From Bacteroidota bacterium (GTDB lineage: Bacteria > Bacteroidota > Ignavibacteria > UBA10030 > UBA8401), in the NCBI GenBank assembly GCA_027622375.1, contig JAQCAB010000015.1, positions 1-36,049 of the forward strand: 36,049 nucleotides of DNA, read 5' to 3'. This document shows, piece after piece, positions 1-36,049 of this stretch (position 1 is the first letter of the stretch; the number at the start of each line of letters is the position of its first letter). The notes beneath the pieces are model-generated. The model was not told where the DNA came from and ran no database searches. It worked only from the letters and a program-made list of their open reading frames with translations. Both the position numbers and the translations under genes were made by a program.

Positions 1-132
1 AATATTAAAATTACAATTATTGGCACCTGATAAGTTGGATTAGTTACTGTCGCAGGTTTGGCTGATATGGGAAATAGTGTACTTTGCACTGACTCCGACA
101 AAGAAATAGTTAAGAAATTACAAAATGAATAA
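1..132 (+). pseudogene. UDP-glucose 6-dehydrogenase, N-terminal pseudogene fragment
   Basis: Reading frame 1 from the window edge gives a recognisable N-terminus of UDP-glucose/GDP-mannose dehydrogenases: KITIIGT, then two stop codons, then VGLVT, AGLADMGNSVLC, TDSDKEIVKKLQNE and a final TAA. In intact members this region is the NAD-binding Rossmann strand with a GTGYVGL-type loop, a LADMGN-type helix and a D-x-D at the end of the second strand. Here the second Gly and the Tyr of the loop have become TGA (28-30) and TAA (31-33), so the enzyme cannot be made. The roughly 400 residues that should follow are absent, because the next gene starts at 125 inside the fragment. The original start codon probably lies just before the window. 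The enzyme normally supplies UDP-glucuronate for capsule and exopolysaccharide, which fits the Wzi-like neighbour. Confidence 0.8.
57..86 (+). promoter_or_regulatory. Bacteroidota-type promoter for the Wzi-like gene
   Basis: TTTG at 57-60 is followed after 19 bases by TACTTTG at 80-86. This resembles the Bacteroidetes -33 TTTG and -7 TAnnTTTG elements, with one base fewer inside the -7 box. Transcription would begin near position 93, giving a leader of about 30 nt before the ATG at 125. Both boxes lie inside the dead dehydrogenase fragment. Such short motifs arise easily in AT-rich DNA, so this is a prediction only. Confidence 0.4.
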
Positions 133-1702
133 ACTCGGCTTACTAGCTTTTCTTATTATTTGCAGTAAAATATCTGCTCAAATAAATTCCTCAATTATTA
201 CTAATATACATTTTACTGAAAAACAGAAATTATACATTCCAAATAATAAAATTCATACTTCAATTTATCCTTTTATTTCCAACAATATTACAGATAGCAT
301 TTATAACGCTTTATCTAAAATTACAACTGACAGTTCAAAATCACTTACCTATAGAAAAATCTTTAGTGAGAATTTAATAGAGTATAAATTTGAAAGTCAG
401 AAAACATTTATAAACTTTTATCCCGATTTCCAAGTTGGACGAGATATAAATGGCAAAAGAAATATTTATATAAACACAAGAGGCTTCGAACTTAAATCAA
501 ATATTTCAAATAATTTATTCTTCTCAACATTATTTTATGAAAATCAAGCAAGGTTTCCAAAATATTACGAAGAGAAAGTAAAAAAAAATGGAATTGTACT
601 TGGTCAAGCTGATATGTCGGCTGAGTCAAGTATTATTGATTGGGCCTATAGCAAAAGTATTTTATCGTACTCACCATCTAATAGTTTAAATATCCTATTA
701 GCTTACGATAAACAATTTATTGGTGATGGATATCGATCTGTAATTCTTTCAGATGCTTCTTCAAATTATCCTTTTTTACGATTTACTTTTTCATTTGAAC
801 CATTTGTATATGTTTCTTCAATAAGTCAAATTCTGTATCCTAATAATGGGAGAGTGAATAATTTAGTTGGCTATGAAAGGAAATGGTTTTTATTTCACTA
901 TTTGGATTGGAATATTACAGATGATTTAACTGTTGGTTTTTTTGAGTCTATGACATGGGCAGATTCGCATAACTCAATTAAAAGAGGATTTGATTTTACA
1001 TACTTGAACCCATTTTTATTTTTAAGGCCAGTTGATAGAAAAAATGCTTCACCAGATAATGCAATTATTGCGGTAAATGTAAAATATAATTTGAGTCATA
1101 AACAAAATATATATGCGCAATTTTTACTTGATGAATTTACAGTAGAAGAGTTATTTTCAAACTCTGGTTATTGGGCAAATAAATATGCTTTTCAATTTGG
1201 TTTAAGGGGGTCTGAAAAATATAAATCGGGTAACTTTAATAATCTACTAGAATACAATCATGTTATGCCATTTACTTTTTCCCAAGTAAATCCAATAACA
1301 AATTATGGAAATTATTATCAACCATTGGCTCATCCAACAGGTGCAAATATGAATGAACTACTCGGATATATAAATTATAATTTCGATAATTTTAATTTCC
1401 TTTTTAAAGTAAATCAAATAAACTCTGGATTAGATACTGCAAGTTTTAATTTTGGAGGAGATATTTTTAAATCCTATGAAACAAGATCATTTAACTATGG
1501 AAATAAAATTTTACAGGGATTGAAAAACAATTCTCTATTCATTGAATCTTCAATAAATTATATTATCAATCCTGTTACAAATTTAAGAATAGAAGTTGGG
1601 TTATTATACAATAGAGAAAAAAATAAAAATTCAACTCAACATAATTTAACAACATTTATCGGCTTACGAAGTTCTTTCCGAAATTTATACTTTGATTATT
1701 AA
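125..1702 (+). CDS. Capsule assembly Wzi family outer-membrane protein
   Basis: The product is a 525-residue secreted protein beginning with a signal peptide (about residues 1-19, ending CSKISAQ). The rest alternates short amphipathic strands and aromatic residues, as in an outer-membrane beta-barrel. Mid-protein there is a stretch typical of the Wzi/RemB-like family in Bacteroidota: YDKQFIGDGYRSVILSD followed by ASSNYPFLRF, and later LNPFLFLRPVD and a QFLLDEF strand. Wzi-type barrels anchor or assemble capsular polysaccharide at the cell surface, so that role is inferred here. The ATG at 125 is chosen because it directly precedes the signal peptide; it sits inside the remnant of a UDP-glucose dehydrogenase gene, another capsule-precursor function. 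The gene ends well before a strong terminator and looks monocistronic. An alternative is a gliding-motility RemB-like barrel of the same fold. Confidence 0.75.
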   Translation: MNKLGLLAFLIICSKISAQINSSIITNIHFTEKQKLYIPNNKIHTSIYPFISNNITDSIYNALSKITTDSSKSLTYRKIFSENLIEYKFESQKTFINFYPDFQVGRDINGKRNIYINTRGFELKSNISNNLFFSTLFYENQARFPKYYEEKVKKNGIVLGQADMSAESSIIDWAYSKSILSYSPSNSLNILLAYDKQFIGDGYRSVILSDASSNYPFLRFTFSFEPFVYVSSISQILYPNNGRVNNLVGYERKWFLFHYLDWNITDDLTVGFFESMTWADSHNSIKRGFDFTYLNPFLFLRPVDRKNASPDNAIIAVNVKYNLSHKQNIYAQFLLDEFTVEELFSNSGYWANKYAFQFGLRGSEKYKSGNFNNLLEYNHVMPFTFSQVNPITNYGNYYQPLAHPTGANMNELLGYINYNFDNFNFLFKVNQINSGLDTASFNFGGDIFKSYETRSFNYGNKILQGLKNNSLFIESSINYIINPVTNLRIEVGLLYNREKNKNSTQHNLTTFIGLRSSFRNLYFDY

Positions 1703-1780
1703 CTTATTTTCTTTTCCTATCAAAATAATATTTTAAGTTCTCTTCAACCTTTCTCACTTTTATCTGTCTATAATTACACT

Positions 1781-1806
1781 CCTCGGATAAGCCGGGGATT
1801 TTTTTT
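1781..1806 (+). terminator. Rho-independent terminator after the Wzi-like gene
   Basis: CCTCGG (1781-1786) pairs fully with CCGGGG (1792-1797), with one T-G wobble, around the five-base loop ATAAG. An extra T-A pair closes the base, and a run of eight T follows (1799-1806). This is the most GC-rich short patch in its neighbourhood. It separates the Wzi-like gene from the receptor gene, whose ATG lies only 23 bases beyond the T-run. Confidence 0.85.
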
Positions 1807-1829
1807 AACTATTTTAGGATTAACACCAA

Positions 1830-4643
1830 ATGAAAATAACCAGATATATCTATATAATCATTGCCTTTATTAACAATTTATCACCAGCTTTTAGTCAATT
1901 AAGTAATGTTAAAGGAAAACTTCTTGACAGCAAATCTGACGCTCCAATAATAAACTCAACCGTAAAATTTGTTAACGAATCTGATACGACACAAATTTAT
2001 TATTCAGTAAGTCAGTTAGATGGAACATTTACAATCTCAAATGTCAAAATTGCAAATTATAAAATTGAAGCGACTTCTATCGGATATGAAAAAAAGATAA
2101 TCAAAAAAAATATTGATAAAGCAAATTTTGATCTTGGAATTATTAAAATGTCCGATAAACCAATTTCGGTTGATGAAATGATTGTTGAAGGGAAAACTGT
2201 AATAGCTCTACAAAAGGGAGATACAACCGAATTTAAATCATCTTTTTTTAAAACAAATAAAGATGCAACTGCCGAAGAATTAATTACAAAACTTCCTGGT
2301 TTGCAAGTTGAAAGTGGAACAGTAAAATCTGGCGGTGAGCAAGTCCAAAGAGTTTTAGTCAATGGCCGGCAATTTTTTGGAAACGATCCGATGATTGCTC
2401 TCCGCAATTTGCCTGCCGAAGTGATTGATAGAATTCAAGTTTTCGATAAACAAAGTGATCAATCAGCATTAACAGGTTTTAATGATGGCAATACAACTAA
2501 AACTATGAACATCGTTACTCGTCCCGATAGAAAAAATCTACAATTTGGAAAATTTTCTGCAGGATATGGTGAGTCTGAACTTTACAGCTTAAATGGCTCG
2601 ATGAATAAATTTGAGGATGGTCAGCAGTTTTCTGTAATCGGAATGTCGAACAATGTAAATCAACAGAATTTTGCAATGCAAGATCTTCTCGGAATTATGG
2701 GTGGTGGTGGAAGTGGTGGTCGAGGTGGAATGATGTTTCGTGGTGGAAGTGGAATGATGTTTCGTGGTGGAAGTGGTGGTCGAGGTGGGAATTTTAATCC
2801 TAGAAATTATATGGTTGGTCAACAATCAGGCCTTAATACAACTAATTCATTGGGATTAAATTATTCTAACAAATGGCAAAACGGGATAGATTTACAATCC
2901 AGTTATTTTTTAAATATTTCAAAAAATAATAACCCACAAAATCTAAATAGAGAATATTTTGTTACTCAAGATTCAAGTTTTTATTATAACGAAAATCGTG
3001 AATCTGATAGTGAAAATTTTAACCATCGATTAAATTCTCGTTTTACTTTTGCTGCCGATTCAAACAATACTTTGATTATTTCTCCAACAATAAATTTGCA
3101 AAATAACAACTCAAACTACATTACTTCTGCTAATAATTATAACGGAAATATTAATTTTAATAGTTTAAATTCAAATGAAGCATCAAATTCAAAAGGATAT
3201 AATATTTCTAATAATATAATTTATAGGCACAAATTTGATAAACAAGGCAGAACTTTTTCATTTGATTTTGGATCAAGCTTAAATAATAGCACTCGAAATT
3301 CAGATATTAATTCCATTACAAATTATCCTGCAAGGTCGAGGTTGAATGATTCTTTAGATCAAAAAGGGAATTCACTTACAGATGGTTATTCAGTTAATTC
3401 AAGAATACAATTTACAGAACAATTGACCGAAAATTCAATTCTGCAATTAAATTATTCGCCATCATATAGTAAAAATATTCAAGAAAATTTTAAAAATAGT
3501 TTCAACAAAATTACAAATAGTTATTCTCTGCTTGATTCAAATTTATCTGGAAATTTTGATAATCGCGTTACTCAACAAAGAGCTGGGCTTGGATATCGAT
3601 TTAATTTACCAGGATTTAATATCAATGCAGAATTATCTTATCAAACATCGTTGCATAATAATTTTCAAAAACTCCCCTTTGTAAAAGAATTTAATAGAAG
3701 TTATAATGCACTTCTCCCAAGTATGAATGTGAGTTATAATGTTTCTCAAGATATGAGATTAAATATAAATTATCGGACCTCTTCAAATGCACCATCTGTT
3801 ACACAATTACTTGAGTCGGTAGATAATACAAATCCGCTACAGCTTACAACTGGTAATCCTAATTTAAAGGAAACATTTAATCATAATTTAGTTGCAAGAT
3901 ATTCTAAAACAAATTTTGCAGCAGCTCAAACTTTTTTTGTGATTTTTATTGCAAACTATTCTGATAATTATATTGGCAATGCAAATTATATATCGAGTGG
4001 AGATTCATTTTTTGTTGGAAGTGTGAAGTTAAATCGCGGATCACAACTTAGTATGCCTGTAAATTTAGATGGATATTGGAGTACTCGTGGATTTTTTACT
4101 TTTGGGATGCCAATTACAAGTTTAAGTAGCACAATTAATATTAATACAGGATTATCTTACACAAGCACTCCAACTTTAATAAATGGTAATAAAAATCTCT
4201 CGAAGTCATTAACATTAAATCAAGGATTAGTTTTTGCAAGTAACATTAGTCAAGAATTTGATTTTACTCTAAGTTACTTCGGAAATTTCGGACTTGCACA
4301 AACTTCAATCCAAAATAATATTGATAACAATTCATTCAACCATTTAGCATCATTTAGATTAAACTGGACTTTTTGGGAAGGAATTGTTGTGAGAACAGAA
4401 ATTGCAAATACATTTAATAAAGGTTTAGCATCAGGTTATAATCAATCTTACACAGCGATGAATTTATCATTTGGTAAAAAGTTTTTAGAAAAAGAAAATG
4501 GGGAATTTAGAGTTTCGTTAAATAATATTTTAAATCAAAGTAACAGTATTAATAGAACAGTTACAGATACTTATATTGAAGATTCTCAATCGAATGTTTT
4601 GGGGCGCTACGCAATGCTTAATTTTACTTATACAATCAGATAA
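1830..4643 (+). CDS. TonB-dependent receptor-like outer-membrane beta-barrel protein
   Basis: This is a 937-residue outer-membrane protein. A signal peptide (about 1-22) is followed by a CarboxypepD_reg-like beta-sandwich (about 25-105, with VKGKLLD, DGTFTISNV and IGYEKK), then a plug-like region (about 110-235). The plug-like region includes SVDEMIVEG, which could be a TonB-box-like segment, ELITKLPGLQVESG and VLVNGRQFFGND. The remainder is a large barrel of the OMP_b-brl_3 type ending in an aromatic strand (FTYTIR). A Gly/Arg/Met-rich loop near residues 290-325 is partly built from a DNA tandem repeat. Proteins of this kind import or bind ligands at the surface in Bacteroidota; the ligand cannot be told from sequence. 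No SusD-like partner is next to it, which argues against a glycan-uptake (SusCD) system. It is preceded by a terminator, so it must have its own promoter, which I could not pinpoint. Confidence 0.8.
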   Translation: MKITRYIYIIIAFINNLSPAFSQLSNVKGKLLDSKSDAPIINSTVKFVNESDTTQIYYSVSQLDGTFTISNVKIANYKIEATSIGYEKKIIKKNIDKANFDLGIIKMSDKPISVDEMIVEGKTVIALQKGDTTEFKSSFFKTNKDATAEELITKLPGLQVESGTVKSGGEQVQRVLVNGRQFFGNDPMIALRNLPAEVIDRIQVFDKQSDQSALTGFNDGNTTKTMNIVTRPDRKNLQFGKFSAGYGESELYSLNGSMNKFEDGQQFSVIGMSNNVNQQNFAMQDLLGIMGGGGSGGRGGMMFRGGSGMMFRGGSGGRGGNFNPRNYMVGQQSGLNTTNSLGLNYSNKWQNGIDLQSSYFLNISKNNNPQNLNREYFVTQDSSFYYNENRESDSENFNHRLNSRFTFAADSNNTLIISPTINLQNNNSNYITSANNYNGNINFNSLNSNEASNSKGYNISNNIIYRHKFDKQGRTFSFDFGSSLNNSTRNSDINSITNYPARSRLNDSLDQKGNSLTDGYSVNSRIQFTEQLTENSILQLNYSPSYSKNIQENFKNSFNKITNSYSLLDSNLSGNFDNRVTQQRAGLGYRFNLPGFNINAELSYQTSLHNNFQKLPFVKEFNRSYNALLPSMNVSYNVSQDMRLNINYRTSSNAPSVTQLLESVDNTNPLQLTTGNPNLKETFNHNLVARYSKTNFAAAQTFFVIFIANYSDNYIGNANYISSGDSFFVGSVKLNRGSQLSMPVNLDGYWSTRGFFTFGMPITSLSSTININTGLSYTSTPTLINGNKNLSKSLTLNQGLVFASNISQEFDFTLSYFGNFGLAQTSIQNNIDNNSFNHLASFRLNWTFWEGIVVRTEIANTFNKGLASGYNQSYTAMNLSFGKKFLEKENGEFRVSLNNILNQSNSINRTVTDTYIEDSQSNVLGRYAMLNFTYTIR
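2726..2773 (+). repeat. 24-bp perfect tandem repeat, two copies, inside the receptor gene
   Basis: Bases 2726-2749 and 2750-2773 are identical 24-base units, each encoding a Gly-Met-Met-Phe-Arg-Gly-Gly-Ser octapeptide (in rotated register). The unit is flanked on both sides by further GGTGGAAGTGGTGGTCGAGG sequence, so the whole block from about 2700 to 2790 is internally repetitive. The unit length is a multiple of three, so copy-number change would alter loop length without breaking the frame. Confidence 0.9.
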
Positions 4644-4727
4644 AATTTTACTTAAAAATAAAATTATTTTTGATTAGCTGATTTATTTTATTTAAAAATC
4701 CCAATTTGTATCTTAACAATACTTATT

Positions 4728-4800
4728 GGGGCTGTAGCTCAGTTGGGAGAGCGATTCGTTCGCAACGAATAGGCCGTCGGTTCGATTCCGATCAGCTCCA
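4728..4800 (+). tRNA. tRNA-Ala (anticodon CGC)
   Basis: A full cloverleaf can be folded. The acceptor stem is GGGGCTG (4728-4734) with CAGCTCC (4793-4799), and A4800 is the discriminator. The D stem is GCTC/GAGC. The anticodon stem is ATTCG/CGAAT around the loop TTCGCAA, with anticodon CGC at 4761-4763. The T stem is GTCGG/CCGAT around TTCGATT. The third acceptor pair is G-U (G3:U70), the alanine identity element, which agrees with CGC decoding GCG as alanine. CCA is not encoded. The 3' end lies nine bases before the glmS start codon. Confidence 0.95.
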
Positions 4801-4809
4801 CAAAAAATT

Positions 4810-6642
4810 ATGTGCGGAATAATAGGTTATATAGGTTATAAAAATTCTCTTCCAATTTTATTGGATGGATTGCGTCGATTAGAATATCGTGGTTATGATT
4901 CAGCCGGAATTGCTTTGATTGAAAATGATAAAATTGAAATTCTAAAAAAGGCAGGTAAAGTTTCAGACCTTCAAGACAAATTAAAAAATTATTCTTCTCA
5001 ATCTACTATTGGGATTGGACATACTCGTTGGGCAACTCATGGCGCTCCGAATGATATAAATGCCCATCCACATAATAATTCTGATAACTCGATTGCCTTA
5101 ATTCATAATGGAATTATTGAGAATTATCAAACAATCAAAAAAAAATTATTGAAAGATGGTTGTAAATTTCAATCCGAAACTGATACTGAAGTGCTTGTGC
5201 ATTTTATAAGTTCATTTTATAAAAATGGTAATGATCTTTTTACTGCGACAAGATTAGCCTTATCTGAAGTTGAAGGAGCTTATGCAATTTTAGTAATTTC
5301 GGCAAAAGAAAAAAATAAAATTATTGCAGCTCGCAAAGGTAGTCCTCTAGTTTTGGGAATTGGCGAAAATGAAATGTTCGTTGCATCAGATGCTTCTGCC
5401 TTAATTTCTTATACAAATAAAGTTGTTTATTTGGATGATGAAGAAATTGTGCAATTGACTTCAAATAATTTTGTTACAAAAACAATTACTGATGAAGAAA
5501 TTGAAAAACAAATTGAAAAAATAGATTTAGAAATTGGGCAGATTGAAAAAAACAATTTTGATCATTTTATGCTCAAAGAAATTTACGAACAACCAGAATC
5601 TGTAAAAAATTCTATTCGTGGGAGAGTTTTACTTGAAGAAGGAGATGCAAAACTTGGTGGCCTTCAAGATTTTCATGATCAATTAAAAAAAACTAAAAGG
5701 ATAATAATCACTTCTTGCGGAACCTCTTGGCATGCTTCACTTGTTGGGGAATATATAATAGAGCAAATGGCTGGTATTCCAGTTGAAGTAGAATATGCAT
5801 CTGAATTTAGATATAGAAGTCCAGTAATAAATTCTGATGATTTAATTTGGTCTGTTAGTCAAAGTGGAGAAACTGCCGATACACTTGCTTCAATTCGTGA
5901 AGCAAAAAATAAAGGGGCAAAAACTTTCGGAATCGTGAATGTTGTTGGAAGTTCCATTGCACGAGAAACTTCTGCCGGAGTTTATATTCACGCAGGTCCC
6001 GAAATTGGTGTTGCATCTACAAAAGCATTTACTTCGCAAGTTGCAGTTTTTGGATTGATTGGTTTGCTTTTAGGAAGGCAACGTGGGATGCAAATAGATC
6101 AAGGGAGAATAATTGCAAACGAAATAATTTCGCTTCCTGAAAAAATAAAAAAGGCATTAAATTGTGTTGATCAAGTAAAAAAAATTGTTGATGAATTTAA
6201 AAATACTTCAAACTTTTTATTTTTAGGGCGTGGCACAAACTTTCCAACCGCACTTGAAGGTGCTTTAAAATTAAAAGAAATTTCTTATATCCATGCAGAA
6301 GGTTATCCAGCAGCCGAAATGAAGCATGGACCAATCGCACTAATTGATGATAAAATGCCAGTTGTGTTTATTGTTCCAAAGGATAATTTATATGACAAAG
6401 TGATGAGTAATATTCAGGAAGTCCGAGCTCGTGGTGGTAGAATTATTGCAATTGCAAATGATGATGATGACGAAATTGATAACTTTGCTGAATTTGTAAT
6501 AAAAGTTCCCCGAACATTAAATTATTTTGGTCCAATTTTAAATATAATTCCATTGCAACTATTAGCTTATTATATGGCAATTGCGCGTGGATGCAATGTT
6601 GATCAACCGAGGAATCTTGCAAAAAGTGTTACAGTAGAATAA
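4810..6642 (+). CDS. glmS: Glutamine-fructose-6-phosphate aminotransferase (isomerizing)
   Basis: GlmS converts fructose-6-phosphate and glutamine to glucosamine-6-phosphate, the entry step to UDP-GlcNAc for peptidoglycan and LPS, in the cytoplasm. The 610-residue length is normal. The protein begins MCGIIGYIG; Cys2 becomes the N-terminal nucleophile of the glutaminase after Met removal, so the start at 4810 is fixed. The glutaminase domain (about 1-220, with RRLEYRGYDSAG, HTRWATHG and HNGIIENY) is followed by two SIS sugar-isomerase domains (about 285-420 and 455-600, with SCGTSWHA and SQSGETADT). The C-terminus DQPRNLAKSVTVE is the conserved end that folds into the sugar site. The start codon is only nine bases after the tRNA-Ala gene, with no Shine-Dalgarno outside the tRNA. 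The GlmU-like gene follows after three bases. Confidence 0.97.
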   Translation: MCGIIGYIGYKNSLPILLDGLRRLEYRGYDSAGIALIENDKIEILKKAGKVSDLQDKLKNYSSQSTIGIGHTRWATHGAPNDINAHPHNNSDNSIALIHNGIIENYQTIKKKLLKDGCKFQSETDTEVLVHFISSFYKNGNDLFTATRLALSEVEGAYAILVISAKEKNKIIAARKGSPLVLGIGENEMFVASDASALISYTNKVVYLDDEEIVQLTSNNFVTKTITDEEIEKQIEKIDLEIGQIEKNNFDHFMLKEIYEQPESVKNSIRGRVLLEEGDAKLGGLQDFHDQLKKTKRIIITSCGTSWHASLVGEYIIEQMAGIPVEVEYASEFRYRSPVINSDDLIWSVSQSGETADTLASIREAKNKGAKTFGIVNVVGSSIARETSAGVYIHAGPEIGVASTKAFTSQVAVFGLIGLLLGRQRGMQIDQGRIIANEIISLPEKIKKALNCVDQVKKIVDEFKNTSNFLFLGRGTNFPTALEGALKLKEISYIHAEGYPAAEMKHGPIALIDDKMPVVFIVPKDNLYDKVMSNIQEVRARGGRIIAIANDDDDEIDNFAEFVIKVPRTLNYFGPILNIIPLQLLAYYMAIARGCNVDQPRNLAKSVTVE

Positions 6643-6645
6643 TTA

Positions 6646-7860
6646 ATGACAATAATCCTTTACGAATCTGAAAAAGTAAATTCACTTTTTCCAATAACTT
6701 TAACAATGTGCGCGAGTGATATTTTCTGCGCGGGAATTACTTTAACAGAATTAATTGAGAAAACATTTCCCAAAACCAAAATTATTAAATTAAATAGAAA
6801 TTATTTACAACAGTCACAATTTAAAATTCCAAAAAACGAAACCGAAATATTATTTATGAATTCAAATTTAGCTCCACATTTTGATTCGGTAATCGAGTTT
6901 AAAAATAATTTAAAAAATAAGTCAACATTATTCGTAACAAAATCGAATTCTATAATTGGAGCATATTTAAATATAAAAGGAATTAATTTACAGGAGTTGA
7001 ATTTATTAACACCATTAACAATTGATAAATTTTTATTGAATTTAAATTTGAATAAAACCGAAGTCAAGTGGCAAATGTTTGAGCATATTTGGCAACTTGT
7101 AACTTTTAATAAACAAATGCTTCAAAGTAATTTAGAATATTTAAAAAAGGGATTCATAAAAAAAGGTAAAAATTTTTATACTGGTAAAAATGTAATTCTT
7201 CCAAAAAAGTTTGAAGTAGATTCAACCAATGGAACTATTTTAATTTCATCCGGTGTAAAAATATTTCCATTTGTATTTTTAGAGGGGCCTGTTTTTATCG
7301 GTGAAAATTGTTTAGTAAAAGAATTTGCATCAATTAAAGATGCAACTTCAATCGGCAAAATTTGTAAAATTGGTGGAGAAGTTGAAGCATCAGTTTTCCA
7401 TTCATATTCAAATAAACAACATACAGGTTTTATTGGACACTCATATATTGGAAGGTGGATAAATTTAGGCGCTGGTACTACAAACTCTGATTTAAAAAAT
7501 ACTTATTCAAAAATAAAAATTAAAGGTTCTGAAACTGGTGAACAATTTTTAGGTTGCTTTATTGGTGATTATTCAAAATCTGCAATCAACACATCTATTT
7601 ATACAGGAAAAATTATTGGTGTAAATTCATATTTGTATGGAACAGTTACAAAAGATGTTCCATCATTTACAAATTATGCATCTCAACAAAATATAAAAGA
7701 AGTCCCATTTGAAGTTGCGCTCAAAGTTCAAAAAGCAGTATTTGCACGCAGAAAAAAAATCCAAACAAAAGAAGATGAATTAATTTTACGCGAAATCTAT
7801 TCATCAACAAAATCTGAAAGAATAATTAATAATGTAAAAGCAGGGAAGTTTAGTCTTTAA
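6646..7860 (+). CDS. GlmU-like protein with left-handed beta-helix
   Basis: The 404-residue protein matches the layout of putative sugar-nucleotidyltransferase (GlmU-like) proteins of Bacteroidota. It has a weakly conserved N-terminal region (about 1-150, with LFPITLTMCASDIF where relatives have an LxPLTxTRPV-type motif) and a C-terminal left-handed beta-helix (about 180-340) of hexapeptide repeats such as ISSGVKIFPFVFLEGPVFIGENCLV. No classical GxGTRM nucleotide-binding signature is visible, so transferase activity is uncertain. The helix domain resembles those that acetylate sugars. Its position three bases after glmS suggests the same UDP-GlcNAc route, or some step acting on its products. 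No phosphoglucosamine mutase is in the window. The substrate is unknown. Confidence 0.65.
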   Translation: MTIILYESEKVNSLFPITLTMCASDIFCAGITLTELIEKTFPKTKIIKLNRNYLQQSQFKIPKNETEILFMNSNLAPHFDSVIEFKNNLKNKSTLFVTKSNSIIGAYLNIKGINLQELNLLTPLTIDKFLLNLNLNKTEVKWQMFEHIWQLVTFNKQMLQSNLEYLKKGFIKKGKNFYTGKNVILPKKFEVDSTNGTILISSGVKIFPFVFLEGPVFIGENCLVKEFASIKDATSIGKICKIGGEVEASVFHSYSNKQHTGFIGHSYIGRWINLGAGTTNSDLKNTYSKIKIKGSETGEQFLGCFIGDYSKSAINTSIYTGKIIGVNSYLYGTVTKDVPSFTNYASQQNIKEVPFEVALKVQKAVFARRKKIQTKEDELILREIYSSTKSERIINNVKAGKFSL

Positions 7861-7868
7861 AAATATAT

Positions 7869-7899
7869 TTTGGGGAAGTTTTAAATAAGTCGTATTTTG
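7869..7899 (+). promoter_or_regulatory. Bacteroidota-type promoter for SRP RNA
   Basis: TTTG (7869-7872), a 20-base spacer and TATTTTG (7893-7899) end six bases before the inferred 5' end of the SRP RNA at 7905. The position is right for a -7 box and the sequence resembles TAnnTTTG with one base fewer. The agreement between predicted start and RNA structure makes this the best supported promoter in the window. Confidence 0.6.
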
Positions 7900-7904
7900 T
7901 AATT

Positions 7905-7999
7905 GGTCAAGCACTGTACAGCCAAAAATTAACCAACCCCGCCAGGTTCGGAAGAAAGCAACGGCCGTTAATGGATGGTGTGATACAATCAGCTTGACC
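7905..7999 (+). ncRNA. ffs: Signal recognition particle RNA, small (4.5S-like) type
   Basis: This RNA binds Ffh and FtsY to target membrane proteins co-translationally. The conserved SRP domain-IV core is present: CCCCGCCAGGTTCGGAAG, then AAAGCAACGG. Within it TTC (7947-7949) and GAA (7954-7956) close a GGAA tetraloop (7950-7953), and the asymmetric and symmetric loops flank it. The ends GGTCAAGC (7905-7912) and GCTTGACC (7992-7999) form a perfect eight-base-pair closing helix, fixing the ends. At about 95 nt it is the short form without an Alu domain. A T-rich run (8001-8010) follows. Confidence 0.93.
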
Positions 8000-8019
8000 G
8001 TTTTATTTTTAGAGCTTTC

Positions 8020-8049
8020 TTGCAGCCCTTTACAATTTTCGGTATTTTG
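8020..8049 (+). promoter_or_regulatory. Bacteroidota-type promoter for the RNase G operon
   Basis: TTG (8020-8022), a 20-base spacer and TATTTTG (8043-8049) repeat exactly the spacing and -7 sequence seen before the SRP RNA. Transcription would begin near 8056, leaving a leader of about 67 nt before the ATG at 8123. RNase E/G genes often carry regulatory leaders, but no stable structure is evident in this AT-rich stretch. Confidence 0.45.
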
Positions 8050-8122
8050 ATAAGAAATTGGAACAAGTTTTAAAAATAAATTAAAAACAGATTTAAAAAT
8101 TTAAAAAAAGCTTTTATTTACA

Positions 8123-9703
8123 ATGAAAAAAGAAATTATTATAAACTCGACTGAAAACGGTAGTCGAGTTGCAATTACCGAAGAAGGCAAATTAGCGGAA
8201 CTTTTTGTTGATTCACCAGATTCAGAAAAACACGTTGGAGATATTTATTTAGGACGTGTTGCAAAAGTTATGCCAGGTATTAAAGCTGCATTTATTGATG
8301 TTGGAATGAAGAATGATGCGTTTCTTCATTTTTCAGATATTGCAGATACACAGGATTCGTTTGATAAATTGATTGAGGAGGGAGCAGATGTTGATGACGA
8401 TGATGACATTGAAGATGAAAAAGCACCAACTCAAAAATCTGCAAAGACTAAAACTGAGAAAAAACCACAATTTAAAAAAGTAAACTTAGTTACTGGGAAA
8501 GAAATTATTGTTCAAATTACAAAAGAACCTGTTGGTAAAAAGGGAGTTAGAGTAACTTCGGAGGTTTCTTTGCCGGGAAGATATTTAGTACTGCTTCCAT
8601 TTTCAAAATTAATTGGGGTTTCAAAAAGGATTTCTAATTTTAAAGAAAAACGAAGATTAAGAAAACTTGTAAAAAGTATTTTACCTTCTGGTTTTGGTGT
8701 TATAATTAGAACAAATGCCGCTGGAGAAGATGAAAAATTACTTTTAAGTGATTTAAAAAGTTTAATTGATACGTGGAAAGAAATTGAAGAGACACTTAAA
8801 GGAGAAAAACCCCCCACAATTCTTTATAAAGATGTAAAAGCAACTTCAAGTGTAATGCGCGATTTATTTAATGAAGATATTGTGCGACTTGTAATAGATA
8901 ATAAAAAAATGTTCCGCGAAATTAAAACTTATGTAAAACAAGTTGCTCCAAATTTGCTCGAAAAATTAGAATTCTATAATAAAAAAGAACCTGTGTTTGA
9001 TGCATTCGGTATTGAAAAAGAAATATCTCGTTCTCTTTCGCGTAAAGTTTGGTTAAAAAGTGGCGGATACATAATTATTGATATTGCAGAAGCAATGACG
9101 GTAATTGACGTTAATAGTGGAAGATTTTCAGGCAAACAAGAGCAGGAATTAAATTCATTAAAAACAAATTTAGAATCAGCTCGTGAAATTGCTCGTCAGA
9201 TTCGGTTAAGAGATCTTGGTGGAATAATTATAATTGATTTTATTGATTTGCAAGATGAAAAAAATAAAAAGAAAATTTATGATGAAGTTCGAAAAGAACT
9301 TTCGAAAGATCGTGCAAAAGCAACAATGTATCCACTTACAGAACTAAGCATAATGCAAATTACTCGTCAGCGAATCCGTCAAAATGTTTTACAAACATTT
9401 TCGGAATCTTGCCCATCGTGCGGTGGAAGTGGAATGATACAATCCAAATCAACAATTTTAAGTACAATTGAAAGATGGCTTCGCAGATTCAAATCAGAAA
9501 CAAAAGAACATAAACTAACTCTAAAAATCCATCCAAGTTTTGCTGAATTTTTAAAAGAAGGATTAATTAAACGAATCACAAAGCTGCAATTAAAACATAT
9601 GGTTTTTATCCGTATTGAAATAGATAAAACAGTTTTGCCTGATGAATTTAAATTTATTTCCCGCAAACAAAATCACGATATTACACAATTGTATAATTCT
9701 TAA
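8123..9703 (+). CDS. rng: Ribonuclease G/E family endoribonuclease
   Basis: This 526-residue enzyme cuts single-stranded AU-rich RNA in rRNA maturation and mRNA decay. An N-terminal S1 domain (about 35-125, starting [21 protein letters not shown]) is interrupted by a charged insert near residues 87-120 ([10 protein letters not shown], then Lys-rich). The DNase I-like catalytic part carries Asp329 in [10 protein letters not shown] and Asp372 in [12 protein letters not shown]. Their 43-residue spacing equals that of the two catalytic Asp residues of E. coli RNase E. The zinc-link motif CPSCGGSG supplies Cys430 and Cys433, also at the expected distance. There is no long C-terminal degradosome scaffold, so the size is RNase G-like. 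It follows the SRP RNA and heads a long co-directional series. Confidence 0.95.
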
Positions 9704-9717
9704 TTAACGGAGAAAAA

Positions 9718-10365
9718 ATGAAATTTTTTATTGACTCAGCAAATTTAGAAGAAATTAAAGAAGCAGCATCTATGGGAGTTTTAGATGGAGTTACAACTAA
9801 TCCATCACTTGTTTCAAAAGAGGGAAAAGAATTTTTTCCTTTGCTGAAAGAAATTTGCGCAATTGTAAATGGTCCTGTTAGCGCAGAAGTTATTTCAACC
9901 GAGCTTGATGGGATGTTGAAAGAAGGTCGTGAGTTAGCAAAAATTCATAATAACATTGTAGTTAAAGTCCCAATTATTAAAAATGGATTAAAAGCTGTTA
10001 AAATTTTTAGCGCTGAAGGAATTAAAACAAATGTGACACTTTGCTTTTCATCAACACAAGCAATTATGGCAGCAAAAGCTGGGGCATCATACATTAGTCC
10101 TTTTGTTGGAAGAATTGATGACACCGGACAAAATGGAATGGAATTAATAAATCAAATTGTTACAATCTATAATAACTATGGATTTGAAACTGAAGTTCTT
10201 GTTGCATCAATTCGCAATCCACTACATGTGATTGAAGCTGCAATTATGGGAGCGGATGTTTGTACAATTCCATTTAAAGTTATTGAACAACTAATTAAAC
10301 ATCCTTTAACAAATATTGGATTAGAAAACTTTTTAAGTGATTGGAAAAAAGGGAATGCGAAGTGA
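9718..10365 (+). CDS. fsa: Transaldolase / fructose-6-phosphate aldolase family protein
   Basis: The 215-residue length and sequence fit the small TalC/FSA subfamily of class I aldolases. The protein opens with [15 protein letters not shown] and carries [10 protein letters not shown], the Schiff-base Lys83 in [20 protein letters not shown] and [11 protein letters not shown]. These enzymes either move a dihydroxyacetone unit in the pentose phosphate pathway (transaldolase) or cleave fructose-6-phosphate; sequence alone does not separate the two. GGAG at 9709-9712 is a clear Shine-Dalgarno seven bases before the ATG, unusual for this window. The last codons overlap the gcvT start (GTGA). Confidence 0.9.
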
Positions 10366-11456
10366 AGCTTACAGCACTTCATGAAATCCATAAAAAATTA
10401 AATGCAAAATTAGTTCCCTTTGCTGGTTACGAAATGCCGATTCAATACTCTGGAATAATTGAAGAACATAAAATTATCCGAAACAAAGTTGGTGTATTCG
10501 ATGTTTCTCATATGGGTGAATTTTTTATTGAAGGTCTTCGGGCAGAAGAATTTTTACAACAAGTTACAATTAATGATGTTGCAAAATTAAGTGATTGTAA
10601 AGCGCAATACACAGCAATGTGCAATCCTAATGGGGGAATAATTGATGACGTTTTACTTTATAGATTTACAAAATCAAAATATATGATGGTTGTGAATGCG
10701 TCAAATATTGAGAAGGATTTTAATTGGTTAATCAAAAATAATTTGTTCGATGTTGATCTTCAAAATAAAAGTGATGAATATTCTTTACTCGCAATTCAAG
10801 GTCCAAAATCAGAAATTGTTTTACAAAAATTAACCGAAACTAATTTAAGTGAAATACAGTATTATTCTTTTATTGAAGGAAAAATTTCAAATTGTCCAGC
10901 AATAATTTCCCGGACTGGTTACACTGGCGAAAAAGGCTTTGAATTATATATCAAAAATGAATATGCTTGCAAAATTTGGGAGCAACTTTTTGAGACCGGT
11001 AAAGAGTTTGAAATTACCCCAATCGGTTTGGGTGCTCGTGATACTTTAAGGCTTGAAATGGGATTTTGCCTTTACGGAAACGATATTGATGAAACTACAA
11101 ATCCAATTGAAGCAGGTTTAAGTTGGATTACAAAATTAAATAAAGAAAAATTTTTTGGGAAAGATGTTTTAATTAAAATTAAAGAAAATGGATTAAAACG
11201 TAAACTTATCGGAATAAGTTTAAATGAGAAAAATGTTGCTCGACATGGTTACAATATTGTAGATTGTAATTCATCTCAAATAATTGGAAGTGTAACAAGT
11301 GGAAATTTTTCACCCTCACTTGAAAAACCAATTGCACTCGCATTTGTAGAAACAAATATTTTTCTAAATCAAAATCCAAAAATTTGTGTAGATATTAGAG
11401 GGAAGTTGATTGAAGCAAATATTGTAAAACTACCATTTTATAAAGGATCAAATTAG
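10362..11456 (+). CDS. gcvT: Glycine cleavage system aminomethyltransferase (T-protein)
   Basis: GcvT moves the methylene group from aminomethyl-lipoyl H-protein to tetrahydrofolate, releasing ammonia. The GTG at 10362 is chosen, giving 364 residues that begin with [13 protein letters not shown], the usual GcvT N-terminus; an ATG at 10341 would add seven residues deep in the upstream gene. Family motifs are [45 protein letters not shown] and GARDTLRLE. The GTG overlaps the aldolase stop codon by four bases, indicating translational coupling. No gcvH or gcvP is in the window, so the rest of the complex must be encoded elsewhere. Confidence 0.93.
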
Positions 11457-12184
11457 TGAAAATAAAAGTTCGATTTTCATCATCCGGCATTGATGAACTC
11501 GCGATGAAAGATTGCAATATTTGTGTAATTGATGTTTTTCGATCAAGCACAACAATTGCAACTGCGTTAAATAATGGTGCGCGAGAAGTAATTCCTGTTG
11601 GCTCAATTGAGAATGCAGTTAAGGTCTCAAGTAGTTTAATGGGAGAAGTTGTTATAAGAGCTGGAGAAAGAGGTGGAAAAATGATTGATGGATTTAATTT
11701 AGGAAATTCGCCGGCAGAATTTACTGAAGAAGCCGTTAAAGGAAAAGCAATAATCTACTGTACAACAAATGGAACTGTTACAATTACAAAAACGAGATAT
11801 GCAAAAAAATTAATTATTGGTGGATTTGTAAATATTTCAGCAATTACAAATTATATTTTTTCAACAAATGAAGATTGGGAAATTATTTGTGCAGGCAGAG
11901 AAGAAGAATTTTCAATTGAAGATACTGTTTGTGCAGGAATGTTAATTAATTTATTACAAAACCAAAATCAATTCCCACTTGTGTTAAATGATTGCGCGCT
12001 TGCATCATTACAATTGTATAAAACCTATTCAAAAAAAATAAATTCGCTTGCAAATATTTCTGAGCATGGTAAATATTTAAAAACCCTTGGCTTTGAAAAT
12101 GATTTAATGTTTTGCTTGGCAATAGATTCGATACCAGTAATTCCAATTTATTCTGATAATGTAATTAAATTAACAAAAGTCTGA
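11456..12184 (+). CDS. comB: 2-phosphosulfolactate phosphatase-like (ComB family) protein
   Basis: The 242-residue protein carries the ComB family signatures CVIDVFRSSTTIATAL, GAREVIPV, AGERGGKMIDGFNLGNSP and IYCTTNGT. ComB hydrolyses 2-phosphosulfolactate in coenzyme M and sulfolactate metabolism. Many bacteria without coenzyme M carry homologues, so the true substrate here is not established, and no other sulfolactate gene is visible. It starts with GTG at 11456, overlapping the gcvT stop by one base, and its own stop overlaps the ftsK start. It is therefore firmly within the same transcript. Confidence 0.8.
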   Translation: MKIKVRFSSSGIDELAMKDCNICVIDVFRSSTTIATALNNGAREVIPVGSIENAVKVSSSLMGEVVIRAGERGGKMIDGFNLGNSPAEFTEEAVKGKAIIYCTTNGTVTITKTRYAKKLIIGGFVNISAITNYIFSTNEDWEIICAGREEEFSIEDTVCAGMLINLLQNQNQFPLVLNDCALASLQLYKTYSKKINSLANISEHGKYLKTLGFENDLMFCLAIDSIPVIPIYSDNVIKLTKV

Positions 12185-14598
12185 TGGCTGAAAACGAAGA
12201 GAATAAAACTTTACCGATAGAAGAAATCCCCGAGAAAAAAGTTAAAAAATCTCAAAAGCAGAAAAAAGCTTTACAAGTAACATCTTTTATGATGCTAATT
12301 AGTGGGGTTATTTTATTTTTAAGTATAATTTCGTACACGGCCGCTGATGAAGTTTATGGAGAATTAAGTTTTGGATCACTTTTTAAAATTTTTGTTAATG
12401 ATCCGATTTTAAAAGATAGAGCGGCAAATACAAATAATTGGCTTGGACTTTTTGGTGCATATTTTTCAAACACTCTTATTAATAATACAATTGGATATTT
12501 TTCAATTATAATTCCAATAATTTTAGTTGGCTGGGGATGGTTTTTAATCCATAAAAAGAAACTTGCTAAAATAATTTACTTCACAAATTATACAATTATT
12601 ATTTCTTTACTTTTAGCATCACTTTTTGCCTATTTGAGAGAATTATTTTTAATGGATTATCTATCACCACAATGGAATGGTGTTGTAGGAATGTTTCTCA
12701 CGACGATATTAATTCAATTCGTTGGAAAAATTGGAACCGGAATTATTTTGTCATCCTCAGTAATTATTTTATTTGTTCTTTTAATTGATATGGATATAAA
12801 TCAAACAATTGAAAGAATTAAAAATTGGTTTATTAATTTTAATGAAAATGTTAATTCAAAAGTTGATTCTTGGAAAGAAAAACGAACAGAAACAAAAAAT
12901 AATGAAGATGTGATTTCAGTTAATCGAGAAGAAGTTGAAACTGAAATCCCGAAAGAAAATTTACTTGAAGAAAAAATTATCGAAGAAAAACCAATTCCAC
13001 AAAAAGTTGAAACTGAAAAAATTCTAGATGAAAATTTAACGATGGATATACATGAATCAATCCAAGAAGAAGAAGAAGTTGAACTAGATGAACGTGAAGT
13101 TGAAGATGAAGAAATAGATTTTGTTTTTCCATCTGTTGAATTGCTTGAAACAATAAAACTTAATGAACAAGTTGATGAAAGTGAATTAAAAGCAAACGCA
13201 GAATTATTAAAAGCAAAACTTGCAGATTTTGATGTTGAAATCACAAGTGTTAGTGTGACTCCGGGACCGGTTGTAACTTTATATGAAGTTGTTCCTGCAA
13301 CAGGAGTAAAAATTGCAAAGATTACAAGTTTGGCAAATGATTTAGCTTTGGCACTTCAAGCAAGAGGAATCAGAATTATTGCACCAATGCCCGGTAAAGG
13401 AACTGTTGGTGTTGAAATTCCAAATCACACTCCATCAATTGTTTCATTACGAAGTGTGATAAATTCTTCAAAATTTAGAGATGCAAATTCTCCACTAACA
13501 TTAGCTTTTGGTAAAACAATTTCGGGTGAAGTTTTTGTGGAAGATCTTTCAAAAATGCCACATTTGTTAATTGCAGGTTCAACGGGATCAGGAAAAAGTG
13601 TATGTATTAACACACTTATTATGAGTTTGATTTATAAATTACATCCATCTGAATTAAAGTTTGTTTTAATCGATCCAAAAAAAATAGAGTTAAGTTTATA
13701 TAAAAAACTTTCACAGCATTATTTGGCACTCTCGAAAGATTTAGATCAAGCAATTGTAACCGATCCACAAAGCGCAGTACTATTTTTAAAAGCCGCTGAA
13801 CTTGAAATGGAAAAAAGATACGACATGCTCGCTGCTGCAGGTGTGAGAAGTTTAATTGATTACAATTCAAAAGTTGCAACTGGAAAATTAAACGATACTG
13901 AGAAAGTAAAACACAAGAAGTTGCCATACTTGATAATTATTATAGATGAGTTAGCTGATTTAATGATTACCGCTGCTCGCGAAGTTGAGGAACCAATCGC
14001 GCGATTAGCTCAACTTGCGAGAGCGGTTGGAATACATTTAGTTTTAGCAACTCAACGTCCATCGGTTGATGTTATTACTGGAGTTATAAAAGCAAACTTC
14101 CCGGCAAGAATTGCATTTGTAGTTTCTTCAAAAACAGATTCGCGAACTATTTTAGATATGAATGGTGCTGAACAATTATTAGGAAACGGTGATATGTTAT
14201 ATCTTGCAGCTGGAAGTTCAAAGCCAATTAGAATTCAAAATGCATTTATTTCTTCTGACGAAGTTGAATCAATTGTAAATCATATCGGCAAACAAAAAGG
14301 ATATTTAAAACCTTTTGAGCTTCCTTCAGTTTTAGAAAAACAAAGATCTAAACTCTCACAAATTTCTGAAGATACAGATGAACTGTTTAATGATGCAGCA
14401 AGAGTAGTTGTTCAGCATCAACAAGGTTCAGTTTCACTTTTGCAACGAAGATTAAAAATTGGATATTCACGCGCAGCAAGATTAATTGATGAGCTTGAAG
14501 CAGCAGGAATTGTGAGCCAGCCAGATGGAAGTAAGGCAAGAGATGTTTTAGTTGAAACCGAATCGCAGCTCGAAATAATTTTAAAAAGTCTCCGATAA
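12184..14598 (+). CDS. ftsK: DNA translocase FtsK/SpoIIIE
   Basis: The 804-residue motor pumps chromosomal DNA through the closing septum and activates dimer resolution. An N-terminal membrane part (about residues 30-205, four or five hydrophobic segments) is followed by an acidic, low-complexity linker (about 235-310). Then come the alpha/beta motor domains. Walker A is GSTGSGKS at 465-472 and Walker B ends IIIIDE with Asp588 and Glu589. LARAVGIHLVLATQRPSVDVITG and FPARIAFVVSSKTDSRTILD are typical. A C-terminal winged-helix gamma domain (about 735-800, with SVSLLQRRLKIGYSRAARLID) recognises the orienting DNA sequences. The short linker is much smaller than in E. coli FtsK. Confidence 0.96.
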   Translation: MAENEENKTLPIEEIPEKKVKKSQKQKKALQVTSFMMLISGVILFLSIISYTAADEVYGELSFGSLFKIFVNDPILKDRAANTNNWLGLFGAYFSNTLINNTIGYFSIIIPIILVGWGWFLIHKKKLAKIIYFTNYTIIISLLLASLFAYLRELFLMDYLSPQWNGVVGMFLTTILIQFVGKIGTGIILSSSVIILFVLLIDMDINQTIERIKNWFINFNENVNSKVDSWKEKRTETKNNEDVISVNREEVETEIPKENLLEEKIIEEKPIPQKVETEKILDENLTMDIHESIQEEEEVELDEREVEDEEIDFVFPSVELLETIKLNEQVDESELKANAELLKAKLADFDVEITSVSVTPGPVVTLYEVVPATGVKIAKITSLANDLALALQARGIRIIAPMPGKGTVGVEIPNHTPSIVSLRSVINSSKFRDANSPLTLAFGKTISGEVFVEDLSKMPHLLIAGSTGSGKSVCINTLIMSLIYKLHPSELKFVLIDPKKIELSLYKKLSQHYLALSKDLDQAIVTDPQSAVLFLKAAELEMEKRYDMLAAAGVRSLIDYNSKVATGKLNDTEKVKHKKLPYLIIIIDELADLMITAAREVEEPIARLAQLARAVGIHLVLATQRPSVDVITGVIKANFPARIAFVVSSKTDSRTILDMNGAEQLLGNGDMLYLAAGSSKPIRIQNAFISSDEVESIVNHIGKQKGYLKPFELPSVLEKQRSKLSQISEDTDELFNDAARVVVQHQQGSVSLLQRRLKIGYSRAARLIDELEAAGIVSQPDGSKARDVLVETESQLEIILKSLR

Positions 14599-14604
14599 TA
14601 TTTT

Positions 14605-15615
14605 TTGAAAAGAAAATTTAAATATCTTTTTTCTTTTTTATTCACTCTAGTTTTTTTATTCCTAGCTTTTAAAGATATTTCCTTAAACGAATTAATTTCA
14701 TCATTTAAAAATGTAAATATTTTTTGGCTTGCAATTTTTATTTTTGTTGGACTAGCAAGCCATTTACTAAGAGCATGGCGGTGGAAAATATTACTTTCAG
14801 CTTTTAAGGAAAATATTTCAATCAAAAACACTTTTGGAAGCGTGATGATTGGTTATTTAATAAATACAGCAGTTCCAAGATTAGGTGAATTAGGAAGAGC
14901 GTTTATTTTAGCAAAAAACGAAAAGCTAACAACAGCAGCTACTTTTGGTACAGTTATTACCGAGCGTTTATTGGATTTAGCTTTTTTTATTTTGTTCATT
15001 TTCACAGCAATTTTACTATTGCCATCTCACTTCGAAAAAATTCTACCTTCAATAGAACAAAATAAATTGCTTTTAAATTCGATTGCAATTTTAGTTTTGA
15101 TAAAAGTTTTATTAATAATCTTTTATCCGCAACTAATTAGAAAAATTGGAAATATTATTTTTAAACCTCTACCAAAAAAAATAAGTTTACCTCTCGAAAA
15201 ATTAATGGAGGGAGTGCTTTCGTTTCATAAAATTAAAAACAATACAAGTAAATTAATTGTCATTATTCAAACCGTGTTAATTATTTTACTTTACACTTTA
15301 AGTTTTGAAATTGCATTTAAAATTTTCCCAAATATGAATTTAGAAAATTTAGGATTTGAAGTTGCGATAGTATTAATGGTTGCTTCGGGAGTCGCATTTA
15401 CACTTCCTGCGCCGAGTGGTTTTGGGACATATCATTCATTTATTACCTACATACTCGCGACGAATTATTTAATTGAAAAACCAATTGCATTAAGTTATGC
15501 AGTTGCAACTCACGAGCTGGGAATTATTTTAACTGCGGTAATTGGATGTTATTATTTTTTCAAATTTAATATTTCGATTAAAGAATTAAAAAATAATGAA
15601 GCAATCAGTAATTAA
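14605..15615 (+). CDS. Lysylphosphatidylglycerol synthase TM-region-like (UPF0104) membrane protein
   Basis: The 336-residue product is an integral membrane protein with about seven or eight hydrophobic helices and family motifs SHLLRAWRWKILL, GYLINTAVPRLGELGRA and ERLLDLAFF near the N-terminus. A second conserved part, LPAPSGFGTYHSF, lies near residue 270. This is the flippase-like domain of lysyl-PG synthases, found alone in many bacteria where its lipid substrate is unknown. The start codon is TTG at 14605, seven bases after the ftsK stop. The 3' end overlaps the next gene by 20 bases. Confidence 0.85.
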   Translation: MKRKFKYLFSFLFTLVFLFLAFKDISLNELISSFKNVNIFWLAIFIFVGLASHLLRAWRWKILLSAFKENISIKNTFGSVMIGYLINTAVPRLGELGRAFILAKNEKLTTAATFGTVITERLLDLAFFILFIFTAILLLPSHFEKILPSIEQNKLLLNSIAILVLIKVLLIIFYPQLIRKIGNIIFKPLPKKISLPLEKLMEGVLSFHKIKNNTSKLIVIIQTVLIILLYTLSFEIAFKIFPNMNLENLGFEVAIVLMVASGVAFTLPAPSGFGTYHSFITYILATNYLIEKPIALSYAVATHELGIILTAVIGCYYFFKFNISIKELKNNEAISN

Positions 15616-16270
15616 ATTATTGGTAATCTCAAATATTATTTTGTCTGATTTAAAAGCTTTCAATTTTGGAGTTGATTCATTGTCACAAAAACACAATATA
15701 AGTGGTGGAATTGGAGTTTTAAGTGTAAATATAAAAGATGTCATTAATTTTGTGAATTCTAAAAATGCAGACGAGCATATTACAGAGTTCAGTTCATTAC
15801 CGGAATTTTTTTTGTATTACAGTTATAATATCAACAATAACTATTCTGCTGGACTAGAATTAAATTATAATGTAAAATATTTACCATTAACAAATTCTAA
15901 TGATGGAATTGGAGAAATAGATTACAATCTAATTAGTTATATTATTAATCTCTCTAAAAATAATATTGAAAAAAATTTAACTTACAGTTACGGAATATTT
16001 ACCGGATTTGTAAAAGGGGAACTTTCTGAAAAAAATAATATTTATGGGATCGAAAAACTTTATTCAACAACAGGATATGTTTTTGGTGCAAAAAGTCTAA
16101 TTAAATTATCATTTGATGAAAAATTATCTTCGTATATTGATCTCGTAATTAAAAATAATTCAACACAAAAATTAAAAACAGCAAAGAATGAATTAAAATT
16201 CAATTCAAATAATGTAACTTTAAGTTATTTTGGAGTTGGAATCAGATTTGGACTAAGTTATAATTTATAA
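15596..16270 (+). CDS. Putative exported outer-membrane or periplasmic protein of unknown function
   Basis: I do not recognise this 224-residue protein. It has an apparent N-terminal signal segment (about 1-21, VIKLLVISNIILSDLKAF) and then repeated short strands with aromatic and Gly residues (EFFLYYSYNI, YSAGLELNYNV, TYSYGIFTGFVKG, FGVGIRFGLSYNL). It ends with an aromatic-containing strand, as in small outer-membrane beta-barrels of eight to ten strands. The start overlaps the upstream membrane-protein gene by 20 bases, so co-expression is likely. The function cannot be named from sequence. Confidence 0.6.
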   Translation: MKQSVIKLLVISNIILSDLKAFNFGVDSLSQKHNISGGIGVLSVNIKDVINFVNSKNADEHITEFSSLPEFFLYYSYNINNNYSAGLELNYNVKYLPLTNSNDGIGEIDYNLISYIINLSKNNIEKNLTYSYGIFTGFVKGELSEKNNIYGIEKLYSTTGYVFGAKSLIKLSFDEKLSSYIDLVIKNNSTQKLKTAKNELKFNSNNVTLSYFGVGIRFGLSYNL

Positions 16271-16289
16271 TCAATTAAAGGATAAAAAA

Positions 16290-16889
16290 ATGAAATACAT
16301 ATTTTTAATTTTAGCATTATTAGTTACAAATGCTAACTCACAATCTAAAAAAGTAGATAAAGTAAAAGGAAAAATAATGGAAGAAACCAAAAATGGAAAC
16401 ACAAAAGTATTAATTCAAACCTCGAAGGGTGATATTACAATCGAATTATTTGAAAAAGAAGCGCCGAAGCATTCGGCAAATTTTATAAAACTCGCAAACG
16501 AAAATTATTATGAAGGAACAACTTTCCATCGTGTAATCCCAGGTTTTATGATTCAAGGCGGCGATCCAAATTCAAAAGATGATGATCGATCAAATGATGG
16601 AGCAGGTGGTCCAGATTATAAAGTTGATGCAGAAATCGGAATGACACATGAGCGTGGAGTAATTGCTGCTGCGCGTCAGGGTGATGGAGTGAATCCACTT
16701 AAACAATCAAGTGGAAGTCAATTTTATATTACAGTTGTAAAAACACCATCTTTGGATGGACAATACTCAGTGTTTGGAAAAGTTACAAGTGGGATGGAAA
16801 TTGCAGATAAAATTGTTTCAGTCCCGCGCGACCAAAGAGATAATCCATTTGATAAAATTGTAATAACAAAAGTTACATTTTTAAAATAA
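16290..16889 (+). CDS. Exported cyclophilin-type peptidyl-prolyl cis-trans isomerase
   Basis: The 199-residue protein has a signal peptide (about 1-17, MKYIFLILALLVTNANS) and a single cyclophilin domain from about residue 35. The core motifs are present: TFHRVIPGFMIQGGDP with the catalytic Arg, GSQFYITVVKTPSLDG and YSVFGKVTSGMEIADKI. It would speed proline isomerisation during folding of exported proteins. AAGGA about eight bases before the ATG acts as a Shine-Dalgarno. The holA gene follows after six bases. Confidence 0.93.
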   Translation: MKYIFLILALLVTNANSQSKKVDKVKGKIMEETKNGNTKVLIQTSKGDITIELFEKEAPKHSANFIKLANENYYEGTTFHRVIPGFMIQGGDPNSKDDDRSNDGAGGPDYKVDAEIGMTHERGVIAAARQGDGVNPLKQSSGSQFYITVVKTPSLDGQYSVFGKVTSGMEIADKIVSVPRDQRDNPFDKIVITKVTFLK

Positions 16890-16895
16890 TTTTTT

Positions 16896-17927
16896 ATGGC
16901 TAGTTCGTCATACGAACAAATCTTAATCCAATTAAAAAATAAAAAGTTTTCACCTCTTTATTTTATTTTTGGTGAAGAAGAAGTATTTATTGATAAATTA
17001 GTTGAAAAATTTTTAAGTGATGTTTTAGCTCCTAGTGAAAAAGATTTTAATGCTGAAGTTCACGATGGCGATATTATTACCGGAGATGAAATATTAGTTA
17101 AAGCAAAAGCTTATCCACTGATGAGTGATTATCGTGTGTTAATTATTAAAAATTTTGATAAAACTCAAAATTTAGAAATTTTAACTGACTATTTTCAAAA
17201 TCCCGCTCAATCAACTATACTTGTATTAACATCAACAAAAGTAGATTTACGTAAAAATCCATTTGCATTATTAAATAAAATTGCTGTTTCGGTTGATTGT
17301 AAATATTTAAAAGGGGCTGAACTTGAAATGTATATCGACAAATATTTAAAAGATCGAAAAAAAAATATTTCTTCTCATGGAATTGATTTATTAATCTCGC
17401 ATGTTGGGAATTCGTTACTCGAAATAAATAATGCTCTCGATAAATTAATTCTGCTTAAACATGATGATGCAAAAATTGAGGATGCAGATATTTCTTCAAT
17501 TGTTGGAGCAACAAGAGAAATAAAAGTTTTTGAACTAACAAATTTTGTTGGCAATTGCGAATTAAATAATGCTCTTACAACTCTTGAAAAATTAATTCGC
17601 CAAGGCGAAAACCCAATCTATTTTATTGTAATGTTAACTAGGCATTTTACAATTTTATGGAATATTTGGGCTGCGAAAGAAGCAAAAATTGAAACAAGTA
17701 ATATTGCAGCTGAGTTTAAAATCCATCCATATTATTTTAAAGATTATGAAAATCAATTAAAAAAATATTCAATGACCGAAGTTGAAAATGTTTTACTTCA
17801 TTTAACCGATGCAGATAAAATGTTAAAATCAACTTCTATGGATAAAATTTTGATTGTTGAACTTTTATTAAAAAAAATAATCTCAAAATCTAAATTTGTA
17901 CCAACCGAGGAATTTTCAATTTCTTAA
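16896..17927 (+). CDS. holA: DNA polymerase III subunit delta
   Basis: HolA is the clamp-loader wrench that opens the beta sliding clamp. The 343-residue length is normal. The N-terminus SPLYFIFGEEEVFIDKLVEKF is the typical opening, followed by YPLMSDYRVLIIKNFDK and a middle AAA+-like fold without Walker motifs. The C-terminal collar region contains NPIYFIVMLTRHFTILW and an alternating helical tail with MTEVENVLLHLTDADKMLKS. Identity is usually weak in this family, but the order of motifs is convincing. It sits six bases after the cyclophilin gene and its stop codon directly abuts the next ATG. Confidence 0.92.
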   Translation: MASSSYEQILIQLKNKKFSPLYFIFGEEEVFIDKLVEKFLSDVLAPSEKDFNAEVHDGDIITGDEILVKAKAYPLMSDYRVLIIKNFDKTQNLEILTDYFQNPAQSTILVLTSTKVDLRKNPFALLNKIAVSVDCKYLKGAELEMYIDKYLKDRKKNISSHGIDLLISHVGNSLLEINNALDKLILLKHDDAKIEDADISSIVGATREIKVFELTNFVGNCELNNALTTLEKLIRQGENPIYFIVMLTRHFTILWNIWAAKEAKIETSNIAAEFKIHPYYFKDYENQLKKYSMTEVENVLLHLTDADKMLKSTSMDKILIVELLLKKIISKSKFVPTEEFSIS

Positions 17928-19409
17928 ATGAAACTTTTTGCTGAACCAACAAGTTTTGAGTGGTTTATATTTTTTGGTTTATTGTTTGGGATTCTGATTC
18001 TATTATTAGTTGCTGAAAAACTTCGCAAAGTTTATATAAACTCTCCAGAAATCACACGTAAATTAGTTCATATTGGAGTTGGTTTAATAATATTTTACTC
18101 ACCAAAAATTTTTACCTCCGGTATTCCTCCAATTTTACTTTGTGCAATTTTTATTGTAATTAATACATATGCACTTTTAAAAGGAAAATTAAAAGGAATT
18201 CATGGTACACAACGATTTACATTTGGAACAGTCTATTATCCAATTGCGGTAATTATTTTACTTTATTCTTTTTGGGATAATTCTCCTTTTATAATTTCAA
18301 CTTCTATCTTAGTGCTTGCTTTTTCAGATTCAATGGCTGCAATAGTTGGTGAGAATATTAAAAATCCAAAATATTATTTTCTATCAGGCGAAAAAAAAAG
18401 TTATCAAGGCTCAATAACTTTATTTTTAGTTACAACGATTATAGTTTTTATTTCTCTTTATAGTACCCAACTTCAATATTCAAATGAAGAAATTATTATG
18501 ATAAGTACTATTTCAGGATTAATTGCAACTTTACTCGAAGGAGTTTCTATTAAAGGTTTTGACAATTTAACATTACCGTTGGGTGTTGCATTTATACTTC
18601 ATTATTTTTTAAATAGAGTAGATTATTCAAATTTATATTTAGGTATAATTTTAGCTTCGGTAATTTCAATTTTATCTTATAAATTAAAATTGCTTTCAAA
18701 GAATGGAGCTGTTGCAACTTATTTAATGGCATTCACAATCTTTTCAGTTGGAGGATGGAAAACTACAACCCCAATATTAATATTTTTTATTTTATCAAGT
18801 ATTCTTTCTAAAATAGGAAAAAATAAAAAAGGGAGCGCAAATTCAATTTCTGAAAAATCAGAAATTAGGGATTTAGAACAAGTAATCTCAAATGGTGGAG
18901 TAGCAACTTTAGTAATAATTTATATCTATTTCACAAAAAATATCGAAACCAATTATTTATTTTATCTTTCAACTTTAGCCGCAGTTACAGCAGATACATG
19001 GGGAACAGAAATTGGTTTATTTTCAAAAAAGAAACCAAGATTAATTACAAATTTTAAAACTTCAGAAACCGGAACAAGTGGTGCAATTTCAACATTAGGA
19101 ATTATTGGTGGAATTTTTGGTGCTGCAATAATTGCGCTAACAGGAAGTTATTTTCATATAATTTCATTAAATCAATTTTATGGAATTATTCTTGCTGGTA
19201 TTTTTGGGTCTCTTGTTGATAGTTATTTTGGTGCTACAATTCAAGCTGAGTATAAATGCAATATTTGTGAAAAAATTACAGAAAGAAAATATCATTGCCA
19301 AAATCAAACAAAATTAATAAGGGGATTTGCATTTATAAATAATGATTTTATCAATATTATTTGTGCTATTTCGGGATTATTATTTTCACTTATATATTAT
19401 TCCCTTTAA
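17928..19409 (+). CDS. Fused dolichol/phytol kinase-like and DUF92 (VTE6-like) membrane protein
   Basis: This 493-residue polytopic membrane protein joins two families. The N-terminal half (about 1-220) resembles the SEC59/VTE5 polyprenol kinase group, with EITRKLVHIGVGLIIFY, FSDSMAAIVGE and KKSYQGSITLF. The C-terminal half (about 230-490) is DUF92, with KNGAVATYLMAF, TADTWGTEIGLF, ETGTSGAISTLG and a Cys-containing CNICEKITERKYHC near the end. In plants VTE5 phosphorylates phytol and VTE6 (DUF92) phosphorylates phytyl phosphate, so a fusion could make a polyprenyl diphosphate from its alcohol in two steps. The actual alcohol is unknown. It starts immediately after the holA stop, and kdsA follows after 36 bases. 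Confidence 0.75.
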   Translation: MKLFAEPTSFEWFIFFGLLFGILILLLVAEKLRKVYINSPEITRKLVHIGVGLIIFYSPKIFTSGIPPILLCAIFIVINTYALLKGKLKGIHGTQRFTFGTVYYPIAVIILLYSFWDNSPFIISTSILVLAFSDSMAAIVGENIKNPKYYFLSGEKKSYQGSITLFLVTTIIVFISLYSTQLQYSNEEIIMISTISGLIATLLEGVSIKGFDNLTLPLGVAFILHYFLNRVDYSNLYLGIILASVISILSYKLKLLSKNGAVATYLMAFTIFSVGGWKTTTPILIFFILSSILSKIGKNKKGSANSISEKSEIRDLEQVISNGGVATLVIIYIYFTKNIETNYLFYLSTLAAVTADTWGTEIGLFSKKKPRLITNFKTSETGTSGAISTLGIIGGIFGAAIIALTGSYFHIISLNQFYGIILAGIFGSLVDSYFGATIQAEYKCNICEKITERKYHCQNQTKLIRGFAFINNDFINIICAISGLLFSLIYYSL

Positions 19410-19445
19410 TTTTATTAAGACTAAAAGATTGTTACATTTTTTAAA

Positions 19446-20276
19446 ATGAATAAAACTGTAAAAATAAATTCAATAAAAATAGATAATTCAAAACAGATTG
19501 TTTTAATTGCCGGGCCATGTGTTGTTGAGAGCAGAGAATTAATTTTAAAAACTGCTGAAAAAATAAAAAATATTTGCTCTAAATATAATTTGCCGGTTAT
19601 TTTTAAATCATCTTATAAAAAAGCAAACCGAACAAGTTTAAAAGGATTTGAGACAATTGGAATTGATGAATCTTTAAAAATCTTAAGTGAAGTTAAAAAA
19701 GAACTCTCTCTTCCAATTTTAACAGATGTTCATAGCGAATCTGAAATTAAATCAGCTTCAGAAATTGCAGATATTTTACAAATCCCAGCTTTTTTATGTC
19801 GTCAAACAGAATTATTAATTGCAGCAGGAGAAACTGGAAAATGTGTAAATATTAAAAAAGGACAATTTCTTTCTCCAAAAGATATTAAATATGCAATTGA
19901 AAAAGTTGAATCAACAGGAAATAAAAAAATACTTTGCACAGAACGTGGAAGCAGTTTTGGTTACAATAATTTGGTAGTTGATATGCGTGGAATTGAAATT
20001 ATGAAATCTACAGGTTATCCAGTTATAATCGATGTAACACATTCGGTTCAATTACCGGGTGGATTAAATGGAGAAAGTGGTGGTGAAAGAGAATTTATTT
20101 TTACAATTGCAAGAGCCGCAGTTGCAGTTGGAGTTGCGGGAATTTTTGTTGAAACTCATCCCAATCCAAAAAAAGCAATGAGTGATGCAGCTTCTCAATT
20201 ACCACTAAATGAATTACCAAAATTAATTGAACAAATTTCAAAAATTGATGCATTAATAAAATCTGAAAAATGGTAA
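19446..20276 (+). CDS. kdsA: 3-deoxy-8-phosphooctulonate synthase (Kdo-8-phosphate synthase)
   Basis: KdsA condenses phosphoenolpyruvate with arabinose-5-phosphate to give Kdo-8-phosphate for the LPS inner core. The 276-residue TIM-barrel protein shows VLIAGPCVVESRE, VIFKSSYKKANRTS, PILTDVHSESE, ILQIPAFLCRQTELL, CTERGSSFGYNNLV and FVETHPNPKKAMSDAASQLP. An Asn replaced by Cys distinguishes metal-dependent forms, but I did not assign that here. It overlaps kdsD by seven bases; KdsD makes its arabinose-5-phosphate substrate, so the pair is functionally as well as physically coupled. Confidence 0.96.
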   Translation: MNKTVKINSIKIDNSKQIVLIAGPCVVESRELILKTAEKIKNICSKYNLPVIFKSSYKKANRTSLKGFETIGIDESLKILSEVKKELSLPILTDVHSESEIKSASEIADILQIPAFLCRQTELLIAAGETGKCVNIKKGQFLSPKDIKYAIEKVESTGNKKILCTERGSSFGYNNLVVDMRGIEIMKSTGYPVIIDVTHSVQLPGGLNGESGGEREFIFTIARAAVAVGVAGIFVETHPNPKKAMSDAASQLPLNELPKLIEQISKIDALIKSEKW

Positions 20277-21277
20277 TACGAATTTCTGAAGAAATAATTA
20301 AACAAGATATTGAAAGCGGAAAAAGAGTAATTAAACTTGAACTCAATTCTATTTCAGATTTGTTAAATCGAATTGACAAATCTTTTTCTGAAGCGATTGA
20401 AATAATTTTTAATTGCAAAGGACGTACGATTGTAACTGGTGTTGGCAAATCAGGATTAATTGCACGCAAAATAGTTGCAACAATGAATTCAACCGGGACG
20501 CCTGCAATATTTTTACATCCTTCGGATGCTGTTCATGGCGATTTAGGAATGGTTCGCAAAGAAGATGTTGTAATTTGTATTTCAAAAAGTGGAACAACAA
20601 ATGAACTTCTTCAATTAATTCCATTAATAAAAAGAATAAATGTGCCTGTAATTTCGATGGTGGGAAATATTAATTCACAAATGGCAAAATTATCAGATGT
20701 AGTTTTGGATATCACTGTTAAAGAAGAAGCATGTTCTTTAGATTTGGCACCAACTTCATCAACAACTGTAACACTTGCAATGGGTGATGCGCTTGCAATT
20801 ACACTTTTGGAAAAAAGAAATTTCACAAAAGAAGATTTTGCAAAATTCCATCCCGGTGGTGATCTTGGAAAAAGATTATCTTTGAGTATAAACGAACTGA
20901 TGGTTGTTGCACCGCATTTACCGATTATAAAACGCAATGCATTAATTAAAGATGTAATTTTAGAAATGACTACAAAACGGCTTGGCGCAACTTGTGTAAT
21001 TAATGATGATGAAACTCTTTGTGGAATTGTTACAGATGGTGATTTACGAAGAATGCTCCAAAAACAAAATCACTTAGATAATTTAACGGCCGAACAAATA
21101 ATGACAAAAAATCCAAAAGTTTTGATGCAAAATGTTTTAGCAATTACTGCTCTTGAAGAAATGGAAACTTACAACATCACTCAAATGGTAATTATAAATG
21201 ATGATAAAAAACCTGTAGGAATAATTCATTTACACGATCTGGTTAAAACTGGTTTATCAACGGATTCTGGTGTGTGA
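20270..21277 (+). CDS. kdsD: Arabinose-5-phosphate isomerase (KpsF/GutQ family)
   Basis: KdsD converts ribulose-5-phosphate to arabinose-5-phosphate, the precursor of Kdo. The 335-residue protein has a SIS domain (about 35-185, with GRTIVTGVGKSGLIARKI, STGTPAIFLHPSDAVHGDLG and CISKSGTTNELL) and a pair of CBS domains (about 210-330, with ATCVINDDETLCGIVTDGDLRR and TQMVIINDDKKPVGIIHLHDL). FHPGGDLGKRL is the conserved link. The start overlaps kdsA by seven bases and the stop overlaps the lptC start by four (GTGA), so it lies in a coupled LPS operon. Confidence 0.95.
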   Translation: MVIRISEEIIKQDIESGKRVIKLELNSISDLLNRIDKSFSEAIEIIFNCKGRTIVTGVGKSGLIARKIVATMNSTGTPAIFLHPSDAVHGDLGMVRKEDVVICISKSGTTNELLQLIPLIKRINVPVISMVGNINSQMAKLSDVVLDITVKEEACSLDLAPTSSTTVTLAMGDALAITLLEKRNFTKEDFAKFHPGGDLGKRLSLSINELMVVAPHLPIIKRNALIKDVILEMTTKRLGATCVINDDETLCGIVTDGDLRRMLQKQNHLDNLTAEQIMTKNPKVLMQNVLAITALEEMETYNITQMVIINDDKKPVGIIHLHDLVKTGLSTDSGV

Positions 21278-21798
21278 AAAAAATAATTTTATTTTTAGTC
21301 CCATTTATTTTTATTTCCTGTGTAAAAAAAATTCAACCAAAAGTTCTTGGTGATGAACAAAGTTCCTCCCTTCCATCACAGGAAAGTTGGAACAGTGTTG
21401 TTACATTTTCTGATAGTGGAAGAGTAAAAGCAATTTTACATTCTGATTATATCCAAACTTCTGAAGGAAGCTCAAAAAAAAATATGAAGGGGAATATTGT
21501 AATCAATCTTTATGATGAAAATGGAAATCATTCTTCAACAATAACTTCAAATAGAGGAACCGCAGATGAAGAAACTTATTATATTGAGGTTGAAGGCAAT
21601 GTGATTGTAACTTCAAATAATGGTGTTGTAGTTAAAACTGAAAAAATGATTTGGAATCAAGATCGACAAATTGTTATGTCTGAAACTAATGTTAAAATTA
21701 CAAGTTCAACAGAAATAATTAATGGTGTCGGATTTGAAAGTGATCAATTCTTAAGAGATTATAAAGTTTTTAAAGTTTCTGCAATAAGCACAAGATGA
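21274..21798 (+). CDS. lptC: LPS export periplasmic protein LptC
   Basis: This 174-residue protein begins with a hydrophobic segment ending in a lipobox (FIFISC, Cys16), so it may be a lipoprotein rather than a bitopic inner-membrane protein as in E. coli. The rest is a run of beta strands of the LptC/OstA jellyroll type (VVTFSDSGRVKAILHSDYIQT, YYIEVEGNVIVTSNNGVVVKTEKMIW, INGVGFESDQFLRDYKVFKV). LptC receives LPS from the LptBFG transporter and passes it to LptA. It starts with GTG overlapping the kdsD stop and ends overlapping the lptA-like start by four bases. LptF and LptG are not in the window. Confidence 0.88.
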   Translation: MKKIILFLVPFIFISCVKKIQPKVLGDEQSSSLPSQESWNSVVTFSDSGRVKAILHSDYIQTSEGSSKKNMKGNIVINLYDENGNHSSTITSNRGTADEETYYIEVEGNVIVTSNNGVVVKTEKMIWNQDRQIVMSETNVKITSSTEIINGVGFESDQFLRDYKVFKVSAISTR

Positions 21799-22961
21799 AA
21801 ATTTATATTTTATTTTTAATTTTTTCTATAAAATCATTTTCTCAAGAATCTGCTCCATTTGTTTTGGATCATGCTGACGAGTTAATTGGAAAAACTATAA
21901 AAGGGGAAACAGTACGTGAATTAAAGGGAAATGTATCATTTCATCAAGGAAGTCTTAAAGTAAAATGCGATAATGCAATTCATTATATAACGCGAAATGA
22001 ACTTGAACTTTTTGGAAACGTAAATATGTTTCAAGATTCAATTAATCTGAAATCAGAAAAAGCGTTTTATAACACTCTAACTAAAAGTGCAAAGTGCGAA
22101 ATTAAAGTTGAATTAATTAAAGGTTTAACAACTGTCTATTCGGAGTTTGCTAATTATGATGTTGATAAAAAGATTGGAAGATTTTTTCCAACCGTCAAAA
22201 TAATTTCAAAAAAAGATGATGCAATTATCACCGGGAATGAAGCTGAGTTTAATGACAAGTTAAAAAGTTTGAAGATATTTTCAAATGCAAAGTTAGTTCA
22301 ATTAATCCCTCTTGATAATACAATTGATACATTGGCAATTAAAAGTTCAACAATGGAATCTATAAACGAAGGTGATTTATTAATTGCAAAAGGGAATGTG
22401 CTGCTGGCTCGAAATAAATTTGCTTCAAGCTCAAATGAGATATATTTCGATAAAATAAACGAAACTATAGATTACTTTAATAATCCGATTTTGTGGTATG
22501 AAAAAAATCAAATTTCAGGAGATACAATTAAGATAAAATTAAAAAATAACAAATTACAAAAAATGGATATTGCACGACGAGCATTTGCAATTACAATGAG
22601 TGATTCAAATTATGAAAACAGATTTAATCAAATGACAGGAAATTTGATGAAGATTAATTTTTATAATGACACAATCAAAAATATAATTGTTTATAGAAAT
22701 GGAATTAGTTTATATTATATTTACGATGAAAATCTACCAAATGGAGTAAATGTTGTAAGTGGTGATGAAGTTATTTCAGATTTTAAAAATGGAATAATTG
22801 ATAAAATAAATATTAAGAAAGGTGTTGAAGGAATTTATACTCCCGAAAAAATATTGAATAGAGATATTTCAAAAGGTTTTCTTGATGGATTTAAATTAAA
22901 TAAAAATCGACCAACAATAAATTCAATCATAAATGATAAAAGTTTTTCAAATCTAAAATAA
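21795..22961 (+). CDS. lptA: OstA/LptA-like periplasmic LPS-transport protein
   Basis: The 388-residue exported protein has a signal peptide (about 1-17, ending IKSFSQ). It then shows repeated OstA-type strands: [64 protein letters not shown]. LptA-like proteins form the periplasmic bridge that carries LPS from LptC to LptD. At more than twice the E. coli LptA length it probably has two or more jellyroll units, as in the longer OstA-like proteins of Bacteroidota. The four-base overlap with lptC and the nine-base spacing to lptB support the role. Confidence 0.78.
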
Positions 22962-22969
22962 ATATAAAC

Positions 22970-23710
22970 TTGAATCATTCAATTTTAGAGGCACAATCTT
23001 TAATAAAAAAATATGGAAAGAGAACAGTTGTTCAAGATGTTTCTTTAAATGTTGAACAAGGAGAAATTGTTGGATTACTTGGGCCAAATGGCGCAGGCAA
23101 AACTACAACTTTTTATATGATTGTTGGAATGATTTCTCCTGATAATGGGGATGTTTTGTTGAATAAAAATTATATCACATCAAATCCGATGTATATCCGA
23201 TCTCGAAAGGGAATTAGTTACTTGCCGCAAGAAGCTTCAATTTTTAGAACAATGACTGTTAGAAATAATATTTTATCAGTTTTGGAAATGACAAATTTAA
23301 ATCTGAAAGAAAGAAATGATAAATGTGATAATTTACTTTCAGAATTTAATATTTTAAAAATTGCAGAAAGTAAAGGTTATATGCTTTCTGGTGGTGAACG
23401 ACGTAGAACTGAAATAGCTCGCGCACTTGCTTTAGATCCAAAATTTATTTTGCTCGATGAACCTTTTGCCGGGATTGATCCCATTGCAGTTGAAGATATA
23501 ATGCAAATTGTACTTGGATTAAAAAAACGTGGTGTTGGAGTTTTGATAACTGATCATAATGTTCATGAAACGCTTTCTATAACTGATAGAAGCTATTTAC
23601 TTTTTGAAGGAAAAATTTTAAAATCGGGAACTGCTGAAGAATTAGCAAACGATCCACAAGTTCGGAAACTTTATTTAGGTGAGAATTTTAAACTAGATCG
23701 TTATTTATGA
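22970..23710 (+). CDS. lptB: LPS export ABC transporter ATP-binding protein
   Basis: LptB drives extraction of LPS from the inner membrane with LptFG. The 246-residue protein shows a Walker [10 protein letters not shown] (near residue 39), Q-loop [14 protein letters not shown], signature [15 protein letters not shown], Walker [14 protein letters not shown] and H-loop [15 protein letters not shown] is a strong LptB family mark. The start is a TTG at 22970, chosen because the homologous N-terminus begins there and no ATG is available. The gene is last in the plus-strand LPS series, and its end overlaps the convergent fmdB-like gene by six bases. Confidence 0.96.
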
Positions 23711-23983
23711 TTTTTTATCCGATTTTGGTTTTTCGGACGATGCAGTTTTAGTTTCTTTACTTGTTGTTAATGATTCTTTTGTTACAGATTTTTTTTGTGC
23801 GTTTTTATAATCTGTTAAGTAAAAACCACTTCCTTTAAAAATCATTCCACTTCCACCACTTACTAATCTTTCTAATTTGCGTTTTTTACATTTTGGACAA
23901 ATTTTTAGTGGATCATCTTTCATCGATTGTAATTCTTCAAATAAATAATTACAAGACTTGCATTTGTATTCGTAAGTTGGCAT
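23705..23983 (-). CDS. FmdB family zinc-ribbon protein
   Basis: This 92-residue protein opens with the FmdB/CxxC_CxxC regulatory-protein signature [21 protein letters not shown], followed by [31 protein letters not shown]. The four Cys residues (two CxxC pairs) should bind one zinc. A Lys/Ser/Thr-rich tail follows. The family is widespread and small, named after a putative amidase regulator, but its function is not firmly known. It is the last gene of the minus-strand operon, three bases after the aminotransferase, and converges with lptB. Confidence 0.88.
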
Positions 23984-23986
23984 AAA

Positions 23987-25189
23987 TTACTTTAAATTTT
24001 TAAATCCTTGAATTAATCTTTCTCCCGCAATTTTTAATGATTCCATTGATTCTGCATATGAAATTCGAAAACAATTTTTTGAACCAAATCCACTTCCCGG
24101 TACGAAAGCAAGTTTAACTTCATTCAGAAAATACTCACCAAGCGCATCAACTGTTTTAATAATTTTACCATTAAATTTTTTCCCTAAATAATTACTGACA
24201 TTTGGGAAAAGAAAAAAAGCTCCTTCCGGTTTTGTGCATGTTATTTTTGGGATTGAAGAAATCACATCAAATAAATAATTTCTTCGTTCTTCAAAAACTT
24301 TCCTCATCGCCTCAATAACTTCTCCAGATTTTCTATTATTTAAAGCTTCAATTGCAGCCATTTGCGAAATTGAAGAAGCATTTGAAGTCATTTGTCCCTG
24401 GAGTTTATCCGCAAGTTGAATAATATTTTTATTTGCGCATAAATATCCCAATCGCCAACCAGTCATTGCAAAAGATTTTGACAATCCATTTACTGTTAAA
24501 ACTAAATCTTTCACATCTAAAATAGAACCGATGCTAAAATGTTTTGCACCATCATATAAAAGTTTTTCATAAATCTCATCAGCAATAATAAAAAAATTAT
24601 ATTTTTTTGCAATAGCAGCAATTTCTCTCAACTCATCTTCGGAATAAACATTCCCAGTTGGATTTGATGGTGTTGAAAATAAAAATGCTTTTGTTTTTTT
24701 AGAAATAACTTTTTTTAATTGCTGAATTGTAACTTTGTAATTTGTTTTTTCATTAGTATTGATAATTATTGGTTTTGCATCGGCCAGTTTAATCATTTCG
24801 GGATAACTAACCCAATATGGCGCGCCAATAATTACTTCATCACCTTTGTTACAGATTGATTGAAGAGCGTTATAAATTGCATGCTTTGCGCCATTTGTAA
24901 CAATAATATTTTCGTGATTGCATGTAATATTATTTTCCTTTTGCAATTTTAAGGCAATTGATTTTCGTAACTCAATTATTCCGCAGTTTGCTGTGTATTT
25001 GGAATAATTTTCTTGAATCGCATACATTGCTGCACGTTTTATATGAGTCGGAGTGGGGAAGTCAGGTTCGCCAGCAGTTAATCCGACTACATCAATTCCA
25101 TTATCCTTCATTTCTTTTGCTAATGCATTTAATTTTAAAGTTGGCGAAGGAGATAAATTAATTATTTTTTTCGAATACAAATTTTTCAT
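23987..25189 (-). CDS. aspC: Pyridoxal-phosphate aminotransferase, aspartate aminotransferase type
   Basis: The 400-residue class I/II aminotransferase exchanges amino groups between aspartate and 2-oxoglutarate. It has GLTAGEPDFPTPTHI, NYSKYTANCGIIELRK, the Asn-Pro loop FSTPSNPTGNVYSE, ADEIYEKLLYD and the PLP-binding Lys238 in GLSKSFAMTGWRLGY. The Lys position and length match the Thermus-type aspartate aminotransferase subgroup (where it lies near residue 234) rather than E. coli AspC. Prephenate or other amino-acid activity is possible in this subgroup. The ATG whose first base is 25189 is chosen over a TTG one codon upstream. Confidence 0.9.
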   Translation of the reverse strand: MKNLYSKKIINLSPSPTLKLNALAKEMKDNGIDVVGLTAGEPDFPTPTHIKRAAMYAIQENYSKYTANCGIIELRKSIALKLQKENNITCNHENIIVTNGAKHAIYNALQSICNKGDEVIIGAPYWVSYPEMIKLADAKPIIINTNEKTNYKVTIQQLKKVISKKTKAFLFSTPSNPTGNVYSEDELREIAAIAKKYNFFIIADEIYEKLLYDGAKHFSIGSILDVKDLVLTVNGLSKSFAMTGWRLGYLCANKNIIQLADKLQGQMTSNASSISQMAAIEALNNRKSGEVIEAMRKVFEERRNYLFDVISSIPKITCTKPEGAFFLFPNVSNYLGKKFNGKIIKTVDALGEYFLNEVKLAFVPGSGFGSKNCFRISYAESMESLKIAGERLIQGFKNLK

Positions 25190-25210
25190 CAAAATTAAAT
25201 TGAAAATTTA

Positions 25211-25693
25211 TTAATATAATTTTTTCTTAATCATTTTTGCAACCGATGGAGGGACAAAGTCATCAATTTTGCCTTTGTGAGTTGCAATTTCCCGAACTAT
25301 TGTTGAAGTCAAATATGTATGAATTTCGAGTGGCATTAAAAAAACAGTTGATATTTTTGGAAAAAGTTTTTTATTCATCAAAGCCATTTGAAATTCATAT
25401 TCAAAATCTGTAACAGCACGCATTCCACGAATTAATGCAGTTGCATTATTTTGTTTTGCAAAATTTACTACAAGTCCCTCAAAACTTTTTACTTCAACAT
25501 TTGTGTATTTATTAATTTTGATTACTTCTTGAATCATTTTACAACGATCTTCAACATTAAACATTGGTTTTTTTGAAGAATTTATTGCAACAGTTATAAT
25601 TACTTTATCAAAAATTTTTACACTTTGATCAATAATATCAATATGTCCAAAAGTTAATGGATCAAATGAACCAGGGTAGAGTGCGATTTTCAT
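25211..25693 (-). CDS. coaD: Phosphopantetheine adenylyltransferase
   Basis: CoaD adenylates 4'-phosphopantetheine to dephospho-CoA, the penultimate step of CoA synthesis. The 160-residue length is standard. The nucleotidyltransferase motif is ALYPGSFDPLTFGHIDII with the T-x-G-H signature; ATALIRGMRAVTDFEYE and the C-terminal STIVREIA follow. It lies three bases after rsmD, a neighbour it has in very many bacteria, and about 21 bases before the aminotransferase. Confidence 0.97.
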   Translation of the reverse strand: MKIALYPGSFDPLTFGHIDIIDQSVKIFDKVIITVAINSSKKPMFNVEDRCKMIQEVIKINKYTNVEVKSFEGLVVNFAKQNNATALIRGMRAVTDFEYEFQMALMNKKLFPKISTVFLMPLEIHTYLTSTIVREIATHKGKIDDFVPPSVAKMIKKKLY

Positions 25694-25696
25694 AGT

Positions 25697-26242
25697 TTAT
25701 ATTTTTTTTGTAAAATAAGTTACAGTTGTTCTTCCAAAACGCTTTTGGATTTCTACATTATACAAATCACTTTTGGGGAATTCAAGAGATGTAATATGCT
25801 CAATTAATAAATACCCATTTTTAGAAAGTATTTTATCACAAATTATACCTGGTAAATTTCTGGTCAATTGATATTCATAAGGAGGATCAGCAAAAACTAA
25901 ATTGTATTCAGAATTATTATTTTTCAAAAAATATTCAACACTTGATTGAAGAAGTTTAGTTTTATATTCATCTTTAATTAAATTAATATTTTTAATTATT
26001 GACTCACAAATTTCAGAATCTTCTTCAACAAAAGTAACAAATTTTGCACCACGGCTTAAAGCTTCAATACCCAAACTCCCACAACCAGCAAATAAATCAA
26101 GCACATTTGCATTATCCAAAAAAATTCTGTGTTGAAGTGAATTAAAAATTGAACTTTTTACTTTATCTGTTGCTGGGCGAACTTTTAAACTTTTAACACA
26201 AAAAAGTTTTCTCCCTTTATGAATTCCACTTATAACTCTCAT
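25697..26242 (-). CDS. rsmD: 16S rRNA (guanine-966-N2)-methyltransferase RsmD
   Basis: RsmD methylates G966 of 16S rRNA in 30S assembly. The 181-residue Rossmann-fold protein shows MRVISGIHKGRKL, RPATDKVKSSIFNSL, the SAM-binding VLDLFAGCGSLGIEALSRGA and the catalytic motif FADPPYEY. The start overlaps the stop of the PilM-like gene by four bases (ATGA), and coaD follows after three bases. Confidence 0.95.
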   Translation of the reverse strand: MRVISGIHKGRKLFCVKSLKVRPATDKVKSSIFNSLQHRIFLDNANVLDLFAGCGSLGIEALSRGAKFVTFVEEDSEICESIIKNINLIKDEYKTKLLQSSVEYFLKNNNSEYNLVFADPPYEYQLTRNLPGIICDKILSKNGYLLIEHITSLEFPKSDLYNVEIQKRFGRTTVTYFTKKI

Positions 26243-27141
26243 TTATCAATTCTAAGAGCCAGCCCAATTGCTGATGTGAATTTTTGCCGAACTTCAATTT
26301 GTTCAATTTGTTTTGCAAAAGATTTTGGGATTTCAATTTTTTTAAATGGATCAATTAATTGAACTGGGATTTGTGATTTAGAAACAAGTAATTCATGAAA
26401 TTGTGGATTTAAAGCTCTCCCATGTAGAAATATTTTTGACAATTTATATTTTAGGATTTGTTCATTTATTTTTAAAATAATCTCATCAGAATTATTTAAT
26501 GTTATAGTAAAAACAGGAGAGCCATTTTGCATAATTGTAAAGTCAGTTGTTTCTTCATCGCAATTAATAATTAAAAAAGGATTCAAAATATCTTCTGGAT
26601 AATTATGAAGAACTGATTGTTCGGCACCAAAATGATCTACATTAATAATATTTAATTCTTTCCCGCAACCAACTGCAACATCATTAAAAAACCAAATTAA
26701 ATCTTGGCGAATACTTACAGAAATAGTTTCTTCAAAAGCTTGGTTTTTATTTTCTTGAACATAAAACACATCACTTTCATACGAAACAGATTTATCATGG
26801 TAAAAATGTTGATACAATTCCCAGGTAACGTGCTCAATTTTTTCTTCTTTTGTTAAAGATATATCAAATGGTAAAGTTTCAACAAACATCATTGCGCTAT
26901 TTAAACCAAATGATATATTTTTAGATTTAAATTTATTTTTGGCCAAAAATTGTGAAAGCTCAGTAATAATTATTTTTTTTGGTTCTTGATTGTTTAAAAG
27001 TAATTCAATTTTATCTGTATTAATTTGTGAGGTATAAGTCCCAAAAGAATTTAGAGAATATTTATTATTTCTAAATTCAAGTTCAACACAAAACACTTGA
27101 TCCCATTCAAAAACTACGGCGGTATGTAAAATTGAACTCAT
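26239..27141 (-). CDS. PilM-like actin-fold (ASKHA) protein
   Basis: The protein is divergent. Choosing the ATG at 27141 (two bases after the comEA stop, rather than a TTG inside comEA) gives 300 residues. Three features recall PilM, the cytoplasmic actin-like platform protein of type IV pili. An N-terminal strand (AVVFEWDQVFCVELEF) sits where PilM has its DIGSSSIKxVEL. FLIINCDEETTDFTIMQNG resembles the second phosphate loop DIGxxTTDxxxxxxG. The end RQKFTSAIGLALR matches the conserved PilM C-terminus. The ATP-binding Asp/Gly residues of the first loop are missing. No PilN or PilO gene is adjacent; the upstream neighbour is comEA. A role in pilus or DNA-uptake assembly is inferred. Confidence 0.5.
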   Translation of the reverse strand: MSSILHTAVVFEWDQVFCVELEFRNNKYSLNSFGTYTSQINTDKIELLLNNQEPKKIIITELSQFLAKNKFKSKNISFGLNSAMMFVETLPFDISLTKEEKIEHVTWELYQHFYHDKSVSYESDVFYVQENKNQAFEETISVSIRQDLIWFFNDVAVGCGKELNIINVDHFGAEQSVLHNYPEDILNPFLIINCDEETTDFTIMQNGSPVFTITLNNSDEIILKINEQILKYKLSKIFLHGRALNPQFHELLVSKSQIPVQLIDPFKKIEIPKSFAKQIEQIEVRQKFTSAIGLALRIDK

Positions 27142-27142
27142 T

Positions 27143-27574
27143 TTATTCCAAAACAAGATATGGTTTTAATTTATCTAATTTCTTTTTTCCAATTCCTTTA
27201 ACTTTTAATAAGTCATCAATATTCTTAAAAATCCCTTCATTATCACGGAATTGAATTATTTTTTCGGCAGTAACTTCACCAATCCCAGGTAACAACATCA
27301 GTTGACGTTTTGTTGCTTTATTTAAATTAATTTTTTGATGTGGAACTAATTTGTTTGTTTTATGATTTTCAGTTTTGATTTGAGGAAAAGATCGAGCTTT
27401 AAAAATGCTGTCGCTTTCTGAATAATTAAATATTAATGGAGCAGAATTTAAAAAATATCCATTTGTAAGTTTGATAATACTACCAGAAATAAATATAACT
27501 GAAATAATTAGAAATATCTTTTTTTCATTTGATGTGAATGAAAAAAAATCTTTTAATTTATCTGTGAACCCCAT
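27143..27574 (-). CDS. comEA: ComEA-like helix-hairpin-helix DNA-binding protein
   Basis: The 143-residue protein has a single N-terminal membrane segment (about 18-38, KIFLIISVIFISGSIIK) and a C-terminal double helix-hairpin-helix (about 80-143): INLNKATKRQLMLLPGIGEVTAEKII and FKNIDDLLKVKGIGKKKLDKL. ComEA binds incoming double-stranded DNA in the periplasm during natural transformation. Helix-hairpin-helix proteins of this size also occur in non-competent species. The ATG at 27574 begins MGFTDKLKDFF; a damaged duplicate of this start lies at 31075. It was probably the next gene after dnaJ before the peptidase genes arrived. Confidence 0.85.
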   Translation of the reverse strand: MGFTDKLKDFFSFTSNEKKIFLIISVIFISGSIIKLTNGYFLNSAPLIFNYSESDSIFKARSFPQIKTENHKTNKLVPHQKINLNKATKRQLMLLPGIGEVTAEKIIQFRDNEGIFKNIDDLLKVKGIGKKKLDKLKPYLVLE

Positions 27575-27643
27575 AAAATTTTATAGAAATAAATTTTTTA
27601 ATTTATAAATAAATGATTTTGATTTTTTTTCTTCTTCACTTGG
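27518..27643. repeat. Left direct repeat (dnaJ/comEA junction copy)
   Basis: This copy and the one at 31020-31144 align in direct orientation. Over 27534-27640 versus 31036-31141 I count six substitutions and one single-base indel in about 107 bases. From 27518 to 27533 similarity continues at a lower level. The left copy holds the functional comEA start and, beyond it, a fossil of the dnaJ 3' end. Similarity stops three bases after 27640, just before the stop codon of the first peptidase gene at 27648. Confidence 0.9.
27581..27643 (-). pseudogene. dnaJ 3'-end fossil
   Basis: Read on the minus strand this segment encodes [20 protein letters not shown] and a stop. It is the last 20 residues of DnaJ (true version at 31082-31144) with Asp to Tyr and Ala to Leu changes. 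The stop is followed after six bases by the functional comEA ATG, exactly as the true dnaJ stop is followed after six bases by the comEA fossil. It is too short to have function and records the original dnaJ-comEA adjacency. Confidence 0.88.
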
Positions 27644-27647
27644 TTTG

Positions 27648-29288
27648 TTATTTATTTGAAATGTTATTGCTGCTTAATAAAACATTTCTAGGGTCAATTT
27701 CTATTTTTTCTGGAATACCTTTTACTTTAAATGATTGGTTAATTTGTTTTTTATTAAGATTTAATTTTAATAGTATTGGTGTATTACTTCCTTTTGTGTA
27801 GTAGCCTATTTCGATAGGTAAATCAAAAATGATATCAGCTATTTGTGTTTGCGTTAATTCAATATTGATTTTATTATTTACAGAATCAAAACTCCATTTT
27901 GCATCAATTATTGGGTTAACAGGTTGGTATAACCATTGTTTGAAAAATATCTTTAAATCCTTCCCTGATGCTTTTTCCATTTCAAATCTAAAATCATCAG
28001 TGGTGGCGTTAGCGTTGTAAAATATTTTATAATAAGATTGAATTCCTTTTTTAAAATTTTTTTCGCCAATTAAATCTCTAAGCATATGTAAAACCCATGC
28101 TCCTTTTTGATAAGTGATGCCCGTAGTGACTTCTTCTTTTTCAGCAGATCTATTAGCTATTATACTAAAATTTGGATTTTTTGACATCATATTAAAAACG
28201 GATTTTTTTGCCTTTACAATACCGTTTTTATATTCATCTTGGCCATATTCATTTTCAATAAATAATAAAGTGAAAAAAGTTGCAAATCCTTCACTTAACC
28301 ACACATCATCCCAGGTTGTTTCTGTGACTGCATTACCAAACCATTGATGTGCAATTTCATGAATAACTACATTTCTAGTGCGTTCATCTCTTTTTCCATT
28401 CACTAAATTTTCCCCATAAAAAATGGCTGAGGATGTTTCCATTCCACCACCAACACTCGCCGATTGAATATTGGCTAATTTTTCATAAGCAAAAGGCCCA
28501 ACATAACTACTATAAAATTCCAACACTTTTTTTGTGGGTTCTTTAAAATCATAAAATCCAGCTTCTCTGTTTTTTGAATACACCCAGGTTTGAATTGATT
28601 TGCATTCAAATTCATCTACAAATTGCACAGCAAAGTCAGCTACGCCTAATACAAATAACCAACTTGATACAGGAATAGATTGTTTCCAATGGGTTAACTT
28701 GGTGTTATTACCTAAATCAGATTCCTCCAATAACAAACCATTCGAGACTACTTTATAATGAGATGGCGCTTTTACAATAAATTCTGATGTCGCTTTGTCG
28801 TAAGGATGATCGATTGTAGGCAACCAATGCCTTGCTCTATTAGGCCAATTTTCATTGAAAAAACTACGATCACCAAATTTGGTAGTATCAATTCTTAAGC
28901 CATCAAAAGGTATTCCATGATATTGAATTGAGAATTCTAATTCTGTTTCTGAATTGCTAACTTGTGGCAAATTAATAATTATCGCATCGTTTTGATGTGT
29001 AAATGATATTGATTGATTTCCTAATTTAATAGCATCAATCACCATCCCTTTTCCTTTTTTATCGATTGACTTATTAATAAAATCCAATCTAAAGTTTTGA
29101 ATGCCTTCCTTTTTAAATAAGATTTTAATTTTAGTATGTCCAATAATTTCATTTGAACTATCAGACAAATTTATTTCAAAAGAATAATGTTTAACGTCAA
29201 TATTTTTATTAATAGGGTATTGGTCAGCCCATAAAAACCGCGGTAATAAAATAAAAAAAGTAATTAAATATTTTTTTATGTTTTTCAT
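27648..29288 (-). CDS. Secreted M1 family metallopeptidase (downstream member of pair)
   Basis: This 546-residue protein has a signal peptide (about 1-21, ending LPRFLWA) and an M1 N-terminal beta-saddle followed by the thermolysin-like domain. The zinc site is HEIAH at 310-314 with Glu333 18 residues later. The substrate-binding GxMEN motif reads GGMETSS. A YQKG motif carries the transition-state Tyr. The C-terminal helical domain of full-length aminopeptidase N (about 870 residues) is missing, so this is a short bacterial M1 form, probably trimming peptides in the periplasm. It starts two bases after the stop of a homologous gene, so the two are co-translated. Its stop is only a few bases from the left direct repeat. 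Confidence 0.92.
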   Translation of the reverse strand: MKNIKKYLITFFILLPRFLWADQYPINKNIDVKHYSFEINLSDSSNEIIGHTKIKILFKKEGIQNFRLDFINKSIDKKGKGMVIDAIKLGNQSISFTHQNDAIIINLPQVSNSETELEFSIQYHGIPFDGLRIDTTKFGDRSFFNENWPNRARHWLPTIDHPYDKATSEFIVKAPSHYKVVSNGLLLEESDLGNNTKLTHWKQSIPVSSWLFVLGVADFAVQFVDEFECKSIQTWVYSKNREAGFYDFKEPTKKVLEFYSSYVGPFAYEKLANIQSASVGGGMETSSAIFYGENLVNGKRDERTRNVVIHEIAHQWFGNAVTETTWDDVWLSEGFATFFTLLFIENEYGQDEYKNGIVKAKKSVFNMMSKNPNFSIIANRSAEKEEVTTGITYQKGAWVLHMLRDLIGEKNFKKGIQSYYKIFYNANATTDDFRFEMEKASGKDLKIFFKQWLYQPVNPIIDAKWSFDSVNNKINIELTQTQIADIIFDLPIEIGYYTKGSNTPILLKLNLNKKQINQSFKVKGIPEKIEIDPRNVLLSSNNISNK

Positions 29289-29290
29289 TT

Positions 29291-30934
29291 TTATAAAGTT
29301 ACTTTTTTCAAGTAAAAGCCTTTTGCGTCTATTTGAGGGGGTGTAGCGCTATTAACAATTATACCTTCAGTTGGAATTATTGTTCTGGTAGTTATTCCAT
29401 TAGTAGTAATATCAAAAGGTAAAGCCATAAAGAAATTATTAATTTTAATTTGGTATTTCTGATATCCAATTTCCTTAATGTTGATATCCAGAAGATTCGT
29501 GCTTCTTAAATAAAAATCAAAAAATGGTTTTAAATTTTGTTCAGATGCATTACTAAATAGTTGTTCAACATCCATAGTTGTAACAAAGTTGTCATAAGTA
29601 TATTTTGGATCTGTTGAGAGTTTTCTTAAAGTGGGGAAAAATATTTCATCTCCTAGTACATATCTTAAACTATGCATAAAAAAGGAGCCTTTGCCATAAA
29701 TGTCTCCTCCAGAATATACTTCTTCCTCTCTAACTTCTTCACCAAGAACCATTGCTTTTCTATTTTTTACACCTCTTCGATGTCCAGCAATTATTTCATC
29801 ATAAGCAGCTTCACCACCTATTTCTAACATTGCCAATGCTTCAGCATAAGTAGCAATGCCTTCCTGTATCCACATATGCGCCCAATCTTTATTTGTTACT
29901 TTGTTTGCCCACCATTCGTGCGCAAATTCATGAAATAAATTTGCTGAATATTCCTGACCACCAATTGTTTTGTATAAAAATTTGTTATCAAAAGTAATCA
30001 TTGTTTGATGTTCCATTCCTGAATTTGGTACTTCTGCAATTCCAATCTTTTCTTTTATCCAAGGATATTCACCAAAATATTTTTCTAAAATTTTACTATC
30101 TCTTTTCCTTGTTTCAATTACTTTTTTTGCATGCATCGTATCAACTTCTAATACATAATATTCAATTGGCACTTTGTTTCCCAAAATAGTTTTGTATTCA
30201 TCTTTTACAACTTTGTATTTGCCTATGTTAAATAATATACAGTAATTGCTAATAGTATAATTTGTTTTCCAATGGTAAGTGGATTTATTATTTTTGTTCG
30301 TCACACTCATTAACATACCAGGTCCAGCAACGACTAAATTGTAGGGGATGGTTATTTTTAAATCAGCACCTTCATTGGGTTCGTCGCTTGGATGATCTTT
30401 ACATGGGAAATACATTTTTCCCCCTTCTCCTTGAATATTTATTGATACCCAGTCATTTCCATTTTTATCTTTTTCCCAAGTAAAACCTCCATCCCAAGGG
30501 GGTCTTACTGCCACTGGGGGAATGCCATTATATTCAATAAATACTTTTTGATTACCTTTTTCAAAACCTTTACCTTTTGCAGCAGTTATGAATATTTTAT
30601 CATCATGTTGATAAAAACTAGCAGTTTTATTATTTACTTTAATTTTTGTAACTGTATATAAATGAATTAAATCAAGTAAAATTGTATCTGATTTTTTATA
30701 TAAGTTTAAACTTATTTCAGTTGAACCATTTATTGAATGATTTACCATATCCACCTCTAAGGAAATTGTATAATGCCGTATATCCATATTTGCTTGGAGG
30801 GGCAGAAGTTTGCCTCCAGAAGTGAGGTATGAAATGTCTCTGCTATTTATATTGTCATCATTTTGACTTTGTACTATAGTGCTTTGTAATAAAATAAGTA
30901 CGAGGGTGGTAATTTTTAAAATTTTAGAAGTCAT
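29291..30934 (-). CDS. Secreted M1 family metallopeptidase (upstream member of pair)
   Basis: The 547-residue protein has a signal peptide (about 1-24, ending IVQSQ), the M1 beta-saddle and the catalytic domain. The zinc site is HEFAH at 335-339 with Glu358 18 residues on. The exopeptidase motif reads SGMEHQT, and YGKGSFFMHSL carries the catalytic Tyr. Like its neighbour it lacks the helical C-terminal domain. The two proteins have nearly equal length but are only distantly similar, so they are old paralogues rather than a recent duplication. It begins about 100 bases after the right repeat. No clear promoter of the TAnnTTTG type was found there, so it may depend on read-through from hrcA-grpE-dnaJ. 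Confidence 0.92.
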   Translation of the reverse strand: MTSKILKITTLVLILLQSTIVQSQNDDNINSRDISYLTSGGKLLPLQANMDIRHYTISLEVDMVNHSINGSTEISLNLYKKSDTILLDLIHLYTVTKIKVNNKTASFYQHDDKIFITAAKGKGFEKGNQKVFIEYNGIPPVAVRPPWDGGFTWEKDKNGNDWVSINIQGEGGKMYFPCKDHPSDEPNEGADLKITIPYNLVVAGPGMLMSVTNKNNKSTYHWKTNYTISNYCILFNIGKYKVVKDEYKTILGNKVPIEYYVLEVDTMHAKKVIETRKRDSKILEKYFGEYPWIKEKIGIAEVPNSGMEHQTMITFDNKFLYKTIGGQEYSANLFHEFAHEWWANKVTNKDWAHMWIQEGIATYAEALAMLEIGGEAAYDEIIAGHRRGVKNRKAMVLGEEVREEEVYSGGDIYGKGSFFMHSLRYVLGDEIFFPTLRKLSTDPKYTYDNFVTTMDVEQLFSNASEQNLKPFFDFYLRSTNLLDINIKEIGYQKYQIKINNFFMALPFDITTNGITTRTIIPTEGIIVNSATPPQIDAKGFYLKKVTL

Positions 30935-31019
30935 AGTTTTTACAGTTTTAGTTTTATTAATTAGTTAAAATTTAAAGTTTTGTATTTAATATCAATATTT
31001 AAAATATAAATAAAAAAAA

Positions 31020-31144
31020 CTTTATTTCAATCGGTGTGAATGAAAAAAATCTTTTAATTTATCTGTTAACCCCATAAAATATTAAAGAAATGCATTTTTT
31101 AATTTATCAATAAATGATTTTGATTTTTTTTCTTCTTCACTCGG
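31020..31144. repeat. Right direct repeat (dnaJ/comEA junction copy)
   Basis: This is the partner of the repeat at 27518-27643. It contains the functional dnaJ 3' end and the frameshifted comEA start. Over the comEA part it is more diverged (Thr-Pro-Ile-Glu-Ile against Thr-Ser-Asn-Glu-Lys) than over the dnaJ part, as expected if the fossil half is free to drift. Confidence 0.9.
31023..31075 (-). pseudogene. comEA 5'-end fossil with frameshift
   Basis: On the minus strand ATG at 31075 opens MGLTDKLKDFF, matching comEA (MGFTDKLKDFF). One T is missing from the following T-run, so the frame shifts and stops at a TAA after 17 codons. If the base is restored the reading continues SFTPIEIKFFLFIF, similar to SFTSNEKKIFLI of the true gene, then decays. 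It sits six bases after the dnaJ stop, the place the true comEA start should occupy. Confidence 0.85.
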
Positions 31145-32233
31145 GAGGATGTGCTCTAATTTATTAAGTTCTTTTAAAATATCTTTTTCTTTTGAATTAA
31201 ATTTATTTGGAATCCAAACTTGAACTTTAATAATTTGATCTCCCCGACGATTACTATTTAAATGTTTTATTCCTTTTTCACGCATTCGCAATAATTTACC
31301 AGGCATTGTTCCTGGCTCAATAGTTAATCTTGCTTTTCCTTTTAAAGTCGGGACTTCAATTTCATCTCCCAAAGTAGCTTGAGGAAAACTAATTAAAGCT
31401 GTGTAAATAATATCATATTCATTGCGCACAAATAAATCGTGAGGTTCTTCATGAAAAATTACAATTAAATCTCCTTGTTCACCACCACGTTTTCCAACAT
31501 TACCTTGACCTTGTAAAGTCATATATTGACCTTCAGCAATACCTGCAGGAATATTTATTTTGATTGTTGTTTCACCATGCTCGCGGCCATCACCTTTACA
31601 ATGCATACATGGTTCTTTAATAATTGTTCCCTCGCCGTTACAATAATTGCAAGTAGTTACATTTATAAATTGACCAAACATTGATCGCGAAACTTGTCGA
31701 ATTTCTCCAGAGCCATGACAAGTTGAACATTGAACTCTTGAAGAATTAGATTTTGCGCCACTACCTGAACAAACGGAACAATTTTTATAATTTTTTATTT
31801 TAACTTTTTTTTCAATTCCATCTGCAATTTCTTCTAAAGTTAAAGAAATTTTTATTTTTAGATCAGAACCCGGTTCGCCACCTGTTCTTCTCCTTGAACG
31901 AGAAGATCTACCACCACTAAAAACATCTTCAAAAATAGAGCCACCAAAAATATCTCCAAAGTTTGAAAAAATATCATTGATGTCTGTGTATTGATGGAAA
32001 TCTCTTCCGCCACGTAATCCATCATGACCAAATTGATTGTATTTTGCTCTCTTATCTTTATTTCCTAAAACTTCGTATGCTTCAGTTGCCTCTTTAAATT
32101 TATCTTCAGCTTGTTTATTTCCTGGATTTTTATCAGGATGAAATTGCATTGCAAGTTTGCGGTATGCTTTTTTTATTTCATCATCATTAGCTTCGCGGCC
32201 GACACCTAAAATTTCGTAATAATCTCTTTTCAT
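31082..32233 (-). CDS. dnaJ: Chaperone protein DnaJ
   Basis: DnaJ delivers unfolded proteins to DnaK and stimulates its ATPase. The 383-residue protein is a complete type I J-protein. It has a J domain with HPD at 32-34, then a Gly/Phe linker (about 75-110, [18 protein letters not shown]). The zinc domain has four CxxCxGxG-type repeats ([32 protein letters not shown]). The substrate-binding beta domains follow. It lies six bases after grpE. Its last 20 residues are duplicated as a fossil near 27600. The dnaK gene is not in the window. Confidence 0.97.
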
Positions 32234-32239
32234 TTTCTT

Positions 32240-32788
32240 TTAATTTTTTGTAGATACAATTACTTTTGCATGCCTAATTACTTTGTCGTATAAAAGATAT
32301 CCTTTTTCAACTTCTTGCAAAATTGTATTTGGTGGTACATCATCTGATGGTTGTTGAAGCATTGCATCATGAAAATTTACATCAAATTCTTTCCCGACAC
32401 ATTCCATTTCTTTTAATCCTTTTTCCTGTAACAATCTCATAAATTTATTGTAAATCATTTCAACGCCAAGATAAAATGGATCTTCTTTTTCGTCGTGTGA
32501 ATTTAAAAATCTTGTTAAATCATCAAGAATTGGAATTAAATGAGTGATTGTCGATTCAATTGAATATTTTGAAATTGATAAAAAATCATTTTCTGTGCGC
32601 CTTTTGTAGTTTTCAAACTCTGCAGCTTTTCTTAAAAATTGATCTTTAGATTGTAAAATTAATTCTTCTAAACTTTTTATTTTATCCTGTAGAATTTCTA
32701 CTTCGGATTTTATTTCAGTTTCAGGAGTTTCAATTTTTTTATTTTCTTCTTGATTATTTATATCTGTGTTTTGAATATTATCTGTCAT
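32240..32788 (-). CDS. grpE: Nucleotide exchange factor GrpE
   Basis: GrpE releases ADP from DnaK. The 182-residue protein has an acidic disordered start (about 1-30), a long coiled-coil helix (about 30-90, with QFLRKAAEFENYKRRTENDF) and the C-terminal beta-wing (about 125-180, with FDVNFHDAMLQQPSDDVPPNTILQ and GYLLYDKVIRHAKVIVS). It is three bases after hrcA and six before dnaJ. Confidence 0.96.
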   Translation of the reverse strand: MTDNIQNTDINNQEENKKIETPETEIKSEVEILQDKIKSLEELILQSKDQFLRKAAEFENYKRRTENDFLSISKYSIESTITHLIPILDDLTRFLNSHDEKEDPFYLGVEMIYNKFMRLLQEKGLKEMECVGKEFDVNFHDAMLQQPSDDVPPNTILQEVEKGYLLYDKVIRHAKVIVSTKN

Positions 32789-32791
32789 AAT

Positions 32792-33826
32792 TTAATTGTT
32801 AAACATTTCTGTAATTGTTTTTGAAATATGATTTACTAATGGAATTAATTTTGGATAATCCATTCTTTTATTACCAATAATTCCAACTTGTCCTTTAAGA
32901 GTTCCAATTTTGTATTCTGTTTTTAAGATGCTTAATTGTTGAAATTGTTTTTGTTGATTTTCGGAACCAATTGTAACTGAAATACCAGTTGTGTCAACTT
33001 CATTTTTTTGAAGTAGATGAATAATCATATCATCTTGATTTATAAGTTCAATTATACTTCTATAATTGCCCGATGTATTAAATTCTTTTTGATTTAATAA
33101 ATTATGAGTTCCACTTAAATGCATTTTAGAATGCAATAATGAATCTTCAAAAATTTTATCAGATGACTCAATAAACATTCTAATCAATCCGGTATTTTCA
33201 ATTGCGGAATCTCGAAGTCGATCTGAAAAAGTTTCTTTAATATTTTTTAAAGTTAACCCAGATAACTTTTCATTCAATAAAGTTGAAACATTATTTAAAT
33301 TATCTCTCGAAACTTCGCCACTTACTTCCATCATTATTGTTTTTACTAATCCAGATTTAATTGATAATATCACCATTAATTTTGTAGATGAAAGAGAAAT
33401 CAATTCAATTTTTTCAAGAATACCTTCAATAAAATTTGGAGCAGTTACCACACCAAGTTGATTTGAAATTTCGCTAATTAATTTTGAAGTGATAATTAAA
33501 ATATCATCGTGCGAAGTTGCATTACCAAGTTGTGTAGAGATTTTATCCTTTTCAATATTTGTTAAATCTTCAAGTTGCATTAAAGTGTTTACAAAAAAAC
33601 GATATCCTTTATCAGTTGGCACACGTCCAGCAGAAGTATGTGGATGATTAATCAATCCTTCATCTTCAAGATCAGACATTACATTTCTAATTGTCGCAGC
33701 ACTCCACGATATTGCACCTTTTTTTGAAATAAAACTTGAACCAACTGGCGTTGCAGTTTTAATAAACGATGAAATAATTGTTTTTAAAATGGTTTTTTCG
33801 CGATGCGATAACTCGTGATTAAGCAT
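32792..33826 (-). CDS. hrcA: Heat-inducible transcription repressor HrcA
   Basis: HrcA represses chaperone genes by binding CIRCE operators and is kept active by GroEL. Starting at the ATG at 33826 gives 344 residues. It has an N-terminal winged helix (about 1-75, with SHREKTILKTII, SAATIRNVMSDLEDEGLI and HTSAGRVPTDKGYRFFV), a dimerisation GAF-like domain and a C-terminal IGSENQ...GQVGIIGNKRMDYPKLIPLV region. A TTG at 33850 would add eight residues but lies inside the predicted -7 promoter box, which argues for the ATG. I see no CIRCE inverted repeat in the 104-base region upstream. Confidence 0.95.
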   Translation of the reverse strand: MLNHELSHREKTILKTIISSFIKTATPVGSSFISKKGAISWSAATIRNVMSDLEDEGLINHPHTSAGRVPTDKGYRFFVNTLMQLEDLTNIEKDKISTQLGNATSHDDILIITSKLISEISNQLGVVTAPNFIEGILEKIELISLSSTKLMVILSIKSGLVKTIMMEVSGEVSRDNLNNVSTLLNEKLSGLTLKNIKETFSDRLRDSAIENTGLIRMFIESSDKIFEDSLLHSKMHLSGTHNLLNQKEFNTSGNYRSIIELINQDDMIIHLLQKNEVDTTGISVTIGSENQQKQFQQLSILKTEYKIGTLKGQVGIIGNKRMDYPKLIPLVNHISKTITEMFNN

Positions 33827-33847
33827 TGTTTTATTTGATTTAAGATA

Positions 33848-33878
33848 CAAAAATACTAATTATTAAAATTTACTCCAA
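33848..33878 (-). promoter_or_regulatory. Bacteroidota-type promoter for the hrcA operon
   Basis: On the minus strand TTG (33876-33878), a 20-base spacer and TATTTTTG (33848-33855) form an exact match to the -7 consensus TAnnTTTG at the spacing seen in two other sites of this window. Transcription would start near 33841, leaving a leader of about 15 nt before the hrcA ATG. Confidence 0.5.
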
Positions 33879-33930
33879 TAATAAATTTAATAAGAAATTT
33901 GTTGCAAAAATTATTTAGTTTTAAAGAATT

Positions 33931-34752
33931 ATGTTGAAAGATGATAATTTAAATAAGTTAGCCATAACTCATTACGAAAATTTTCCTGTTGGATCATTTT
34001 TAATTCCAAAAAAATATAGAGATGCATTACATTTAATTTATGCTTTTGCAAGAGTTGCAGATGATATTGCAGATGAATTAAATGATACTAAAAATAATAA
34101 AATAAAATTATTAGAAGAATGGGAAAATAACTTGAATGAAGCTATCGATAAAAATTCTGATAATCCTTTTTTTATTAAATTAGCAAATCAAATTGAGCAA
34201 TTTAAAATTCCACTAAAATATTTTTCAGATTTAATTATTGCATTTAAAATGGATTGCAATCACAGCCAACCAAAAAATATGGATGAGCTACTATTCTATT
34301 GCACAAAATCAGCAAATCCAATTGGGAGAATTTATTTAACTTTAATCGGTAAAAATACGGATGAAAATTTTATATTAAGTGATAATTTATGTACAGCGTT
34401 ACAGGTAACTAATTTTGTTCAGGATATTTCAATTGATAGCAAAAGAAATCGTTTTTATATTCCTTTTTCAATAGAAAATGGAATTCTATATAATTCCAAA
34501 AATAATTATTATGATAAAAAAAATATCATTTCATCGTTTATAAAAATAATTAAAGATATGTTCATAAATAGCAAACCATTAATAAATAAATTAAGCTATC
34601 CATTTAATTTAGAGCTATCATTAATTTGGAATGGCGGAATGAGAATTATTAATAAAATTGAAAAAGATAATTTTGCCATTCTTACACAAAGGCCAAAATT
34701 ATTTATGAATGATAAAATTTATATATTTCTCAAATCAATTATTAATAAGTAA
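33931..34752 (+). CDS. hpnC: Squalene synthesis protein HpnC (hydroxysqualene synthase)
   Basis: In the HpnCDE route HpnD joins two farnesyl diphosphates to presqualene diphosphate, HpnC turns it to hydroxysqualene and HpnE reduces that to squalene. The 273-residue trans-isoprenyl synthase fold has HYENFPVGSFLIPKKYRDALHLIYAFARVADDIADE, with the first Asp-rich motif DDIAD, and NFVQDISIDSKRNRFYIP as the second. HYENFPVGS is a hallmark of HpnC as against HpnD. It is divergent from hrcA and separated from it by 104 bases; its promoter was not recognised. The stop overlaps the hpnD start by one base. Confidence 0.92.
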   Translation: MLKDDNLNKLAITHYENFPVGSFLIPKKYRDALHLIYAFARVADDIADELNDTKNNKIKLLEEWENNLNEAIDKNSDNPFFIKLANQIEQFKIPLKYFSDLIIAFKMDCNHSQPKNMDELLFYCTKSANPIGRIYLTLIGKNTDENFILSDNLCTALQVTNFVQDISIDSKRNRFYIPFSIENGILYNSKNNYYDKKNIISSFIKIIKDMFINSKPLINKLSYPFNLELSLIWNGGMRIINKIEKDNFAILTQRPKLFMNDKIYIFLKSIINK

Positions 34753-35585
34753 TGAGAACTTTAGCATTAACAGAATTTTTTATTTATCCAAAAAGTAATT
34801 TTACAATTTCTTTTATTTTCCTCCCAAAGAATAAAAGAGAAGCAATGAATCTTATTTACAATTGGTGTCGGGTTTCTGATAATATTGTTGATGCCGAATT
34901 GCCACTTGATGAAAAAAAGAAATTTTTAGTTTCGTGGATTAAAGAGTTTGAAAAAGGATTAAAAAAAGAATCGAGTTATCAAATATTAAATAATTTATCA
35001 ACTATAATTGAAAAATTTAATATACCAACTGAGCATTTTAAGGATTTATTAAGAGGTATGGAATTCGATTTAATAAAAAATTCGTACAACAATTTTCAAG
35101 AATTGGATGAATATTGTTATTGTGTTGCAAGCACAGTTGGTTTAATCAGTGCCAAAATATTTGGGTACAAAAATAAATCGATGGAAGATTATGCTATAAC
35201 ACTTGGTAAAGCTTTACAATTAACAAATATTTTAAGGGATGTAAAGCAAGATGCAAAAAAGGGAAGAATCTATTTACCAATTGAAGATCTGAAAAAATTT
35301 AATGTAGATAAAAAACAAATATTTGAAAATAATATGAATGATGATTTACGCAATCTCTTAAAATATAATTGGGAGCGAGCATATAATTATTTTATTGAAG
35401 CAGATAAATATTTATCAATAGATGACAAAAAAGGGTTTTTAGCAGCCCAAATTATGAAAGAAATTTATTTTACGATTCTTTTAAAAATAAGAGATTCAAA
35501 TTATGAAGTATTTACAAAAACATTAAAACTTTCTGCAAGTAAAAAAATATCAATTGCGCTTAATTGTAGGTGGAAAAACAGATAA
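34752..35585 (+). CDS. hpnD: Presqualene diphosphate synthase HpnD
   Basis: The 277-residue protein is a squalene/phytoene synthase homologue with the first metal motif CRVSDNIVD (Asn in place of the second Asp of the usual DDxVD) and the second [18 protein letters not shown]. The lead-in [22 protein letters not shown] and the middle [29 protein letters not shown] are typical of HpnD. It is coupled to hpnC by a one-base overlap and overlaps hpnE by 16 bases. Confidence 0.9.
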
Positions 35586-36049
35586 AAAGTTTTGATGTAA
35601 TAATTGTTGGTGGTGGATTAAGTGGCCTTTCGGCTGCTGTTAAACTTTCTCAAAAAAATTACAAAGTCGTAATAATTGAAAAAAATAATTATTTGGGGGG
35701 AAGAGTTTATTCATTTGTTAATAATAATATGGGGGATGATGTTGATAACGGCCAACATGTTTTAATGGGGTGTTATTCAGATACAATTGACTATTTAAAA
35801 ACCATTAAAAGTTTTCAAGATTGTTTTGTCCAAAACAATCTATCAATAAAATTTAAAAAACAAATTGGGGAATTTGATTTAAGTGGAAAAAATTTACCCG
35901 CGCCATTTAATATATTATTTGGAATTTTATATTTAAAAGAATTTACATTATCCGAAAAACTTTTACTTTTAAAAGTTGGCTCGTTTGTTAAAAGATATAA
36001 TCCAAGTGATGATTATAAATTAACAAATATTACTGTTTTGGAATGGTTA
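35570..36049 (+). CDS. hpnE: HpnE, squalene-associated FAD-dependent desaturase (partial, runs off the window)
   Basis: From a GTG at 35570, the first possible start after an in-frame TAG, an open frame of 160 codons continues to the last base of the window. The protein begins with an FAD-binding dinucleotide fold, [19 protein letters not shown], then [16 protein letters not shown] and [11 protein letters not shown], the pattern of amine-oxidase/phytoene-desaturase flavoproteins and of HpnE. HpnE reduces hydroxysqualene to squalene. The 16-base overlap with hpnD and the hpnC-hpnD order make the assignment strong. The C-terminal part is outside the window. Confidence 0.88.

Follow-up and report, generated by a model that had tools for sequence, protein, structure and literature searches.

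A SEC59/VTE5-like half and a DUF92 half, the latter of the family of plant VTE6, are joined in one reading frame in a Bacteroidota bacterium, and the same fusion recurs across several bacterial groups with the presumed catalytic residues of both halves conserved. Among relatives the two halves also part: the N half is absent or decayed in some genomes that retain DUF92, and elsewhere in the genome a stand-alone protein related to this half is encoded. The gene lies in a stretch of 36,049 nucleotides (contig JAQCAB010000015.1), the whole of which is referred to here as the window; features are collected in Table 1. We favour the explanation that the gene product is a bifunctional membrane enzyme uniting a CTP-dependent kinase for prenols with one for prenyl phosphates, and that it probably returns C15 or C20 alcohols to their diphosphates. 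The fusion as such is already known, from Methanosarcina barkeri, is common among the relatives of the source bacterium and is mostly ordinary. Among the matches listed in the open-licence PMC literature, we found neither a SEC59-like and DUF92 fusion in bacteria, nor its bacterial spread, nor the absence or decay of its kinase half.

Table 1. Coordinates of the fused gene, its domains and motifs, and related genes (window positions unless a locus is named).
Feature	Position	Strand	Basis or remark
Fused SEC59/VTE5-like and DUF92 membrane protein	17928..19409	+	493 aa; ATG at 17928, stop ends 19409
holA, directly upstream of the fusion	16896..17927	+	Pfam
N half, residues 1-236, CTP-dependent lipid-kinase-like	17928..18635	+	PF01148, AF2 model
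R44-K45..H48 motif	18057..18071	+	R44, H48 in 80/80 rows; K45 in 59/80, otherwise R or Q
D134...G141 motif	18327..18350	+	both residues in 80/80 rows
K157...G161 motif	18396..18410	+	both residues in 80/80 rows
E204...D212-N213 motif	18537..18566	+	80/80 rows, partly by construction
C half, DUF92 domain (COG1836, family of plant VTE6)	18651..19376	+	PF01940
D356-T-W358..E361 and D431-S432, invariant in the DUF92 half	18993..19223	+	80/80 rows
CxxC-x8-HC stretch close to the C-terminus of the DUF92 half	19257..19298	+	C444, C447, C457 together in 73/80 rows
Stand-alone SEC59-like protein	L183:2296-2946 (source genome); L184:1074-1721 (sister)		flanked by ftsH-like and dut-like genes (by eye)

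The first-pass annotation had read part of the protein as a VTE6-like DUF92 kinase, and the Pfam model bears out the domain, in the C half: PF01940 matched residues 242-483 at E 1.5e-61, covering profile positions 2-250 of 251, with 208.4 bits against a curated cut-off of 27.5. TIGR00297 scored 130.2 bits on the same half, under its curated cut-off of 205.85. To our knowledge, VTE6 is the only characterised member of the DUF92 family. The family is given as COG1836 = pfam01940 (PMC5898192), and VTE6 is described as resembling COG1836 (PMC9782597).

The N half was also expected to resemble a kinase family, and it does so narrowly. Scanned alone, residues 1-236 matched PF01148 (CTP_transf_1) at 2.2e-5 with 24.9 bits, barely over the cut-off of 24. 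No PF01148 match to this half was returned by a whole-protein Pfam scan at E<=1, and only one of 21 whole homologues gave such a match (E 0.064). When homologous N halves were scanned alone at E<=0.5, PF01148 was matched in 18 of 52; the runner-up was the SPW repeat (8/52), the matches to which are surely due to chance. NCBIfam at E<=0.5 gave no family for the N half of the window protein. The order of motifs in this half, R-K..H / D-x6-G / K-x3-G / E..DN, is one that we take to be typical of CTP-dependent lipid kinases of the SEC59/VTE5 type. We propose that D134 corresponds to Asp177 of yeast Dgk1, the spacing from D134 to G141 being that of D177 and G184 in the yeast enzyme. In yeast Dgk1, D177 is described as a conserved catalytic residue (PMC6371920); the proposed equivalence of residues draws on the motif pattern and on that published statement. 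The C-terminal domain of dolichol kinase is said to have homologues in archaea and bacteria (PMC11542857).

Conservation was assessed in an alignment of 80 rows, comprising 79 fused loci from named genomes and the window protein; one locus (L099) was excluded for an internal stop, and 75 of the 79 remaining loci were less than 90% alike. R44, H48, D134, G141, K157, G161, E204, D212 and N213 in the N half, and D356, T357, W358, E361, D431 and S432 in the C half, were found in every row. The loci had been collected with two peptide patterns, one covering E204-N213 and the other the stretch around D356, and the conservation of these two stretches is therefore partly by construction; the residues outside both of them are free of this bias. 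When ten fused rows of greater distance were aligned, a single one (L149, genome G060) had no match to R44, K45 and H48. The CxxC-x8-HC stretch is zinc-site-like and a possible metal site; alignment A1 lacks it in 8 of its 21 rows, and it was also missing in three rows from families f22, f20 and f35. An internal duplication was considered and dropped, since comparing the profile of the N half with that of the C half gave nothing usable (hhalign probability 9.7, with E 0.0033 for a single comparison).

Confident structure models were obtained for the full-length protein (pLDDT 87.2, pTM 0.85) and, with AF2, for the N half alone (pLDDT 93.3, pTM 0.90). The top solved match of the N-half model was CdsA, aligned over 166 residues at 4.6 A (Z 8.6), with a Na-PPase practically level with it (Z 8.0); in Foldseek, CdsA was matched with probability 0.72-0.80 and E 0.16-0.31. 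For the full model, the first row was DPAGT1 on the N half (Z 6.9) and the second was CdsA, matched over 127 residues of the C half (Z 6.3, 3.5 A). Such Z scores are weak for helical proteins, and these matches do no more than agree with the family assignment. The search for solved relatives by sequence returned chance-level rows only: the N half had one and the C half two, all at E 0.4 or above. Among annotated-plasmid names, the N half had one weak match ('hypothetical protein') and its stand-alone relative had none.

We further analysed the distribution of the fusion in genomes. Among 60 relatives, the source genome counted, it was present at full length in 21 and cut by a contig end in two (G009 and G018); DUF92 stood without the N half in 11 (in two pieces in G052), an N-half-like match alone was found in nine, and neither in 17. 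The fused forms in this sample were confined to families f1, to which the source genome belongs, and f6. A scan of named genomes, whose loci lie partly on the same contigs as the 60-relative sample, gave 443 confirmed stretches; the best 80 of these came from Bacteroidetes, Ignavibacteria, Calditrichota, KSB1, Marinimicrobia, two Deltaproteobacteria and unclassified bacteria, and 79 of the 80 read through without a stop. The fusion also occurred in many families of a phylum sample of 247 genomes, and both halves were matched in 79 of 119 Marinimicrobia genomes, one of which (G367) carried an internal stop. The fusion is thus not an assembly artefact, given its full length in 21 of 60 genomes and the 79 of 80 loci that read through. 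At 1.73 Mb (100% complete) and 1.7 Mb, the source genome and its sister are roughly half as large as the 20 remaining family members sampled (2.9-4.5 Mb).

Within this distribution the DUF92 half is found with and without its partner. Synteny with the sister species (G001) extends over the locus from the LPG_synthase_TM-like to the lptB-like gene, and there DUF92 stands alone between holA and kdsA; in G010, G011 and G030, DUF92 follows holA directly. The stretches fetched from these four genomes held no N-half match at E<=1, and the sole match in the whole sister genome was the stand-alone relative. In two genomes of family f7 (G108, locus L141, and G118, locus L142), the frame is of fused length and the DUF92 residues D356-W358, E361 and D431-S432 are retained; the N-terminal membrane part is without R44, H48, D134, K157, D212 and N213, and in both it is possibly the remnant of a dead kinase. 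An unrooted tree was made of 129 C halves, 112 labelled fused and 17 labelled alone (the two with a decayed N part counted among the 17). It required 11 changes of label, at least seven of them forced by well-supported branches; as the tree is unrooted, reading these changes as losses rather than repeated fusions is presumptive. These sequences are best read as a constant DUF92 joined to a kinase half that can be dispensed with. Since DUF92 is often found alone, coupling of the two steps is not obligatory.

Of the 60 relatives, 56 have a stand-alone protein related to the N half, among them all 11 genomes with DUF92 alone, although the match in G052 was weak and partial (2.3e-5). Most of these matches leave the first two fifths of the N-half model uncovered, and against Pfam the stand-alone relative gave no family at E<=1e-4. 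Its motif residues were inspected in the source genome and its sister, where the equivalents of R44, H48, D134, G141, K157 and G161 are kept.

The surroundings of the gene had been described as holA, Kdo genes and more distant squalene genes, and these names hold up: Pfam confirmed holA and two squalene/phytoene-synthase family genes at 33931-35585, and kdsA, the next gene in the window, and kdsD were assigned from their translations. The first base of the 493-aa frame directly follows the holA stop. As an argument about function, this neighbourhood proved weak, for kdsA lies within five frames in only 6 of the 79 loci and holA in 22 of 79. Squalene/phytoene-synthase (SQS_PSY) genes occur in 59 of the 60 relatives, with or without the fusion, so that their presence is uninformative about it, and a link to squalene was dropped. 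Across the 79 loci no isoprenoid partner common to the phyla was found. The window also carries two M1-family peptidase genes side by side (27651-30934).

The protein had been proposed to hold both steps of the plant phytol salvage route. The two-kinase fusion is supported by sequence, conservation and archaeal precedent; phytol is an unlikely substrate, given that the source genome has no chlorophyll synthase over cut-off. The window had shown no photosynthesis genes, and for the single marker tested, bacteriochlorophyll synthase, this absence extends to the whole source genome (59.5 bits against a cut-off of 212.3). Among 31 selected genomes tested for the same marker, ten were over the cut-off and all ten were fused: seven from family f22, which we take to be the green sulfur bacteria, one from f35 and two from f20. 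Under the cut-off were 18 fused genomes, the source genome included, and three without the fusion. That the fusion occurs in ten genomes with bacteriochlorophyll synthase and 18 without it suits a general prenol substrate.

VTE5 and VTE6 are both described as preferring CTP (PMC9782597), so that the simplest role of the fusion would be to convert an alcohol to its monophosphate and then to its diphosphate, a chemistry that can soundly be inferred for the fused protein. The N half, of the SEC59/VTE5/DGK1 type, would transfer phosphate from CTP to a prenol, and the DUF92 half, of the VTE6 type, would add the second phosphate to the prenyl monophosphate. The product would be the diphosphate of a prenol, with farnesyl or geranylgeranyl diphosphate the likeliest candidates, and could enter menaquinone, squalene, polyprenol or ether-lipid synthesis. 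Several such uses are conceivable in the source genome, where the UbiA proteins include MenA and heme O synthase, both over curated cut-offs, and a third protein under all cut-offs, for which a generic prenyltransferase model scores best, followed by one for GGGP geranylgeranyltransferase; a GGGP synthase family protein and the SQS_PSY pair are also present. Where the kinase half is missing or decayed, the first step may be served by the stand-alone SEC59-like kinase, by another source of prenyl monophosphate or by DUF92 itself. DUF92 would not be the sole route to these products, since Sulfolobus acidocaldarius, used as a control genome, had no DUF92 match and both geranylgeraniol and geranylgeranyl-phosphate kinases have reportedly been obtained from it. 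For the COG1836/DUF92 family, a kinase step in isoprenoid synthesis has been proposed (PMC5898192), and a role in phytol-phosphate metabolism has been predicted (PMC3223725). Counting against the two-step scheme is a suggestion that phytol itself can be phosphorylated by VTE6 (PMC5694494); if so, the N half would be redundant.

Three other explanations were weighed. It is unlikely that the kinase half phosphorylates undecaprenol or another long polyprenol, recycling carriers of cell-wall synthesis, with DUF92 acting on a related carrier. SEC59 itself acts on dolichol, and an uppP-like gene (named by eye) lies three to four frames upstream of the fusion in 13 of the 79 loci, as does a relative of the LPG_synthase_TM gene of the window, four to five frames upstream, in seven; in archaea, uppS is reported to adjoin DUF92 genes (Makarova et al., PMC5898192). 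However, the diphosphate of a finished carrier would reverse the work of UppP, and the uppP-like neighbours are non-adjacent and missing in 66 of the 79 loci.

It is rather improbable that the fusion chiefly converts geranylgeraniol to GGPP for archaeal-type ether lipids, made with a GGGP synthase of the PcrB family and a geranylgeranyltransferase, although bacteria of the FCB group have been proposed to make such lipids (PMC7852524). The GGGP synthase family (PF01884) was matched in 34 of the 60 relatives (as short matches only in G024, G028 and G046), including 10 of 10 in f6 and 21 of 22 in f1, where the matches of G008, G009, G017 and G020 are in pieces or partial. Genomes of these two families that lack the N half nevertheless retain PcrB, and the agreement there shows clade and not linkage. 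In the phylum sample outside f22, PF01884 was present at E<1e-15 in 35 of 41 fused genomes, or 33 of 39 without the two genomes with a decayed N part; G257, with a match over 5-310 in a 462-aa frame and no PF01884 at E<1e-15, was excluded from the 41. The six of the 39 without PF01884 belong to f25 (two), f38 (two), f40 and f45. Family f22 is fused, yet no PF01884 match over cut-off was found there among the matches listed. Within family f7, PF01884 was found in 6 of 6 fused genomes compared with 3 of 9 others with DUF92 (p 0.028, kinship uncorrected; G108 and G118 not counted as fused; motif residues checked in four, and G169 and G122 taken by model match). When 39 fused genomes were chosen by hand among the 80 loci for titles outside Bacteroidetes and Ignavibacteria, 29 had it as well. 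In all 119 Marinimicrobia genomes, the count was 68 of 81 fused compared with 24 of 38 others (p 0.018, two fragmentary fusions entered as fused). This value depends on 11 genomes of <=1.0 Mb; when these were left out, comparing 68 of 81 fused with 24 of 27 others showed no association (p 0.76). A link between the fusion and GGGP synthase, suggestive in the phylum sample and in f7, thus failed in Marinimicrobia and is not claimed. In the source genome, the GGGP synthase family protein is encoded at L185:2156-2893 and the UbiA protein with GGGP geranylgeranyltransferase among its best models, below the cut-off, at L151:1429-2256; archaeal-type ether lipids in this bacterium, with its 1.7-Mb genome, are possible on this gene content.

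We give similarly little credence to the reading of the DUF92 half as a CTP-using transferase of the CdsA superfamily that makes, for instance, a CDP-activated lipid: HHpred is reported to link DUF92 to the cytidylyltransferase family with two Asp conserved (PMC5898192) and CdsA ranks high among structural matches to the C half, but that match is weak and VTE6 is described as making phytyl diphosphate (PMC9782597).

Under the preferred reading, a fused prenol and prenyl-phosphate kinase, the wide conservation of the fusion is strong genetic evidence for two families acting in sequence. Genes for these kinases are described as known from very few organisms, and E. coli is said to have neither activity by nature (PMC9782597); the fusion offers one protein in which both steps can be assayed, and genomes in which the kinase half is missing or decayed are natural tests of DUF92 working alone. 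A long shot is that the fusion is an old FCB module converting geranylgeraniol to GGPP and tying lipid recycling to archaeal-type ether lipids, in which the kinase half was repeatedly shed or died and DUF92 would repair prenyl monophosphates rather than complete phytol salvage.

Compared with known systems, one likeness is to CdsA, the CDP-diacylglycerol synthase (4Q2E/4Q2G), which heads the structural matches of the N half and is a leading one for the C half, at weak Z (8.6 and 6.3). PF01148, the family of the N half, is Pfam's cytidylyltransferase family; CdsA transfers a cytidylyl group, unlike the phosphorylation proposed for the window protein. Yeast Dgk1 and SEC59/DOLK, CTP-dependent lipid kinases, would have the N-half motif in common with it and act on diacylglycerol and dolichol; we know of no fusion of either to DUF92. 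In plants and cyanobacteria, the phytyl-phosphate kinase VTE6 belongs to the same family as the C half (COG1836/PF01940) and the phytol kinase VTE5 would be the counterpart of the N half, which is of the VTE5/dolichol-kinase type by pattern. In plants these are separate proteins tied to chlorophyll and tocopherol, whereas the source genome has no chlorophyll synthase over cut-off. The fusion itself is matched by the Mbar_A3310-type fusion of M. barkeri (Makarova et al., 2015, PMC5898192), described as having, like the window protein, a SEC59-like N-terminal and a DUF92 (arCOG02245) C-terminal domain, with two Asp reported conserved in each. That fusion is archaeal and the window protein bacterial, and the two are likened through the published description rather than by comparison of sequences; in both, the two domains stand in one frame, the kinase-like domain first and DUF92 second.
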